The notes beneath the pieces were generated by a model. It worked only from the letters and a program-made list of their open reading frames with translations, searched no databases and was not told the origin of the DNA. Made by a program: the position numbers and the translations under genes. A stretch of DNA of 64,000 nt from Defluviitalea phaphyphila (GTDB lineage: Bacteria > Bacillota > Clostridia > Lachnospirales > Defluviitaleaceae): the NCBI RefSeq assembly GCF_001466305.1, contig NZ_JWID01000002.1, positions 195,344 to 259,343 of the forward strand, in the 5' to 3' direction. Shown here one piece after another: positions 1 through 64,000 of the stretch. How positions within the stretch are numbered: the stretch's first letter is position 1; each line of letters starts with the position of its first letter.

Positions 1-537
1 ACACCAAATCCTAAACCTTTTCCAAATGTATTAAAAGTTTATCAAATAAATATTGGAAATTTACAAATTAGTAACCTTACTATTATTACAATTGTAGTAT
101 CTGTGATTTTAATGATAGGACTAGATTTTTTTGTAAAACACACAAAAACTGGGAAAGCCATGAGGGCAGTATCAGAGGATCAAGGAGCAGCTCAATTAAT
201 GGGTATTAATGTAAATACTACTATATCTGTTACTTTTGCTATTGGATCAGCTTTAGGAGCTATTGGAGGAATATTATATAGTATAGCATATCCTGTTATT
301 GACCCTTTTATGGGAATTATGCCAGGATTAAAAGCTTTTATAGCAGCAGTTTTAGGAGGAATAGGAATAATTCCTGGAGCAATGCTTGGAGGATTTATTA
401 TGGGAATTGCAGAAAGTTTTACAAAAGGGTATATATCCAGTCAGTTAGCAGATGCAGTTGTTTTTGGTATATTAATACTCGTATTAAGTATAAAACCATC
501 AGGAATATTTGGTAAAAATATTAAAGAGAAAGTGTAG
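1..537 (+). CDS. livH: LivH, branched-chain amino acid ABC permease (5' end missing)
   Basis: The reading frame is open from the first base, so the gene starts outside the window and only the last ~178 residues are seen. The product is a hydrophobic permease of the LivH family, one of two membrane subunits of the high-affinity branched-chain amino acid importer. The segment GKAMRAVSEDQGAAQLMGI is the conserved cytoplasmic EAA-like loop that contacts the ATPase. Several Gly/Ala/Ile-rich membrane helices follow. livM begins at or just after its stop codon, followed by livG and livF, so the four genes form one operon. The substrate-binding protein is not visible and presumably lies upstream. Family members for urea or amides exist, so leucine/isoleucine/valine is the usual rather than a proven substrate. 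Confidence 0.93.
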   Translation, partial: TPNPKPFPNVLKVYQINIGNLQISNLTIITIVVSVILMIGLDFFVKHTKTGKAMRAVSEDQGAAQLMGINVNTTISVTFAIGSALGAIGGILYSIAYPVIDPFMGIMPGLKAFIAAVLGGIGIIPGAMLGGFIMGIAESFTKGYISSQLADAVVFGILILVLSIKPSGIFGKNIKEKV

Positions 538-1512
538 GTGAGCAGGATGAAAAGTAAATTAAAGCCATATATAATAAACACAGTAGCAATAATTTTTACT
601 TATGTTATTTTAATTCTGCTCATGCAGACAGGAATTATTAATAGTTATTACGAAGGAATTGTGATAAGTATTGGTATTAATATTATTTTAGCAACTAGTT
701 TAAATTTGGCTACAGGATATTTAGGACAATTAGCTTTAGGACATGCTGGATTTATGGCTATAGGAGCTTATGCTTCGGCTATTTGTACTTCTATGATGAA
801 TTTACCAGATTTACTTCAATTAATAGTTTCAATTTTAATTGGTGGTATTTTCGCTGGAATTTTTGGTATTTTAATTGGAATACCAGCCCTTAGATTAAAA
901 GGAGATTATCTTGCCATTATAACTTTAGGATTTGGAGAAATTATTAGGGTTGTTATATTAAATATGAAAATTACTGGCGGAGCTAGAGGATTTAGAGGAA
1001 TATTGCCTCTTACTTCTTTTAACTCTGTATTTTGGATTACAGTTATAATAGTTCTTATAATTTATACTTTAATTAATTCAAGGCATGGCAGAGCCATTAT
1101 TTCTATTAGAGAAGATGAAATTGCATCAGAAGCAGTAGGTATTAATACTACTTATTATAAAATTTTTGCTTTTTCCTTGGCAGCATTTTTTGCAGGAATT
1201 GGTGGAGGATTATATGCTCATTATTATACTGTATTAGACCCAGCAAGTTTTGGTTTTATGCGTTCTATAGAAATTCTCATAATTGTTGTATTAGGAGGTA
1301 TGGGTAGTCTCACAGGATCAATTGTTGCTGCTATTATTCTTACTATATTACCTCAATTATTACTGGATTTTTCAGATTACCGTATGTTAATTTATTCCAT
1401 TTTGCTTATTATTATGATGATATTTAGGCCACAAGGACTGTTAGGTAAAACAGAATTTTCTTTAACTAAATTGTTTAAGATTACTCCTAATAATAAGGAA
1501 AGGAGTGAATAA
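538..1512 (+). CDS. livM: LivM, branched-chain amino acid ABC permease
   Basis: Second membrane subunit of the LivHMGF importer, 324 residues with about nine hydrophobic segments. The family signature is seen as GYLGQLALGHAGFMAIGAY near residue 60, as is the ATPase-contact loop SIREDEIASEAVGIN near residue 195. The GTG at 538 directly follows the livH stop. An alternative ATG at 547 sits 4 bases after AGGTGAG and is equally possible, shortening the protein by three residues. The stop at 1512 is one base before the ATG of livG, indicating translational coupling. Confidence 0.93.
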   Translation: MSRMKSKLKPYIINTVAIIFTYVILILLMQTGIINSYYEGIVISIGINIILATSLNLATGYLGQLALGHAGFMAIGAYASAICTSMMNLPDLLQLIVSILIGGIFAGIFGILIGIPALRLKGDYLAIITLGFGEIIRVVILNMKITGGARGFRGILPLTSFNSVFWITVIIVLIIYTLINSRHGRAIISIREDEIASEAVGINTTYYKIFAFSLAAFFAGIGGGLYAHYYTVLDPASFGFMRSIEILIIVVLGGMGSLTGSIVAAIILTILPQLLLDFSDYRMLIYSILLIIMMIFRPQGLLGKTEFSLTKLFKITPNNKERSE

Positions 1513-1513
1513 A

Positions 1514-2272
1514 ATGGCATTATTAGAAACTAAAGATTTAGGAATTAATTTTGGAGGGCTAAGGGCTGTTGGAGATTTTAATATTAAAATAGAAGATAAT
1601 CAATTAATAGGGCTTATTGGTCCTAATGGAGCAGGAAAAACTACAGTCTTTAATTTGCTTACAGGAGTTTATCTTCCTACAGAAGGGTCGATTTATTTAA
1701 ATGGAGAAAATATTGTAGGTAAAAAACCTTATGAAATTGTGCAAAAAGGAATTTCTAGGACATTTCAAAATATAAGATTATTTAAAGATTTATCAGTTAT
1801 TGATAATGTAAAAATGGCTTTTCATCATAAAATGAATTATTCTATTGGAGCAGGAATATTAAGATTACCTTATTATTGGAAAGAAGAAAAAGAAATTCAT
1901 GAAAAAGCCTTAGATTTATTAAAACTTTTTAATATGGAAAAATTAGCTTATGCTACAGCTAAAAATCTTCCCTATGGAGAACAGAGAAAATTAGAAATAG
2001 CAAGAGCTTTAGCTACTAATCCTAAGTTATTATTATTAGATGAACCAGCGGCAGGGATGAATCCACAGGAAACTAATGAGTTAATGAAAACTATTCATTT
2101 TATAAGGGATAAATTTCAAATAGCTATTCTTCTTATTGAACATGATATGGGATTAGTAATGGGAATATGTGAAAAAATAGTTGTTATTGATTATGGTATA
2201 ATTATTGCAACCGGGACTCCTGAAGAAATTAAAAATAATAAAAAAGTTATTGGTGCTTATTTAGGAGAATAG
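1514..2272 (+). CDS. livG: LivG, branched-chain amino acid ABC ATPase
   Basis: Cytoplasmic ATPase subunit of the Liv importer, about 252 residues, the usual length for LivG. It shows Walker A (GPNGAGKTT), an ABC signature in the relaxed LivG form (YGEQRKLEIARAL) and Walker B (LLLLDEPAAGMNP), followed by the switch histidine in LIEHDM. ATG 1514 is chosen over an in-frame GTG at 1505 because AAGGAGTG at 1499-1506 lies at optimal distance from it. LivG normally pairs with LivF as a heterodimer, and livF follows 11 bases downstream. Confidence 0.95.
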   Translation: MALLETKDLGINFGGLRAVGDFNIKIEDNQLIGLIGPNGAGKTTVFNLLTGVYLPTEGSIYLNGENIVGKKPYEIVQKGISRTFQNIRLFKDLSVIDNVKMAFHHKMNYSIGAGILRLPYYWKEEKEIHEKALDLLKLFNMEKLAYATAKNLPYGEQRKLEIARALATNPKLLLLDEPAAGMNPQETNELMKTIHFIRDKFQIAILLIEHDMGLVMGICEKIVVIDYGIIIATGTPEEIKNNKKVIGAYLGE

Positions 2273-2283
2273 GAGGACTAAAA

Positions 2284-2985
2284 ATGCTTAAAGTAAATGA
2301 TATAAATGTGTATTATGGAGCTATTCACGCTATTAAAGGAATTAGCTTTGAAGTTAATGAAGGAGAAATTGTGACTTTAATAGGTGCTAATGGGGCAGGG
2401 AAAACTACTATTTTGCATACAATTTCAGGACTTATGAAAGCAAAAACTGGAGAAATTTCATTTTTAAATCAAAAAATTGATTCTATAGAAGCTCATAAAC
2501 TTTTAGAAATGGGAATAGCTCACGTTCCAGAAGGAAGAAGAGTATTTGCTCAAATGACAGTTCAAGAAAATTTAGAAATGGGAGCCTTTACTAGAAAAGA
2601 TAAAAAAGAAATAGAAGAAAGTTTTGAAAGTATTTTTGCAAAATTTCCAAGATTAAAGGAAAGAAGAAAGCAGTTAGCGGGCACCTTAAGTGGTGGAGAA
2701 CAACAGATGCTTGCTATTGGAAGAGCATTAATGTCTAAACCTAAACTTTTATTAATGGATGAACCCTCTATGGGATTAGCACCCATTCTTGTACAAGAAA
2801 TATTTAATATTATAAAAGAGATAAATGCTTCGGGAACGACTGTTTTATTAGTTGAACAAAATGCTAACATGGCATTATCCATTGCCCATAGAGCATATGT
2901 ATTAGAAACAGGAAAAATTGTTTTATCAGGAAATGCAAAGGATTTGCTTGGAAATGAAAATGTAAAAAAAGCTTATTTAGGATAA
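2284..2985 (+). CDS. livF: LivF, branched-chain amino acid ABC ATPase
   Basis: Second ATPase of the Liv importer, 233 residues. It has Walker A GANGAGKTT, signature LSGGEQQMLAIGRAL, Walker B LLLMDEPSMGLAP and the LivF-typical VPEGRRVF motif. GGAGGA precedes the ATG. This is the last gene of the operon. A hairpin terminator overlaps its end and is shared with the convergent CBS-ACT gene. Confidence 0.95.
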   Translation: MLKVNDINVYYGAIHAIKGISFEVNEGEIVTLIGANGAGKTTILHTISGLMKAKTGEISFLNQKIDSIEAHKLLEMGIAHVPEGRRVFAQMTVQENLEMGAFTRKDKKEIEESFESIFAKFPRLKERRKQLAGTLSGGEQQMLAIGRALMSKPKLLLMDEPSMGLAPILVQEIFNIIKEINASGTTVLLVEQNANMALSIAHRAYVLETGKIVLSGNAKDLLGNENVKKAYLG

Positions 2986-3014
2986 AAGGAAGGTTAAACC
3001 TTCCTTTAATTTTT
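2985..3014. terminator. Bidirectional terminator between livF and the CBS-ACT gene
   Basis: AAAGGAAGG (2985-2993) and CCTTCCTTT (2999-3007) form a 9-bp stem with a 5-base loop, followed by AATTTTTC on the + strand. On the other strand the tract is A/T-rich as well. It lies exactly between two convergent stop codons, so it can serve both transcripts. Confidence 0.75.
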
Positions 3015-3650
3015 CTTAATTACAGATAATATATTATATCCTTTTTCCTTTAAAGAATTTAGCAAATCATCAACGTCAGTTGTATTTAGTCTGATAATAA
3101 TTTCACTTTGTCCATTTTCAACATGATAATTACTTACATGTTGAATATTTATTCCATATTCTTTAATTATGTTGGATATATCTGCTAAAGTTCCCAGTTC
3201 ATCTTTTACTTCTAAAGAAATTCTTGTTCCTTTATCATTAGCTCCAAGAAATTCTAAGAACGCATCAAATATATCTGTACGGGTAAGAATTCCAAGCAAT
3301 GTATTATCTTCTGCAACAACAGGAAGGGAACCTATATCATTACTTCTTAATAATACAGCAGCTTCTTCAATTAACATATCAGGACTTACAGTGTATAAAT
3401 TTGTAAGCATTATATCCTTTACCTTTGTTTTAGACAAAAGATAATTTATTTCATAAACACTTAAAGAAGTTGCTTTAGAAGGACTTACTTCTGTAAGTAA
3501 TTTTTCAGTAACAAGACCGATTAATTTTCCATCTTTCACTACAGGAAGTTGTGAATAACCAGATTCCATCATTAAGCGAAAAGCTTTAGAAATAGAATCA
3601 TCTTCTTTAATAGTAATAACATTAGTATTCATGCGATTTTTTACATACAT
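3006..3650 (-). CDS. CBS-pair plus ACT domain protein (AcuB-like)
   Basis: 214-residue cytoplasmic regulator on the minus strand. Residues ~1-55 and ~78-133 are two CBS motifs (for example GYSQLPVVKDGKLIGLVT and IGSLPVVAEDNTLLGILT), a pair that normally binds adenine nucleotides. Residues ~142-210 form an ACT domain (EVKDELGTLADISNIIKEYG), which typically senses amino acids. The same order is found in AcuB of Bacillus, whose role is not well defined. GGGGG lies about 8 bases before the ATG. It points toward livHMGF and shares its terminator. A role in sensing imported amino acids is tempting but is only inference. Confidence 0.8.
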   Translation of the reverse strand: MYVKNRMNTNVITIKEDDSISKAFRLMMESGYSQLPVVKDGKLIGLVTEKLLTEVSPSKATSLSVYEINYLLSKTKVKDIMLTNLYTVSPDMLIEEAAVLLRSNDIGSLPVVAEDNTLLGILTRTDIFDAFLEFLGANDKGTRISLEVKDELGTLADISNIIKEYGINIQHVSNYHVENGQSEIIIRLNTTDVDDLLNSLKEKGYNILSVIKKN

Positions 3651-3794
3651 AGTAATACCCCCAATCGTAGGATTGTAAACCTTTATTTATTAATATTATA
3701 ACATAAAATAAGTAAATCTAATATAAAACTTATTAAACAAGGAATATATTTTTAAAATTTAGTTATGATAATTATTAAAAAAGGAGATGATTTT

Positions 3795-3995
3795 TTGCAT
3801 AATAATTTTGAACAATTAAAGGAAAAATATAAAGAAGGATACCGCTGTATAAAAACAGAAAATGATGAGGATGTTATGAAGATTTATCTTAAAAATTTTT
3901 ATACAGAAAAAATAGATACTTTAATTTGCAATAACAAAGAAGAAATAAATCTTATTAATAATTATATTAATTCTATTAAAGAAAATAAATATTAA
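3795..3995 (+). CDS. Small hypothetical protein
   Basis: 66-residue soluble protein of unknown function. It is charged, rich in Lys, Glu and Asn, and predicted helical, with two cysteines and no membrane segment or recognisable motif. A TTG start at 3795 is preferred because AAGGAGATGA (3781-3790) precedes it at ideal spacing. An in-frame ATG at 3765 has no ribosome-binding site. A strong terminator follows immediately, so this is a single-gene unit between the CBS-ACT gene and the radical-SAM operon. Confidence 0.55.
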   Translation: MHNNFEQLKEKYKEGYRCIKTENDEDVMKIYLKNFYTEKIDTLICNNKEEINLINNYINSIKENKY

Positions 3996-4006
3996 AAAAT
4001 ATAAAA

Positions 4007-4047
4007 AGTTGCTTTTCCAAAATAATTTTTGGAGCAACTCTTTTTTA
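4007..4047 (+). terminator. Rho-independent terminator after the small gene
   Basis: AGTTGCT (4007-4013) pairs with AGCAACT (4033-4039). Inside it CCAAAA pairs with TTTTGG across a TTT bulge, and CTTTTTT follows. Confidence 0.85.
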
Positions 4048-4054
4048 TATTTAA

Positions 4055-4083
4055 TTGATTATTTTTAGTTATTAATGTATTAT
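4055..4083 (+). promoter_or_regulatory. Candidate sigma-A promoter for the radical-SAM/RNase G operon
   Basis: TTGATT (4055-4060), a 17-base spacer and TATTAT (4078-4083). The predicted start near 4090 lies downstream of an in-frame ATG at 4075, which argues that translation begins at 4114/4117 instead. Confidence 0.55.
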
Positions 4084-4116
4084 AGATTAGAAAACTCAGT
4101 TAATGGAGGAAATATG

Positions 4117-5964
4117 ATGGGGAATTTAAAAGTAAAAGATGAAATTTTATTACAAGTAGAAAAACCAGCAAGATATATTGGGAATGAGATTAATTCTATA
4201 AAAAAAGATATAAATAATATAGATATAAGATTTGCATTTTGTTTTCCGGATGTATATGAAGTTGGAATGTCTTATCTTGGAATGCAAATACTTTATTATT
4301 TTTTAAATAATAGAAAAGATACTTATTGTGAAAGAGTATTTGCTCCATGGATTGATATGGAGAAAAAAATGAGAGAAGAAAAAATTCCACTATTTGCTTT
4401 AGAATCTCAAGATGATGTAAAAAAATTTGATTTTTTAGGATTTACATTGCAATATGAAATGTGTTATACAAATATAATTAATATTATAGATTTAGCCGGA
4501 ATACCTATTAGAAATGAAGATAGGGGAGAAAACGACCCTATTATATGTGCAGGAGGGCCTTGTTCTTATAATCCAGAACCTTTAGCTCCATTTGTAGATT
4601 TTTTCTATATTGGAGAAGGAGAAGCATCTTTAGGAAAAGTATTAGACATTTATAAAGAACATAAAAAACAGGGAGGAACAAGGAGAGAATTTTTAGAAAA
4701 GCTTTTAGATGTAGAAGGAATATATGTGCCTTGTTTTTATGATGTTAATTATAAAGAAGACGGGACTATAGAAAGCTTTGTTCCTAATCATAAAAAAGCA
4801 AAGCCGGTAATAAGAAAACAAATAGTAAAGGATTTAGAAAACACATTTTATCCATCTAAAGTAATAATCCCTTGGATTCAAACAGTTCATGATCGTGCAT
4901 CTTTAGAAGTTTTTAGAGGATGTATTAGAGGATGTAGATTTTGTAGTGCAGGAATGATATATCGTCCTGTAAGGGAAAAATCAAAAGAAACTCTTTTAAA
5001 ACAGGCAAAAATGATTTTAGAAAATACAGGTTATGAAGAAATATCTTTATCATCTTTAAGTACCAGTGACTATAGTCAATTAGAAGATTTTTCAAATCAA
5101 TTATTAGATGTTTGTAGAGAAGGAAAAGTAAATATTTCACTTCCATCTTTAAGAATAGATAAGTTTTCCCTAGATTTAATGAGTAAAGTACAAGAAATAA
5201 GAAAAAGTAGTTTAACTTTTGCTCCAGAAGCAGGAACTCAAAGGCTTAGAGATGTAATTAATAAAGGGATTACAGAAGAAAATATTTTAAAAGGATGTAA
5301 AATGGCTTTTGAAGGAGGTTGGGATAGGGTTAAACTATATTTTATGATAGGATTACCCACAGAAACTACTAAAGATTTAGATGGCATTGTAGATTTAGCT
5401 AATGATATAGTAAATATATTTTATAATGTTAAAAAAAATAAAAAGAATAGAGGAGTTAAAGTGGTCATAGGTTCTTCTTGTTTTGTGCCAAAGCCATTTA
5501 CTCCGTTTCAATGGGAGCCACAAGATACTTATAAAGATTTTATGGACAAGCAGTACTATATAAAAAAGAAAATAAAAAGAAAACAAATTCAATATAATTA
5601 TCATGATGCAATGGTAAGCTCCTTAGAAGGAATGATTTCAAGAGGCGATAGAAGAGTGGGAGAAGTTATATATTGTGCATGGAAAAATGGAGCTAGGTTT
5701 GATGGCTGGAGTGAACATTTTAATATGGAATATTGGGAAAAAGCATTTAAAGAAACGGGAATAGACCCATGGTTTTATGCTAATAGAAGAAGAAATTATG
5801 ATGAAATTTTGCCTTGGGACCACATAGATATAGGGGTAAAAAAATCATTTCTAAAACAAGAACACCAAAAAGCCTTAAAAGCAGAAATAACTTTTAATTG
5901 CAGACAAAAGTGCAATAATTGTGGTGCAAAAAGCTTTAACGGAGGAATTTGTTATGAGGGCTAG
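4117..5964 (+). CDS. TIGR03960 family B12-binding-like radical SAM protein
   Basis: About 615 residues. The N-terminal ~200 residues resemble a cobalamin-binding Rossmann region (start KPARYIGNE; FCFPDVYEVGMSYLGMQIL). A radical SAM domain follows, with the iron-sulfur motif CIRGCRFC (CX3CX2C) near residue 270. The C-terminus ends in a Cys-rich tail, CRQKCNNCGAKSFNGGIC, probably a metal site. The reaction is unknown. The family is conserved in Clostridia beside a DUF2344 partner and RNase G, which suggests RNA or ribosome modification. GGAGG at 4105 serves ATG 4117 best (7 bases), with ATG 4114 possible. The end overlaps the next gene by 11 bases. Confidence 0.9.
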   Translation: MGNLKVKDEILLQVEKPARYIGNEINSIKKDINNIDIRFAFCFPDVYEVGMSYLGMQILYYFLNNRKDTYCERVFAPWIDMEKKMREEKIPLFALESQDDVKKFDFLGFTLQYEMCYTNIINIIDLAGIPIRNEDRGENDPIICAGGPCSYNPEPLAPFVDFFYIGEGEASLGKVLDIYKEHKKQGGTRREFLEKLLDVEGIYVPCFYDVNYKEDGTIESFVPNHKKAKPVIRKQIVKDLENTFYPSKVIIPWIQTVHDRASLEVFRGCIRGCRFCSAGMIYRPVREKSKETLLKQAKMILENTGYEEISLSSLSTSDYSQLEDFSNQLLDVCREGKVNISLPSLRIDKFSLDLMSKVQEIRKSSLTFAPEAGTQRLRDVINKGITEENILKGCKMAFEGGWDRVKLYFMIGLPTETTKDLDGIVDLANDIVNIFYNVKKNKKNRGVKVVIGSSCFVPKPFTPFQWEPQDTYKDFMDKQYYIKKKIKRKQIQYNYHDAMVSSLEGMISRGDRRVGEVIYCAWKNGARFDGWSEHFNMEYWEKAFKETGIDPWFYANRRRNYDEILPWDHIDIGVKKSFLKQEHQKALKAEITFNCRQKCNNCGAKSFNGGICYEG

Positions 5965-6655
5965 AATTAAATTCACAAAATTAGGAAACTTAAAATTTAT
6001 AGGGCATTTAGATTTATTAAGATTATTTCAAAGATGTATTAGAAGAGCAAATATACCAATAGAGTATTCGAAAGGTTTTAATCCTCATCAAAATATATCT
6101 TTTGCCCTCCCCCTTCCTTTAGGAGCTACTAGTGAAGGGGAATATTTAGATATAAAATTAAATAAGGACAGCGATATTAATGCTTCTCAAATTAAAAACA
6201 ATTTAAATAAATTTTTACCAGAAGGAATTGAAGTTAAAGAAGTTTGGTTACTTGACAATAGTATACCGGTAGGCGGTTCTATTGTTGATGCTTGTAAATA
6301 TCAAATTTTTATTAATAAAAAAGATATTTTGGATGATTTTAAAACAATAGTAAATAATTTTTTTAATCAAGAAGAAATTATAGTTGAAAAGAAAAGTAAA
6401 AAAGGGATAAAGGAAGTAAACATAAAAAATATGATTTATGATTATTCTATTGATGAAGAAAAAGAAAAATGGGTTTTAAATTTATTTTTAGCTGCTGGAA
6501 GTAAAATTAATTTAAAACCTGAATTAGTTATAAAAGGTCTTTATGAAAATAACAATTTGGATTTTAAAAATTATAAAATACAAATTCATAGATTAGATAT
6601 ATTTTATAAAAAAGATGATAAATTTTTTCCTTTATCTTATTTTATCATGGAGTGA
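5954..6655 (+). CDS. TIGR03936 / DUF2344 radical SAM-linked protein
   Basis: 233-residue protein of the DUF2344 family, which occurs next to, or fused to, TIGR03960 radical SAM enzymes. The N-terminal family motif is clear: KLGNLKFIGHLDLLRLFQR, then PIEYSKGFNPHQNISFALPLPLG. The start at 5954 is set by GGAGGA at 5941, inside the end of the upstream gene. Function is unproven. Co-occurrence and overlap imply that it works with the radical SAM protein. Its stop overlaps the ribosome-binding site of the RNase G gene. Confidence 0.9.
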   Translation: MRARIKFTKLGNLKFIGHLDLLRLFQRCIRRANIPIEYSKGFNPHQNISFALPLPLGATSEGEYLDIKLNKDSDINASQIKNNLNKFLPEGIEVKEVWLLDNSIPVGGSIVDACKYQIFINKKDILDDFKTIVNNFFNQEEIIVEKKSKKGIKEVNIKNMIYDYSIDEEKEKWVLNLFLAAGSKINLKPELVIKGLYENNNLDFKNYKIQIHRLDIFYKKDDKFFPLSYFIME

Positions 6656-6660
6656 AAAAA

Positions 6661-8070
6661 ATGAATACAGATATTATAGTAGAAGTTGATGTTAATAGAA
6701 CTCGAATAGGAGTTGTAGAAGACCAAAAATTAGTTGAAATTTATATTGATGAAAATAATATTCAAAAAACTGTAGGGAATATATATAGGGGAGTTGTTAA
6801 AAAGATTTTACCAGGAATAGAAGCAGCTTTTATTGATATAGGACAAAAAAAGAATGGATATTTATCTTTAAAAGAACTAGGAGATACTAAATTAAAACAA
6901 GGAGATAATATTACTGTTCAAGTTGAAAAAGAAGCTATGGGAACTAAAGGCCCTAAGTTAACTTTAGATATTGGTATTCCAGGTAAATATATGGTTCTTA
7001 CTCCTAAAAACAATACTATTGGTATTTCTAAAAAAATAGAAGATGAAAAAGAAAGATATAGATTAAAACAAATTTTTGAAAAATATAAGCCAGAAGATTG
7101 TGGTGTTATAATTCGTACAGATAGTATTAATAAAACAGAAGAAGAATTAATAAAAGAAATAAATTATTTAAAACAAATATGGATTAATATACACAAAAAA
7201 GAACCATATGTTATAGCTCCCACCTTATTATATAAAGAAGCTTCTTTGGCTATAAAAATTGCTAGAGATTTATTATCCTTTAAAATAAGAAATTATATAG
7301 TAAATAATAAAAAAACATATAAAGAAGTATATGATTTTGTTAATATATTTGCTCCAAATTTGAAAGATAAAATTATATATAAAGAAGAAGAACATTTATT
7401 TCAACATTTTTTTTTAGAAAGTCAAATAGAAAAAGCTTTATCTAAACATGTATGGTTAAAAAGTGGAGGAATGATTATAATAGAGCATACAGAAGCTCTA
7501 ACAGTTATCGATGTAAATACTGCAAAGTATGTAGGGAAAAAAGATATAGAAAAAACAATTTTAAATACTAATATAGAAGCAGCTAAAGAAATTGCAAAAC
7601 AACTTCGTCTTCGAAATATTGGTGGAATAATTATTATTGATTTCATTGATATGAAAAGCAAAGAAAATAAAAAGAAAGTTATAGAAATTTTAAAGCAAGA
7701 ATTAAAAAAAGATAGAGTTAAATCTTCAGTATTGGGCATTACAAGATTAGGATTAGTAGAACTTACTCGTAAAAAAACGGGCCCTTCTCTTACTTCTCTT
7801 TTATTTAGTAAATGTAATATTTGTAATGGAAGAGGAATGATACCTTCTGTTAAATATATAGGAAGTAAAATAGAAAAAGAAATAGATTTTATATTTACAC
7901 ATACCATTTATAATAATATAATAATTGAGGCTAATAAAGAGATAATTAATTGGTTTAATTCAAAAGAATATTCTTATAAAAAAGCTATAGAAAAAAAATA
8001 TAAAAAAAATCTAGTTTTTGTAGAAAACAATTCACTTTTAAATGAAGAATATAAAATAATAAAAAAATAA
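6661..8070 (+). CDS. rng: Ribonuclease E/G family endoribonuclease
   Basis: About 470 residues, the short RNase G form without the long RNase E tail. An S1-like RNA-binding domain is seen at residues ~35-120 (NIYRGVVKKILPGIEAAFIDIG). The catalytic region has the two metal-binding acidic segments, VIDVNTAKY and GGIIIIDFIDM. The zinc link CNICNGRG (CX2C) near residue 385 allows dimerisation. GGAGTG at 6649-6654 selects ATG 6661. In many Clostridia rplU-rpmA-obgE follow this trio, but here fur follows, so the usual ribosomal block has been separated. Confidence 0.94.
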   Translation: MNTDIIVEVDVNRTRIGVVEDQKLVEIYIDENNIQKTVGNIYRGVVKKILPGIEAAFIDIGQKKNGYLSLKELGDTKLKQGDNITVQVEKEAMGTKGPKLTLDIGIPGKYMVLTPKNNTIGISKKIEDEKERYRLKQIFEKYKPEDCGVIIRTDSINKTEEELIKEINYLKQIWINIHKKEPYVIAPTLLYKEASLAIKIARDLLSFKIRNYIVNNKKTYKEVYDFVNIFAPNLKDKIIYKEEEHLFQHFFLESQIEKALSKHVWLKSGGMIIIEHTEALTVIDVNTAKYVGKKDIEKTILNTNIEAAKEIAKQLRLRNIGGIIIIDFIDMKSKENKKKVIEILKQELKKDRVKSSVLGITRLGLVELTRKKTGPSLTSLLFSKCNICNGRGMIPSVKYIGSKIEKEIDFIFTHTIYNNIIIEANKEIINWFNSKEYSYKKAIEKKYKKNLVFVENNSLLNEEYKIIKK

Positions 8071-8130
8071 AATAGTTTTTATTAAAAATATGTAGATTTA
8101 TAAGGAAACTTTGATGATATTGGATATCAA

Positions 8131-8159
8131 TTGACAAAAGTAATGTTTAATTGTATACT
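8131..8159 (+). promoter_or_regulatory. Sigma-A promoter of fur
   Basis: Consensus TTGACA (8131-8136), a 17-base spacer and TATACT (8154-8159), giving a ~30-base leader to the fur ATG. No convincing Fur or PerR box is seen over it. Confidence 0.85.
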
Positions 8160-8194
8160 ATTGGTAAAACAATCCTTTTCATTGGAGGGAGATT

Positions 8195-8635
8195 ATGAAC
8201 GTGAATGGCATGGATTTTAAAGAACTTTTGAAAGAAAAGGGATGTAAACTAACAACTCAAAGAAGAGCTGTTTTAGATGTTTTAAATGAACATAGTGGAG
8301 AACACTTGAGTACAGAGGAAATTTATGGGTATGTAAAAGAGAAATGTCCAGAAATAGGGTTAGCTACTGTATATAGAACAGTTCAATTATTTGAAGAAAT
8401 AAAAATAATAGATAAGTTAAATTTTGATGATGGATGCAGCAGATATGAATTGAGTTCCAATGAAGAGGATCATCATCATCATCATTTAATTTGTGAAGTT
8501 TGTAACAAAGTAATGGAAGTGGAAGAGGATCTTTTAGAAGGATTAGAAGAACAAATAGAAAATAAATATAATTTTAAAATTACTAATCATAAAGTTAAGT
8601 TTTATGGAATTTGTTCAAAATGTATGGAATCTTAA
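8195..8635 (+). CDS. fur: Fur-family metal-responsive regulator
   Basis: 146-residue DNA-binding repressor. The N-terminal winged helix includes KLTTQRRAVLDVL and GLATVYRTVQLFEE. The C-terminal half carries a run of five histidines (DHHHHHLICEVC) and two CX2C pairs, CEVC and CSKC, forming the structural zinc site. These features fit Fur (iron), but PerR and Zur share the fold, so the metal is not certain. GGAGGGA precedes the ATG. It is transcribed from its own strong promoter, with rnj 72 bases downstream. Confidence 0.88.
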   Translation: MNVNGMDFKELLKEKGCKLTTQRRAVLDVLNEHSGEHLSTEEIYGYVKEKCPEIGLATVYRTVQLFEEIKIIDKLNFDDGCSRYELSSNEEDHHHHHLICEVCNKVMEVEEDLLEGLEEQIENKYNFKITNHKVKFYGICSKCMES

Positions 8636-8707
8636 TATTGGTAAAGAATATATATATATTTTAATGAAGATAAAGGTATTTTACATAAATTAATTGGAGG
8701 TGTAGCT

Positions 8708-10369
8708 TTGGCAATTAGAAAATCAAAACTAAAGATTATCCCTTTAGGAGGCTTGGGAGAGATAGGGAAGAATATTACTGTTTTAGAATATAACAATAGT
8801 ATTATAATTATAGACTGTGGATTAGCATTTCCTGCTGATGAAATGTTAGGAATAGATTTAGTAATACCGGATATAACTTATTTAAAAAAGAATATTCAAA
8901 AGGTAAAAGCAATTATTTTAACTCATGGTCATGAAGATCATATAGGTGCATTACCATACTTTTTAAAAGAAATAAATGTTCCTTTATATGGGACTAAACT
9001 TACTATAGGTTTAGTTGAAAATAAATTAAAAGAACATAATTTGCTTAGGGAAGTAAAAAGAAATTGCGTAGAAGCTGGAGATACTATTAATATAGAACCT
9101 TTTAAAATAGAATTCATTAGAACTAATCATAGTATATCTGATGCGGTAGCTTTAGCTATATATACTCCTGTAGGGATAGTAATTCATTCTGGGGATTTTA
9201 AAGTGGATTATACTCCTATAAAAGGAGACCCTATAGATTTGCAACGTTTTGCATATTTGGGAAGCAAAGGAGTATTAGCTTTATTAGCTGATAGTACTAA
9301 TGCTGAAAGAAAAGGTTATACTATGTCTGAAAAAACGGTTGGGAATGCCTTTGAAGAAATTTTTGCTGAATCTACTACTCAGAGAATTATGGTAGCTACT
9401 TTTGCTTCGAATATAGATAAAGTTCAGCAAATTATAGATGCAGCTTATAAATATAAGAGAAAAGTTACAGTTGTAGGAAGAAGTATGGTTAATGTAGTTA
9501 AAACAGCTAGTGAATTAGGATACTTAGATATCCCTAAAAATACTCTTATAGAATTATCTGAAATAAAAAAATATAATGATGATCAATTAGTTATTATAAT
9601 GACAGGAAGCCAAGGAGAACCTATGGCAGCATTATCTAGAGTAGCTTCTTCTGACCATAAGCATCTTGAAGTAAAGCCAGGAGACAAGATTATTTTCAGT
9701 TCTTCTCCTATTCCAGGAAATGAAAAAACTATTTCAAAAGTAATAAATGAATTATTCCGGAAAGGAGCAGATGTAATATATGAAGATGCTCATGTTTCAG
9801 GACATGCATGTCAGGAAGAACTGAAATTACTTCATAGTCTAGTAAAACCTAAATATTTTATTCCAGTACATGGAGAATATAGACATCTAAAGCATCATGC
9901 AGAATTAGCTATGAGTTTAGGAATGCCCAAGCAAAATATTTTTATTTTATCTAATGGAGAAACCTTAGAACTTACTAGAAATTCTTGTAGAGTGGCAGGA
10001 AGTGTTCCATCTGGTCAAATATTAGTAGATGGTTTAGGGGTAGGAGATGTAGGAAATATTGTACTTAGGGATAGAAGACATTTATCGCAAGATGGTCTTT
10101 TAGTTGTAGTAGTAACTATAGAAAAGGCATCTAATATGGTTATTGCGGGACCAGACATTATTTCAAGAGGATTTGTATATGTAAGAGAATCCGAAAATCT
10201 AATAGATGAAGCGAAAAAAGTAGTTAGAAAAGCCTTAGATCAATGTGAACAAAAACAAATCACAGAATGGTCTCAAATAAAGGGATTAATAAGAGATACT
10301 TTAAAAGATTTTTTATGGCAACAAACAAAAAGAAGTCCTATGATATTACCTATAATTATGGAAGTTTAA
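8708..10369 (+). CDS. rnj: Ribonuclease J
   Basis: 553-residue metallo-beta-lactamase/beta-CASP nuclease, full length for RNase J, the 5'-to-3' exonuclease and endonuclease central to mRNA turnover in Firmicutes. The metal motif HGHEDH is at residues 73-78, with further ligands in IHSGDFKVDYTP and GHA/HGEYRH, and a C-terminal domain after ~450. The start is TTG at 8708, supported by GGAGG at 8697-8701. The N-terminus KLKIIPLGGLGEIGKN is typical. Confidence 0.95.
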   Translation: MAIRKSKLKIIPLGGLGEIGKNITVLEYNNSIIIIDCGLAFPADEMLGIDLVIPDITYLKKNIQKVKAIILTHGHEDHIGALPYFLKEINVPLYGTKLTIGLVENKLKEHNLLREVKRNCVEAGDTINIEPFKIEFIRTNHSISDAVALAIYTPVGIVIHSGDFKVDYTPIKGDPIDLQRFAYLGSKGVLALLADSTNAERKGYTMSEKTVGNAFEEIFAESTTQRIMVATFASNIDKVQQIIDAAYKYKRKVTVVGRSMVNVVKTASELGYLDIPKNTLIELSEIKKYNDDQLVIIMTGSQGEPMAALSRVASSDHKHLEVKPGDKIIFSSSPIPGNEKTISKVINELFRKGADVIYEDAHVSGHACQEELKLLHSLVKPKYFIPVHGEYRHLKHHAELAMSLGMPKQNIFILSNGETLELTRNSCRVAGSVPSGQILVDGLGVGDVGNIVLRDRRHLSQDGLLVVVVTIEKASNMVIAGPDIISRGFVYVRESENLIDEAKKVVRKALDQCEQKQITEWSQIKGLIRDTLKDFLWQQTKRSPMILPIIMEV

Positions 10370-10472
10370 ATTTTTAGAAATATGGAAATAATAAATATAG
10401 GTAAATTATTTAATACAAAATACTAAATAATTTAGAGTGTAAAATAATTAATTAAGATTTCATACAAAATAT

Positions 10473-10502
10473 AAAGGATACATGAAACCATGTATCCTTT
10501 TT
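10473..10502 (+). terminator. Rho-independent terminator after rnj
   Basis: Perfect 12-bp stem (10473-10484 with 10489-10500), AAAC loop, ending in a T-run. Confidence 0.9.
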
Positions 10503-10515
10503 AAAATTATTTAAG

Positions 10516-10544
10516 TTGAATAATGTTATAAATCCCTGTATAAT
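10516..10544 (+). promoter_or_regulatory. Sigma-A promoter of mltG
   Basis: TTGAAT (10516-10521), a 17-base spacer and perfect TATAAT (10539-10544). It lies just after the rnj terminator and ~33 bases before the mltG start. Confidence 0.75.
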
Positions 10545-10576
10545 TAGAATAGATTTTAAAAGAATAGGGTGAAAAA

Positions 10577-11641
10577 ATGAAAAACCAAGCCTTAAAAATT
10601 TTAAAAATGACGATTAATATTGCTATTTTGATAGTAGTAATTTTTGTTTGCGTTTTTATAGGGAAAAAGGCTTTTAATTATGCTTATAATATTGCTAATC
10701 AATCTTCGTCTAAAAACGAAAATATTAAAGAGATAGAAATAAATATTGAAAAAGGTGCTACTACTAAAGAGATAGCAGAAATTCTTAAAGAAAAAGGACT
10801 TATAAAAAATTCATGGTGGTTTATACTTAAAAGTAAATATTTTAAATATGATGGGAAATATAGAGAAGGAAATTATACATTATCAACTGATATGACTGAA
10901 GAAGAGATAATGGATATTCTTACTACTCAAGGAGCTCAAATAGAAGTTGTAAGATTTACAATACCAGAAGGATACACAATTGAACAAATTGCTAATAGAT
11001 TAGAAGAAGAAAATATAGTAGAAAAAGATGAATTTATGAAAGCACTAGAGGAAGTTAATTATGATTATGATTTTTTAAATAAAATTTCAGGAAGAGATAA
11101 TTATTTAGAAGGATATCTTTTCCCAGATACTTATGAAGTTAGAAAAGATGCAGAAGCTTCTGAGATCATAAATAAAATGCTAACAAGATTTGATGAAATC
11201 GTAAAGCCAGAATATTATGATAGAGCTGAAGAATTAGGATATACTATGGATGAAATTATTACTATTGCTTCAATTATAGAACAAGAAGCTAAATTAGATG
11301 AAGAAAGACCTAAAATAGCAGGAGTTATATATAATCGTATAAATATTAATATGAAGTTGCAAATGTGTTCTACAGTAATGTATGCTTTGGATGAAAGAAA
11401 AGATAAATTGTATGATAAGGATTTAGAGATCGACTCTCCTTATAATACTTATTTATATTCAGGATTGCCTATAGGACCTATATGTAATCCTGGAGAAGTA
11501 TCTATAAAAGCAGCTTTGTATCCAGAAGAACATGATTATTTATTTTTTGTTTTAAAAGATGAAGAAACAGGAGAACATATTTTTACAAAAACTTTAGAAG
11601 AACATAATGCAGCAAAAATCAAATATAATCAGAAATTTTAA
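10577..11641 (+). CDS. mltG: MltG endolytic murein transglycosylase
   Basis: 354 residues with one N-terminal membrane anchor (about 11-30) and an extracytoplasmic YceG domain. It cleaves nascent peptidoglycan strands at the membrane, limiting their length. The catalytic glutamate is E235 within ASIIEQEAK, followed by the family segments GVIYNRI and YNTYLYSGLPIGPICNPG. A LysM-like region precedes it (residues ~55-110). The location before trmR-trhP matches B. subtilis yrrL-yrrM-yrrN/O. Confidence 0.93.
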   Translation: MKNQALKILKMTINIAILIVVIFVCVFIGKKAFNYAYNIANQSSSKNENIKEIEINIEKGATTKEIAEILKEKGLIKNSWWFILKSKYFKYDGKYREGNYTLSTDMTEEEIMDILTTQGAQIEVVRFTIPEGYTIEQIANRLEEENIVEKDEFMKALEEVNYDYDFLNKISGRDNYLEGYLFPDTYEVRKDAEASEIINKMLTRFDEIVKPEYYDRAEELGYTMDEIITIASIIEQEAKLDEERPKIAGVIYNRININMKLQMCSTVMYALDERKDKLYDKDLEIDSPYNTYLYSGLPIGPICNPGEVSIKAALYPEEHDYLFFVLKDEETGEHIFTKTLEEHNAAKIKYNQKF

Positions 11642-11648
11642 AAACATG

Positions 11649-11674
11649 AAGACGAAAGAAATTTCTTTCGTCTT
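11649..11674 (+). terminator. Hairpin between mltG and trmR
   Basis: Perfect 13-base inverted repeat (11649-11661 with 11662-11674) with only a weak T-tract. It may be a partial terminator or a processing site within the operon. Confidence 0.5.
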
Positions 11675-11700
11675 TAATGATGATAAAAAGGTGGAAGAAA

Positions 11701-12372
11701 ATGAGTGAAATTAATTATGATTATATCAATTCGTTTATTAGAGATATGATACCTAAAGATTTAAGTATCGTAGGGAAAATAGAGGATGAAGCAAGAAAAA
11801 ATAATATGCCTATTATTCAAAAGGAAGTAGCAAGATTAATTTCTGTTTTATTATCTATTAAAAAACCTAAAAAAATATTAGAAATAGGAACAGCAGTTGG
11901 ATATTCGTCAATTTTAATGAGTAAATATTTACAGCCTGGAGGGAAAATTATTACTATAGAAAGATATGATATTATGCAAAAAGCAGCTAAAGAAAATATA
12001 AAAAGAGCAGGATTAGAAAATATAATAAATATAATAGAAAATGATGCAGAAGAGGTATTACCTAATTTAGAAGAATCCTTTGATGTTATATTTATAGATG
12101 CGGCTAAGGGACAATATAATACTTTTTTACCTCATTGTATCAGATTATTAAATGAAGAAGGATTAATAATTGCTGATAATGTTTTGCATAAAGGAATGAT
12201 TGCAAAATCAAGATATGATATTCCTAGAAGACAGAGAACGATTCATAAAAGAATGAGAAATTTTTTATGGGAAATAATGAATAATCCTAGTTTAGAATCT
12301 TGTGTACTTCCTATGGGAGATGGAGTGGCATTATGTCATAAGATAAATAGAAAGGAAGAAATTAATGATTAA
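11701..12372 (+). CDS. trmR: TrmR-like tRNA 5-hydroxyuridine methyltransferase
   Basis: 223-residue class I SAM-dependent O-methyltransferase. The SAM-binding motif is ILEIGTAVGYSSILM, with metal/SAM residues in VIFIDAAKGQY and IIADNVLHKG. Alone it could only be called an O-methyltransferase. Its position between mltG and a U32 peptidase-like gene is that of B. subtilis yrrM (TrmR), which methylates 5-hydroxyuridine at the tRNA wobble position. ATG 11701 is chosen because AAGGTGGA lies 6 bases before it. The gene overlaps trhP by 8 bases. Confidence 0.85.
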   Translation: MSEINYDYINSFIRDMIPKDLSIVGKIEDEARKNNMPIIQKEVARLISVLLSIKKPKKILEIGTAVGYSSILMSKYLQPGGKIITIERYDIMQKAAKENIKRAGLENIINIIENDAEEVLPNLEESFDVIFIDAAKGQYNTFLPHCIRLLNEEGLIIADNVLHKGMIAKSRYDIPRRQRTIHKRMRNFLWEIMNNPSLESCVLPMGDGVALCHKINRKEEIND

Positions 12373-13606
12373 TATAGAAAAAAAACCAGAATTATTAGCA
12401 CCTGCAGGAAGTTTAGATGTTTTAAAGACAGCTATATTCTATGGAGCAGATGCAGTTTATATTGGAGGTAATCAATACGGACTTAGAGCAAAAGCTAAAA
12501 ATTTTTCTATGGAAGAAATAAAAGAAGGAATCAAATATGCCCATGCTAATAATGTAAAAGTATATGTAACAGCAAATATAATTGCTCATAATCAAGATTT
12601 AATTGGTCTTGAAGATTACTTTAAAAAATTAGAAGATATGGGAGCAGATGCTCTTATAATAGCTGACCCAGGAGTTTTATATATTGCAAAAGAAACAGTT
12701 CCTAATATGCCAATTCATTTAAGTACACAAGCTAATAATACTAACTATAAAAGCGCACTATTTTGGCATAAACAAGGTGTAGAAAGAATTGTTGTAGCTA
12801 GGGAGCTATCTTTAAAAGAAATATCAGAAATTAGAAAAAAAACTCCACAATCTTTAACCTTAGAAGCCTTTGTTCATGGAGCAATGTGTATTTCTTATTC
12901 CGGACGTTGTCTTCTTAGTAATTATATGACTGGAAGAGATGCTAATAAAGGAGATTGTGCTCAATCTTGTAGATGGAAATATTATCTAGTAGAAGAAACA
13001 AGACCAGGGGAATATATGCCAATAGAAGAAAATGAAAGAGGAACATATATATATAATTCTAAAGATTTATGTATGATAGATCATATTCCGGATTTAATTA
13101 AATCTGGAATTGATAGTTTTAAAATAGAAGGTAGAATGAAAACTTCTTTTTATGTTGGGTCTGTTGTTAAAATTTATAGAGAAGCAATAGATGATTATTT
13201 TAAAGATTCAAGTTTATATGAAACTAAAAAAGAATATTATTTAGAAGAAGTTAAAAAAATCAGTCATAGAGATTATACTAAAGGATTTTATTTTGAAAAG
13301 CCAAAAGGAAGTGAACAAATATATACTCATAATACTTATATTAGAGGATACAGTTTTGCAGGAATAGTTAAAGATTATAATCCTGAAACTAAAATAGCTA
13401 CACTAGAGCAAAGAACAAAATTTTCTGTAGGAGAAGAAATAGAATTTATTCCTTTTAAAGATTCAACTTTTAAACAGATAATAGATAAGCTTTGGGATGA
13501 AGAAGGAAACGAAATAAAATCAGCTCCCCATCCTAAACAAATTGTCAAATTAAAAGTATCTAAACCAGTTGAAAAAAATACACTTGTAAGAAAAAAAGAT
13601 TTTTAA
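12365..13606 (+). CDS. trhP: TrhP-like U32 family tRNA hydroxylation protein
   Basis: 413-residue U32 'peptidase' family protein. The N-terminus ELLAPAGSLDVLKTAIFYGADAVY is the family signature. The segment HGAMCISYSGRCLLSN, then GDCAQSCRWKY, supplies four conserved cysteines probably binding an iron-sulfur cluster. Members at this locus (TrhP/YrrN-YrrO) act in prephenate-dependent 5-hydroxylation of wobble uridine, making the substrate for TrmR encoded just upstream. Only one U32 gene is present, whereas B. subtilis has two. Collagenase-type protease activity is not expected. Confidence 0.88.
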   Translation: MINIEKKPELLAPAGSLDVLKTAIFYGADAVYIGGNQYGLRAKAKNFSMEEIKEGIKYAHANNVKVYVTANIIAHNQDLIGLEDYFKKLEDMGADALIIADPGVLYIAKETVPNMPIHLSTQANNTNYKSALFWHKQGVERIVVARELSLKEISEIRKKTPQSLTLEAFVHGAMCISYSGRCLLSNYMTGRDANKGDCAQSCRWKYYLVEETRPGEYMPIEENERGTYIYNSKDLCMIDHIPDLIKSGIDSFKIEGRMKTSFYVGSVVKIYREAIDDYFKDSSLYETKKEYYLEEVKKISHRDYTKGFYFEKPKGSEQIYTHNTYIRGYSFAGIVKDYNPETKIATLEQRTKFSVGEEIEFIPFKDSTFKQIIDKLWDEEGNEIKSAPHPKQIVKLKVSKPVEKNTLVRKKDF

Positions 13607-13639
13607 GTAAAATAATTATGAATATTAACTAAGACACGC

Positions 13640-13667
13640 ACATCTTTGATACAAGGTTCATAAAATA
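13640..13667 (+). promoter_or_regulatory. Candidate sporulation (sigma-K/E type) promoter of sigK
   Basis: CATAAAATA at 13659-13667 fits the sigma-K -10 pattern CATANNNTA. An AC dinucleotide 17 bases upstream fits its weak -35. A sigma-E -35 is not convincing at the proper distance. A 7-bp stem (13653-13659 with 13673-13679) overlaps it and may terminate trhP. Confidence 0.35.
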
Positions 13668-13697
13668 GAAAAGAACCTTTTATCGGAGGTGTGTTTT

Positions 13698-14372
13698 TTG
13701 TTTTTAGGAATTTTACAATTCATATGTTCCTTTTCATATTTTACTGGTAATACATCTTTCCCACAGCCTTTAAGTCCTGAAGAAGAAAGATATTATTTAG
13801 AACAATATAAAAAAGGAGATATGGAAGCAAAAAATATTTTAATAGAAAGGAATTTAAGATTAGTTGCCCACATTGTAAAAAAATATACCGGTATAAATAA
13901 AGAAGTAGATGACCTTATTTCTATTGGGACAATAGGACTTATTAAAGCCATATCCTCTTATGATTTAGATAAAGGAACTAGATTGGCAACTTATGCAGCA
14001 AGATGCATTGAAAATGAAATATTAATGAGTATTAGATCGTCGAAAAAACAGAAAAATGAAGTTTCATTACAAGCGCCTATAGGAACAGATAAAGAGGGTA
14101 ATGAAATAGCTCTTATAGATATTTTATATAGTGATACAGAATCTATAGTAGATCAAGTAGATTTTAAAATTCGTTTAAAAAAACTGTATCAAAGAATGAA
14201 GGGAGTTTTAAAAGCAAGGGAAAAAAATGTTATAGAAATGAGATATGGATTAGAAAATGGGAAAGAAAAAACACAAAGAGAAATTGCAAATATATTGGGT
14301 ATTTCAAGATCATATGTATCAAGGATAGAAAAAAAAGCTATAAAAAAATTAAGTGAGGAATTAACAAAATAA
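13698..14372 (+). CDS. sigK: Sporulation sigma factor SigK (pro-sigma-K)
   Basis: About 224-residue late mother-cell sigma factor. Region 2 (LRLVAHIVKKY; DDLISIGTIGLIKAI; TRLATYAARCIENEI) and region 4 (KTQREIANILGISRSYVSRIE) are intact. The hydrophobic N-terminal ~20 residues before SFPQPLSPEEE match the pro-sequence removed by SpoIVFB-type proteolysis in Bacillus. TTG 13698 is chosen because CGGAGGTG at 13684-13691 is correctly placed. The gene is continuous, so no skin-like prophage divides it. It would drive coat, cortex and late spore genes. Confidence 0.93.
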   Translation: MFLGILQFICSFSYFTGNTSFPQPLSPEEERYYLEQYKKGDMEAKNILIERNLRLVAHIVKKYTGINKEVDDLISIGTIGLIKAISSYDLDKGTRLATYAARCIENEILMSIRSSKKQKNEVSLQAPIGTDKEGNEIALIDILYSDTESIVDQVDFKIRLKKLYQRMKGVLKAREKNVIEMRYGLENGKEKTQREIANILGISRSYVSRIEKKAIKKLSEELTK

Positions 14373-14507
14373 TTTATTATAAATTTTATTAATTAATGAT
14401 GATAAATTGTAAATATTAAAAATAGATTAAATAGTTAATATTGCTTTATTCATTATTCTTTTTAGTAATTTTAAAATATTTTATAACAATTGATTATAGA
14501 AAAAAGG

Positions 14508-14902
14508 TAGTGTAAAAAATTTGTGCTTAAACGAAAATAATCACTCCTTTCTGGCAATAATTACAAAAAATAATAAAATCAGAAAGGAGCTTTTCTATGT
14601 CAACATTACTAAAAAATTCTTAAGACAAATGATTAAAGATGGGAATTTAGAAACAGCAGGAAAGCTTCATAATATATTTAAGATACTCTACAAGAAATGT
14701 TATAACTAGATATAAAATTAGAATATGAAAGTGTAGATGGGTTAACAAGATTAAAAGAGAAGTAGAATTTATTATTTAACCAACTAATGATTTTTTTCGA
14801 AGGTAGAATTAATCCTTATATTTTATAAAAATATTTTAAAAAATTTATATATTTTATAAAGTATTAAATAAAGGCTATTTTTACTACAATTATTTTACAC
14901 TA
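14508..14902 (+). mobile_element. Decayed IS256-family element (inverted repeats plus transposase scraps)
   Basis: A left terminal repeat at 14508-14526 and the reverse complement of 14884-14902 share TAGTGTAAAA and most of the following bases (about 15 of the first 17). Between them lies a transposase remnant, far shorter than the ~1.2-1.3 kb of a full element. It has therefore lost most of its interior and cannot move by itself. No clear target duplication is visible beyond the ends. Confidence 0.7.
14597..14765 (+). pseudogene. Fragment of IS256/mutator-type transposase N-terminus
   Basis: Three frames read in succession give a single recognisable protein start. The first is MSTLLK from ATG 14597 (after AAAGGAGC), then LRQMIKDGNLETAGKLHNIF in a second frame, then DTLQEML, a stop, and LDIKLEYE from 14682 to the stop at 14765. 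The order KDTLQEML...LEYE is that of the N-terminus of IS256-type transposases common in Clostridia. At least two frameshifts and one internal stop show that it is dead. Confidence 0.75.
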
Positions 14903-14920
14903 AGGAAAATATATTTTAGC

Positions 14921-14949
14921 TTTATAATTTTTACTATATATGTTATAAT
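14921..14949 (+). promoter_or_regulatory. Candidate sigma-A promoter in the sigK-pilB gap
   Basis: TTTATA (14921-14926), a 17-base spacer and perfect TATAAT (14944-14949). The only thing downstream at short range is the hairpin at 14985-15054. The -35 is weak. Confidence 0.4.
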
Positions 14950-14984
14950 ATTTGTCGTAAATAAGTGCTAAACATTTACTAGAT

Positions 14985-15059
14985 AAATCGTTTGTATCAC
15001 TTCTTAGTATGGCATAATATTGCTATTATACTTAGAATAGGATATAAACGATTTTTCTA
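14985..15059 (+). other. Long imperfect hairpin, possible small RNA or terminator
   Basis: Outer arms 14985-14998 and 15041-15054 pair over 14 positions with one G-U. Inner arms 15001-15010 and 15028-15037 pair 9 of 10. TTTTTCTATTT follows. With the promoter at 14921-14949 it could make a ~100-nt terminated RNA. It is equally compatible with a stray terminator. The rest of 15060-15290 is very AT-rich and shows no gene or motif. Confidence 0.35.
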
Positions 15060-15294
15060 TTTGAAATTAAAATATTTTCTTTAAATTAGTTTTTAAATAG
15101 TATGAGAAAGAAATTTTAAAGTAAAAATTTTTAAGTGAAAGAGGGTTAAGTTATGTATATTTAAATGAACAGAAGAATATTACATATATTAGTAAAAAAT
15201 AACAATAAAACACATTTATGTTATTATATAATTATTCTAAATATTAATAATAATATAATTTTAAAATTTATATAAAAAAAAATGCTAAAAATAT

Positions 15295-15323
15295 TTGCAA
15301 GAATATGTTAATTTATATATAAT
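15295..15323 (+). promoter_or_regulatory. Sigma-A promoter of the type IV pilus operon
   Basis: TTGCAA (15295-15300), a 17-base spacer and perfect TATAAT (15318-15323). Transcription would begin near 15330, so the leader is only ~25 bases and no riboswitch fits between promoter and pilB. It also favours the pilB start at 15356. Confidence 0.75.
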
Positions 15324-15355
15324 ATATTACAAATAGGATAAAAATGGTGATATAT

Positions 15356-17050
15356 ATGAAGAGAAGACATAAAAAGAAACTAGGAGATTTACTTCTTCAA
15401 GCGGATATGATTACTCGTGCTCAACTTGAAGAAGCTTTAAAAGAACAAATAAAGTCAGGTAAAAAAATAGGTGAAATTTTAGTAGAAAAGGGTTATGTAA
15501 CAGAGGAAGATATTATAGAAGTTTTAGAATTTCAATTAGGAATTCCTCATGTGGATTTAAATAAATATATAATAGACCCTAATGCTGCATTAAAAATTGG
15601 AGAGAACTTAGCAAAAAGATATATGTTGATTCCAATAAAAATTGAAAACAATAATCTTATAGTTGCAATGAGTGACCCTTTAAATGTATTTGCTTTAGAT
15701 GATGTTCGTATCACATCTAAAATGGAAGTAATTCCCGTAATTGCAAATACAAAAGATATAAAACAAGCAATTGATAGAATGTATGGAGCAAATAAGACAG
15801 CAGACATAGCAGCAGAATTTGAAAAAGAAATACAAGAAAAGTTAAAAAAACAAGCTATACGTAATAATGATGATAAATCAGAAGAAGATGTTATGAATTC
15901 TCCGGCAGTTAAATTAGTAAATAGTATTATTGAACAAGCTATAGCAAAAAATGCCAGTGATATTCATATAGAACCTTTTGAAGATTATGTGAGAATTAGA
16001 TTAAGAATTGATGGACAACTGCAGGAATTTTTAAGAACTGAAAAATCAGCTTTAAATTCCATAGTAAGTAGAATAAAAATACTTGGCAAAATGAATATTG
16101 CAGAAAAAAGAATACCACAGGATGGAAGAATAGGAGTTGATTTAGATGATAACCAGTTAGATTTAAGGGTCAGTGTATTGCCTACTATATATGGGGAAAA
16201 AGTAGTTATTCGTTTAATTTATAGAAAAGGTATGCAATTAAAGAAAGAACAATTAGGATTTTTCCCGGAAGATTTAGAAAAATTCTCTAATCTTTTAAAA
16301 ATTCCTCATGGTATAATATTACTTACAGGACCAACAGGGAGTGGAAAATCTACTACTTTAGCAACAGCATTAAGAGAATTAAATAGGCCTAATGTGAATA
16401 TTATAACTGTAGAAGATCCTGTGGAAAATATGATAGAGGGTATAAATCAGGTTAATGTAAATGTAAAGGCAGGATTAACTTTTGCTAATGCTTTAAGAGC
16501 TATTCTTCGTCAAGACCCAGATATAATTATGATAGGAGAAATGAGGGATAGTGAAACTTGTAGCATTGCAGTAAGAGCTGCCATAACAGGTCATCTAGTA
16601 TTTAGTACTCTTCATACTAATGATGCACCAAGTTCAGTTACTCGTATGATAGATATGGGTATAGAACCATATATGGTGGCTACAGCTGTTAAAGGAATTA
16701 TTGCTCAAAGATTAGTAAGAAAAATTTGTGAGCATTGTAAAACCCCAGTTACTCTTACTGAAGAAGAAGCACGAGCTTTAAAAGTTTCAAAGGATACAGT
16801 GGTATATAAAGGAGAGGGGTGTCCATTATGTTCTAATACAGGGTATAAAGGTAGGATGGCAATTCATGAAATAATGGTTCTTGATTCGACTCTTAGAGCA
16901 CTAATTGCCAAAGGAACTAATGATGAAGAATTAAAAGAAGTAGCCATTAATAATGGAATGAATACTCTTTGGGATAATGCTAGAAGGAATGTATTAGAAG
17001 GTAAAACTACTGTAGAAGAGATGATTAGAGTGGCTTATAGCCAAGAATAG
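15356..17050 (+). CDS. pilB: PilB, type IV pilus extension ATPase
   Basis: Hexameric cytoplasmic ATPase that powers pilin polymerisation, about 564 residues. An N-terminal GspE/MshEN domain (KLGDLLLQADMITRAQLEEAL, residues 5-150) is followed by Walker A GPTGSGKST, the Asp-box/Walker B region RQDPDIIMIGEMRD and a C-terminal zinc motif with CEHC and CPLC. ATG 15356 is favoured, as GGTGAT is 4 bases upstream and the promoter lies close. ATG 15344 is the alternative, adding four residues. It is the first gene of the pilus operon, with pilT 10 bases on. Confidence 0.95.
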   Translation: MKRRHKKKLGDLLLQADMITRAQLEEALKEQIKSGKKIGEILVEKGYVTEEDIIEVLEFQLGIPHVDLNKYIIDPNAALKIGENLAKRYMLIPIKIENNNLIVAMSDPLNVFALDDVRITSKMEVIPVIANTKDIKQAIDRMYGANKTADIAAEFEKEIQEKLKKQAIRNNDDKSEEDVMNSPAVKLVNSIIEQAIAKNASDIHIEPFEDYVRIRLRIDGQLQEFLRTEKSALNSIVSRIKILGKMNIAEKRIPQDGRIGVDLDDNQLDLRVSVLPTIYGEKVVIRLIYRKGMQLKKEQLGFFPEDLEKFSNLLKIPHGIILLTGPTGSGKSTTLATALRELNRPNVNIITVEDPVENMIEGINQVNVNVKAGLTFANALRAILRQDPDIIMIGEMRDSETCSIAVRAAITGHLVFSTLHTNDAPSSVTRMIDMGIEPYMVATAVKGIIAQRLVRKICEHCKTPVTLTEEEARALKVSKDTVVYKGEGCPLCSNTGYKGRMAIHEIMVLDSTLRALIAKGTNDEELKEVAINNGMNTLWDNARRNVLEGKTTVEEMIRVAYSQE

Positions 17051-17060
17051 GGGGCATAAA

Positions 17061-18122
17061 ATGGATATTAAAGAACTACTAGCTTTAGCAACACAACTTA
17101 AAGCATCAGATATACATATAACTGTAGGGATCCCCCCGGTATTTAGAATTAATGGAAAATTAAAACCTGCTGATATGCCAAAACTAACGCCTAAGGATAC
17201 AGAAGATTTAGTAATGCAATTATTAAAGGATGAAAATAAAAAACAAGCTTTTTTAAGAGATGGGGAAATAGATTTTTCTTATGGGTTGTCGTCAATAGGA
17301 AGATTTAGGATAAATGTATATAGGCAAAGGGGAACTTGTGCTGCAGCTTTAAGATTGGTATCGTTTAATATTCCTTCTATAGAAGAATTAGGCCTCCCTG
17401 TTGCAGTCAAAGAATTAGTTAAAAATACTAGAGGTTTAGTATTAGTAACTGGACCAACAGGAAGTGGAAAATCAACCACTTTAGCGGCTATGATAGATCA
17501 GATTAATCGTGAAAGAGCATGTCATATACTTACTTTAGAAGATCCAATAGAATATTTACATAAACATAATAAAAGTATTGTAAATCAGAGGGAAATAGGA
17601 CCGGACACTAAGTCTTATGGGGTAGCTCTAAGAGCAGCTCTTAGAGAAGACCCAGATGTAATTTTAGTTGGAGAAATGAGAGATTTAGAAACTATATCTA
17701 TTGCTATTACTGCAGCGGAAACCGGGCATCTAGTTTTATCGACATTACATACTATAGGAGCTGCTCAAACAATTGATAGGATAATAGATGTTTTTTCTCC
17801 TTATCAACAACAGCAAATAAAAGTTCAATTATCAAATGTATTAAAAGGAGTAATATCACAGCAGCTTATAAGGTCTAAAGATGGGAAAAGGAGAGTCTTA
17901 GCTACTGAAATAATGATTACCACTCCTGCTATATCCAATTTAATTAGAGAAGGAAAAACCCATCAGATAAATTCTATGATCCAAACAGGGAATAAATATG
18001 GTATGCATTCTATGGATATGGATTTAGCTAATCTTTATAAAAGAGGGATAATAGATAAGCAAGAAGCATTAACTTATGCTCAAGATCAAGAAACAATAAA
18101 AAGACTTTTAATAAGTTTTTAA
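17061..18122 (+). CDS. pilT: PilT, type IV pilus retraction ATPase
   Basis: 353-residue secretion ATPase of the PilT type, lacking the N-terminal PilB domain. It shows SDIHITVGIPPVFRINGKL at the start, Walker A GPTGSGKST, REDPDVILVGEMRD, the His-box HLVLSTLHT and the PilT-specific AIRNLIREGK-like region (AISNLIREGKTHQ). Its presence implies retractile pili and twitching or DNA uptake rather than a simple secretion pseudopilus. It sits between pilB and pilC in one operon. Confidence 0.95.
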   Translation: MDIKELLALATQLKASDIHITVGIPPVFRINGKLKPADMPKLTPKDTEDLVMQLLKDENKKQAFLRDGEIDFSYGLSSIGRFRINVYRQRGTCAAALRLVSFNIPSIEELGLPVAVKELVKNTRGLVLVTGPTGSGKSTTLAAMIDQINRERACHILTLEDPIEYLHKHNKSIVNQREIGPDTKSYGVALRAALREDPDVILVGEMRDLETISIAITAAETGHLVLSTLHTIGAAQTIDRIIDVFSPYQQQQIKVQLSNVLKGVISQQLIRSKDGKRRVLATEIMITTPAISNLIREGKTHQINSMIQTGNKYGMHSMDMDLANLYKRGIIDKQEALTYAQDQETIKRLLISF

Positions 18123-18135
18123 AGGGAGATGAATT

Positions 18136-19344
18136 ATGCCAGTTTATACATATAAAGCAAGAGATTTTAGAGGAAATCTTATAAAAGGAGAATTAGAACT
18201 TGATTCAGAAATAGATATAAGACACTATTTAGTAAAAAAACAACTAATTCCCATAGAAATAAAAGAAAAAACGGCATGGAATACAGATTTAGAACAATTA
18301 CCTATTTTTAAACCTAAAGTAAAAATAAAAGATATTGCTATATTTTGTCGTCAATTTGCAGTTATGATAGAATCAGGGATATCAATAGGAGGAGCCTTAG
18401 ATATATTAAGAAAACAAATACAAAATAGAAGTTTAAAAGAAATTATTCAAAAAGTTTATGAAGAAGTTCAAAAGGGAAGAAGTTTATCTGAAGCAATGAA
18501 AGAATATAAAGAATTTCCTTCTATACTTATTAATATGATAGAAGCAGGAGAAGTTAGTGGTAATTTAGATTTTTCCATGAAGCAAATGGCAGAACATTTT
18601 GAAAAACAAGTTAAAATACAATCTCAAGTAAAAAAAGCTATGACATATCCTGTAATAGTTATGACATTAATGGTTGCTGTAGTTATAGGATTGATTGTTT
18701 TTGTTGTACCAAGGTATATTAGTATGTTTCAAGATGCAGAGGCACAGTTGCCCGGTATTACTTTAGCATTGATTGATATTAGTAATTTTATAAAAGAAAA
18801 ATGGTACATATTAATAGGAATAATTATTTTACTAATATTTGGGTTTAAATATGCTAACCAAAATAAAAATATTAAATATGTTTTTGATAAATACGCTCTT
18901 AATATGCCGATATTTGGAAATGTAAATAGAAAAATAATAGCTGCTAATTTTTCTCAAACTCTAAATATTTTATTAAAAGCAGGGATACCTATTATACAAA
19001 CTATGGAAGTAGTTAAAAAAGTAGTTCAAAATTTAATAGCACAAGAAATAATAGATGACTGTATTAATGAAATAAAGCAGGGAGGAAGTCTTGCTGTAGC
19101 ATTGCAGCAAAGAGGCTTATTTCCCCTTATGATGATTAGTATGATTCGTATAGGAGAAGAATCAGGAGCATTAGATTCCATGATGGAAAAAGCAGCTCAA
19201 TTTTATCAAGATGAAGTAGAAGTAGCCATAGATCAAATGACAACTATGATATCACCTATTATAACCTTAATAATGGGAGCTGCTGTAGGTTTTATAATGT
19301 TAGCTATTATGATGCCAATGTTTAGTTTGGCTACTCAAATATAA
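18136..19344 (+). CDS. pilC: PilC, type IV pilus inner-membrane platform protein
   Basis: 402-residue GspF/PilC family platform protein that couples the ATPases to pilin insertion. Two repeated GspF domains are seen (IFCRQFAVMIESGISIGGAL near residue 75 and FSQTLNILLKAGIPIIQTM near 275), each followed by GEVSGNL- or GEESGAL-type motifs. Three hydrophobic membrane segments are present (about 170-190, 220-240, 375-397). AGGGAGATG precedes the ATG. A hairpin follows before the pilin. Confidence 0.95.
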   Translation: MPVYTYKARDFRGNLIKGELELDSEIDIRHYLVKKQLIPIEIKEKTAWNTDLEQLPIFKPKVKIKDIAIFCRQFAVMIESGISIGGALDILRKQIQNRSLKEIIQKVYEEVQKGRSLSEAMKEYKEFPSILINMIEAGEVSGNLDFSMKQMAEHFEKQVKIQSQVKKAMTYPVIVMTLMVAVVIGLIVFVVPRYISMFQDAEAQLPGITLALIDISNFIKEKWYILIGIIILLIFGFKYANQNKNIKYVFDKYALNMPIFGNVNRKIIAANFSQTLNILLKAGIPIIQTMEVVKKVVQNLIAQEIIDDCINEIKQGGSLAVALQQRGLFPLMMISMIRIGEESGALDSMMEKAAQFYQDEVEVAIDQMTTMISPIITLIMGAAVGFIMLAIMMPMFSLATQI

Positions 19345-19353
19345 TTAATAATG

Positions 19354-19378
19354 ATATATATGTTTTTTACATATATAT
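19354..19378 (+). other. Hairpin just upstream of the major pilin
   Basis: 10-bp stem (19354-19363 with 19369-19378) and T5 loop, ending 10 bases before the pilin ribosome-binding site. There is no T-run, so it looks like an RNA processing or 5'-stabilising element rather than a terminator. Confidence 0.5.
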
Positions 19379-19404
19379 AATCTTACAATAAGGAGGTGAA
19401 AAAA

Positions 19405-19944
19405 ATGGAACAAGAAAATAATCAATACTTAAAATCAAAAACAAAAAACAAAATAAATAAAAGGGGAGATGATAATATGATAAAAAAATTATTTAAACAA
19501 GAAAAAGGTTTTACAATGATAGAGTTAATCATTGTTATTGCTATAATTGCAATATTAGGAGCTATTATTGCACCTAACTTTGCAAAAGCTACAACAAAAT
19601 CAAAAGTAAAATCAGATGTTGCTTCTATTAGAGAAATTAACAAACAAATCGCCTTATATATGGCAGAACATGGTGAATATCCAGGAGAGAATGAAGACAT
19701 TAATTACACTACTGAGTATGCTGCAGGTAAAAATGGTGGATTAACAGTATTATATGAAAAAGAATACTTAGATTCTTTCCCTAAACCTCAAACAAACGGA
19801 TTAACATTTTCCTATGATGCTACTAATGGAAAAGCTATTATTTCTGGAGGAGACAGTGTAAGTGAAAATGTAAAAGCTATTATTAGCGACTTATCAGATT
19901 CAGATAAAGAATTTATAGCTGATAGTTTAATTGAAGAAGATTAA
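19405..19944 (+). CDS. pilA: Major type IV pilin (prepilin)
   Basis: Prepilin with the class III signature KQEKG|FTMIELIIVIAIIAIL: cleavage after Gly, Phe at +1 after methylation, Glu at +5, then a hydrophobic helix. The C-terminal globular part has ~110 residues, no cysteines and an acidic tail. Two in-frame starts are well supported: ATG 19405 after AAGGAGGTGA and ATG 19477 after GGGGAGATGAT. The second yields the normal 11-residue leader, while the first adds 24 mostly polar, basic residues. It is the first pilin of the operon and is flanked by hairpins, consistent with being the major subunit. Confidence 0.9.
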   Translation: MEQENNQYLKSKTKNKINKRGDDNMIKKLFKQEKGFTMIELIIVIAIIAILGAIIAPNFAKATTKSKVKSDVASIREINKQIALYMAEHGEYPGENEDINYTTEYAAGKNGGLTVLYEKEYLDSFPKPQTNGLTFSYDATNGKAIISGGDSVSENVKAIISDLSDSDKEFIADSLIEED

Positions 19945-19969
19945 TCATTTGAATTATAATTATTGTATC

Positions 19970-20009
19970 AATCCTTATCAAATATCTATTTAGATATTTG
20001 ATAAGGATT
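19970..20009 (+). other. Strong hairpin after the major pilin
   Basis: Perfect 19-base inverted repeat (19970-19988 with 19991-20009). No T-run follows, so it may protect the 3' end of a processed pilin mRNA or act as a partial terminator. Confidence 0.65.
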
Positions 20010-20033
20010 TGTAAAAAAGAAAGGACAAATATA

Positions 20034-20789
20034 ATGTATCTTTTAATTTTCTTTTTAGGATTAATTATTGGTAGTTTTTTAAATGTATGTATTTTTCGTA
20101 TTCCCCTGAAACAATCCATAGCTTTTCCACCATCCCACTGCTTTCATTGTAATCATAAATTAAAACCCTTAGATTTAATACCTATATTTAGTTTTTTATT
20201 TTTAAAAGGAAAGTGCAGATATTGTGGTAAAAAAATTAGCATCCAGTATCCCTTAGTAGAATTTATTAATGGAATAATTTATTTATTATTATTTTATAAA
20301 TTTAGTATTAGTCATTATTTTATTTTTTATGCTATATTTTCTTCTTTATTATTAGTTATTGCAGTGATAGATTATAAAGAAAAAATTATTCCAAACTCCC
20401 TTATTATTTTCGGCTTAGTATTAGGAACACTTTATAATTTTGTCGAATTTTTTATAAAAAAGTCGACAAGCCCTATTTTAAATGGAACTTTAGGCTTAGT
20501 TTGTGGTGTTGTAATTATTCTTATTATAATACTAATTTCCCGTGGAGGAATGGGAGCTGGAGATATGAAATTAATGGGAGTTATTGGTTTGTTTTTAGAA
20601 ATGAAAGGGATTTTTTTAACTTTATTTTTAGGATGCGTTATAGGGGGAGTTATAGGCATTATTCTTTTAATTACCAAAAAAAAGGATAGAAAATCTACTA
20701 TTCCTTTTGGTCCTTTTTTAACGCTAGGAAGTTTTACTTATATATATTGGGGAGAACAAATTATCAATTGGTATTTATCTTTGTTGTAA
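20034..20789 (+). CDS. pilD: PilD, prepilin peptidase
   Basis: 251-residue polytopic aspartyl protease that cleaves the prepilin leader and N-methylates the new N-terminus. The N-terminal methylase part has the zinc cysteines C36, C39, C61 and C64. The two catalytic aspartates are D113 (VIDYKEKIIPN) and D177 (GAGDMKLMG). Seven to eight hydrophobic segments are seen. ATG 20034 is preferred over an in-frame TTG at 19998, which lies within the hairpin and lacks a ribosome-binding site. One peptidase probably serves all prepilins here. Confidence 0.93.
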   Translation: MYLLIFFLGLIIGSFLNVCIFRIPLKQSIAFPPSHCFHCNHKLKPLDLIPIFSFLFLKGKCRYCGKKISIQYPLVEFINGIIYLLLFYKFSISHYFIFYAIFSSLLLVIAVIDYKEKIIPNSLIIFGLVLGTLYNFVEFFIKKSTSPILNGTLGLVCGVVIILIIILISRGGMGAGDMKLMGVIGLFLEMKGIFLTLFLGCVIGGVIGIILLITKKKDRKSTIPFGPFLTLGSFTYIYWGEQIINWYLSLL

Positions 20790-20816
20790 TTTTTGGCTCC
20801 GTGGAGGAATTATTTT

Positions 20817-21398
20817 ATGGGAAAATATATAAAAAATCAAAAGGGTATAACTATTACAGAAATCCTTATTGTATTAGCTGTTATTGGTATAGCAGGAGCT
20901 ATTATAATGCCATCTTTTGGTATTGTTCATAGACATAGACTTAAAAATATATCTTCTCAACTTTCCATGGATATTCAAAAGGTGCGTTTTTTTGCTCAAA
21001 CTCATTTTAATACAAAAGATGAAAAGGGAGGATATAAATATAAAATAATATTTGAAAATGAAGAAAATATAGATGGAGAGATTTATTATAAAAATTATCA
21101 AATAGAACCTGAAGATATATTTAAAAATACCAATTCTATTGGAGATGATATTGTTAAAATTAGACCAGTTGTAAAATATGAAGATGGAGATAAGTTAATT
21201 AAAGAAATTCAGTTTGATAATAGAGGAAGAATTCAAATAGTATTAGCAGAAGATGGAACAATAATTGATTTTTCAGAACTTATTATAGAAGGAGAGCATC
21301 AAAAAGAAAAAATTAATATTATGTTACAAGCGGATGATAAATTTAAAAAGGAAGTTACTGTAAATGCGTTAACTGGCAAAATATTTATTATTGATTAG
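20817..21398 (+). CDS. Minor prepilin, GspH/FimT-like
   Basis: 193 residues with prepilin signal KNQKG|ITITEILIVLAVIG (Glu +5) and a soluble domain of about 165 residues, including HRHRLKNISSQLSMDIQKVR typical of GspH/FimT minor pilins. GTGGAGGA at 20801 selects ATG 20817. Minor pilins of this class prime assembly at the tip. Its end overlaps an in-frame TTG of the next gene, whose true start is ATG 21412. Confidence 0.85.
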   Translation: MGKYIKNQKGITITEILIVLAVIGIAGAIIMPSFGIVHRHRLKNISSQLSMDIQKVRFFAQTHFNTKDEKGGYKYKIIFENEENIDGEIYYKNYQIEPEDIFKNTNSIGDDIVKIRPVVKYEDGDKLIKEIQFDNRGRIQIVLAEDGTIIDFSELIIEGEHQKEKINIMLQADDKFKKEVTVNALTGKIFIID

Positions 21399-21411
21399 AG
21401 CAGGTGTAGGT

Positions 21412-21930
21412 ATGAAAAAGATTAAAAGTATTTTATATAAACAAAAAGGATATACCTTAGTGGAAGTATTAATAGCTCTAACTCTATTTAGCATACTTTC
21501 TATTAGTGTTGGGAGTTTAATGTATAGTACTACTAAGAATGCAACAAAAGTTCAAAGTGATATAGAAGCTCTTAAAAATTCAAGAATTACTTTAGATTTT
21601 ATGATAGAAGAAATAAGAAGATCAAAAGGAATTATTATCTTTTCTAGAACTGATGCTTTTAGAACTTTAAAATTAGATATAGATGGGGATGGTAAAGTTA
21701 GTATTGGTGAAGGAAAGTATGATGGTGATGTAATGTTTACACTTGATGAAGATAAAGTAAAATATAATATTTATCAAGTGTTAGCGGAGAATATAACAGA
21801 TATTCAATTTAAAGTATCTGATGATGATATACTTAAAATAATAATTACGGCTAAAAAAAATGATAAAGAAACTTATGATATAACAGGGGAAGTTTCTATT
21901 AAATATAAAAATAAAATATATAAGGAGTAG
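21412..21930 (+). CDS. Minor prepilin (GspJ/PilW-like) with EF-hand-like loop
   Basis: 172-residue prepilin with signal KQKG|YTLVEVLIALTLFSIL. Residues 89-100 read DIDGDGKVSIGE, matching the 12-residue EF-hand calcium loop (acidic or polar at 1, 3, 5, 9; Gly at 6; Glu at 12). The start at ATG 21412 follows AGGTGTAGG. It lies between the FimT-like minor pilin and pilM. The J/W assignment rests on order and length only. Confidence 0.82.
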   Translation: MKKIKSILYKQKGYTLVEVLIALTLFSILSISVGSLMYSTTKNATKVQSDIEALKNSRITLDFMIEEIRRSKGIIIFSRTDAFRTLKLDIDGDGKVSIGEGKYDGDVMFTLDEDKVKYNIYQVLAENITDIQFKVSDDDILKIIITAKKNDKETYDITGEVSIKYKNKIYKE

Positions 21931-21944
21931 AGGACGGGATTAAT

Positions 21945-23042
21945 ATGGGACAAACTTTTTTTAGAATGGAAAAAACTTTATTAGGAATAGAGATAGGAAA
22001 TACAAATATAAAAATTGTTCAAGGGACAAAAAAGGGGAAAAATATAAGTTTATCTAATTATAAAATAATACCAACACCCAAAGATTCTGTTAGAGATGGT
22101 TTTATTGTAGATATTAATTCTATAAAAAAATCTATAGAAGAATTTATTATAACTAAAAAACTTTTAAAACAAAATACTGCAATTATAGTTCAAGGGACAG
22201 GTATTATAACTAGAGACGTATTAATGCCTGCTCTTCCAGAAAAAGAGTTAAAAACAGTTTTGGAATACCAAAAAGATGAATATTTCCCCATAGATGTATC
22301 AGATTATCAAACTGATTTTAAGATATTAGATGAAGTAGAAACAGAAGAAGGGAAAAGATTAAATGTATTATTAGTAGCAGCTCCTAATTCTATAATAAAT
22401 AGTTCTATAGATTTAGTTCAAAAACTTAATTTAAAACCTAAATTTATAGATATTATTCCTAATTGCATTTCAAGAGTATTTAAAACAAAATCTATGATTT
22501 CTCAAGAGGAAGAACCTAATTCTATTATGATATTAGACCTAGGTGGACAGACTACGACTGCTACTATTCTTTCGGAAGGGAATATTTTATTTAGTCGTTC
22601 TATACTTTATGGTTTAGATTATATAAATTCATTGATTGAAGAAGAATTAGGAGTAAAAGATATAGTAAAAATTGAAGAATTTAAAAGAAAAATTTCTTTA
22701 GATTATGATTATAAAGAAGATTCTATGACCGATGATTTGTATCAAAATAATATTAATGATTCTGTTAGAGAAGATATTGAAAATAATATTATTCAAGAAA
22801 TCATGCGCTTTTTAGAATTTTATAATTCAAGAAAAAATGCAAAAAAAATTAATAAAATTTATCTGATAGGAGGAGGAGCTTATTTAAAAAATATTGATAA
22901 ATATATACAAAGAATTCTTAATATTGATACTTCTATAGCAAATTATTCAGATTTAGATGGTATTGATATAGAAAATTCAGTCGATTTTAAAAAAGACTTT
23001 TTATATTTAGTTAATGCTTTAGGCCTAATTAGTCGTATGTAA
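21945..23042 (+). CDS. pilM: PilM, actin-like pilus assembly ATPase
   Basis: About 365 residues, FtsA/actin-like fold. The nucleotide-binding motifs are LGIEIGNTNIKIVQG near the start, MILDLGGQTTTATI in the middle and YLIGGGAYLKNI near the end. PilM is cytoplasmic and binds the N-terminal tail of PilN. The conserved tail motif of PilN (KDINLMPKE) is present in the next gene. An internal ATG (21966) is a possible alternative start, seven residues shorter. Confidence 0.9.
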   Translation: MGQTFFRMEKTLLGIEIGNTNIKIVQGTKKGKNISLSNYKIIPTPKDSVRDGFIVDINSIKKSIEEFIITKKLLKQNTAIIVQGTGIITRDVLMPALPEKELKTVLEYQKDEYFPIDVSDYQTDFKILDEVETEEGKRLNVLLVAAPNSIINSSIDLVQKLNLKPKFIDIIPNCISRVFKTKSMISQEEEPNSIMILDLGGQTTTATILSEGNILFSRSILYGLDYINSLIEEELGVKDIVKIEEFKRKISLDYDYKEDSMTDDLYQNNINDSVREDIENNIIQEIMRFLEFYNSRKNAKKINKIYLIGGGAYLKNIDKYIQRILNIDTSIANYSDLDGIDIENSVDFKKDFLYLVNALGLISRM

Positions 23043-23055
23043 TGGAGGGATAATT

Positions 23056-23646
23056 TTGAAAGATATAAACTTAATGCCAAAGGAGCATGTTGTAAAAGAA
23101 AAGAAAAAAATACTTCGAAACGTATATATGGGCATAGGCTTCTTTATTATATTAGGAATAATTATAGGAATTTCAACTCCTTATGGTATGATAAAAAATA
23201 GAAAAGAAAAGTTAACTCAGCTAAATATGCAATTAACTGATGCTAAATATAAAGTTATCGATGAGGTAAAAGAAGAATTAATGCAAAAACAAAAACAGCT
23301 TAATTCTTTAAATCAATTATTAAATGAAATAGAAGAAGAATCAATAGTTAGTGGAGCTAATTTAGATTTACTTATAGGCTTTCTTCCTACAGATATGTAT
23401 ATAGAAAATTTAAATATGGATGATGAAATAAAATCAATACAAATGGAAGGCAGTACTACTGAAGAAGAAAAAGTTTCAGAATATGTAGTTCAACTTACTA
23501 ATTTACCTTTTGTAGAAAAAGTAGATATGGAAACTAATAGGGAAGTATTAAATAATAAAACAATAGTAAAATACCAATTAACTCTGCAAATGGAAGGTGC
23601 AGAAGTGGAAGGGGCAGAAGAAAACGATGAAATTGAAGAAGAGTAA
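23056..23646 (+). CDS. pilN: PilN, pilus alignment complex protein
   Basis: 196 residues. The short cytoplasmic tail starts KDINLMPKE, matching the INLLP-type motif that docks in PilM. One membrane helix (about 25-45), a coiled-coil (~50-95) and a ferredoxin-like domain follow, with a very acidic C-terminus. The start is TTG 23056, after GGAGGGA at 23044. Its end overlaps pilO by 20 bases. Confidence 0.87.
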   Translation: MKDINLMPKEHVVKEKKKILRNVYMGIGFFIILGIIIGISTPYGMIKNRKEKLTQLNMQLTDAKYKVIDEVKEELMQKQKQLNSLNQLLNEIEEESIVSGANLDLLIGFLPTDMYIENLNMDDEIKSIQMEGSTTEEEKVSEYVVQLTNLPFVEKVDMETNREVLNNKTIVKYQLTLQMEGAEVEGAEENDEIEEE

Positions 23647-24796
23647 TAAAGAATTATTTATTTTAATATTTTTACTTATTATAGGAAGTGGAATTCTTTA
23701 TTATAAGTTTATATTATCTAGCCAAATAGAACAGATAAAACAATTAGATGAAGATATAAAAGCAGTAAGTGAAGAAATAGAAATAAAAGAAAAAGAACTT
23801 GAAAATATAGATGTTATAAAAGAAAGAATAGAACAGACAGAAGCAGAATTAAATAAATCTAGAATAAAGATACTACCATATTCTGAAACAGCTAAAAAAT
23901 TAATTTCTATTCAAGACTATATAAAATTAAATGCATTAGGTTTAGAAAAAATTGAATTGAACGAACCAGTAGAAAAAATTATAGAAGAAGAAAGTCAATA
24001 TAAATATGGGGAAGTTGCTATTACTTTAGAAGTTTTTGGAAACTATGAAGATTTAAAAACTTTTGTTGAACAACTTAAAAGTTCTATAAAATTCTTTACA
24101 ATTAGGAAAATAGAAATAAGTCCTAAAGAAGATAGTGAATATGTTCAAGCTAATATAGATTTATATACTTATACTGTATTAAATAATGATAACAAAGAAA
24201 ATAATATTTCAAACTATAATTTTATGGAATATGATTATGAATATAAAAATCCTTTTAAAACTATATCATCTTTAGGAGAAGAACAAGAAAATGTATCATA
24301 TGTAGAAGGAATTTTAGAAAAAGATATATATGCAGAAAATTCAGATAATACAGAAGAGAATAATTTGATAGAGGCTAGTTTTAAAATAGCTATTAAAGAT
24401 GCTTATGCTTCAGGAGATAATTTTTATATAGTAGGTCCAGGAGATGTAGGTGAATATACTACGGTTCAAACGAAGACTACAAAGCCTGTAGATTTTTATT
24501 TAAAAGTAAATCCTACAGGTTATGAATATGCTATAGAAGCAGAAGATGAAGCCCGGAAAAGTTATAAAAAAGAAATGTTTATAGATAAAGGTAGATTAGT
24601 AGTAGATTCTACAGTTGTGTCTATTAAGAAAAATCAAGAATTAAAGACAAATATTTACATACAAAATAATACAGAAAACATTTTGCCTGTTGAGATTAAA
24701 GGAAATTTCAAAGACAGAATATATATATATACTTATAATGGCTCTCCTATAAAGCCTGGGGAGACTAAAGAAAATATTAAAGTAATGATATCTTAA
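23627..24796 (+). CDS. pilO: PilO-like protein with extra C-terminal domain
   Basis: About 390 residues. The N-terminal membrane helix (about 8-28), long coiled-coil and ferredoxin-like region up to ~180 match PilO, the PilN partner. A further ~200 residues from about 195 onward (VGPGDVGEYTTVQTKTTKP; a beta-rich segment to the end) are not part of classical PilO, which has ~200 residues. ATG 23627 is chosen, with GTG 23597 upstream possible. The extra domain may reach into the cell wall, replacing functions of the missing outer-membrane parts. This is inference. Confidence 0.8.
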   Translation: MKLKKSNKELFILIFLLIIGSGILYYKFILSSQIEQIKQLDEDIKAVSEEIEIKEKELENIDVIKERIEQTEAELNKSRIKILPYSETAKKLISIQDYIKLNALGLEKIELNEPVEKIIEEESQYKYGEVAITLEVFGNYEDLKTFVEQLKSSIKFFTIRKIEISPKEDSEYVQANIDLYTYTVLNNDNKENNISNYNFMEYDYEYKNPFKTISSLGEEQENVSYVEGILEKDIYAENSDNTEENNLIEASFKIAIKDAYASGDNFYIVGPGDVGEYTTVQTKTTKPVDFYLKVNPTGYEYAIEAEDEARKSYKKEMFIDKGRLVVDSTVVSIKKNQELKTNIYIQNNTENILPVEIKGNFKDRIYIYTYNGSPIKPGETKENIKVMIS

Positions 24797-24812
24797 ATTT
24801 AGGAGTTTGGAT

Positions 24813-25766
24813 ATGAATAAAATAAGCCAGTTTTTAAAAAAAGAAAATCAATCTGGTTTTTCATATATAGAAGTATTAATAGCGATGGCTATTTTCGCTA
24901 TATGTATTATCCCTATTTTATCAATAGCGTTTAGTTCAACTAAAAATTCCATAAAAGGAAAAAAATATTATGAAGCAGTTATAATGGCACAAAATTTATC
25001 AGAAAGGATAAAAAAAGAAGTAGGAGAAAAGTTAAAAAACGGAGAAAATTTAGGAAAAAAAAGAGAAATAAAACAATTATACGATTTTTTAAATGAAGAA
25101 AAGGAGACATTTAATAGAGAGTTTAAAGGTGATGACTATAATTATGAAGTTTATATCAAAGAAACAGAAGAAGGAATTGATAAGTATGAATTAAAAAAAG
25201 ATATAGATGAGTTGTATAAATTTATATATATTGATGGTGGAGATACAAATACCCTCCCTGAATCTTTAAATATAGAGCAGATAATTGAATTAAATTTAAG
25301 TAATATAGATTCTAAATATTTTGGAAATGAATTTGAGTCTTTGTCAGCATTAAAAATAGAATATGATGAAGAAGAGTGGGTTGATGATATTAGTGAGAAA
25401 TATGAAGAAAATATAACTTTCTATAAAAAAAGTAACAAGATAGTAGTTGATAATAAACCAGAATTAGAAGATGAAAATATAAAAATAGAAGTAGATGTTT
25501 CAAAATTAAACAAAAGTGAAAGCATCACTATTGAAAATAACACTAGTTCTACCATAATTTTAACTATTTATCCTGCCAATAAAAATATAGAAATATTTCC
25601 TATACAGACAGAAGCAGAAGGTAATATTTTTATAGAAAGACAGAATAAATTAACTGCTAAAAAGAATTATGTAATAAGAATTATTGTTAGAGATAGAAAA
25701 ACTTCAGATATTCTTAAAGAAATGATAGATATTTATTCCTATAGTATGGGAGGGAGTGAAGGTTGA
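24813..25766 (+). CDS. Minor prepilin, PilV-like, large
   Basis: 317-residue prepilin with signal NQSG|FSYIEVLIAMAIFAIC (Glu +5). The soluble part is acidic and unusually long, with a central charged region and a beta-rich C-terminus (residues ~225-317, with repeated short Ile/Val strands). AGGAG at 24801 supports ATG 24813. Its stop overlaps the TTG of the PilX-like gene by 4 bases, suggesting that the two products are made together and may interact at the pilus tip. Confidence 0.8.
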   Translation: MNKISQFLKKENQSGFSYIEVLIAMAIFAICIIPILSIAFSSTKNSIKGKKYYEAVIMAQNLSERIKKEVGEKLKNGENLGKKREIKQLYDFLNEEKETFNREFKGDDYNYEVYIKETEEGIDKYELKKDIDELYKFIYIDGGDTNTLPESLNIEQIIELNLSNIDSKYFGNEFESLSALKIEYDEEEWVDDISEKYEENITFYKKSNKIVVDNKPELEDENIKIEVDVSKLNKSESITIENNTSSTIILTIYPANKNIEIFPIQTEAEGNIFIERQNKLTAKKNYVIRIIVRDRKTSDILKEMIDIYSYSMGGSEG

Positions 25767-28312
25767 AAAAAAGTATAAAAAGATTGTATAAGAACCAGGG
25801 AGGAAATGCTCTTATACTAGTTATTCTTTTAACATTATGTATGTTTTTAATAGTAGGAGCAATTATGGCGGTATCATTCTCCCATTTTGAAATAAGTCAG
25901 GCTTATAAAAATACGTCTAATCTTTATTATGCTGCACAATCAGGAGCAGAAAAAATGGTAGATAATCTAAATAAAATTCTTATAGAAAAAAGGTTTGAAA
26001 TAATAAAGGAAGTAGCTGATGAATACAAAGAAAAGATAGAGTCTGGAGAATATGGTGTCTTAGATTATGAATTAGATTATGAAAATGGTTTTAATTCATA
26101 TGATGGAGAATTTTTATTAAAAGATGTATATGAGAGTATAAAAGAAGAAGCATTTGATAAAATAGAAGAAAATATGGAAGATGATAAGATAGAGTTTCAA
26201 TATGAATTAACAGATGAAAAAAACAAATCAGAAGTTACAGTAGTATTAACTTCTAAAAAAGATGAAGAAAATAAAACAGTTGGATTTGAAGTTCTTTCAA
26301 CAGCTGTTTTAAAAAATAAAGAAGAAGAAGAGATATCCAAAATAACTTTAGAAGGGAATATAGATCTTTCTAATATTGATTATAAAGGACTTTTATTAGA
26401 AGAATATAATTGGAAAGATGGTAATATCCCGAATACCTTTAGAAGTCCTATATTAACCTTTGGAGATTTAGTTGTAACAAATGAAGCAAAGGTTGCAATT
26501 AATGGAGATGTAAGGGCTAGAGGTTATCTACCTCCAGATAAAAATGACGATGGTTCATATCCAGAGTTAGAAGAGTATGGAGGTATATATGCATCCCATG
26601 GAGGTGATTTAACCATTGATGGAAATGCTATAACTTTAGCAAACCTTCATACTATAAAAGAATATAATGATGATAGAGAGACTAAGATTGAGGTAAAAAA
26701 TGATGTTTTTGCTAATTCTGTAGTTATAGAAGATGACTATCCTTATTTTAATCAATATGGGACTCCTAATAATAGAAGTATATCTGCTAGGGTTACAGGA
26801 CAGAAGATATTAATTGACGGAGATGTATATGTGGACAATGATATAGCTATTGATAGATATGTTAAAAATGATCAAATATATATTAAAGGAAATGTGTTTG
26901 GGATAACTAATATAGATGTAAAAGAAATAGAAGATCCAAATCCTAATAAAGCTAGTGGGATTTATGCCATGGGAGAAAATACAAAAATCAAAATAGATGG
27001 TAATGCTTTTGTCCATGGCCAAGCTTTTATAAGTTTTGATGGAGGTAAAAATTTTAGTAAATTATATGAAAGTATGGGAGAACCTTTTGAGGATGTAAGT
27101 TTTTTAGATGCATACTCTCCAGAAAATTATAAAGCTGAAGGAGATTCAAGATATTTAGATTTAAGAAAAGATGCTATTAATAAGGATAAAATAAAATTAA
27201 ATATAAATAATTATTTTTATGCTCCAGCTAAAATTAGTGCCAATGGAATATTATATGATGGATATCCATATGAAAGTGCTAAAAATCCAATAAAAACCCA
27301 TGATGAATTTGATGAAAGTGAAGAATTATCAGCATTATTTAATATGGGGAATGATAATAAAAATAATAGTAAATCTCTAACAGAAGAAGGTCTTTATACT
27401 ATTAATTCTAATTGGAATGCTAAAATTATTGATAAAAGTGATTATAATATAATAGACATTATTAAAGATGCTTATGATTATTTAAATGGAGAAGAAGAAA
27501 ATATTAATCCTTTTAAAAGAAATTATTTTATATCTGGAGAAGATAAGTATGATTCAGCTTATAATTATAGAGGAATAGAAGGTTATATGTTTATTAAAAG
27601 AGATATCTTTTATAAAGGTTTAAAAGGAGGTCCCACATTTGAACCAGAGGAAATGGAATTTGATAAAGATATTATTAATTCAGATATAACCATTGATAAT
27701 ACAGAATGGGATAAGGATAATCCCTTATATGTATTAGAGACCTCATTGGGAAATAATATTCCAATAAATGTTAGTGAATTTTATGATGAAGAGGGACCTA
27801 TAAATACAATAATAATAGATAAAGGTAATGGAAGTATAACTCTTTATGCAAGCGATGAAAGTAAAGCTACTTTTAACGGTATAGTTGTATCCAGTGGTAA
27901 AGTTGTAATAGATGGAGTAGAAAATTTTAATGGAATTATTATTTCTAAAGGACAGCAAGAAGAAAAAGGGAAGATTTACACTCAAGACTTAGCAGAAGGT
28001 AAATATGCAGGAGTACTTATAGAAAGTGATGTAACTATTAATTATGATAAAGATATACTTTTTAACACTATATTTAAGGATAAATCTTTAAAAAGATTAG
28101 TTTTTGATTATTTAGGGCTTACAAGTTATTATGTAGCAAATGATGATGATATAGAAAAAAACATTGTAGAAGAAATTTTAAAGCCTAGCATAGATTTTGA
28201 ACAAGTACAAAAAGTAGGCTTTGATTCTAAATCAGTTATAGAAATTAATCAAACTAGTGATGATAATAAATTACTTCAGTTTGAATTAACCAGTTTATAT
28301 CAGACAGATTAA
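25763..28312 (+). CDS. PilX-like giant minor pilin with solenoid repeats
   Basis: 849 residues. The N-terminus KNQGGNALILVILLTLCMF followed by SNLYYAAQSGAEK is that of PilX-type pilins, although the Glu at +5 is absent. Residues 259-270 (DKNDDGSYPELE) fit a calcium loop of DxNxDG type. Between residues ~247 and 425 a motif recurs six times (INGDV, IDGNA, VKNDV, IDGDV, IKGNV, IDGNA), as in beta-solenoid or bactofilin-like folds. A second beta-rich region lies near 700-770. GGGAGTGAAGG supports the TTG start. A tip adhesin role is inferred from size, position and repeats. Confidence 0.78.
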   Translation: MKKSIKRLYKNQGGNALILVILLTLCMFLIVGAIMAVSFSHFEISQAYKNTSNLYYAAQSGAEKMVDNLNKILIEKRFEIIKEVADEYKEKIESGEYGVLDYELDYENGFNSYDGEFLLKDVYESIKEEAFDKIEENMEDDKIEFQYELTDEKNKSEVTVVLTSKKDEENKTVGFEVLSTAVLKNKEEEEISKITLEGNIDLSNIDYKGLLLEEYNWKDGNIPNTFRSPILTFGDLVVTNEAKVAINGDVRARGYLPPDKNDDGSYPELEEYGGIYASHGGDLTIDGNAITLANLHTIKEYNDDRETKIEVKNDVFANSVVIEDDYPYFNQYGTPNNRSISARVTGQKILIDGDVYVDNDIAIDRYVKNDQIYIKGNVFGITNIDVKEIEDPNPNKASGIYAMGENTKIKIDGNAFVHGQAFISFDGGKNFSKLYESMGEPFEDVSFLDAYSPENYKAEGDSRYLDLRKDAINKDKIKLNINNYFYAPAKISANGILYDGYPYESAKNPIKTHDEFDESEELSALFNMGNDNKNNSKSLTEEGLYTINSNWNAKIIDKSDYNIIDIIKDAYDYLNGEEENINPFKRNYFISGEDKYDSAYNYRGIEGYMFIKRDIFYKGLKGGPTFEPEEMEFDKDIINSDITIDNTEWDKDNPLYVLETSLGNNIPINVSEFYDEEGPINTIIIDKGNGSITLYASDESKATFNGIVVSSGKVVIDGVENFNGIIISKGQQEEKGKIYTQDLAEGKYAGVLIESDVTINYDKDILFNTIFKDKSLKRLVFDYLGLTSYYVANDDDIEKNIVEEILKPSIDFEQVQKVGFDSKSVIEINQTSDDNKLLQFELTSLYQTD

Positions 28313-28335
28313 TAAAATAAAATGGAGTGATAACA

Positions 28336-29556
28336 TTGATAAAAATACAGTATAAGATATGTGTAAGTATAATTGTAATGATATTATTTTTTGTAGGATG
28401 TTCTACAGAAGTTAGTAATCTAACTGATTTTGAGAGTTCTAATAATCTTCAACAAAATGTTCAAGAACAAAAAGAAGATACTTTAAAAGTTGAATTAACT
28501 AGATTTTTTAGGCAGTATTTTACTCCTGATGAAAAGACTATTTTAACTCTTAATACTTATCCGATAAAAGTAGATGAAAGTTATTGGGAAGAATATGAAG
28601 ATTTTAAAGAGGCTTCTCTAGAACTTTTACAAGGATTTATATCTCCTAATTTGGAGGAAAAGATTCAAAAACAATTTTTAACAACTAATGTTCATTTTCC
28701 TCGTTTTGTAGAAATCAATGGAAATGTTATAATAGGATATGGAGATGTAGAAGATGTAAGTTATGATCTTATAGAAAAAAATGAAAATAATATTATTTTA
28801 ACTGCTTATGTAAATGTAAAAGGCACAGTAATAACGAAAGAAAGATTTAATCAAATATATAGTTATGATAGTAGCAAAAACTACTATACTATAAAAAATA
28901 ATGATATAATAGAAGATGAAAAAGATGAAATCAAAGTACAATGTTCTTACATTGTAGAATTAGAACAAATTAATGATAATAAAATATATATATCTAGTAT
29001 AAAGGAAAATAGTGAATTATCTGTGCCAGAAAAGAACAGAAGGAGTATAATAAATAATGAATTTGTAAAAAGAATAGATTATTTAGATGCTCCTAATACT
29101 TCAGACGAACAATTAATAAAATTATTTTTTAATCAATTTATGAATCAGGATAAAGATGCTTATAATTATTATCAATATGCTTATGATATGAATTATAATA
29201 CATATGTTGAAATGTTAAATGATTTAGGGTTAAAAGATTATATGTTATTAGAAAAAGCAGATTATAAAAATCAATTCCCTAAAACGATAATTCCAACTAA
29301 GGATGATATTTTATCTTTAAATATATCAAAAGAAGATATAAATATTTTTGTTCACATTGATACATCTAAAAAATTAAGAAAATATATTGTAGAAATTCCT
29401 GCTGAGGTCGAATTATCAGATTATAATATGGATAATATGATGTATCAATATTTAGTAACAATAAAAAATAATGGAGAACAAGGACCGAAAATTAAAAATA
29501 TAAAATATGTTTTTATAAAGTCTATAGAAGATGAAGAAAAACAAGAAAATAGTTAG
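28336..29556 (+). CDS. Lipoprotein of unknown function in the pilus operon
   Basis: About 406 residues. The N-terminal hydrophobic helix ends in the lipobox-like LFFVGC, and the rest is soluble, acidic and beta/alpha mixed. Neither half resembles a protein I can name. TTG 28336 is preferred to GTG 28327, because GGAGTGAT then has the right spacing. It follows the PilX-like gene by 23 bases and precedes yqeG. Because the outer-membrane lipoproteins PilP/PilF have no place in a Gram-positive cell, this could be a membrane-anchored substitute. That is speculation. Confidence 0.72.
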   Translation: MIKIQYKICVSIIVMILFFVGCSTEVSNLTDFESSNNLQQNVQEQKEDTLKVELTRFFRQYFTPDEKTILTLNTYPIKVDESYWEEYEDFKEASLELLQGFISPNLEEKIQKQFLTTNVHFPRFVEINGNVIIGYGDVEDVSYDLIEKNENNIILTAYVNVKGTVITKERFNQIYSYDSSKNYYTIKNNDIIEDEKDEIKVQCSYIVELEQINDNKIYISSIKENSELSVPEKNRRSIINNEFVKRIDYLDAPNTSDEQLIKLFFNQFMNQDKDAYNYYQYAYDMNYNTYVEMLNDLGLKDYMLLEKADYKNQFPKTIIPTKDDILSLNISKEDINIFVHIDTSKKLRKYIVEIPAEVELSDYNMDNMMYQYLVTIKNNGEQGPKIKNIKYVFIKSIEDEEKQENS

Positions 29557-29586
29557 TATGTTATTAGCTATATATAGAGGTGCAGC

Positions 29587-30096
29587 ATGTTAAGACGATT
29601 ATTTCCTACGGATTATATTGATTCAGTATTTGATTTAGACATTAAAGATTTAAAAGAAAAAAAAATAAAAGGATTAATTTTTGATATTGATAATACTCTA
29701 GCTCCTTTTGATATAGAATATCCAAATAAAAAATTAATAAATTTTTTTAAAAAATTAAAAGAAGAAGGGTTTAAAATTTGTCTGATGTCCAATAATACAG
29801 AAGAAAGGGTTATCAAATTCAATGAAAAATTAAAAGTATATACTATTCATAAAGCTGCAAAGCCAAGAAGAAGAAGTTTTAAAAAGGCTATGCAGCTTAT
29901 GAATACAAACAAAGATAGTACCGTTATTATTGGAGACCAGATATTTACTGATGTATGGGGAGGAAATAGAGTAGGGATTATGACTATTCTAGTTGTTCCT
30001 ATTAGTGAAAGAGATGAATGGATTACTAAAATCAAAAGGGGACTAGAGAAAATCATAATAAATATATATTTGGCAACAAGGAAGGTAGAAAGATGA
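29587..30096 (+). CDS. yqeG: YqeG family HAD-IIIA phosphatase
   Basis: 169-residue haloacid dehalogenase-like phosphatase. The nucleophile motif is GLIFDIDNTL (Asp-X-Asp), with motif II MSNNTEERV, Lys in AAKPRRRSFKKA and motif III IGDQIFTDVWGGNR. The substrate is unknown. In Bacillus it precedes yqeH and aroE, but here aroE starts 4 bases before its stop and the yqeH GTPase is absent. It is possibly transcribed as a tail of the pilus operon. Confidence 0.88.
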   Translation: MLRRLFPTDYIDSVFDLDIKDLKEKKIKGLIFDIDNTLAPFDIEYPNKKLINFFKKLKEEGFKICLMSNNTEERVIKFNEKLKVYTIHKAAKPRRRSFKKAMQLMNTNKDSTVIIGDQIFTDVWGGNRVGIMTILVVPISERDEWITKIKRGLEKIIINIYLATRKVER

Positions 30097-30965
30097 GCAT
30101 TATTAATATTGTTAATGGAAAAACTAAAGTTTATGGTTTAATAGGATATCCTATAAGTCATACCTTATCTCCAATCATTCATAATAGTATAGGAAATTTA
30201 ATGAAAAATAATATGGTTTATCTCCCTTTTGAAGTTTCCCCTGAGGGACTAAAAAAAGCCATACAAGGAGCTTATGAGTTAAACATTAAAGGATTAAATG
30301 TTACTGTCCCTCATAAACAAAAAGTAATTCCTTTTCTTTCTAAGGTAGAAGGATATGCAAAACAAATTGGAGCTGTTAATACATTAAAATGGTCAAAAGA
30401 TGGTTATATAGGATATAACACAGATGCCGAAGGACTGCTTATATCTCTTAAAGAAAATAATATTTCTATAAAAGATAAAAGTATACTTATTATAGGAGCA
30501 GGAGGAGCAGCTAGAGCTACTTCTATGATGATAGCTTCCCAATCTCCAAAAGAAATAGTAATTGCTAATCGTACATTAGAAAAAGCGGAAAAATTAGCTA
30601 AAGATGTTTCTTTATTTTACAATATACCTGTTAAATCTATTTCCTTAGATACTATTGATAAAAATATGTATTTTGATTTATGTTTTCAAACAACTTCTGT
30701 GGGAATGACTCCTAAAGAAGATGAGTCTCCAATAAAAAACGATGACTTTTTTAATCAAATAAAAATTGCAGTGGATTTGATATATACCCCTTCAGAAACT
30801 TTATTTTTAAAAAAAGCAAGAAAAGCAGGATGTAAAACTTTAAATGGATTTGGTATGTTGTTTTATCAAGCCGCAAGAGCTTATGAAATTTGGAATGAAA
30901 CAGTCATTCCTAAAGAAGCTTTAGAGCAATTATTTAGAAAGATCAAAAATGAATTAGAGTTTTAA
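30093..30965 (+). CDS. aroE: Shikimate dehydrogenase
   Basis: 290 residues, NADPH-dependent reduction of 3-dehydroshikimate to shikimate. The substrate-site segment is GLIGYPISHTLSPIIHN. The catalytic Lys/Asp are in NVTVPHKQ and GYNTDAEG, and the nucleotide-binding loop is IIGAGGAARAT. AAGGTAGAAAG precedes ATG 30093. aroK and aroQ, two more shikimate pathway genes, lie within 2 kb, separated by a prepilin and comFB. Confidence 0.94.
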   Translation: MSIINIVNGKTKVYGLIGYPISHTLSPIIHNSIGNLMKNNMVYLPFEVSPEGLKKAIQGAYELNIKGLNVTVPHKQKVIPFLSKVEGYAKQIGAVNTLKWSKDGYIGYNTDAEGLLISLKENNISIKDKSILIIGAGGAARATSMMIASQSPKEIVIANRTLEKAEKLAKDVSLFYNIPVKSISLDTIDKNMYFDLCFQTTSVGMTPKEDESPIKNDDFFNQIKIAVDLIYTPSETLFLKKARKAGCKTLNGFGMLFYQAARAYEIWNETVIPKEALEQLFRKIKNELEF

Positions 30966-30997
30966 TCTTGCTTTTGCTATAATAAGGAAGGATATTA

Positions 30998-31453
30998 TTG
31001 AAAAGAGAAAATGGATTCACTGTAATAGAATTATTAGTTGTACTTACTATTGTTGCGATTGTAGGTTGTATAGTAGCACCTTCTTTTGATATATTAGAAA
31101 AGATCTCTCTTAAAAACGCTGCTAATGAACTAAAAATGAATATAATTCATACTCAACATCAAGCAATTAAAAATAATAAAAGATATTTTATTAAATTTTT
31201 AAATGAAAATAATGTATATACTATTTCCCATGGATTACTTGATTCTATTGATAAAAAGATACAATTACATTCAGATATAAAAATGGGGCAAATGGCTTTT
31301 ACATATCCTAAACAAATTATATTTACACCTAAGGGGACAGTAGCTTCTTCAGGACATATTTGGCTAGAAACCGAAAAGTTTAAAGTTAAAATAACAGTAG
31401 CTGTAGGCACAGGAAAAGTTAATATTTATCCGATTGAGACTATAAAAGAGTAA
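30998..31453 (+). CDS. Isolated GspH-like prepilin
   Basis: 151 residues with very short leader KRENG|FTVIELLVVLTIVAIVG (Glu +5) and a basic GspH-type body with NELKMNIIHTQHQAI. TTG 30998 follows AAGGAAGGAT. It is separated from the main pilus operon by a lipoprotein, yqeG and aroE, but could use the same machinery. Its closeness to comFB suggests a link with DNA uptake, as pseudopilins of competence systems have this build. Confidence 0.82.
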   Translation: MKRENGFTVIELLVVLTIVAIVGCIVAPSFDILEKISLKNAANELKMNIIHTQHQAIKNNKRYFIKFLNENNVYTISHGLLDSIDKKIQLHSDIKMGQMAFTYPKQIIFTPKGTVASSGHIWLETEKFKVKITVAVGTGKVNIYPIETIKE

Positions 31454-31479
31454 TATTTTATTAATTTAAGGGGGTTTTT

Positions 31480-31758
31480 ATGTTAGAAATTAAAAATTAT
31501 ATGGAAGATTTAGTATTTCTTCAAATAGATAATGTAATAAAAGAACTAAAAGTTTGTGATTGTCATAAATGTAAAATGGATATTGCAGCCATAGCTTTAA
31601 ATTCGTTAAAGCCTCATTATATTGTAACTCAAAAAGGAAGATTATATACTAAACTTAATACTCTTCAACAGCAATTTGATGTAGATATACTTTCGGCACT
31701 CATAAAGGCAGCAATTATAGTAAAAAGGAATCCGAGACATGAGGAATATGAAAAATAA
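31480..31758 (+). CDS. comFB: ComFB-like protein
   Basis: 92-residue protein of the ComFB family, first seen in the B. subtilis comF competence operon. It has NYMEDLV at the start, the cysteine cluster CDCHKCKMD (zinc-binding type), IAALALN-like IAAIALNSLKPHYIVT and the end KRNPRH. Some family members in other phyla bind cyclic di-nucleotides and affect pili or motility. Whether this one does is unknown. Its last 20 bases overlap aroK. Confidence 0.85.
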   Translation: MLEIKNYMEDLVFLQIDNVIKELKVCDCHKCKMDIAAIALNSLKPHYIVTQKGRLYTKLNTLQQQFDVDILSALIKAAIIVKRNPRHEEYEK

Positions 31759-32263
31759 ATCAAATATTGTTTTAATAGGATTTATGGGATGTGGTAAATC
31801 TACCATTGGAAAAGAACTTGCAAAAAAAATTAAATATTCTTTTATTGATTCTGATGAAGAAATAGAAAAATCCATTGGGATTAGTATATCAGATTTTTTT
31901 GCAAAATATGGAGAGGTTAAGTTTAGAAAGTTAGAAGAAAAAGTAATTTCTCAAATTGCTGCGAAAAATAATCTAGTAATTGCTACAGGAGGAGGAGTCA
32001 TAAAAAATTTTAATAATATTTTTTCTTTAAAAAGTGGAGGAATTATAATTTATTTAAAAGCAGCTCCTATGACTATTTTTAAAAATGTAAAAAATGATAA
32101 TACTAGACCACTTCTTAATACAAATAATAAATTAGAAACCATAAAATCCTTATTAAATGAAAGAGCTCCTTTATATGAAAGAGCGGCTGATTTTATTGTT
32201 AATACAGATAATAAATCTATTAATGAAATTATATCTAATATTTTAGATTACATAAGGGGATAA
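31739..32263 (+). CDS. aroK: Shikimate kinase
   Basis: About 174 residues, ATP-dependent phosphorylation of shikimate. The P-loop is GFMGCGKST, the shikimate site is DSDEEIEKS and the RKLEEKVI / TGGGVIK segments and the lid DNTRPLL are typical. The start may be ATG 31739 or ATG 31748, as neither has a perfect ribosome-binding site. Overlap with comFB suggests coupled translation. Confidence 0.92.
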   Translation: MRNMKNKSNIVLIGFMGCGKSTIGKELAKKIKYSFIDSDEEIEKSIGISISDFFAKYGEVKFRKLEEKVISQIAAKNNLVIATGGGVIKNFNNIFSLKSGGIIIYLKAAPMTIFKNVKNDNTRPLLNTNNKLETIKSLLNERAPLYERAADFIVNTDNKSINEIISNILDYIRG

Positions 32264-32269
32264 TATATT

Positions 32270-32710
32270 ATGAAAAAAATTCTTGTTATTAATGGACCAA
32301 ACATAAATTTTTTAGGTATAAGAGAAAAAGGGATTTATGGAGAAATTTCATATAAAACTTTAAACGAATTAATAACTAAAGAAGCTTCTAATATAGGATT
32401 TGAGGTAGAAATATTTCAGTCTAATTATGAAGGAGATTTAATTGATAAATTACAGCAAGCTTATTTTGAAAAAGTCGATGGCATTATTATAAATCCTGGA
32501 GCTTACACCCATTATAGTTATGCTATAAGAGATGCTATTGCTTCTATTAATATTCCTACTATAGAAGTGCATCTTTCTAATATTCATAAAAGAGAAGAAT
32601 TTAGGCATAAATCTGTTACAGCTCCTGTATGTGTAGGTCAGATTGCGGGTTTTGGAATATATAGTTATATATTAGGATTATATGCTTTAAAAGAAAAACT
32701 TAATAAATAA
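32270..32710 (+). CDS. aroQ: Type II 3-dehydroquinate dehydratase
   Basis: 146-residue dodecameric enzyme converting 3-dehydroquinate to 3-dehydroshikimate, the step before AroE. It has NGPNINFLG, the flexible lid with catalytic REKGIYG (Arg and Tyr), the Asn in NPGAYTHYS, and EVHLSNIHKREEFRHKS. GGGGATA upstream lies at the end of aroK. The type II form is usual in Clostridia. Confidence 0.95.
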   Translation: MKKILVINGPNINFLGIREKGIYGEISYKTLNELITKEASNIGFEVEIFQSNYEGDLIDKLQQAYFEKVDGIIINPGAYTHYSYAIRDAIASINIPTIEVHLSNIHKREEFRHKSVTAPVCVGQIAGFGIYSYILGLYALKEKLNK

Positions 32711-32747
32711 ACAATTATATAAAATAAATTATATAAGGAGAAAAGAC

Positions 32748-33815
32748 ATGAGTGAAAGACTAAAAAAAATAAAGGACCAATTTGAAGATTTAAAAATAGA
32801 TGCTATTTTAATACAAAATCCTATTAATAGGAAATATATAAGTGGATTTACTGGATCTTCAGGGATTTTATATATATCTAAAAACTCATCTATTTTATTT
32901 ACAGATTTTCGTTATATTGAGCAAGCAACAAAACAAGCTCCCGATTTTAAAATAATAAATTATATGAGCAAGGGATTATATGAAGAAATCAATGAACTGA
33001 TTAAAAAAGAAAACATAAAAATTCTTGGTTTTGAAGGGGAGCATGTTAGTTTTAGTCAATATAAGCAGTATACAGATAAATTAAATACTTCAATAATTCC
33101 TATTTATAATGTAGTAGAAAAGTTAAGAATGATAAAGAATGATATAGAGATAAATTATATAAAAGAAGCTGCTAAAATAGCAGATAAAGCTTTTAATCAT
33201 ATACTTTCGTTTTTAAAGCCAGGAATAACAGAAAAAGAAATAGCTTTAGAATTGGAATATTTTATGAAAAAAAATGGAGCTTCAGATTTATCTTTTAGTA
33301 CTATAGTTGCTTCAGGAGCATTTTCTTCTCTTCCCCATGCCGTTCCTAGAGATAAAAAATTAGAAAATGGAGATTTTGTTGTAATGGATTTCGGATGTAT
33401 ATATAAAGAGTATTGTTCAGATATGACAAGAACTGTAGTTATAGGGAAAGCTAGTGATAAACATAAAAAAATATATGAAACAGTTTTAACTGCTCAGATG
33501 TTATCTCTTGATGGGATAAGACCTTTTAAACAGGGAAAAGAAATCGATAAAATTGCAAGAGATTATATTTCAAGTAAAGGATATGGGGAATATTTTGGCC
33601 ATGGTTTAGGGCATGCTGTAGGTATGGAAGTACATGAAAGTCCTAGATTTTCTATAAATGAAGAAGAATTAATTAAGCCAGGAATGGTTATGACAGTAGA
33701 ACCAGGAATTTATATTCCAGAATTTGGAGGAGTAAGAATTGAAGATTTAGTCGTAATAACTCAAGAAGGAATAGACAATCTTACGACTTCTCCAAAAGAA
33801 CTTATAGAGATTTAA
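32748..33815 (+). CDS. Xaa-Pro aminopeptidase (M24 family, YqhT-like)
   Basis: 355 residues, with creatinase-like N-domain (residues ~1-125) and pita-bread catalytic domain. Metal ligands are seen in VVMDFGCIYKEYCSDMTRT (Asp, Asp), GHGLGHAVG (His), TVEPGIYIP (Glu) and GVRIEDL (Glu). It likely removes N-terminal residues next to proline. In Bacillus yqhT directly precedes efp, as here, a conserved pairing that fits the shared proline theme. Confidence 0.92.
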   Translation: MSERLKKIKDQFEDLKIDAILIQNPINRKYISGFTGSSGILYISKNSSILFTDFRYIEQATKQAPDFKIINYMSKGLYEEINELIKKENIKILGFEGEHVSFSQYKQYTDKLNTSIIPIYNVVEKLRMIKNDIEINYIKEAAKIADKAFNHILSFLKPGITEKEIALELEYFMKKNGASDLSFSTIVASGAFSSLPHAVPRDKKLENGDFVVMDFGCIYKEYCSDMTRTVVIGKASDKHKKIYETVLTAQMLSLDGIRPFKQGKEIDKIARDYISSKGYGEYFGHGLGHAVGMEVHESPRFSINEEELIKPGMVMTVEPGIYIPEFGGVRIEDLVVITQEGIDNLTTSPKELIEI

Positions 33816-33905
33816 ATAAAATAATTGAAAAAAGTTTAATTTTAGTTTAAACTATACAAGATGAGCATATAGTTTGCATAGTAACATGATTAAGGAGGAA
33901 AATGA

Positions 33906-34463
33906 ATGATTTCAGCAGGAGATTTTAGAAATGGTGTAACTATTGAATATGAAGGAGAAATTTACTCCATTGTAGAATTTCAACATGTAAAACCAGGAAA
34001 AGGAGCTGCTTTTGTAAGAACTAAATTAAAAAATTTAAAAACAGGAGCAGTAGTAGAAAAAACTTTTAGACCTACTGAAAAAGTAGCTAAAGCTCATATT
34101 GAAAGAAAAGATATGCAATACTTATATAATGATGGAGAATTATATCATTTTATGGATGTTGAGACTTATGACCAAATTGCCTTAAATAAAGATCAATTAG
34201 GAGATGCTTTGAAATTTGTGAAAGAAAATGATATGGTAAAAATATTATCCCATAATGGATTAGTGTTTGGTGTAGAACCACCATTATTTGTTGAGTTAGA
34301 AATAACTGAAACAGAACCAGGATTTAAAGGAGATACAGCAACAGGAGCAACTAAACCAGCTGTTGTAGAAACAGGAGCAACTGTTAATGTTCCTTTATTT
34401 GTAGAAATAGGAGATAAAATTAAAATAGATACTCGTACAGGAGAATATTTAAGTAGAGTTTAA
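33906..34463 (+). CDS. efp: Translation elongation factor P
   Basis: 185-residue EF-P, which rescues ribosomes stalled at polyproline. The three beta-barrel domains are complete. The tip loop [11 protein letters not shown] carries the Lys that may be modified. The end [14 protein letters not shown] is standard. AAGGAGG at 33893-33899 favours ATG 33906, as the ATG at 33902 is out of frame. A terminator follows, and synteny with B. subtilis breaks here. Confidence 0.97.
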
Positions 34464-34487
34464 TTAATAAAAATTTAATAAGTTACT

Positions 34488-34519
34488 AAAAACAGTTCAA
34501 ATATTTGAACTGTTTTTTT
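34488..34519 (+). terminator. Rho-independent terminator after efp
   Basis: AACAGTTCAAA (34491-34501) pairs with TTTGAACTGTT (34504-34514), flanked by A-run and T7. Confidence 0.92.
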
Positions 34520-34564
34520 AATATTCAAAAAAAAGATTGTAATGTGAAAATACAATTAAATTTC

Positions 34565-34593
34565 TTGTACTATATAAAATAAAATGCTATAAT
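34565..34593 (+). promoter_or_regulatory. Sigma-A promoter of the hemerythrin-cheX pair
   Basis: TTGTAC (34565-34570), a 17-base spacer and perfect TATAAT (34588-34593), giving a ~75-base AT-rich leader. Confidence 0.65.
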
Positions 34594-34672
34594 TTCCATA
34601 TTAAAAAAAGATTTTATAAAATAATTAATTTTATTTATTTTCAATGTTCAATATATAAAGGGGGATATAATA

Positions 34673-35092
34673 ATGATGTGGAAGGATAAATATAAGATAG
34701 GAATAGAAAGAATTGATGAACAGCACAAAGAACTTTTTAGCAGAGTTTCAGATTTTATTAAAAGCATAAGAAGCAGTAAAAATTGGGAAGGAGATATGGA
34801 TAAAGTAAAAGAAATTATGGAATTTATGAAAGAATATGTAGATATACATTTTTCAGATGAAGAAGCATATCAAGAAAAAATTAATTATCCAGAAATAGAA
34901 AACCATAAGCAGGAACATATTAAATTTAAAGAAATAATTAATAAATATTTAAAAATATTTGAGGAAGAAGGATTTACAGAAGAAAAAGTACAAGAATTTG
35001 GAGGAAAATTAATGACATGGTTAATTATGCATGTATGCAAAACAGATCAAAAAATAGGAGAGTATGTAAAAAATGAAGGAGGTAAAGTATAG
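34673..35092 (+). CDS. Bacteriohemerythrin
   Basis: 139-residue four-helix protein with a non-heme di-iron site that binds O2. Iron ligands are visible in IDEQHKELF, HFSDEEAY, HKQEH and HVCKTD, in the standard order for bacteriohemerythrins. GGGGGAT precedes ATG 34673 (ATG 34676 possible). In an anaerobe it is expected to sense or scavenge oxygen. Its stop overlaps the GTG of cheX by one base, so the two are translationally coupled. Confidence 0.93.
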   Translation: MMWKDKYKIGIERIDEQHKELFSRVSDFIKSIRSSKNWEGDMDKVKEIMEFMKEYVDIHFSDEEAYQEKINYPEIENHKQEHIKFKEIINKYLKIFEEEGFTEEKVQEFGGKLMTWLIMHVCKTDQKIGEYVKNEGGKV

Positions 35093-35553
35093 TGAAAGCT
35101 GAATATGTAAATTCTTTTTATAAAGCAACAAAAGATGTGTTTAACTTAATGATGGATTTAGATCCCCAAATAGGAGAATTAAAGGCATTAGAAAGTATGA
35201 AAAGTGATAAGGAAACAAATATTCTACTTGGAGTAATAGGAGATTTAAAGGGAGAAATTCTTTTTAGCTTCCCTTTAGATATGACTTTAGAAATGATTAA
35301 AATAATGTCTGGAATGGAAATGGATAAAATAGATAGTTTTGCTTCTTCTGCTTTAGGAGAAATTGCAAATATTATTGGAGGAAATGCAACAACTAATTTA
35401 ACAGAACATAATTATACATGTGATATTTTACCACCAAAAGTTTTTATAGGTAAATATAAAGGTAGCTCTACAAATAATAAAGTTTTACAGATACCTCTTA
35501 TGACTTCTATAGGAGAATTTGATATTAATGTATTTTTAACAGAAAATAAGTAA
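35092..35553 (+). CDS. cheX: CheX-like CheY-P phosphatase
   Basis: 153-residue protein of the CheC/CheX family. The phosphatase motif ExxN is seen in SALGEIANIIGGNATTNL (Glu...Asn), and the middle SFPLDMTLEMIKIM and the end fit CheX. CheX dephosphorylates CheY-P and so resets chemotaxis or other response regulators. No other chemotaxis gene is in the window. GGAGG precedes the GTG start. Confidence 0.85.
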   Translation: MKAEYVNSFYKATKDVFNLMMDLDPQIGELKALESMKSDKETNILLGVIGDLKGEILFSFPLDMTLEMIKIMSGMEMDKIDSFASSALGEIANIIGGNATTNLTEHNYTCDILPPKVFIGKYKGSSTNNKVLQIPLMTSIGEFDINVFLTENK

Positions 35554-35591
35554 GAATGGGAATAAAATCATATATAATAAAACATAATTTT

Positions 35592-35658
35592 AAAGCACTT
35601 ATTAATAAATTTCCTTTTTATTTAACTTAGTTTGGGATATTTATTTAATAAGTGCTTT
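35592..35658 (+). terminator. Inverted repeat after cheX, possible terminator
   Basis: AAAGCACTTATTA (35592-35604) and its exact complement (35646-35658) are separated by ~41 bases, and TTTTATTATG follows. The long loop makes it a weak terminator candidate. Confidence 0.5.
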
Positions 35659-35700
35659 TATTATGTAAAAATACAATTAAATAAAATTTTCTGAATTAAG

Positions 35701-35729
35701 TTGACTTTTTGGATAATATATGATAAATT
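35701..35729 (+). promoter_or_regulatory. Candidate promoter of the sulfate assimilation block
   Basis: TTGACT (35701-35706), a 17-base spacer and TAAATT (35724-35729), with TG at 35721-35722 as in extended -10 promoters. It leaves a ~155-base leader. Confidence 0.5.
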
Positions 35730-35798
35730 TATGAAAACTGATTTAATTCCTTAAATTCATACTTGAATACTTTGAATTAATATTAATCTAGAATTTTA

Positions 35799-35829
35799 TG
35801 GCACATTAAAAATAGTGCTAAATTTTTTT
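35799..35829 (+). promoter_or_regulatory. Possible attenuator hairpin in the sulfite reductase leader
   Basis: TGGCAC (35799-35804) pairs with GTGCTA (35815-35820; one G-U), followed by AA and T7. It lies between the promoter and the sulfite reductase start. I recognise no known riboswitch or T-box in the leader. Confidence 0.3.
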
Positions 35830-35890
35830 GAATATTAATCCAAGTAAACAGATAAAAAAACAATGTTTAATTAAATAAGGAGGTAGTAAT

Positions 35891-37516
35891 GTGATACAAA
35901 TACCAGATTCAATTATTAAGGATGAAAAGGAATACAAAAACAAAGTTAAATTATATCTTAAAGGTAAAATAGAATATGAAAAATTTAAACCTTATAGTTC
36001 AGCTATGGGAGTTTATGAACAGAGGGAAAAAGGAAAGTATATGGTTCGTGCTAGAATTCCAGGAGGAGTTATAACTTTAAATCAGTTGAAAAGAATTGTA
36101 AAGATAGCAAATCAATATTCAGAAGGGCGTATTCATTTTACATCTCGTCAAGATATTCAATTTCATAATGTAAGTTTAGAAAATACAGTTAATATCATAG
36201 AGGAACTTTTAGAAGAAAATATTATGACAAGGGGAACAGGAGGAAATACTCCTAGAAATATAGGGTGTTCACCATTGTCTGGAGTGGATAAAGAAGAAGT
36301 ATTTGATGTAACTCCTTATATGGAAGCTGTTACTAGTTATTTATTAAAAGATCAAACAGTTTTTAACTTGCCTAGAAAATACAAAATTGCTTTTTCAAAT
36401 TCGTCTAAAGATACTGGAAATGCAAGAATTTCTGATTTAGGCTTTATAGCCAAGATACATGAAGGTAAAAAAGGATTTGTGGTATACGGAGCAGGTGGAT
36501 TAGGAAATGCTCCAAAAGCTTCGATTAAATTAAAGGATTTTATTGAGGACCATGAGGTTTTATATTATGTTCAGGCTATGAAAGAACTTTTTGAAAATGA
36601 AGGAGACCGTGTAAATAGAAACAAAGCTCGTATAAGACATATACTTTATCGTTTAGGAGAAGAAAAGTTTAAAAATTTATTTTTTGATTTTCTTAAAAAA
36701 GTAAAAGAGAAAAAAAACTTAGATTTATATATAGAAGATACAAAAGAAGAAAAAGAAAAAGGTAAAGAAATTTCTGTAGATGATTTAAATATTATTCATC
36801 AAAAAGAAAAAGGATTATATTCAATATATATTCATCCAGAAAACGGAAATATAAACATTAAAAACCTTAATAAAGTTATAGAGTATATAGATAATTTGAG
36901 ATATATTCCAAGTATTAGATTAACAAATACTCAAGGATTTTATATTAGGGATATAAAAGGAGAAGATGTTACCAAGTTACTTTATATTGTAGAAAAGTTT
37001 AGTAGAAAATTTCCTATAGAGCAGTCTGTTGCATGTGCAGGAGCCAAAACTTGCAAATTAGGATTATGTTTATCACAAAATTTACTTTCTGCAATTATAA
37101 AGAGATTTGAAAAAGTAGAAAAAGAAATAAAAAAAGAATTTCCACGTATGTTTATTTCTGGATGTCCTAATTCTTGTGGCCAACATCAAAAAGGGCTAAT
37201 TGGTTTTTCTGGAAAAGCAAAACGTAATGAATACGGGTTAATTCCAATGTATACAGTATTTTTTGGAGGGAATTTAGAATATGGGATTTTAGGTAAAGCT
37301 TATGGGGATATTCCTGCAAAAAAAATACCAGACTTTTTGGTAAAGTTAGCAGAAATAAAATTTGAATCTAACATAATAGATTTTATGGAATTTATACAAA
37401 GTAAAGAGAAAACTATAAAAGGATTAATTAAAAAATATGAAGATATAGAAAGTATAGAAGATAATCCTAGTCTTTATTACGATTTCGGAAGTAATACACC
37501 TTTTTCATTAAAATAA
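35891..37516 (+). CDS. Nitrite/sulfite reductase (siroheme, 4Fe-4S)
   Basis: 541 residues, monomeric ferredoxin-type assimilatory enzyme with two homologous halves. Siroheme-binding region RIHFTSRQDIQFHNV and TGGNTPRNIGCSP are clear. The cluster/siroheme cysteines are CAGAKTC (CX5C) and CPNSC (CX3C). The six-electron reduction of sulfite to sulfide fits its neighbours cysD, cysNC and aprAB better than nitrite does. GTG 35891 follows AAGGAGGTAG. No separate flavoprotein subunit is seen, so ferredoxin is the probable donor. Confidence 0.88.
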   Translation: MIQIPDSIIKDEKEYKNKVKLYLKGKIEYEKFKPYSSAMGVYEQREKGKYMVRARIPGGVITLNQLKRIVKIANQYSEGRIHFTSRQDIQFHNVSLENTVNIIEELLEENIMTRGTGGNTPRNIGCSPLSGVDKEEVFDVTPYMEAVTSYLLKDQTVFNLPRKYKIAFSNSSKDTGNARISDLGFIAKIHEGKKGFVVYGAGGLGNAPKASIKLKDFIEDHEVLYYVQAMKELFENEGDRVNRNKARIRHILYRLGEEKFKNLFFDFLKKVKEKKNLDLYIEDTKEEKEKGKEISVDDLNIIHQKEKGLYSIYIHPENGNINIKNLNKVIEYIDNLRYIPSIRLTNTQGFYIRDIKGEDVTKLLYIVEKFSRKFPIEQSVACAGAKTCKLGLCLSQNLLSAIIKRFEKVEKEIKKEFPRMFISGCPNSCGQHQKGLIGFSGKAKRNEYGLIPMYTVFFGGNLEYGILGKAYGDIPAKKIPDFLVKLAEIKFESNIIDFMEFIQSKEKTIKGLIKKYEDIESIEDNPSLYYDFGSNTPFSLK

Positions 37517-37610
37517 GTATTTAATTTATTAAAATAAATGCAGAATTTTTTATAAATATTCAAAAAATATGTTTCTGAATATAAGTTAGGGTAAAAGTCG
37601 GGAGGTTAAT

Positions 37611-39038
37611 ATGGCCCCTAAGAGTTATGTTGATAAAAAGCCAATAATATTTTTATTTAAAGAATATAAAAATGTATTTTTAACTATAGCTATATTTCTT
37701 TTATTTTATTTATTTATGACTAATAAAAATATACCAAAAGATATGTCAATTGAAGCATATCATACTCTAGGAATATTTTTGCTTGCAGTTTTTCTTTGGA
37801 TAACAGATATTATTCCTTTAGCTATTACAAGTTTAATGGTTATGGGACTTCTTTCTTTATTCAATGTACTTGAAGCTAAAAAAATATATTCATTTTTTGG
37901 TAATGAATCTGTATTTTTTATTATTGGTTCCTTTATAATGGCAGCTTCTATTTCTACTTCACGATTAAGTGAAAGATGTACTTATTTTGTGATGTATAAG
38001 TTTGGTAAAACCCCTACAAAACTTGTATTGGGCATATTTTATTTAACTGCATTTTTATCCCATTGGATTCCTGAGCATGCAGTAGCAGCTTTTGTTTTTC
38101 CTATTCTTATATCAATTTCTGAGAAACTTGATTTAAAACCGGGGTCAATATTAGGGAAATATATGTTTTTAGCTTTAGCTTGGGGATGTGTAATAGGAGG
38201 AGTTGTTACATTTTTAGGAGGAGCTAGAAATCCTTTAGCTATAGGAATTTTACAAGAAACTACAGGTCAAAATATAAGATTTATAGAATGGATAATAGCT
38301 GTAGCACCACCATCTTATATTCTGATTTTTTTAATATCAATATATTTAAAGAAAAAAGTTAAAGCTTCTCTAGAAGATATAAAAAGCTTACAAGATTTTA
38401 TTAAATCGAATCATAAACCAATTGGTAAGATTGGTTTTAAAGAAATAAAGACAATTATAATCTTTACAGGAACGATTTTTATGTGGATTTTTTATAGTGA
38501 ACGTTTTGGGATTGCTAATATTTCATTGATTAGTGCAACGTTGCTTTTTGTTTTTCATGTTATTAAATGGGAAGATGTAAAAAAAGAGATAAATTGGAGT
38601 GCTATTTTAATGTATGGTGGAGCTATAGCTATGGGAAAATGTATGGAAGAAACAGGGCTTTTAAATTATATTTCTAATAAATATTTATTGAATTTTCAAA
38701 ATGATTTATTTCTACTTATGATAGTTATAGCAATAATAAGTATTTTTTTAACAGAAGGAATTTCAAATGTAGCCGTTATAGTTATTTTACTTCCTATAGT
38801 TATTGGAATTATGATGAATATTGGCTTAAATCCCAAATTAGGGGTATACCTTGTAGCAGTACCTGCGGGATTAGCTTTTATGTTTCCAATTAGTTCTCCT
38901 CCTAACGCTATTGCATATTCTTCAGGTTTTATTCCTTTTAAAGAACAGTTAAAAATAGGATTTATTTTAAATATAATCTCTGTAATAGTTTATATAATAT
39001 TTGCTTTGTTATATTGGCCTTTATTAGGGATATATTAA
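37611..39038 (+). CDS. DASS/SLC13 family anion transporter, probable sulfate carrier
   Basis: 475 residues with about 12 membrane segments. Features of the divalent anion:sodium symporters include the hairpin and SNT-like motifs (GNESVFFIIGSFIM; LTEGISNVAVIVILLP) and FPISSPPNAIAYSSG. Family substrates are dicarboxylates, phosphate or sulfate. Location between sulfite reductase and APS reductase genes argues for sulfate or sulfite. GGGAGG precedes the ATG. Direction (import) is inferred from the assimilatory context. Confidence 0.85.
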   Translation: MAPKSYVDKKPIIFLFKEYKNVFLTIAIFLLFYLFMTNKNIPKDMSIEAYHTLGIFLLAVFLWITDIIPLAITSLMVMGLLSLFNVLEAKKIYSFFGNESVFFIIGSFIMAASISTSRLSERCTYFVMYKFGKTPTKLVLGIFYLTAFLSHWIPEHAVAAFVFPILISISEKLDLKPGSILGKYMFLALAWGCVIGGVVTFLGGARNPLAIGILQETTGQNIRFIEWIIAVAPPSYILIFLISIYLKKKVKASLEDIKSLQDFIKSNHKPIGKIGFKEIKTIIIFTGTIFMWIFYSERFGIANISLISATLLFVFHVIKWEDVKKEINWSAILMYGGAIAMGKCMEETGLLNYISNKYLLNFQNDLFLLMIVIAIISIFLTEGISNVAVIVILLPIVIGIMMNIGLNPKLGVYLVAVPAGLAFMFPISSPPNAIAYSSGFIPFKEQLKIGFILNIISVIVYIIFALLYWPLLGIY

Positions 39039-39066
39039 AAAATATTAAAAAAAGGAGATAGAATTT

Positions 39067-40758
39067 ATGGATTTTAAATTAGAGGAATTAAATACAGATA
39101 TTCTTATTATAGGTGGAGGAACAGCAGGATGTTTTAGTGCAATAACAGCTGCAGAGCAATCTAACTTTAAGATTTTAATCGTTGAAAAAGCTAATATAAT
39201 GCGTAGTGGTTGTTTAGCTGCAGGAGTTAACGCAATAAACGCATATATAGGAAAAGGAGAGACTCCAGAATCTTTTGTAGAATATGTAAAAAAAGATAGT
39301 GAAGAAGTTGTACGAGAGGACCTTGTATATTCCATAGCGAAAGAATTAAATACAGTTATCAAGAAAATAGAAGATTTAGGATTACCTATATTAAAAGATA
39401 AAGATGGAAAATATATCCAAAGAGGAAAAAGAAGTATTAAAATTAATGGAGAAAATATTAAACCTATATTAGCTAATGCAGTGTATAAACATTCTAATAT
39501 AAAAGTTTTAAATAAAATTAATATTATAGATTATATAGTAAAAAATGGAGAAGTTATAGGAGCTATTGGATTCTCTTTAGAAGAACCTAAAATTATAGGC
39601 ATTTATGCCAAAGTAGTAATTTGTACTACGGGAGGAGCAGCGGGATTATATAAGCCTAATAACCCAGGTTTTTCAAGGCATAAAATGTGGTACTGTCCCT
39701 TTAATACTGGAGCAGGATATGCTATGGGAATAAGAGCTGGTGCTGAGATGACCAGTTTTGAAATGAGATTTATTGCTCTTCGGTGCAAGGATACTATTGC
39801 TCCAACAGGAACAGTGGCTCAGGGAATAGGAGCTAAGCAAATAAATGGAAAAGGAGAAGCTTATATACATAAATATGGTAAACCCACTACTCCCATACGT
39901 TTATATGCTACTCTTATGGAAAATAAAAATGGAAATGGACCATGTTATTTAAAAACAAAAGGTATTACAAAAGAACAAGAGGAAGAATTGTTTAAAGCAT
40001 ATCTTAATATGGCTCCTGCCCAAACTTTAAAGTGGCTAGAACATAATAGAGGGCCATCTATAGAAAATATAGAAATAGAAGGAACTGAACCTTATATTGT
40101 AGGAGGACATACAGCAAGTGGATATTGGGTGGATATAAATCGTAGAACAACTTTAAAAGGATTATATGCTGCAGGTGATGTAGCAGGCGGAAGCCCTAAA
40201 AAATATGTCAGTGGATGTTTTGTTGAAGGGAAAATAGCAGCTTTATCAGCCATAAAGGAAATTGCTCATAAAAAGACTCCTAAAAAAGATAATAAAATTT
40301 TAAAAAAATACCTTAAAAAAATACAGCAATTTTTTAGAAATGAAAATTCTTTAATATCTATTGAAGAATTAGAAGAATCTATGCAAAAAGTTATGGACGA
40401 ATATGCTGGAGGTATTTCACAAGGATATGTAATAAATAAAAATAAATTAAATATTGCTGAAAAAAGAATAGATGAACTTATAGATTTGGCATATACATTA
40501 CAAGCTAAAGATTTGCATGATTTGTTATTTATACATGAAATAATTGATAGATTGTATGTTTGTAAAGTTCTTGTGCAACATCTTAAGGCAAGAAAAGAAA
40601 CCAGATGGAAATGTTATCAAGAAAATTATGATTATCCTAAAAAAGATGATAAAAATTGGAAAAAATATGTTAATTCTGTATATAAAAGTGGAGTTGTAAA
40701 AATTATTTTTAGGGACCTTATAGGAAGGGATGAATTTTATGAGCATTCATATAGATAA
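39067..40758 (+). CDS. aprA: Adenylylsulfate reductase alpha subunit (AprA type)
   Basis: 563-residue flavoprotein of the fumarate reductase/AprA superfamily. The FAD-binding motif is IIGGGTAGCFSAITA, with the AprA-type substrate region SFEMRFIALRCKDTIAPTGT and the second FAD contact LYAAGDVAGGSPKKYVSG. It reduces APS to sulfite and AMP with AprB. It is shorter than the dissimilatory AprA (usually over 600 residues). It overlaps aprB by 20 bases. L-aspartate oxidase or fumarate reductase are excluded by the aprB/cysDN context. Confidence 0.88.
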   Translation: MDFKLEELNTDILIIGGGTAGCFSAITAAEQSNFKILIVEKANIMRSGCLAAGVNAINAYIGKGETPESFVEYVKKDSEEVVREDLVYSIAKELNTVIKKIEDLGLPILKDKDGKYIQRGKRSIKINGENIKPILANAVYKHSNIKVLNKINIIDYIVKNGEVIGAIGFSLEEPKIIGIYAKVVICTTGGAAGLYKPNNPGFSRHKMWYCPFNTGAGYAMGIRAGAEMTSFEMRFIALRCKDTIAPTGTVAQGIGAKQINGKGEAYIHKYGKPTTPIRLYATLMENKNGNGPCYLKTKGITKEQEEELFKAYLNMAPAQTLKWLEHNRGPSIENIEIEGTEPYIVGGHTASGYWVDINRRTTLKGLYAAGDVAGGSPKKYVSGCFVEGKIAALSAIKEIAHKKTPKKDNKILKKYLKKIQQFFRNENSLISIEELEESMQKVMDEYAGGISQGYVINKNKLNIAEKRIDELIDLAYTLQAKDLHDLLFIHEIIDRLYVCKVLVQHLKARKETRWKCYQENYDYPKKDDKNWKKYVNSVYKSGVVKIIFRDLIGRDEFYEHSYR

Positions 40759-41053
40759 AGAAAAATGTATTGGATGTGGGAAATGTATCATAGTTTGTCC
40801 TGGAAGTTTAATTTATCAAGATAATAATGGAAAAGCTTTTATAAAATATCCTAAAGATTGTTGGGGCTGCACAGCTTGTTTAAAACAATGTTCCGTTCAA
40901 GCTATCAAATATTATTTAGGCTTAGATATGGGAGGGGGAGGAGGATATTTAACTATAAAAAAAGAAGCAGAATATTTAGATTGGTATATAACAACTAAAG
41001 AAGGTAAAACAAAAAAGATTCGCATTAATTCTAAAGAAGCAAATAAATATTAA
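40739..41053 (+). CDS. aprB: Adenylylsulfate reductase beta subunit (AprB type)
   Basis: 104-residue double-cluster ferredoxin. The first site is CIGCGKCIIVCPG and the second CWGCTACLKQC, for two 4Fe-4S clusters that pass electrons to the AprA flavin. Dissimilatory AprB (~150 residues) has a longer C-terminal tail that wraps AprA, which is missing here. AGGAAGGGATGA selects ATG 40739 over ATG 40730. A run of five glycines (MGGGGGYL) after the clusters is notable. Confidence 0.88.
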   Translation: MSIHIDKEKCIGCGKCIIVCPGSLIYQDNNGKAFIKYPKDCWGCTACLKQCSVQAIKYYLGLDMGGGGGYLTIKKEAEYLDWYITTKEGKTKKIRINSKEANKY

Positions 41054-41123
41054 TTTAAAATATATGATTTAAAAAATAAAGCAATTTATATAAATTACAG
41101 TTTATAAGGGGGATAGATAAAAA

Positions 41124-42023
41124 ATGAGTAAGATGAATCATTTAGATCAGTTAGAAGCTGAAGCAATATATATAATGAGAGAAGTTGCTGCAGAATGTGA
41201 AAATCCAGTAATGCTTTATTCTATAGGAAAAGATAGTTCTGTAATGTTACATCTTGCAATAAAGGCTTTTTATCCTGAAAAACCTCCTTTTCCTTTTTTA
41301 CATATAGATACAACATGGAAATTTAGAGAGATGATAGAATTTAGAGATAGAAAAGCGAAAGAATTGGGAATAGAAATGATATCTTATACTAATATGGAAG
41401 GAGTTAAAAAAGGGATAAATCCCTTTGATCATGGAGCAGCATATACGGATATTATGAAGACACAAGCTTTAAAAGATGCTTTAAATAAATATGGTTTTAC
41501 AGCAGCCTTTGGAGGAGGAAGACGGGACGAAGAAAAATCTAGAGCCAAGGAAAGAATTTTTTCTTTTCGTAATGAATTTCATGCTTGGGATCCTAAAAAT
41601 CAAAGACCTGAAATGTGGAGATTATATAATACAAAAATTAATAAAGGAGAAAGCATAAGAGTTTTTCCTCTTTCTAATTGGACTGAAAAAGATATATGGC
41701 AATATATAAAAAGAGAAAATATTGAAATTGTCCCCTTATATTTTGCAAAAGAAAGACCAGTAGTATATAGAGATAATAATATTATCATGGTAGATGATGA
41801 TAGAATGAGATTATTACCTGGAGAAAAGATTCAAATGAAAAAAATTCGTTTTAGAACCTTAGGATGTTATCCTCTTACAGGAGGGATTGAATCTAATGCT
41901 GATACTTTAGATGCTATTATAGATGAAACTTTAGGAGCTATATCTTCTGAAAGAACAAGTCGTGTCATTGATCAAGAATCCTCTTATAGTATGGAAAGAC
42001 GAAAAAGGGAGGGGTATTTCTAG
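41124..42023 (+). CDS. cysD: Sulfate adenylyltransferase subunit 2
   Basis: 299 residues, the catalytic half of ATP sulfurylase in the PP-loop family. The nucleotide loop is [14 protein letters not shown]. Other family segments are [29 protein letters not shown] and [13 protein letters not shown]. It makes APS from sulfate and ATP, driven by GTP hydrolysis of CysN. AAGGGGGATAG precedes the ATG, and the cysNC GTG overlaps the stop by one base. Confidence 0.96.
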
Positions 42024-43849
42024 TGAAAAGCTTATTAAAGTTTATTACATGTGGTTCTGTGGATGATGGAAAATCAACATTAATTGGACATATGTTATAT
42101 GATGCAAAACTATTGTTTGCAGATCAAAAAAAGGCTTTAGAGTTAGATAGTAAAATAGGAAGTAGAGAAGGGAAAATAGATTATTCTCTTTTACTAGATG
42201 GATTAAAAGATGAAAGAGAGCAAGGGATTACTATAGATGTAGCTTATAGATATTTTACTACTAATAATAGATCTTTTATTGTTGCAGATACCCCTGGACA
42301 TGAAGAATATACAAGAAATATGGCTGTAGGAGCTTCTTTTGCTGATCTTGCAGTGATATTAGTAGATGCTACAAAAGGTATTCTAACACAAACTAAAAGA
42401 CATATAAGAATTTGTGCGTTAATGGGAATAAAATATATTGTTTTGGCTATCAATAAGATGGACTTAATTAATTATGACCAATATATCTTTGAAAAAATAA
42501 AGCAATCTTTTATGAATTTTTGCTCTGATTTTAACTTTATAAGTATTCAAGTTATACCTGTATCTGCTACAGAAGGAGATAATATTACAAAAAAATCCCC
42601 ATATACTCCATGGTATGATGGTTTACCATTACTTACTTATCTTGAACAAATAGATATAAATGAAGATGTAAATAAAAATGAGTTTGTTATGCCTATTCAG
42701 AGAGTAAGTAGACCAAATCATAAATTTAGAGGATTTCAAGGGGAAATTATTTCAGGGAAAATTTCTTTAAATGAAGAAATTATCATACTACCTAGTTATG
42801 AAAAAGCTAAAGTAAAAAATATTCTAGTTACTAATAAAGAAGTTAATGAGGCTGTAGCTGGGCAACCTGCTACAATTCAATTAGATAGAGAAGTGGATGT
42901 ATCTAGGGGATGTGTTTTAGCAAAGGATGCAAATTTAAAGTTAGATAATTTATTTACAGCTACTATTTTATGGATGGATGATGAAAAACTTATAACAGGA
43001 AGAAATTATCTTATTAAATTAGGAACAAAAATTATTCCGGCAGTGGTTATGGATATTAAACATAAAATAGATATAAATACTGGAAAATATATTTCTACTG
43101 ATACATTATCTAAAAATGAAATAGCTCAATGTAACATAGCTTTATCTGAAAAAATAGTTATGGATACTTTTGATAATAATAAAACGTTAGGTAGTTTTAT
43201 ATTAATAGATAGAATTACAAATATGACTTCTGCTTGTGGAGTTATTGAACATTTTTTAAGAAGATCTCAAAATATTGTATGGCAGGATACATATGTAAAT
43301 AAAGAAATGCGTTCTAAACAAAAGGGACAAAAACCAGTGACTCTTTGGTTTACAGGTTTATCGGGTTCAGGAAAATCAACCCTTGCTAATGAGGTAGAAA
43401 AACGTCTTTTTGCTATGGGAAAGCATACTATGTTGCTTGATGGGGATAATATTAGACATGGATTAAATAAAGATTTAGGGTTTAAAGAAGCAAATCGTGT
43501 TGAGAATATTAGAAGAATTGCAGAGGTATCGAAATTAATGAATGATGCAGGAATTATTACTCTTGTTTCATTTATATCTCCTTTTAGAAAAGATAGGGAA
43601 AATGCAAAAAGAATTATTGGAAATGAATTTATTGAAATTTTTTTAAGTACTCCCCTTGAAGAATGTGAAAAAAGAGATGTTAAAGGACTTTATAAAAAAG
43701 CTAGAGAAGGAGAAATACCCAATTTTACAGGGATTACTAGTCCCTATGAAAAGCCTCTTAACCCTGACATAGAAATAGATACAAGTAAGTGTTCAGTAGA
43801 AGAAGCTACAGATATAATTATTAAAAAAATTATTAATTACATTAATTGA
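42023..43849 (+). CDS. cysNC: CysN-CysC fusion: sulfate adenylyltransferase subunit 1 and APS kinase
   Basis: 608 residues. Residues ~1-420 are CysN, an EF-Tu-like GTPase with GSVDDGKST, DTPGHEEYTRN and NKMD. Residues ~435-608 are APS kinase with FTGLSGSGKST, DGDNIRHGLNKDLGF, FISPFRKDR and GLYKKAREGEIPNFTGI, all apparently intact. The product therefore makes APS and also PAPS. The same fusion is known as NodQ in rhizobia. GTG start after GGGAGGGG. As aprAB reduces APS directly, PAPS probably feeds sulfotransferases or nucleotide metabolism. Confidence 0.95.
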   Translation: MKSLLKFITCGSVDDGKSTLIGHMLYDAKLLFADQKKALELDSKIGSREGKIDYSLLLDGLKDEREQGITIDVAYRYFTTNNRSFIVADTPGHEEYTRNMAVGASFADLAVILVDATKGILTQTKRHIRICALMGIKYIVLAINKMDLINYDQYIFEKIKQSFMNFCSDFNFISIQVIPVSATEGDNITKKSPYTPWYDGLPLLTYLEQIDINEDVNKNEFVMPIQRVSRPNHKFRGFQGEIISGKISLNEEIIILPSYEKAKVKNILVTNKEVNEAVAGQPATIQLDREVDVSRGCVLAKDANLKLDNLFTATILWMDDEKLITGRNYLIKLGTKIIPAVVMDIKHKIDINTGKYISTDTLSKNEIAQCNIALSEKIVMDTFDNNKTLGSFILIDRITNMTSACGVIEHFLRRSQNIVWQDTYVNKEMRSKQKGQKPVTLWFTGLSGSGKSTLANEVEKRLFAMGKHTMLLDGDNIRHGLNKDLGFKEANRVENIRRIAEVSKLMNDAGIITLVSFISPFRKDRENAKRIIGNEFIEIFLSTPLEECEKRDVKGLYKKAREGEIPNFTGITSPYEKPLNPDIEIDTSKCSVEEATDIIIKKIINYIN

Positions 43850-43894
43850 TTTTAAAAATTAATTATATTTTTCTTGATTTTAATAAAAACATAT

Positions 43895-43929
43895 AAAAGA
43901 CTATGGTTTTTAAAACTATAGTCTTTTTA
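43895..43929 (+). terminator. Rho-independent terminator after cysNC
   Basis: A near-perfect stem, 43895-43910 with 43912-43927 (one G-U), followed by a short T-run. It marks the end of the sulfate block. Confidence 0.88.
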
Positions 43930-43934
43930 TTATG

Positions 43935-43963
43935 TCATATTTGTGGACAGCCCTTCATAAAAT
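43935..43963 (+). promoter_or_regulatory. Sigma-E promoter of the spoIIIA operon
   Basis: TCATATT (43935-43941), a 14-base spacer and CATAAAAT (43956-43963) closely match the sigma-E consensus (ATATT...CATACAAT). It lies ~32 bases before the spoIIIAA ATG. Mother-cell expression of spoIIIA from sigma-E is established in B. subtilis. Confidence 0.8.
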
Positions 43964-43994
43964 TAAATATAGATTAAACAAAGGAGGAATTTAG

Positions 43995-44948
43995 ATGAAA
44001 ACAAAAGAGATAATTTTAGGATATTTGGGTATTAGATTAAAAAATATTCTTTCTAAGTTGTCAGATTCGGCTTTTGAAAAAATAGAAGAAATTCGATTTA
44101 GGGTTAATAGACCTTTGATAATTTTAAAAGGTGGAGAAAGTTTTTTTATAAGAGGAGATGGGCATTTTTCTAGAAATATAAAACAAGCTTTTATAATTAA
44201 TCAAAAAGATTTAGTAGATACCTTACAAATGATGGGTGAATATTCTTTATATGCTTTCGAGGAAGAAATACGTAATGGATATATTACATTACCAGGAGGG
44301 CATAGAGTAGGACTTGTGGGAAAGGTTGTTATGGAAAATGGAAATTTAAAAACTATGAGATATATAGGAGGAATGAATATTCGTATTTCTCACGAAGTGA
44401 TTGGATGTGCTAATAAAATTATTCCTTATATAATCAATGGAAAAAATATTTATCATACTTTGATTATTTCGCCACCTAAATGTGGGAAAACAACATTACT
44501 TAGAGACTTAATAAGGCAAATTAGTAATGGAATTTCTGATAATTTTATAGGACTTGCTGTAGGAGTAGTTGATGAACGTTCAGAAATAGCTGGATGTTAT
44601 CAAGGAATTCCTCAAAATGATGTGGGAATACGTACTGATGTATTAGATTGCTGTCCAAAAGTAGAAGGAATGAGAATGCTTCTTCGTTCAATGTCTCCAG
44701 ATGTAATTGCTGTAGATGAAATTGGAAAAGTAGAAGATATTTATGCTATAGAAGATGTTATTAATGGAGGAGTAAAGCTTATTTGTACAGTTCATGGTAG
44801 TTCCATATTAGATATACAAAGAAAACCTGTTTTGAAAGAATTAATACAAAAAAAGATATTTGAGAGAATGATTTTGCTAAATTATAAAAATGGTCCTGGA
44901 AGTATAGAAGATATCATAGATGGAACTACATTAAAATCTTTAATATAG
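43995..44948 (+). CDS. spoIIIAA: SpoIIIAA, engulfment-stage ATPase
   Basis: 317-residue mother-cell ATPase of the SpoIIIA-SpoIIQ feeding channel, related to secretion ATPases. Walker A is SPPKCGKTTLLRDL, followed by VVDERSEIAG and SPDVIAVDEIG (Walker B). The N-terminal region carries the KIEEIRFRVNRPL motif. AAAGGAGGA precedes the ATG. It is the first gene of an eight-gene operon with a sigma-E promoter. Confidence 0.96.
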   Translation: MKTKEIILGYLGIRLKNILSKLSDSAFEKIEEIRFRVNRPLIILKGGESFFIRGDGHFSRNIKQAFIINQKDLVDTLQMMGEYSLYAFEEEIRNGYITLPGGHRVGLVGKVVMENGNLKTMRYIGGMNIRISHEVIGCANKIIPYIINGKNIYHTLIISPPKCGKTTLLRDLIRQISNGISDNFIGLAVGVVDERSEIAGCYQGIPQNDVGIRTDVLDCCPKVEGMRMLLRSMSPDVIAVDEIGKVEDIYAIEDVINGGVKLICTVHGSSILDIQRKPVLKELIQKKIFERMILLNYKNGPGSIEDIIDGTTLKSLI

Positions 44949-44963
44949 GAGGATCAAATTAAT

Positions 44964-45482
44964 ATGATAAAGCTAATAGGTGCTTTATTGATTATAGGAG
45001 GAAGTACTTTTATTGGTTTTTTAATAGATAAATTAGAGAGATATAGAATGAATGATTTAAAAAATTTACAACGAGCACTCATATTTTTAAAAGGTGAAAT
45101 AGATTATATGATTACACCTTTGCCTGTAGCAATGGAACAAGTAGGAAATAGAATAGGAGATAATATTGGACAGATATTTATTTATGCAGGTAAACAGATG
45201 ATGAAAAAAACAGGATATACAGTTACTGAAATATGGAAAGAATCAGTAAATTCACATATAGATAATACATATTTATCCAAGGAAGATAAAAATATACTTT
45301 TATCTCTTGGAAATGCTTTAGGATATTTAGATAAAGAAATGCAAAAAAATAATATTGATTTAAGCATCTTATATTTAAAAGAAGAAATAAAAAGATTAGA
45401 TATGCATCATCAAAAAAATGGACGACTATATAGAAGTTTAGGAATTTTAGGTGGGCTATTAATAGTAATACTATTATATTGA
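44964..45482 (+). CDS. spoIIIAB: SpoIIIAB
   Basis: 172 residues, stage III sporulation protein of the channel complex. It has an N-terminal membrane helix, a helical GspF-like body beginning LERYRMNDLKNLQRAL, and a C-terminal hydrophobic segment (GILGGLLIVILLY). It probably acts as the inner-membrane platform for SpoIIIAA. Spacing of 15 bases to its neighbour. Confidence 0.95.
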   Translation: MIKLIGALLIIGGSTFIGFLIDKLERYRMNDLKNLQRALIFLKGEIDYMITPLPVAMEQVGNRIGDNIGQIFIYAGKQMMKKTGYTVTEIWKESVNSHIDNTYLSKEDKNILLSLGNALGYLDKEMQKNNIDLSILYLKEEIKRLDMHHQKNGRLYRSLGILGGLLIVILLY

Positions 45483-45495
45483 TGGAGGGAAATTT

Positions 45496-45690
45496 ATGGA
45501 TATTACAATAGTATTTAGAATTGCTGCTGTGGGGATTTTGGTTTCGGTTTTAAATCAAGTATTAATCCGTTCTGGGAGAGAAGAACAAGCAATGCTTACC
45601 ACTTTAGCCGGATTAGTTGTAGTGCTTTTTTGGATTATTCAATACATAAGTGATTTATTTAATACAGTTCAAGCTTTATTTCAATTATAG
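45496..45690 (+). CDS. spoIIIAC: SpoIIIAC
   Basis: 64-residue protein of two membrane helices, the normal size. The typical segment is LNQVLIRSGREEQAMLTTLAG. It is related to SpoIIIAD and probably oligomerises in the mother-cell membrane beneath the channel. GGAGGG precedes the ATG. Confidence 0.95.
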   Translation: MDITIVFRIAAVGILVSVLNQVLIRSGREEQAMLTTLAGLVVVLFWIIQYISDLFNTVQALFQL

Positions 45691-45701
45691 GAGATGAAAG
45701 A

Positions 45702-46088
45702 ATGGAAATAGGGAAAATTGTTATTATTGGATTAATCTCTGTTATGTTGGGATTAATATTAAAAAAGCAAAATCCTGAATGGGGTATGTATATAAGAGTT
45801 ATAACAGGAATCCTTATTTTTTTTATTATCGCAGAAAAGTTAGGTGTAGTAATAGATATTATAAAAAAAATGAGTGACAAAATAGATATAGATTTGGTAT
45901 ACATAGGAATCATTTTTAAAGTTTTAGGGATTACATATATTTCTGAATTTGGAGCACAACTTTGTAAAGATGCCGGAGAATCGTCTATAGCATCTAAAAT
46001 TGAATTTGCAGGTAAAGTATTTATTATTACTGTATCTGCACCAATTATGCTAGCGTTAATGGATATAATAACAAGAATTATTCCATAG
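45702..46088 (+). CDS. spoIIIAD: SpoIIIAD
   Basis: 128 residues with about four membrane helices. The SpoIIIAC/AD signature is ITYISEFGAQLCKDAGESSIASKIEFAGK, here split by context into ISEFGAQLCKDAGE and IEFAGKVFI. A component of the mother-cell side of the channel. 11-base gaps separate it from both neighbours. Confidence 0.95.
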   Translation: MEIGKIVIIGLISVMLGLILKKQNPEWGMYIRVITGILIFFIIAEKLGVVIDIIKKMSDKIDIDLVYIGIIFKVLGITYISEFGAQLCKDAGESSIASKIEFAGKVFIITVSAPIMLALMDIITRIIP

Positions 46089-46099
46089 GAGTTGTTGAT

Positions 46100-47266
46100 A
46101 TGGGGATACAAAAGATATTTATTATATTTTTTATAATTTTGATAATGCCTCAATGTATTTATGGAGAACAGGTAGAAGAATTATTGGACAAACAGTTAGA
46201 AAATATTAATTTTTCATCTATTGAAGATACTATAACTAAAATAAAAAACCAAACGGAAAATCCATATTTAGAAAAATTTAGTTTTAAAGAAATAGTAACG
46301 AAAGCTGTTAAGGGAGAGATAGATTTTTCTATACATAATATTATAAAAGGGATTATAGCACTATTTACTTATGAAGTAAAAAGTTACATAGGGTTTATTG
46401 GAAAGCTCTTAATTATTTCTATGTTTTGTGCTTTGCTTAGTAATTTAGCAGAATCTTTTCAAAGCAAATCCACATCTCAAGTAGGCTTTTATGTATGCTA
46501 CATGGTCATTATTATTCTTCTTTTGCAATCTTTTCAAATTGCTCTTCAAGTGTCAAGTTCTGCAATTGAAAATATGGTACTTATTATGCAATCAGCGATG
46601 CCTATGTTATTAAGTTTAATGATGACATCAGGAGCAGTAACTACGGGAACTATTTTTGAACCGGTTATTTTACTTTCTATCCAAACAATTGCTATGTTTA
46701 TAAGTGAGCTTTTATTGCCAATTATTTTTTTAACTGTTGTATTAGCAATTATAAATTCTCTCTCTAAAAAAGAAGTTTTAAAAAAAATGTTAGAGTTGTT
46801 TTGGGAAATTATAGATTGGATACTTAAAGGACTTACTACTTTGTTTATTGGTATTATGGCTATACATGGGCTCACAACACCTATTTTAGATGGAGTTGTA
46901 AATAATACAGCAAAGCAAGCGGTAGAAACTTTTATACCAATAGTAGGAAAAACTTTAACAGGAGCTGTAGATATCGTAATGAATTGTTCAATGCTCATAA
47001 AGAATGCTGTAGGAGTAGGGGCTATTATATTACTTTGTATTTATTGTGTCATTCCGTTAATAAAAATGACAATATTTTTATTTATTTATAAAATAATAGC
47101 AGCTCTTATACAGCCTATATCTGAAAAAAGAATTGTAGAATGTATATCTAATATGGGGGAAGCTTGTACAAGATTATTTACGTCTATAATAACAGTTAAT
47201 ATTTTATTTATTATATCAATTACTATATTAGTTGGAGTAGGTAATATGGTTTCTATGATAAGGTAG
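46100..47266 (+). CDS. spoIIIAE: SpoIIIAE
   Basis: 388-residue membrane protein with a cleavable-type signal peptide (IFIIFFIILIMPQCIYGE) and about seven membrane helices after residue 90. The segment MQSAMPMLLSLMMTSGAVTT is typical. It probably forms the transport core of the SpoIIIA complex. GAGTTG before the ATG is a moderate ribosome-binding site. Confidence 0.95.
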   Translation: MGIQKIFIIFFIILIMPQCIYGEQVEELLDKQLENINFSSIEDTITKIKNQTENPYLEKFSFKEIVTKAVKGEIDFSIHNIIKGIIALFTYEVKSYIGFIGKLLIISMFCALLSNLAESFQSKSTSQVGFYVCYMVIIILLLQSFQIALQVSSSAIENMVLIMQSAMPMLLSLMMTSGAVTTGTIFEPVILLSIQTIAMFISELLLPIIFLTVVLAIINSLSKKEVLKKMLELFWEIIDWILKGLTTLFIGIMAIHGLTTPILDGVVNNTAKQAVETFIPIVGKTLTGAVDIVMNCSMLIKNAVGVGAIILLCIYCVIPLIKMTIFLFIYKIIAALIQPISEKRIVECISNMGEACTRLFTSIITVNILFIISITILVGVGNMVSMIR

Positions 47267-47274
47267 GTGATAAT

Positions 47275-47895
47275 ATGATTTATTTATTTGGAGATTGGAT
47301 AAAAAATATTGCTTTTTTTGTAATTTTTTCGGAGTTTATTCAAATGTTAATGCCAGAAGGGCATTTTAGAAAATATATTAAAATGATATTAAGTCTTATT
47401 TTAATATTGATATTGATTAGACCTATAATGTCTATATTTTTTAAGAGTGAAGATGAATTTTATAATTTAATTAAACTAAATCAATTAGAAATAGAGAAAC
47501 AAAGCATATTAAATGAAAGTAGTTATATTACTAATAAACAAGATGAACTTATCATGGAAACATATAAATTAAAACTTAAAAATCAAATAGATAAATTAAT
47601 AGAAGGAAATATAGATGCCCAAGCAGATGTTGTGGAAATTATTGTAAACGAAAATAAAAAAGATGAAAATTTTGGGAATATTGAGGAAGTATATATTGTT
47701 ATTAAGGAAGAAGAGGAATCAAATGGTATTAAAATAAATGAAATTGAGCCTATAAAAATTAATATAAAAAAAGAAAAAGTGAAAGAAGAAATAGGAATTA
47801 AAAATACAGAGTTAGAAAAAAATATAAAAAATTTATTAATTAACTTCTATAATTTGTCCAGTGATAATATATATATTACTGTACAAAAGAAATAA
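47275..47895 (+). CDS. spoIIIAF: SpoIIIAF
   Basis: 206 residues, with two N-terminal membrane helices (about 10-30 and 38-55) and an extracytoplasmic ring-building-type domain. The motif MLMPEGHFRKYIKMILSLILILILI is typical, seen as LMPEGHFRKYIKM. The C-terminal half is charged. Its neighbours set the assignment firmly. Confidence 0.93.
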   Translation: MIYLFGDWIKNIAFFVIFSEFIQMLMPEGHFRKYIKMILSLILILILIRPIMSIFFKSEDEFYNLIKLNQLEIEKQSILNESSYITNKQDELIMETYKLKLKNQIDKLIEGNIDAQADVVEIIVNENKKDENFGNIEEVYIVIKEEEESNGIKINEIEPIKINIKKEKVKEEIGIKNTELEKNIKNLLINFYNLSSDNIYITVQKK

Positions 47896-47909
47896 TAGAG
47901 GTGAACTAT

Positions 47910-48518
47910 ATGGAAAAATTAAAAGAATGGTTAAAATTATTTCATAAAGGGAATAATAAACTGTTATCAAACATATTATTTATAATTGGAATAGGAATTT
48001 TATTTATATTCTTAGGGAATACAGCTTTTGATAATATACCATATTCAACAAAAGATGAACAAATAAATAATAGTAATATTGGTAATAATAATGTGATAGT
48101 AGAAGACACAACGAAATCTTTTGAAGAAGAGATGGAAGAAAGAGTTAAAAGAATCTTATCTAAGATGGAAGGAGTAGGTACAGTTGAAGTGATGATTACT
48201 ACTTCTTATGGGAAAGAAGTTTTTATAGCAGAAGATAATAATTCTACTTATTCCTTAACAAAAGAAGAAGATAATGAAGGAGGGCAAAGGGTAATACAAA
48301 ATGAAGATGTACAGACTAAAATCGTTATGAAAAGTCAAGAGTCAGGGTCTACTGAACCAGTTATATTAAAAGAAAAACAACCAGAGGTAAAAGGAGTATT
48401 AATTTTAGCAGAGGGGGGAGAAGATCCAAGAATAAAACAGAAATTAACAACAGCAGTTCAAACATTATTAGATGTTCCTGCACATAAAGTACAGGTATTT
48501 AAAATTAATAATAAATAA
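47910..48518 (+). CDS. spoIIIAG: SpoIIIAG
   Basis: About 202 residues, with one membrane helix (about 22-42) and a periplasmic-like domain (KRILSKMEGVGTVEVMITT; KGVLILAEGGEDPRIKQKL) that in B. subtilis forms a large ring in the intermembrane space. AGAGGTGA selects ATG 47910 over GTG 47901. Confidence 0.94.
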   Translation: MEKLKEWLKLFHKGNNKLLSNILFIIGIGILFIFLGNTAFDNIPYSTKDEQINNSNIGNNNVIVEDTTKSFEEEMEERVKRILSKMEGVGTVEVMITTSYGKEVFIAEDNNSTYSLTKEEDNEGGQRVIQNEDVQTKIVMKSQESGSTEPVILKEKQPEVKGVLILAEGGEDPRIKQKLTTAVQTLLDVPAHKVQVFKINNK

Positions 48519-48531
48519 GGGGGATGGGTTT

Positions 48532-49269
48532 ATGTTTGTAATAAAAAGAAATCAAATTATTGTTACAGCTTTAGTAGCTATGATTGCTATTGCTTCATAT
48601 TTAAATTATACAGATAAGAGCCAAATGGATGATGTAGGAGTTATTTATGATGATGAATTAGATATATCCTCAATTATACCAGATGATGCTTCCATTATGG
48701 AAACTATGGAGCCAGTAGAAACTTCAGATCAATCACAAGGAATTATAGGAGAGGCATTAACAAATGATCCAGATATATTAATATCAGAGGATATTGAAGA
48801 TAATGAAAATAATGATGAAGAATCTTTAGAAACTTCTAATATAGAAGAAGATACAACTCAAGTTTCTAAAGAAGAAGATCCAGGAGCAGCAGTTTTTGTA
48901 AATAGTAATTTAGATACACCTTATTTTGCACAAGCTAAATTAGATAGAGAACAAGCAAGAGCGAAAGAAAAAGAACTTTTAACACAAATTTTAAATAACG
49001 AAGATATCGAAAAAGAACAAAAATCAAAAGCAGCAGAAGAAATGTTAAAATTACAAAAAAGAATAGAAAAGGAATCAGCTACAGAATCTATGATTGAAGC
49101 AAAAGGTTTTACAGAAGTATATGTAAGGATTAGTGATGATAGAGTAGATGTAGTAATTAATAAAGAAAAATTAACTGAACAAGAACTTGCTCAAATAGAA
49201 AGTATAGTTAGAGGAGCAACAGGATTTGATGTGGATAAAATTCAAATTATTCCTTTAAAATCAAAATAA
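48532..49269 (+). CDS. spoIIIAH: SpoIIIAH
   Basis: 245 residues. An N-terminal membrane helix (IIVTALVAMIAIASYL), a long acidic linker (~30-125) and a YscJ/FliF-like domain (~150-245) containing ARAKEKELLTQILNN and GFTEVYVRISDD. It binds forespore SpoIIQ across the septum in B. subtilis. spoIIQ is not in this window. AAGGGGGATGGG selects ATG 48532. Confidence 0.95.
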   Translation: MFVIKRNQIIVTALVAMIAIASYLNYTDKSQMDDVGVIYDDELDISSIIPDDASIMETMEPVETSDQSQGIIGEALTNDPDILISEDIEDNENNDEESLETSNIEEDTTQVSKEEDPGAAVFVNSNLDTPYFAQAKLDREQARAKEKELLTQILNNEDIEKEQKSKAAEEMLKLQKRIEKESATESMIEAKGFTEVYVRISDDRVDVVINKEKLTEQELAQIESIVRGATGFDVDKIQIIPLKSK

Positions 49270-49276
49270 AAGTAAT

Positions 49277-49304
49277 TTGCAAATCAAAATAAATCTGTTA
49301 TAAT
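49277..49304 (+). promoter_or_regulatory. Sigma-A promoter of the asp23 gene
   Basis: TTGCAA (49277-49282), a 16-base spacer and TATAAT (49299-49304) with TG at 49296-49297 (extended -10). Confidence 0.75.
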
Positions 49305-49338
49305 ATTTTTAAAGTGTACATATATAGGAGGAATATGA

Positions 49339-49758
49339 ATGGACGAAAGAAATGCTTATACAATGGATAATATAAATCAAATAGGGCAAATTCAGATTGC
49401 TGATGAAGTAATCGCTATTATTGCTGGATTATCTGCAACTGAAGTTGAAGGAGTTGCAGGAATGTCTGGGAATTTTGCAGGAGGAATTGCTGAAATTCTC
49501 GGTAAAAAAAATTTGACAAAAGGAGTTAAAGTTGAGGTCGGAGAAAGTGAAGTATCTATTGATTTATCTTTAGTAATTAAATTTGGATTTAAAATTCCTG
49601 AAGTTGCTGCTGCTGTTCAAAGTAAAGTAAAAAATGCTGTTAAAACGATGACTGGACTTTCGGTTATAGAAATTAACTTGCATATTACAGGAGTTTATTT
49701 CGATAAAAACAAATCTAATAATGTAAATGGAGAAAATGAAGTTTTAAATCATAATTAA
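49339..49758 (+). CDS. Asp23/Gls24 family envelope-stress protein (YqhY-like)
   Basis: 139 residues. Family features are GQIQIADEVIAIIAGLSATEVEGVAGM, seen as QIADEVIAIIAGLSA, then GVKVEVGESEVSIDLSLVI and the end INLHITGVYF. Proteins at this locus (YqhY) are linked with lipid metabolism control in B. subtilis, next to accBC, which is absent here. AGGAGG at 49327 selects ATG 49339. It has its own promoter and terminator. Confidence 0.92.
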   Translation: MDERNAYTMDNINQIGQIQIADEVIAIIAGLSATEVEGVAGMSGNFAGGIAEILGKKNLTKGVKVEVGESEVSIDLSLVIKFGFKIPEVAAAVQSKVKNAVKTMTGLSVIEINLHITGVYFDKNKSNNVNGENEVLNHN

Positions 49759-49760
49759 AA

Positions 49761-49802
49761 AATTAACCCTTAAATATAGTACACTATATTTAAGGGTTAA
49801 TT
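49761..49802 (+). terminator. Hairpin terminator after asp23
   Basis: A perfect 20-base inverted repeat (49761-49780 with 49783-49802). The downstream T-tract is short. Confidence 0.75.
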
Positions 49803-49882
49803 TAAGTATTTAAGTTATTTATATAATATTTATAAACTTTAAATTTAAATATGTTTTACAAAAGAATCCGAGGAGGAATGAA

Positions 49883-50308
49883 ATGAGTCGTAGAAAAATA
49901 AGAGAACATATATTTACATTGTTATTTCAAAAAGAATTTGCAAGAAGTAGTGAAGAACAAGAGAGAATAGATTTATATTTTGAACAGCATCCAAATATTA
50001 AAGAAGAAGATAAAGAATTTATTATAAACGAATTTAAAAATATTACTCAAAAATTGAGTGAAATTGATGATTTATTATCTCAATATTCTATAGGGTGGAA
50101 GATCGAGAGAATGTCGAGAGTAGATTTATCTATTTTTAGAGTTGCTATATATGAAATGTATTATGATGAAGATGTTCCTAAAAGTGTTGCAATAAATGAA
50201 GCTGTTGAATTAGCAAAAAAATATAGTAGTGATGAAGCTCCTGCATTTATAAATGGAGTACTTGGGAAAATAGCTTCTTCTGTAAAAGAGGTAGATTATG
50301 AAAAATAA
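49883..50308 (+). CDS. nusB: Transcription antitermination factor NusB
   Basis: 141-residue all-helical protein which, with NusE/S10, binds boxA of rRNA transcripts. It has SRRKIREHIFTLLFQKEF, MSRVDLSIFRVAIYEM and PKSVAINEAVELAKKYS, all standard. GAGGAGGA precedes the ATG. The last bases overlap xseA by 11. Confidence 0.96.
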   Translation: MSRRKIREHIFTLLFQKEFARSSEEQERIDLYFEQHPNIKEEDKEFIINEFKNITQKLSEIDDLLSQYSIGWKIERMSRVDLSIFRVAIYEMYYDEDVPKSVAINEAVELAKKYSSDEAPAFINGVLGKIASSVKEVDYEK

Positions 50309-51515
50309 AAAAGTTTTTACTGTATCAGATATTAATAAATACATAAAAGCATTAATTAATATGGATTATATTTTAAATAATATTTGTGTTAAGGGAGAAA
50401 TATCTAATTTTAAAAAACATACATCTGGACATATATATTTTACGTTAAAAGATGAATATAGTGCTATTTCTTGTGTAATGTTTAGAAGTAGTGCTGCCTC
50501 TCTTACATTTCAACCTGAAAATGGGATGCAAATAATAGTAAAAGGATCTGTTTCAGTATATGAAAAAACAGGACAATATCAAATATATGTAAATAAAATA
50601 GAAAAAGAAGGAAGAGGAGCACTTTATGAGGCTTTTGAAAAGCTTAAACAAAGATTAGAAAAAGAAGGACTATTTTCTAAAGAAAATAAAAAACCTATTC
50701 CTTCTTTTCCTAAATGTATAGGTATTATTACTTCTCCAACTGGAGCAGCTGTTAGAGATATAATTCATGTTTCTAAAAGAAGAAATCCAAGTATTTCCTT
50801 AGTAATTTATCCTACAATCGTTCAAGGTAAGGAAGCTCCAGATAGCATAGCCAATGCGATATATGATATGAATAAATGGGGGAAAGCAGATGTATTAATT
50901 GTAGGAAGAGGAGGAGGTTCTATTGAAGATCTTTGGGCTTTTAATGAAGAAGTTGTAGCAAGGGCTATTTATGATTCTAAAATTCCTATTATTTCTGCAG
51001 TAGGACATGAAATCGATTTTACAATAGCAGATTTTGTAGCAGATTTAAGAGCTCCAACGCCTTCAGCAGGAGCTGAAATAGCTGTTCCTTTGAGAGATGA
51101 ATATATATCGAAAATTTCGAATCTTAAAAAAATTTTAAATCAATCTATAGAGTATAAAATTAATGAAAGTGTAAATACCCTTATGGAGATTCAAAATAGG
51201 TTACCTTTTAGAAGACCATTAGATTTTATTTATAAAAGACAGCAAGAATTAGATAATCTTGAAAAATTTTTACATAAAAATATAAATGATAAATTAAAAA
51301 ATTATAAGAATCAATTCCTTCATAAAATAAAAACTTTAGAAACTTTATCTCCTTTAAATATATTAATGAGAGGTTATTCTATTACAACTAATGAAAAAGG
51401 GAATACTATATCCTCTATTAATGATATACAAGTTAATGAAAATATTAATGTTCGTGTGAAAGATGGAATTATTTACGGATATGTTAAAGGAACTCAAAAA
51501 GAAGAGGAGAGATAA
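50298..51515 (+). CDS. xseA: Exodeoxyribonuclease VII large subunit
   Basis: 405 residues. An N-terminal OB fold (VKGEISNFKKHTSGHIYFTLKD) is followed by the catalytic core with ITSPTGAAVRDI, GRGGGSIEDLWAFNEE and SAVGHEIDFTIADFVADLRAPTPSAGAE shown in part, and a C-terminal coiled-coil. With XseB it degrades single-stranded DNA. It overlaps nusB and is followed at once by xseB. Confidence 0.97.
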   Translation: MKNKKVFTVSDINKYIKALINMDYILNNICVKGEISNFKKHTSGHIYFTLKDEYSAISCVMFRSSAASLTFQPENGMQIIVKGSVSVYEKTGQYQIYVNKIEKEGRGALYEAFEKLKQRLEKEGLFSKENKKPIPSFPKCIGIITSPTGAAVRDIIHVSKRRNPSISLVIYPTIVQGKEAPDSIANAIYDMNKWGKADVLIVGRGGGSIEDLWAFNEEVVARAIYDSKIPIISAVGHEIDFTIADFVADLRAPTPSAGAEIAVPLRDEYISKISNLKKILNQSIEYKINESVNTLMEIQNRLPFRRPLDFIYKRQQELDNLEKFLHKNINDKLKNYKNQFLHKIKTLETLSPLNILMRGYSITTNEKGNTISSINDIQVNENINVRVKDGIIYGYVKGTQKEEER

Positions 51516-51516
51516 A

Positions 51517-51768
51517 ATGCCAAGGAAAAAACGTTTAAATTTTGAAGAAAGCTTAAAACGTTTAGAAGAAATAGTAGAATTATTGGAAAAAGAAGATATT
51601 ACTTTAGAGGATTCCTTAAAATATTACAAAGAAGGAATAGAGTTATCTTCTTTTTGTTCTAAAGAATTAGAAGAAGCAGAAAAGCAAGTAATGATATTAC
51701 AAAAAAATACAGAAGGGAAATTCGTTAAAAAAACTTTTGATATGCAGGAGGAGAATGATGAATTTTAA
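51517..51768 (+). CDS. xseB: Exodeoxyribonuclease VII small subunit
   Basis: 83 residues, helical hairpin partner of XseA. The core LNFEESLKRLEEIVELLE, the DITLEDSLKYYKEGI and the LEEAEKQV segments are typical. GAGGAGA selects ATG 51517. It overlaps ispA by 11 bases. Confidence 0.95.
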   Translation: MPRKKRLNFEESLKRLEEIVELLEKEDITLEDSLKYYKEGIELSSFCSKELEEAEKQVMILQKNTEGKFVKKTFDMQEENDEF

Positions 51769-52645
51769 AAATGAATTAAAACAAAAAGTTGATATTATTA
51801 ATAAACATCTTGATAAAATATTAATAGAGGAAAAAAATTCTCCTGCTAAAATTATATATGAATCTATAAAATATAGTACTTTTGCAGGTGGGAAAAGACT
51901 TAGACCTATTTTAATGTTATCGGCATTTGAAACTGTAGGGGGAACAGGAGAAATAATTTATCCATTTGCTTGTGCTATAGAAATGATTCATACATATTCT
52001 TTAATTCATGATGATCTTCCAGCTATGGATAATGATGATTATAGGAGAGGAAAGTTAACAAATCATAAAGTATATGGAGAGGGTATAGCTATTTTAACAG
52101 GAGATGCTCTTTTAAATTTAGCTTTTGAAACGATGATAAAAACCACTAAAGATTATTTTTCAAAGGAAGCTATTGATGCCATGGAAATTATTGCAAAGGC
52201 AGCAGGAATAGATGGCATGATAGGAGGACAAGTTGTAGATTTAATTTCTGAAAATAAAAAAGTAGATATGGATACAATAAATTTTATATATAAAAATAAA
52301 ACAACAGCTATTATTCAGGCATCTTTAAAAGCAGGGGGAATATTAGGAAAGGGAAACGAAAAACAAATAAATGCCTTAGAAAAATTCGGATATTGTATTG
52401 GAATGGCTTTTCAAATTCAAGATGATATATTAGATATAATAAGTACTCAAGAAAAATTAGGGAAACCTATTAAAAGTGATGAAAGAAATGGAAAGGCTAC
52501 TTTTGTTTCTTTAAAGGGATTAGATGTTTCTAAAAAATATGTAGAAGAACTTTCTAAAAAAGCTATAGACAATTTAGGAGAATTTAAAGAAAATGCACAG
52601 TTTTTATGTTGGCTATCAGAATATTTAATGTCTCGCACTTATTAA
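51758..52645 (+). CDS. ispA: Geranyl/farnesyl diphosphate synthase
   Basis: 295-residue polyprenyl synthetase. First Asp-rich motif HDDLPAMDNDDYRRG with GGKRLRP before it, and second motif FQIQDDILD. Product chain length (C10-C15) is suggested by the position next to dxs. AGGAGG at 51746 selects ATG 51758. The insertion of two residues in the first Asp-rich motif (DDxxxxD) is the bacterial type. Confidence 0.95.
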   Translation: MNFKNELKQKVDIINKHLDKILIEEKNSPAKIIYESIKYSTFAGGKRLRPILMLSAFETVGGTGEIIYPFACAIEMIHTYSLIHDDLPAMDNDDYRRGKLTNHKVYGEGIAILTGDALLNLAFETMIKTTKDYFSKEAIDAMEIIAKAAGIDGMIGGQVVDLISENKKVDMDTINFIYKNKTTAIIQASLKAGGILGKGNEKQINALEKFGYCIGMAFQIQDDILDIISTQEKLGKPIKSDERNGKATFVSLKGLDVSKKYVEELSKKAIDNLGEFKENAQFLCWLSEYLMSRTY

Positions 52646-52657
52646 GGAGGATTTATT

Positions 52658-53101
52658 TTGCAAGAAATTGAAGCAATTTTTCGTAATGATATTCTAAAAG
52701 TATCGATTTTAGCTTGGTTTATAGCACAGATGTTGAAAATGATAATAGTATTAATACAAAGTAAAAAAATAGATTTTTCAAGATTAATTGGAGCAGGAGG
52801 AATGCCAAGTTCTCATTCAGCTTTTGTTATGTCTATGTGTATAGCAGTTGGAGAAAAGGTAGGATATGAAAGTCCGCTTTTTGGAGTAAGTTTAGTTATT
52901 GGATTAATTGTTATGTATGATGCAGCGGGAGTTAGACGAGCTGCAGGAAAACAAGCAGCCGTTTTAAATAAAATCATAAGAGAAATTGAACATTCGGAAT
53001 TTCATTTTGAAGAAAGATTAAAAGAACTTTTAGGACATACTCCTATAGAAGTATTAGCAGGAGCTTTATTGGGAATTATAATTGCATTGATCTATACATA
53101 G
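52658..53101 (+). CDS. Divergent PAP2 family protein (DUF212, YuiD-like)
   Basis: 147-residue membrane protein with three or four helices. It has the motif GGMPSSHSAFV, then MYDAAGVRRAAGKQA and HTPIEVLAGALLG, characteristic of DUF212, a remote relative of acid phosphatases. Substrate unknown, though a lipid diphosphate is conceivable between ispA and dxs. TTG start after AAGGAGGA. Confidence 0.9.
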   Translation: MQEIEAIFRNDILKVSILAWFIAQMLKMIIVLIQSKKIDFSRLIGAGGMPSSHSAFVMSMCIAVGEKVGYESPLFGVSLVIGLIVMYDAAGVRRAAGKQAAVLNKIIREIEHSEFHFEERLKELLGHTPIEVLAGALLGIIIALIYT

Positions 53102-53102
53102 T

Positions 53103-53124
53103 AAGGCGAACGTTGTTCGCCTTT
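53103..53124 (+). terminator. Hairpin terminator before dxs
   Basis: AAGGCGAAC (53103-53111), loop GTT, GTTCGCCTT (53115-53123), followed by TAATATTT. GC-rich stem in an AT-rich setting. Confidence 0.7.
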
Positions 53125-53142
53125 AATATTTAGATTATAAAC

Positions 53143-53172
53143 TTGAAAAAAAGTATAAAAAGAAGTTACAAT
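53143..53172 (+). promoter_or_regulatory. Candidate sigma-A promoter of dxs
   Basis: TTGAAA (53143-53148), an 18-base spacer and TACAAT (53167-53172), ~48 bases before the TTG start. Confidence 0.5.
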
Positions 53173-53219
53173 AATATAGAATAAAATAAATACGGTTTTT
53201 TAAGAAAGAAGGTATTATA

Positions 53220-55094
53220 TTGAAAAAACTTCTTGATAGTATTATTTCACCAAAAGATTTAAAGAAATTAAGTATAGATAAATTAAATATTCTTGCAAAA
53301 GAAATAAGAACTTTTTTAATAAATAGTCTTTCTAAAACTGGAGGACATTTAGCGTCTAATCTTGGAGTAGTGGAATTAACCATAGCTTTACATTACTGTT
53401 TTAATTCTCCTAAAGATAAAATTATTTGGGATGTAGGGCATCAAAGTTATGTTCATAAAATATTAACTGGGAGAAAAGAAAAATTTAATACATTAAGACA
53501 AAAAGGAGGATTAAGTGGTTTCCCAAAGAGAGAAGAAAGTATTCACGATATATTTGAAACAGGACATAGTTCTACCTCTATTTCTGCTGCTTTAGGAATA
53601 GCAGCGGCTAGAGATTTAAATAATGAAAAATTTTCTGTTGTTTCTATTATAGGAGATGGTTCGTTAACTGGAGGAATGGCTTTTGAAGCCTTAAATGATG
53701 CAGGAAGAACTAATACTAATCTTATTGTAATTTTAAATGATAATCAAATGTCTATTTCACCAAATGTTGGAGGATTATCTAAATATTTAAGTACTATTCG
53801 CACAGGACCTATATATTTAGAAGTAAAAGAAGATATTGATCATATATTAAAAAAAATTCCAGGGATAGGGAAAAGCGTCGCTAAAACTGTTAGAAAAACA
53901 AAAGAAAGTATAAGATATTTATTAGTTCCAGGAACTTTATTTGAAGAATTAGGTTTTACTTATGTAGGTCCAATTAATGGACATAATATAGGAGAATTAA
54001 TAAAGGTATTAAACAGAGTTAAAAGAATGAAGGGTCCTATTTTGCTTCATGTAAAAACTGTTAAAGGGAAAGGATATAAATATGCAGAAAAATTCCCATG
54101 TAATTATCATGGGGTATCACCCTTTAATATAGAGTCAGGTAAATCTATTAAAAAGAAGATTAAAGAAACTTATTCAGAAGTATTTGGGAATACATTAATT
54201 AATTTAGCTAATATTAATAAAAAGATTGTTGCAATTACAGCAGCAATGCCTGAAGGGACGGGCTTAAAAAAATTTGAAGAAAAATTTCCTAAAAGATTTT
54301 TCGATGTAGGTATTGCAGAACAGCATGCAGTTACCTTTGCTGCAGGATTAGCTGTTAGTGGTTTTCATCCTGTATTTGCAGTATATTCTTCTTTTCTTCA
54401 AAGAGCTTATGATCAAATTATTCATGATGTATGTCTTCAAAAATTACCAGTTATTTTTGCAATTGATAGAGCTGGTATTGTAGGTCCAGATGGAGAGACT
54501 CATCAAGGAATATTTGATTTATCTTATTTATCTCATATGCCTAATATGACTATTATGGCACCAAAAGATAAATTTGAGTTAGAAGAAATGTTAAAATATG
54601 CTTTTACTATTAAAGGACCTGTGGCTATTCGTTATCCAAAGGGAGAAGCACCCGTTTTATCTGAATTTAATACAAATCCAATAAAATATAATAAAAGTGA
54701 ACTTCTTTATGAAGGTAAGGATGGAGCAATTATTGCAGTGGGTAAAATGGTAGAAATTGCTAAAAAAGCAGTAGAAGAACTAAAAAATAAAAATATAGAA
54801 ATTTCTTTAATTAATGCTAGATTTATTAAGCCTATAGATGAAGAAATGATTATTAATATTGCTAAAAAATATAAAGTTTTATTTACTATAGAAGATAATA
54901 TTATTAATGGAGGATATGGAAGCAACGTATTACAAATTTTATCAAAAAATAAAATTAAAAATATTAATGTAAATATACTTGGTTTCCCAGATAAATTTAT
55001 AAATCACGGAACACCAGATGAAATATATAAAGAATATGGATTAGATAAAAATGGTATAATGCAAAAAGTAGAAGAAGTATTAAAAAAAGGATGA
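53220..55094 (+). CDS. dxs: 1-deoxy-D-xylulose-5-phosphate synthase
   Basis: 624-residue thiamine diphosphate enzyme, first step of the MEP isoprenoid pathway. TPP motif GDGSLTGGMAFEALNDAG, catalytic His in DVGHQSYVHK, transketolase pyrimidine domain FFDVGIAEQHAVTFAAGLA, and GIVGPDGETHQG. TTG start at 53220 after AAGGT. Three short insert-like basic stretches (residues ~215-240) lie where DXS enzymes vary. ispA upstream uses its downstream products. Confidence 0.97.
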   Translation: MKKLLDSIISPKDLKKLSIDKLNILAKEIRTFLINSLSKTGGHLASNLGVVELTIALHYCFNSPKDKIIWDVGHQSYVHKILTGRKEKFNTLRQKGGLSGFPKREESIHDIFETGHSSTSISAALGIAAARDLNNEKFSVVSIIGDGSLTGGMAFEALNDAGRTNTNLIVILNDNQMSISPNVGGLSKYLSTIRTGPIYLEVKEDIDHILKKIPGIGKSVAKTVRKTKESIRYLLVPGTLFEELGFTYVGPINGHNIGELIKVLNRVKRMKGPILLHVKTVKGKGYKYAEKFPCNYHGVSPFNIESGKSIKKKIKETYSEVFGNTLINLANINKKIVAITAAMPEGTGLKKFEEKFPKRFFDVGIAEQHAVTFAAGLAVSGFHPVFAVYSSFLQRAYDQIIHDVCLQKLPVIFAIDRAGIVGPDGETHQGIFDLSYLSHMPNMTIMAPKDKFELEEMLKYAFTIKGPVAIRYPKGEAPVLSEFNTNPIKYNKSELLYEGKDGAIIAVGKMVEIAKKAVEELKNKNIEISLINARFIKPIDEEMIINIAKKYKVLFTIEDNIINGGYGSNVLQILSKNKIKNINVNILGFPDKFINHGTPDEIYKEYGLDKNGIMQKVEEVLKKG

Positions 55095-55101
55095 TAGATA
55101 A

Positions 55102-55914
55102 ATGACTAAAAAAGAACGTCTAGATATATTATTAGTTAAAAAAGGGCTTTTTCCTTCTAGAGAAAAAGCAAAATCCAGTATTATGGCTGGATTAGTATTG
55201 GTAAATGGAATAAAAGAAGACAAACCCGGAACTCGAGTTGAAGAAAGTTCTGATATAAAAATAAAAGAACAGATGAAATATGTTAGCAGAGGGGGATATA
55301 AATTAGAAAAAGCTATAAAAACTTTTAATATTAATTTAAAGAATAAAATAACTTTAGATGTGGGAGCTTCCACAGGAGGATTTACTGATTGTATGCTTCA
55401 AAATGGAGCAAAAAAAGTGTATGCAATTGATGTAGGTTATGGACAATTTGCGTGGAAATTAAGGCAAAATGAGAAAGTCATATGCATGGAAAAAACAAAT
55501 ATTAGATATGTTAAACCAGAGGATTTAGATGAATTAGGAAATTTTGCTTCTATAGATGTTTCTTTTATATCCCTTACAAAAGTTTTAGTTCCTGTTAAAA
55601 ATTTATTGAGAGAAGAGGGAGAAATTGTAGCTTTAATAAAACCTCAATTTGAAGCAGGAAGAGAAAAAGTAGGTAAAAAAGGAGTAGTCAGAGACCCAAA
55701 AGTCCATGAAGAAGTCATCTATAATGTAGTAAATTATGCAAAAGAACAAAATTTATATTTATATGATATTTCTTATTCACCTATTAAAGGGCCAGAGGGG
55801 AATATAGAATATTTAGTATATCTTAAAAAAAATAACAAAGATAATTTAGAAATAAAAGACATATCAATATGTATTAAAAATACAGTAAATAAAGCTCACA
55901 GCGAATTAAATTAA
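55102..55914 (+). CDS. tlyA: TlyA family rRNA methyltransferase / hemolysin-like
   Basis: 270 residues. An S4 RNA-binding domain (RLDILLVKKGLFPSREKAKS) is followed by an FtsJ-like methyltransferase with SAM motif LDVGASTGGFTDCML and SIDVSFISL. TlyA methylates 2'-O of 16S and 23S rRNA in mycobacteria. Firmicutes homologues (YqxC) are less studied. Position dxs-tlyA-nadK-argR-recN is conserved. Confidence 0.93.
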   Translation: MTKKERLDILLVKKGLFPSREKAKSSIMAGLVLVNGIKEDKPGTRVEESSDIKIKEQMKYVSRGGYKLEKAIKTFNINLKNKITLDVGASTGGFTDCMLQNGAKKVYAIDVGYGQFAWKLRQNEKVICMEKTNIRYVKPEDLDELGNFASIDVSFISLTKVLVPVKNLLREEGEIVALIKPQFEAGREKVGKKGVVRDPKVHEEVIYNVVNYAKEQNLYLYDISYSPIKGPEGNIEYLVYLKKNNKDNLEIKDISICIKNTVNKAHSELN

Positions 55915-55927
55915 ATGTGGTGATAAT

Positions 55928-56770
55928 ATGAAAACTATAGGATTAATCTCTAATACTAAAAAAGATATAAAACTTAAAAATACTTCTATGATTATCGATT
56001 GGCTACTTAAAAAAAATTGTAATATTTATATTCCAGAAAATATTTCTAATATTCTTAATGCCCCTAATTTAGAAAAAGAAGAAAATAAAATTTATAAAGA
56101 ATCTGATTTTATAATTGTTTTAGGAGGAGATGGAACTTTTCTTAGGGCTGCAAGAGAAGCTTCTTTATATAATACTCCTATTTTAGGAATAAATTTAGGA
56201 ACTTTAGGATTTTTAACAGAAGTTGATAAAAATTCTTCCTTTACAGTTCTTGAAAAAGTATTAAATGGAGAATATTATATTGAAACTAGAATGATGTTAG
56301 AAACTAATGTTAATAATAATAAAAATCATTTAATATCTTTAAATGATGTTGTAATATCTAGGAGTTCATTATCTAGAATTATTGATTTTAAAATATATAT
56401 TAATGATAAATTTGTAGATAATTATACTGCTGATGGAGTAATTATATCTAGCCCAACGGGGTCTACTGCATATAATTTATCAGCAGGGGGCCCTATATTA
56501 GAGCCAAGTACTAATATGATGGGAATTACTCCTATTTGTCCTCATAGTTTATACGCAAGGTCTATTGTTGTGTCTAGTGAAGATATAATAACAATTGAAA
56601 TAGGAGAAAATTTGTATTTCGATATTATTCTTACAATAGATGGACAAATGGGATATCGATTAAAGAATAATGATATTGTTAGTATAAAGAAATCGCATTA
56701 CAAAACACATTTAATACGTACTAAAGAATACAATTTTTATGATGTACTAAGAAAAAAATTGCTAGGATAG
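55928..56770 (+). CDS. nadK: NAD kinase
   Basis: 280 residues, ATP-dependent phosphorylation of NAD to NADP. The GGDGTFLRAAR motif near residue 65 and SPTGSTAYNLSAGGPI with Asp and Ser contacts are intact. GTGGTGA precedes the ATG. It is placed between tlyA and argR as in other Clostridia. Confidence 0.96.
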   Translation: MKTIGLISNTKKDIKLKNTSMIIDWLLKKNCNIYIPENISNILNAPNLEKEENKIYKESDFIIVLGGDGTFLRAAREASLYNTPILGINLGTLGFLTEVDKNSSFTVLEKVLNGEYYIETRMMLETNVNNNKNHLISLNDVVISRSSLSRIIDFKIYINDKFVDNYTADGVIISSPTGSTAYNLSAGGPILEPSTNMMGITPICPHSLYARSIVVSSEDIITIEIGENLYFDIILTIDGQMGYRLKNNDIVSIKKSHYKTHLIRTKEYNFYDVLRKKLLG

Positions 56771-56784
56771 GAAGGAGGAATTTT

Positions 56785-57240
56785 ATGAAAATTAAACGAC
56801 AATCCAAAATTTTGGAACTTATTAATAATAATTCAATTGAAACTCAAGAAGAATTAGCTGAAAAATTAAGAGAAGCAGGATTTGAAGTGACTCAAGCGAC
56901 TATTTCAAGAGATATAAGAGAATTAAAATTAACCAAAATACCTACAGAACATGGTACTCAAAAATATGCAACACTTATTCAAAATGAACAACATATATCT
57001 GAAAAATTTATTCGTGTGTTTAAAGAAGGATTTGTAAGTATGGATAAAGCACAAAATATTTTAGTTATAAAGACTCTTACAGGAATGGCAATGGCAGTAG
57101 CTGCAGCAATGGATGCATTTCATTATGAAGAAATAGTAGGAACTATTGCGGGAGATGATACTATTTTTTGTGCTATAAAATCTGAAGAAGATACTATTAG
57201 GTTAATGGAGAAATTAAAAGGCATTTTGAACTCGAAATAG
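56785..57240 (+). CDS. argR: Arginine repressor ArgR/AhrC
   Basis: 151 residues. An N-terminal winged helix (VTQATISRDIRELKLTKIP) is joined to a C-terminal oligomerisation/arginine-binding domain with AGDDTIFCAI. It regulates arginine biosynthesis and catabolism as a hexamer. AAGGAGGA before the ATG. No arg genes are in the window, so targets are elsewhere. Confidence 0.96.
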   Translation: MKIKRQSKILELINNNSIETQEELAEKLREAGFEVTQATISRDIRELKLTKIPTEHGTQKYATLIQNEQHISEKFIRVFKEGFVSMDKAQNILVIKTLTGMAMAVAAAMDAFHYEEIVGTIAGDDTIFCAIKSEEDTIRLMEKLKGILNSK

Positions 57241-57253
57241 TAGGAGGAGTTTT

Positions 57254-58951
57254 ATGCTGGTAAACATTCATATTAAAAATATGTTTTTAATAGAAGAGAT
57301 TAATATTGATTTCGGAGAATATTTAAATATCTTAACAGGAGAAACAGGAGCAGGGAAATCTATTTTAATAGATTCTATTAATTTTGCTTTAGGAGAAAGG
57401 ACTTCTAAAGAAATAATTAGGAGCGGAGAAAAAAGTGGTATTGTAGAATTGCTTTTTTATTTAAAAACCAATGAAATAACTGAATTATTAAAAACAATGG
57501 GAATTAATATAGAAGAGGACGGATATCTTCTTATATCTAGATCTATAAACAAATCGGGAAGAAGTCTATGTCGTGTAAATGGACAAACTGTAACTTTAGG
57601 AATGTTAAAACAAATATCATCTATGCTTATAGATGTTCATGGACAACATCAGCATCAATCATTATTAGATGTAGGGAAACATATTCAATTATTAGATCAA
57701 TTTTGTCAAGATGAACTTAGAGAGTATAAAAAACAAATTTTTACATATTATAAGGAGTATAAAAATATTGAAAAACAAATAGATAGTTTATTAGGTGATG
57801 ATAAAGAAAGAGAAAGAAAAATTGATCTTTTAAAATTTCAAATTGATGAAATTTCAGATGCAAAATTAAAAAAAGATGAAGAAGAGCATCTTAAAGAGCA
57901 ATTAAAAATATTGTCAAATTCAGAGAGATTAATAAATGGAATAGAAGAGATTAATTCCCTTTTATATGATAATGATTATAAAGGTATAGGGATATATGAG
58001 AATATCGGAAGAGTAACAAAACTTTTTATGGATTTATCAAATATAGATAAAGAATTAATTCCTTTATATGAAAGTATAGAGAATATACAAATTCAATTAC
58101 AAGATATGTCTAGAGATATAAGAAATTATAAAGAAACAATAGAACATGATCCAGATGAATTACAAAGGGTAGAAAATCGTTTAAATCTAATTTATAATTT
58201 GAAAAGAAAATATGGTAATACAATAGAGGAAATCCTAAATTATAAAGAAAAAATTGAAAAAGAACTTAATTTTATAATAAATAGTGAGGAGACAAGAAAA
58301 AAATTACAAAATGAATATATTGAAATAGAAAAAAAGATTAAAAATATATGCGAAAAAATGTCTGAAATAAGAAAGAAAAAAGCAAAAAAAATAGAAGGGA
58401 AAATAGAAAAAGTTTTACATGAATTAGAAATGAAAGAAGCTAAATTTCATATATCATTTTCTAAAAAAGAAAATTTTAATGAAAATGGATGGGATATGGT
58501 TGAGTTTTTAATTTCAACAAATAAAGGTGAAAAATTAAAACCACTTTCTAAAATTGCTTCTGGAGGAGAAATGTCTAGAATAATGCTTGCATTAAAAACT
58601 GTATTAGCAGATATTGATAAAATAGATACGTTGATTTTTGATGAAATAGATACTGGTATTAGTGGAAGAACTGCACAAAAGGTAGCAGAAAAATTAGGAT
58701 TCATTTCTAGAAAACATCAAGTTATTTGTATTACTCATTTACCTCAAATAGCTTCTATGGGAGATAATCATTACAAAATTGAAAAAATGATGGAAAAGGA
58801 TAAAACTACATCTTATGTAAGAGTTTTAGATAAAAAAGATATAATAGATGAAATAGCTAGATTAATAAGTGGAGCAGTTATTACTAATATAACCTTAAAA
58901 AATGCAGAAGAAATGAAAAAAATGGCCGAAGATTTTAAAAGCAGTTTATAA
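57254..58951 (+). CDS. recN: DNA repair protein RecN
   Basis: 565-residue SMC-like ATPase acting early in double-strand break repair. Walker A is TGETGAGKSILIDS, followed by GQHQHQSLLD, two long coiled-coils (~155-240 and 290-390), the signature ASGGEMSRIMLALK and Walker B LIFDEIDTGISG. AGGAGG before the ATG. It ends within the stem of a terminator. Confidence 0.97.
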   Translation: MLVNIHIKNMFLIEEINIDFGEYLNILTGETGAGKSILIDSINFALGERTSKEIIRSGEKSGIVELLFYLKTNEITELLKTMGINIEEDGYLLISRSINKSGRSLCRVNGQTVTLGMLKQISSMLIDVHGQHQHQSLLDVGKHIQLLDQFCQDELREYKKQIFTYYKEYKNIEKQIDSLLGDDKERERKIDLLKFQIDEISDAKLKKDEEEHLKEQLKILSNSERLINGIEEINSLLYDNDYKGIGIYENIGRVTKLFMDLSNIDKELIPLYESIENIQIQLQDMSRDIRNYKETIEHDPDELQRVENRLNLIYNLKRKYGNTIEEILNYKEKIEKELNFIINSEETRKKLQNEYIEIEKKIKNICEKMSEIRKKKAKKIEGKIEKVLHELEMKEAKFHISFSKKENFNENGWDMVEFLISTNKGEKLKPLSKIASGGEMSRIMLALKTVLADIDKIDTLIFDEIDTGISGRTAQKVAEKLGFISRKHQVICITHLPQIASMGDNHYKIEKMMEKDKTTSYVRVLDKKDIIDEIARLISGAVITNITLKNAEEMKKMAEDFKSSL

Positions 58952-58962
58952 CTGCTTTTTTT
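58937..58962 (+). terminator. Rho-independent terminator at the end of recN
   Basis: AAAAGCAGTT (58937-58946), loop TAT, AACTGCTTTT (58950-58959), then T's. The recN stop codon lies inside it. Confidence 0.93.
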
Positions 58963-59083
58963 GTTTACACCTTTTTTTGTAGTTTTTAACTGGTATAAGA
59001 ATAATTTAAAAAGGTTAATTTATGTTTATAAACTTTAGAAAAATATATTTGTTTTTTAAATTTATTTTTATGGGGTGTAAACA

Positions 59084-60373
59084 ATGAAAAATAAAAAATC
59101 ATTTAAATTAGGAATTTTATTTATATTAATAGTTGCTATTATAAGTCCTTTTATAGCGTCTTATTTATATATTCCAGAAGAAATTAAAATTATTTCTGGT
59201 AGAGAAAATAATTTTAATTTCTATCTTCCGATAAAAGCTAATATATCTTTAAAAAATCAAAAAGTTATAAAAATTAATAATAAACAAATAGATGAAGACA
59301 ATATTGATATTAATTTAAATAAAAGTTTTTCTATCGAGCCTTTAGGTAGTGAAACTTTAGATGTAAAATTAAAGTTATTGGGTATATTACCTCTTAAAAC
59401 AGTTAAAATGGATATAATTCCTCCTATGGAAGTTGTTCCTTGCGGTATGACAGTAGGGGTAAATGTAGAGACTGATGGAATTATGGTTTTAGGAACAGGA
59501 GATGTAAATGGTATAGATGGAAAGACATACCAACCGAGTAAAGGAATTTTACAGTCTGGAGATTTGATATTATCAATAAATGGAAAAGATTTGAATAATA
59601 AAGAAGAATTAATTGAATGTATAAGAAATAGTAATGAAAAAGAATTAAAATTAAAAATAAAAAGACAGAATGAAATAATTGAAACAAGTATAAAACCAGT
59701 AAAAAGTAAAGAAGATAAGGAATATAAAATAGGAGCTTGGGTAAGAGATCAAACTCAAGGGATAGGAACATTAACTTATTACAACCCTGATACTAAAATA
59801 TTTGGAGCTTTGGGACATGGGATAACAGATATTGATACCAAAAAACTTATGCCTATAAAAGAAGGAAAGGTTATGAAAGCAGAAGTAACATCTATAAAAA
59901 AAGGACAAAAAGGAGTTCCTGGAGAATTAACAGGAGCTATTTTTGACACTGAAGAATCAAAGATAGGAACTGTAAAAATTAACACTTCGCATGGGATTTT
60001 TGGAAAAATAGATGCTAATAAAGAAAGTATATTTTCAAATAAAACATATCCTATAGCTCTGCATCATGAAGTACATGAGGGTGAAGCAGTAATTCTTTGC
60101 AATATATCAAAGGACAAAGTAGAAGAATTTGAAATTTATATAGAAAAAGTATCTAAGTTTAATCAAGATGATTCAAAGGGTATGGTAATAAAAATTACAG
60201 ACCCTAGATTATTAGAAAAAACAAATGGAATTGTACAGGGAATGAGTGGTAGTCCTATTTTACAAGATGGGAAATTAATAGGTGCCGTTACTCATGTATT
60301 TGTACAAAATCCAACTAAAGGGTACGGGATATTTATTGAAAATATGATAAAAAAAGAAGAAAATATAAAATAA
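59084..60373 (+). CDS. spoIVB: SpoIVB signalling serine peptidase
   Basis: 429 residues. One membrane anchor (~9-30), a PDZ domain (~115-205) and a C-terminal S55 peptidase domain. The catalytic His is H245 in GALGHGI and the serine is S388 in GMSGSPI, with the family end NPTKGYGIFIENM. In B. subtilis, forespore SpoIVB triggers SpoIVFB cleavage of pro-sigma-K, and a sigK gene with a pro-sequence is present in this window. I found no convincing sigma-F or sigma-G promoter in the 130 bases upstream. Confidence 0.95.
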   Translation: MKNKKSFKLGILFILIVAIISPFIASYLYIPEEIKIISGRENNFNFYLPIKANISLKNQKVIKINNKQIDEDNIDINLNKSFSIEPLGSETLDVKLKLLGILPLKTVKMDIIPPMEVVPCGMTVGVNVETDGIMVLGTGDVNGIDGKTYQPSKGILQSGDLILSINGKDLNNKEELIECIRNSNEKELKLKIKRQNEIIETSIKPVKSKEDKEYKIGAWVRDQTQGIGTLTYYNPDTKIFGALGHGITDIDTKKLMPIKEGKVMKAEVTSIKKGQKGVPGELTGAIFDTEESKIGTVKINTSHGIFGKIDANKESIFSNKTYPIALHHEVHEGEAVILCNISKDKVEEFEIYIEKVSKFNQDDSKGMVIKITDPRLLEKTNGIVQGMSGSPILQDGKLIGAVTHVFVQNPTKGYGIFIENMIKKEENIK

Positions 60374-60409
60374 ATTGATAAATAAACTATTTTTTGTTAA
60401 TAAAGAATC

Positions 60410-60438
60410 TTGATTTTATTCTATTTATTCATTATAAT
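60410..60438 (+). promoter_or_regulatory. Sigma-A promoter of spo0A
   Basis: TTGATT (60410-60415), a 17-base spacer and perfect TATAAT (60433-60438), ~67 bases before the spo0A start. No 0A box (TGTCGAA) or clear sigma-H promoter is seen. Confidence 0.65.
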
Positions 60439-60504
60439 GAGAATAGATTGTATATTTATTTAAAAAAAGGATAAATAGACTGATGAACTAAGGGGGAATT
60501 TTAT

Positions 60505-61311
60505 TTGATAAGTACTAGAAATAATAAGATAGAAATTGTTTTAGCAGATGACAATAAGGATTTTTGTAAAATTTTAGAAGAATTTCTAAACAAACAAAAT
60601 GATATGGAAGTTATTGGAATAGCTCATAATGGTCTGGAAGCATGTGAAATAATTATAGATAAATTACCAGATGTAGTTATATTAGATGTAATTATGCCTC
60701 ATTTAGATGGTATTGGGGTTCTTGAAAGACTTAATTCTATTCCTATGAAAAAAACACCTGTATATATTATGTTATCAGCAGTAGGGCAAGATAAAATTAC
60801 AGAGAAAGCATTAAATTTAGGAGCAGAATATTATATTATAAAACCCTTTGATATGGAAACACTTATTGCACGTATAAGGCAATTAAAAGGGACTCATGAA
60901 ATTATTAAAAAGAATAGGTCTACTTTATCTAAGAGTAATTATAATAATTTTTCATTTTGTGATTTAGAAACAGAAGTTACTAATATTATTCATGAAATAG
61001 GAATTCCAGCTCATATAAAAGGATATCAATATCTTAGGGATGCTATTATTATGTCTGTTAATAATATGGATATTTTAAATTCAATAACGAAACAACTATA
61101 TCCTTCTATAGCTAAAAATCATAATACAACTCCAAGTAGAGTAGAGAGGGCTATTCGTCATGCTATAGAAGTAGCTTGGAGTAGAGGAAAAACAGATACT
61201 ATTGATAAATTATTTGGATATACTATAAATAATGGTAAAGGTAAACCTACTAATAGTGAATTTATAGCTTTAATTGCAGATAGATTGAGATTAGAATTAC
61301 AAGTAGGATAA
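60505..61311 (+). CDS. spo0A: Spo0A, master regulator of sporulation
   Basis: 268-residue response regulator. The receiver domain (~10-130) has acidic residues D15/D16 (LADDNK), the phospho-acceptor D61 in [12 protein letters not shown], and Lys in [10 protein letters not shown]. The DNA-binding domain (~155-268) contains GYQYLRDAI and [23 protein letters not shown] start after AAGGGGGA at 60489. It follows spoIVB as in nearly all spore-formers. Phosphorelay proteins are not present in the window. Confidence 0.97.
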
Positions 61312-61340
61312 GCTTATTAAATTTAATAATACTTATTTTT

Positions 61341-61377
61341 AAGTCCTTATCTTAAATTAAGATGAGGACTTATTTTA
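61341..61377 (+). terminator. Rho-independent terminator after spo0A
   Basis: A 15-base stem (61341-61355 with 61357-61371, one G-U), followed by ATTTTAT. Confidence 0.88.
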
Positions 61378-61496
61378 TATTTATTTGCTAAAAAATTTGA
61401 CCTAAATAATAAGATAATGTAACATCAAATTGATTAGATTATGACAAATAGATTTAATAATTTAATATTTATTATTAATATTAGGAGTGATTTTAT

Positions 61497-62330
61497 ATGG
61501 TTTATTTTTTAACAGCTCTATATTATGAAGCTAAGGAAATAATTAAACATTATAAAATGAAAAAAGTTATAGAAGCAAAGAAATTTCAAATTTTCAAAAA
61601 TGATAAATATTATCTTATTATTACTGGGACAGGAGGAATAAAAGCTGCAGTTGGAGCTACTTATTTGCTAAGTAATTTTGGTTATAATGAAAATGATATA
61701 TTTATAAATATAGGTATTTGTGGAGCTAATAAAGAAAAAGCTCATATTGGAGAAATATTTTTATGTAATAAATTAATTAATAAATATACTAAAAAATCCT
61801 ATTATCCAGATATGTTATTTTCTCATTCTTTTAGAGAAGGGTCATTAGAATCTTTTTTAGAAATAGTAGATAAAGATATGATTAAAAATGTAAAAGCTGA
61901 TATAGTGGATCAAGAAGGAGCTTTTTTATACGAAGCAGTATCGATATTCTTAAAACCAGAAAATATTTATATAATTAAAATAGTATCAGATTTTTTAGAA
62001 GCAGATAGTGTTACGCCTGTATTAATAGAAAATTTGATGGCGTCCAATTTGCCAAAGGTATATGAATGGATAGATAAAAGATTGAATATAGAAGATTACA
62101 AAAATGATATAATGAATAAAGAAGAAAATGATATGATAAATATTTTATGTAAAAATATGAAATTAAGCTCAGCTATGGAATATGAATTTAAAAAATTATC
62201 TAAACAATATAAAATAAGAAATGGACAAATCCTTGATTTATTAATAAAATATAAAGATGTTAAATGTAATATAAAAGCTGAAGGGAAAAAAGTTTATGGA
62301 GAGCTTAAGCAAAAACTTATGGAATTATAA
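61497..62330 (+). CDS. MTA/SAH nucleosidase-like protein linked to spore photoproduct lyase
   Basis: 277 residues. The first ~200 residues follow the nucleoside phosphorylase/nucleosidase fold: LITGTGGIKAAVGATYLL-type segment, FINIGICGA, VDQEGAFLYEA and IVSDF. Residues E11, E140 and D165 match the positions of catalytic Glu/Glu/Asp in 5'-methylthioadenosine nucleosidases, so it may be active on a 5'-modified adenosine. The last ~70 residues form an extra helical tail. AGGAG precedes ATG 61497. Its 3' end overlaps the photoproduct lyase gene by 35 bases. Real substrate unknown. Confidence 0.78.
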   Translation: MVYFLTALYYEAKEIIKHYKMKKVIEAKKFQIFKNDKYYLIITGTGGIKAAVGATYLLSNFGYNENDIFINIGICGANKEKAHIGEIFLCNKLINKYTKKSYYPDMLFSHSFREGSLESFLEIVDKDMIKNVKADIVDQEGAFLYEAVSIFLKPENIYIIKIVSDFLEADSVTPVLIENLMASNLPKVYEWIDKRLNIEDYKNDIMNKEENDMINILCKNMKLSSAMEYEFKKLSKQYKIRNGQILDLLIKYKDVKCNIKAEGKKVYGELKQKLMEL

Positions 62331-63309
62331 ATTTTCGCATATTTATGTAGAAAAAGATGCATTAAATTATGATATTTCCCATGATATAATATCTCGGTTT
62401 AAAAAAAGTATACTTATTGAGATAGAACATTATAAAGATGTATTTTGCAGGAAAAATCAAAATTTTATTTTACAGAAAAAAATACCTAAACTTATATTAG
62501 CAGTAAAGAAAGATAATTTTATATATCCTGGATCTAAGATGTGTGATGATTTTGGTAATGATAATTTTTATTATACATCTTTAGTTATGAATTGTATTTA
62601 TGATTGTGAATATTGTTATCTTCAAGGAATGTATCCATCAGGAAATATTGTTATATTTGTAAACATTGAAGACACGATAGAAAAAGTAAAACAAATTTTA
62701 AAAAATAAATCAATATATCTTTGTGTTTCCTATGACACAGATTTAATGGCAATTGAAAACATTACAGGATTTTTACATAAGTGGATTGAAACTGCAAATA
62801 AATATAAAAATTTAAAGATAGAAATAAGAACAAAGAGTGCTGATTTTGAGTATATTAAAGATATTCAGAGTTTGGATAATGTAATTTTAGCATGGACCTT
62901 ATCTCCAGATAAAATTATAAAAGAATTTGAAAAAAATACGCCATCTTTAAATAAAAGACTAAAAAGTATATGTGATGCTATAGATAAGGGATGGAAAGTT
63001 AGAATATGTTTTGACCCTATTCTTTATGTTAAAGATTGGGAAGTTTTATACAAACAATGTATAGAAAAAACTTTTGAGATTATTGGAAAAAGAAAAGTAT
63101 ATCAAGTAAGTAGTGGAGTTTTTAGAATATCAAAAGATTATCTAAAGATAATGAATAAATTAAGAGAAGATTCAAAGATATTGGCCTATCCTTTTCAATG
63201 TAATAATGGAGTTTGTAGTTATAATACGAAACATATTAATAAAATGATGAATTTTATTAAGAATGAAGTAAAAAAATATGTGCCTTTAAAAGATATATAT
63301 TTACAATAA
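62296..63309 (+). CDS. splB: Spore photoproduct lyase
   Basis: 337-residue radical SAM DNA repair enzyme. Iron-sulfur cysteines C100, C104 and C107 are in CIYDCEYC, and C143 in YLCVSYDTDLM lies at the position of the hydrogen-atom donor cysteine of B. subtilis SplB. The N-terminus FSHIYVEKDALNYDIS and the SGNIVIFVNIEDT segment are family features. It reverses the thymine dimer 'spore photoproduct' formed by UV in spores. ATG 62296 lies inside the upstream gene. Confidence 0.92.
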   Translation: MESLSKNLWNYKFSHIYVEKDALNYDISHDIISRFKKSILIEIEHYKDVFCRKNQNFILQKKIPKLILAVKKDNFIYPGSKMCDDFGNDNFYYTSLVMNCIYDCEYCYLQGMYPSGNIVIFVNIEDTIEKVKQILKNKSIYLCVSYDTDLMAIENITGFLHKWIETANKYKNLKIEIRTKSADFEYIKDIQSLDNVILAWTLSPDKIIKEFEKNTPSLNKRLKSICDAIDKGWKVRICFDPILYVKDWEVLYKQCIEKTFEIIGKRKVYQVSSGVFRISKDYLKIMNKLREDSKILAYPFQCNNGVCSYNTKHINKMMNFIKNEVKKYVPLKDIYLQ

Positions 63310-63321
63310 GGAGTTGAACAA

Positions 63322-64000
63322 ATGAAATCAGCAATAGTAACAGGAGCTTCTTCTGGAATAGGTCTTGAAATAACAAAAATGCTTATAAGGAATAATTATA
63401 AAGTTTATGGTTTTGCGAGAGATTTTTCTAAAACAAATTTTGAACATATAAATTTTATAAAAGAAAATTGTGATATAACTAAAACTAATTCGTTGGAAGA
63501 AAAAATTAAAAATATAAAGAAGATGGACAAAAAAATATATATATTAGTTAATAATGCAGGAGTGGGATATTATGGTCCTCATGAAGAAATAAATATAAAA
63601 AATCTTAAAAATATGATAGCAACTAATTTAGAAGCTCCCATTATTTTAAGCCATTTACTTTTAAGAGATTTAAAGAAAAATAAAGGATATATAATAAATA
63701 TATCTTCTGTCACAGCTAAAAAAGCAAGTCCTATAGGATGTGCATATTCTGCTACTAAGGCAGGACTTACTCATTTTAGTGAAAGTTTATTTGAGGAAAC
63801 TAGAAAATCAGGAGTTAAAGTTGTTACAATACATCCAGATATGACAAAAACTAATTTTTATAATAATGCTTATTTTAGAGAAGGAGATTTACCAGAGTCA
63901 TATATTACAGGAGAATGTGTGGCACAAGCTGTAAAGATGATATTAAATCAAAGAGAAGGAACTATATTAACAGATATCACTATAAAACCACAAAAACACA
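63322..64000 (+). CDS. Short-chain dehydrogenase/reductase (3' end missing)
   Basis: The reading frame runs off the window after ~226 codons. A classical SDR: NAD(P)-binding TGASSGIGLEI at residues 7-17, NNAGVGYYG, the serine in NISSVTAKK and the YSATKAG catalytic Tyr/Lys. AAGGAGTTG precedes ATG 63322, and the gap to splB is 12 bases, so it is probably in the same operon. Substrate unknown. The end of the domain (HPDMTKTNF) is typical of the DltE/YqjQ-like subgroup. Confidence 0.9.
   Translation, partial: MKSAIVTGASSGIGLEITKMLIRNNYKVYGFARDFSKTNFEHINFIKENCDITKTNSLEEKIKNIKKMDKKIYILVNNAGVGYYGPHEEINIKNLKNMIATNLEAPIILSHLLLRDLKKNKGYIINISSVTAKKASPIGCAYSATKAGLTHFSESLFEETRKSGVKVVTIHPDMTKTNFYNNAYFREGDLPESYITGECVAQAVKMILNQREGTILTDITIKPQKH

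Follow-up and report, generated by a model that had tools for sequence, protein, structure and literature searches.

Nucleosidase-like and spore photoproduct lyase-like proteins encoded by a widespread and tightly coupled pair of genes, in many cases a trio with an SDR, that does not appear to serve spore repair

The 3′ end of the Defluviitalea phaphyphila DNA analysed here (64,000 nt; the window) encodes a nucleosidase-like protein, nuc, and a radical SAM protein resembling spore photoproduct lyase (SPL). This module is widespread and its two genes are tightly coupled, in many cases with an SDR-family reductase gene as third member; despite the resemblance of its SPL-like member, it does not appear to be a spore repair system. 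As the main reading it is proposed, with a probability of about 0.5, that nuc and the SPL-like protein are obligate partners in a radical SAM system, in most cases accompanied by the SDR, that is distinct from SPL and not tied to sporulation. Both proteins have known folds. As far as open-access literature searches show, the obligate pairing, the fusions, the taxonomic range and the partners that have lost the nucleosidase core are undescribed. No description of the pair was recognised in the open-access literature searched, in keeping with a preliminary description of this DNA, which knew of no system of such composition.

The three genes are located on the same strand at the window end (Table 1), 3′ of spo0A, as assigned from Pfam, and of a gene that we take from its sequence to be spoIVB. 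The ORF coordinates agree with the preliminary description, in which nuc lay upstream of a splB-like gene and overlapped it by 35 bases, and the SDR follows. The full SDR is 249 aa in the extended contig (L005:13666-14415). Besides nuc, the host genome (2.54 Mb) encodes three further PF01048 proteins, one of which is a housekeeping MTA/SAH nucleosidase (MTAN; 231 bits). Three SASP matches are also present, and no second SPL-type match was found in the 2.54 Mb searched.

Table 1. Features of the nuc/SPL-like locus at the window end
Feature	Position	Strand	Basis
Putative Shine-Dalgarno-like AGGAGTG, immediately 5′ of the nuc start	61483..61489	+	Sequence reading
nuc, MTAN-fold nucleosidase-like partner, 277 aa	61497..62330	+	ORF, profile, alignment, model
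nuc/SPL-like coding overlap, exactly 35 nt	62296..62330	+	ORF coordinates
SPL-like radical SAM enzyme, 337 aa	62296..63309	+	ORF, profiles, model, alignment
Putative ribosome-binding-site-like GGAG, directly 3′ of the SPL-like stop	63310..63313	+	Sequence reading
SDR-family reductase	63322..64000	+	ORF truncated at window end; profile

The coupling of nuc and the SPL-like gene is real and far exceeds chance, since across 391 genomes of the class 54/54 module loci have a nuc homologue that either lies upstream within 124 nt or shares the reading frame of the SPL-like gene; three of these 54 partners are core-lost and one is split by frameshifts. The genome collection contains at least 571 tblastn-confirmed stretches of the family, and among the best 80 of these (the named loci) nuc is paired in 76. 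Around canonical SPL genes, neither nuc nor a module SDR was found within ~4 kb at any of 20 control loci (0/20). A conserved neighbourhood, for which the preliminary description had proposed a survey around splB genes, is thus evident. The exceptions among the best 80 are a locus with a 218-aa ORF between the genes (L139), a contig end (L147), a nuc located 2.9 kb upstream (L164) and an SPL-like gene with no linked nuc (L184). The last two count against the main reading, as do the 40/123 loci at which no SDR is adjacent. In the reverse direction, a nuc profile (E 1e-10) matched 54/391 genomes. Of these, 51 are module genomes, and the remaining three gave short N-terminal matches only (43–74 bits), one of them to a 203-aa MTAN with a luxS-like gene as its neighbour.

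When the 54 class-survey loci and the best 80 named loci of at least 571 are combined and 11 duplicates removed, 123 distinct loci result. The overlap is unavoidable by any usable start codon in 105 of these; in the others the genes are fused (6), have no start codon found (7), do not overlap (1), are far apart (2) or gave no match (2). Overlap length has its mode at 29 nt (46 loci), with 35 nt in 21, and the frame relation of the two genes is identical in 106/106 separable pairs. Fusion accounts for four changes on the SPL tree, and Fusobacterium vincentii adds one case. A module-type SDR (>200 bits) is adjacent in 80/123 distinct loci and cut or frameshifted in three more; the SDR is therefore a frequent third member, as had been suspected from the window. 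Genomes without an adjacent SDR have a close SDR elsewhere in 3/25 cases. Further recurrent neighbours are common to small sets of loci only, and no conserved fourth gene was found among the module-locus neighbours.

By label, the best 80 of the at least 571 stretches comprise 68 from Bacillota, 5 from Fusobacteriota, one each from Lentisphaerota, Spirochaetota and Chloroflexota, and 4 unassigned. Two matches to ‘phage’ records are both on unverified faecal contigs and were not counted as evidence of phage carriage. A role as a defence system was likewise considered and rejected, with no PADLOC match for nuc or the SPL-like protein.

The PF01048 match of nuc is weak (27.4 bits, above the gathering cut-off of 25.1) and covers residues 6–98, the N-terminal half only; 44/57 relatives match PF01048 (E 0.001). 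The score against TIGR01704 (MTA/SAH nucleosidase) is 13.7 bits, below the cut-off of 73.8. The best NCBIfam match, futalosine hydrolase TIGR03664, reaches 36.4 bits and is likewise below its cut-off (124.7). In a high-confidence AlphaFold model (pLDDT 95.1), residues 1–202 resemble MTA/SAH nucleosidases (Z 24.8, rmsd 2.2, 196 aligned; 2h8g). Structure comparisons are from Foldseek and VIA match lists, and statements on them apply to the families listed there.

Residues E11, E140 and D165 of nuc occupy the MTAN catalytic positions (E12, E174 and D197 in E. coli). They are kept in 124/125, 125/125 and 120/125 aligned relatives, respectively, as are K161 (125/125) and D138 (124/125), in a set that still contains duplicates between class-survey and named loci and omits sequences that are too short, split or absent (L062, L063, L084 and L090 of the class survey; L137, L147, L180, L184 and L186 of the named loci). 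Alignments A2 and A3 hold 56/75 and 56/80 of the available named rows, plus the window. A YPD(I/L/M)..HPFxE loop at residues 98–114, with ‘YYPD’ at Y102–D105, is peculiar to nuc, and the model has a helical C-terminal tail (~205–275) containing K260, E262 and K264, the first two near-invariant. The MTAN fold, the three catalytic residues and the helical tail had all been named in the preliminary description, and the model match and alignment bear them out. Approximately 40 residues of MTAN, the SGDxF motif included, are missing in nuc. Much of the same segment is also missing in the 203-aa MTAN adjoining a luxS-like gene in another genome (L194), so its loss in nuc need not abolish activity. 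Removal of 5′-deoxyadenosine (5′-dAdo) is the most plausible role for nuc.

The SPL-like protein is predicted to have the SPL fold (pLDDT 94; Z 34.8, rmsd 2.2, 313 aligned to 4fhc, Gt SPL), with the best non-SPL structural entry, among those listed, at 15.7. Its scores nevertheless fall far below the SPL cut-offs: 91.4 bits against TIGR04070 (SplB; curated equivalog cut-off 400), with which control SPLs score 437–551 in 7/8 cases and 243 in one, and 52.5 against TIGR03886 (SPL family protein; cut-off 437.55). SPL matches across the 391 class genomes fall into two groups, 54 genomes scoring at least 211 bits and another 60 no more than 90 bits; a second, canonical-type SPL match is also present in 11/54 module genomes. 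The CX3CX2C cluster cysteines (C100/C104/C107) and Y106 (Bs Y97) are found in 123/123 module proteins, and position 108 (Bs Y99) is Y in 108/123 and F in 15/123. R236 occurs in 123/123, where 20/20 canonical SPL controls have Gly, and a SYDxD motif is present in 118/123 versus 0/20 controls. The canonical C-terminal motif (KYGxFGxxKYxY), which has a role in lesion binding, is found in 0/123 module proteins versus 19/20 controls. Loss of this motif, together with the acquired R236, speaks against spore photoproduct as the substrate. The module radical SAM protein is thus a subfamily separate from SPL, and genes of Clostridia, Lachnospiraceae and Fusobacteria that are read as splB or spore photoproduct lyase may encode a different, non-sporulation enzyme.

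The C141-type motif of Bacillus SPL is found in 0/123 module proteins, and clostridial canonical SPLs are likewise without this Cys. According to PMC5368176, the C. acetobutylicum enzyme uses C74 as its hydrogen-donor cysteine. C83, present in 118/123 module proteins (exceptions L162, L164, L165, L167 and L184), aligns with the clostridial SPL cysteine in MAFFT alignments. Because this alignment spans a 3-residue length difference, C83 is a probable, not a certain, counterpart.

A link to sporulation is not evident from the distribution or promoters of the module. Spo0A is found in 0/5 module-carrying Fusobacteriota genomes (five loci among the best 80 of at least 571). SASP genes are present in 39/54 module genomes, 222/337 genomes without the module and 55/60 genomes with canonical SPL only (Fisher 0.44 for module versus the rest, 0.007 for canonical versus module). 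Upstream of module operons, a sigma-G-like motif (11/12 positions of what we take to be the consensus; 111/123 loci used) occurs at 11/111 loci against 8.75 in shuffles, compared with 11/20 canonical SPL genes against 1.9; the best score in the window is 10 of 12 positions.

Loss of the nucleosidase core has occurred in some relatives. Partners at L063, L084 and L090 are without the E11, E140 and D165 regions, yet still overlap the SPL-like gene and retain the YPD..HPFxE loop and tail. A further core-lost partner (L192; 164 aa) on an unverified faecal contig also keeps loop and tail, with the SDR placed first. Core loss in at least three lineages is suggested, the tree giving two for L063, L084 and L090 and the third resting on L192, which is off the tree. 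D165G is found in two more genomes and D165C in one Fusobacteriaceae MAG. Loss of catalytic residues among relatives, named in the preliminary description as telling against its idea, is thus seen in a minority only (3/54 core lost, 2/54 D165G), and the residues are kept in most. Rows with a lost core or lost D165 are all outside the 15 rows with F108, in numbers too small to mean anything.

A housekeeping MTAN scoring over the TIGR01704 cut-off is present in 5/5 surveyed genomes with a lost core or D165G versus 12/49 other module genomes, against a class background of 157/337 genomes without the module. The Fisher test gives p 0.002, but the cases represent approximately three lineages, and only two or three pairs are available for a tree-based test, so the association is a lead. 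It fits a nuc activity that could be replaced by a housekeeping MTAN and docking parts that could not. Loss of the core or of D165 in some lineages indicates that the nucleosidase reaction is dispensable at times, a point against the main reading.

In the proposed mechanism, the SPL-like enzyme would cleave SAM to a 5′-deoxyadenosyl radical. Its substrate would differ from spore photoproduct, and C83 may serve as hydrogen donor in the manner of C74 in the C. acetobutylicum SPL. The YPD loop and the C-terminal tail of nuc would dock it on the SPL-like enzyme, where it would hydrolyse the released 5′-dAdo, yielding adenine and 5-deoxyribose. Probably the SDR either reduces a product carbonyl or feeds substrate, and its role is the weakest point of the proposal. 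Cells are thought to depend on general nucleosidases for 5′-dAdo; a nucleosidase dedicated to one enzyme, through gene overlap or fusion, would offer a built-in answer to by-product inhibition, and would be a useful tool to drive radical SAM catalysis. That 5′-dAdo inhibits radical SAM enzymes is described in PMC8102628, and the Y99F and C141A mutants of Bacillus SPL consume one SAM per turnover (PMC3742179). A relative without C141, and at times with F at the Tyr position, may likewise free 5′-dAdo in each cycle, which would explain a dedicated nucleosidase.

A more specific version, held only tentatively and at somewhat less than even odds, is that a radical SAM enzyme of anaerobes captured an MTAN as an obligate second subunit, which would destroy 5′-dAdo in place and hold the catalytic subunit by its own loop and tail. 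The reaction would not be spore photoproduct repair, and in several lineages the core would have been lost, leaving a docking protein only.

Several other readings were weighed. The one put forward in the preliminary description, that nuc keeps SplB active in germinating spores, draws on the match of the predicted fold to Gt SPL (Z 34.8), on a host genome with SASP genes and without a canonical SPL, and on a locus adjoining spo0A. It was rejected, and would now be a surprise, since both SPL equivalog cut-offs are missed, the C-terminal motif is absent, the module occurs in Fusobacteria without Spo0A, neither SASP association nor sigma-G-like enrichment is seen, and 11/54 module genomes have a second, canonical-type SPL match. 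Equally improbable is a 7-deazapurine (queuosine) salvage in which the nucleosidase frees a base that the radical SAM lyase trims. The composition does recall QueK/QueL (PMC11477304, PMC11130926), but QueK is of another family (IPR023186). TGT is found in 51/54 module genomes, a co-occurrence made uninformative by its near-universal presence in the class (256/274), and 20 loci contained no Rfam match at the gathering threshold, preQ1 riboswitch included, and hence no riboswitch clue to the substrate.

Unlikely, though less so, is a short route resembling the futalosine pathway, with the radical SAM enzyme making a nucleoside, nuc freeing the base and the SDR, so often the third gene, reducing the remainder. 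The TIGR03664 match would suit such a route, as would H. pylori futalosine hydrolase and CT263 among the structural matches of nuc and MqnE among the weaker Foldseek matches of the SPL-like model. An essential step should persist, however, and at least three lineages lost the nuc core; there is no further conserved neighbour, and the fold matches of nuc are mostly to named MTA/SAH nucleosidases. There is also a rather slim chance that nuc serves the SPL-like enzyme chiefly as a structural or activating subunit and is a hydrolase only incidentally. The core-lost partners with retained overlap, loop and tail would be expected from such a subunit, as would the D165G clade, but E11 and E140 are otherwise kept almost without exception and, in the survey, defects occur only where a housekeeping MTAN is present.

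The proposed nuc/SPL-like system resembles several known systems in part. With SplB (TIGR04070, PF20903; PDB 4fhc, 4rh0) the SPL-like protein shares its predicted fold, the cluster cysteines, Y106, Y108, K180 and D149, and C83 aligns with the clostridial Cys; it differs in identity (16–17 %), in being without the C141-type and KYGxFGxxKYxY motifs, in having R236 for Gly, and in its obligate nucleosidase partner and absent spore link. Likewise, nuc resembles MTAN (Pfs; TIGR01704) in the predicted fold of residues 1–202 and the E/E/D catalytic set, but is only ~17 % identical, is without the ~40-residue SGDxF segment, has its own YPD loop and tail, and is paired with an SPL-like gene in a genome with a separate MTAN. 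Choi-Rhee and Cronan reportedly found in 2005 that biotin synthase needs the Pfs nucleosidase in E. coli, which is similarly a radical SAM enzyme aided by an MTAN. There, a general housekeeping MTAN acts in trans, whereas nuc is a partner dedicated to the SPL-like protein, with overlapping or fused genes. Futalosine hydrolase with MqnE/MqnC places a PNP-superfamily nucleosidase and radical SAM enzymes in one pathway; here the radical SAM partner is SPL-type, and nuc remains far below the futalosine hydrolase cut-off (36.4 versus 124.7). QueL, the lyase of queuine salvage, is also a radical SAM enzyme. QueK/QueL share the nucleosidase and lyase composition, but theirs is an IPR023186 nucleosidase encoded in a preQ1-riboswitch operon with a transporter (PMC11477304, PMC11130926).

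Variant arrangements of the module joining the nucleosidase-like partner (nuc) to the SPL-like radical SAM protein include one in Fusobacterium mortiferum, where an additional ORF, to which no family search has given an identity, lies between the two genes and overlaps the stop of nuc. Another, with a partner that has lost its catalytic core, is on an unverified faecal contig recorded as 'phage', which is probably bacterial DNA rather than phage. The catalytic Asp of the nucleosidase is altered (D165G, D165C) at L041/L043 (= L124/L126) and L146, with the remainder conserved. The nuc profile also matches a short MTAN outside the module, which has neither the tail nor an SPL-like partner and from which much of the 40-residue segment absent from nuc is likewise missing.

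Coordinates of individual features
Locus	Position	Feature
L005 (window's genome)	16743-18709	Translation-factor-like GTPase, apparently broken into two overlapping frames; presumably resembles ribosomal protection proteins
L139 (F. mortiferum)	5323-5979	218-aa ORF between nuc and SPL-like gene
L192	2805-4969	SDR, 164-aa core-lost partner, SPL-like, in that order
L194	3480-4606	203-aa short MTAN immediately adjoining a gene that we take, by sequence, to be luxS-like

Among the SPL-like proteins, C83, the candidate hydrogen donor, is missing in one group (L162, L164, L165, L167 and L184), which contains both loci with nuc unlinked or absent.

Canonical clostridial SPL genes (L091-L110) are a useful positive control for the sigma-G-like motif search, the motif being found 5′ of 11 of the 20. 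An additional SPL-type group (L091, L092, L093, L095 and L106) has Val at the position of C83 and a short, GRGKY-type C-terminal motif; L091 and L092 each adjoin what are presumably dihydrofolate-reductase-like genes. Against the SplB family TIGR04070, L091 scores 243 bits, below the cut-off of 400.
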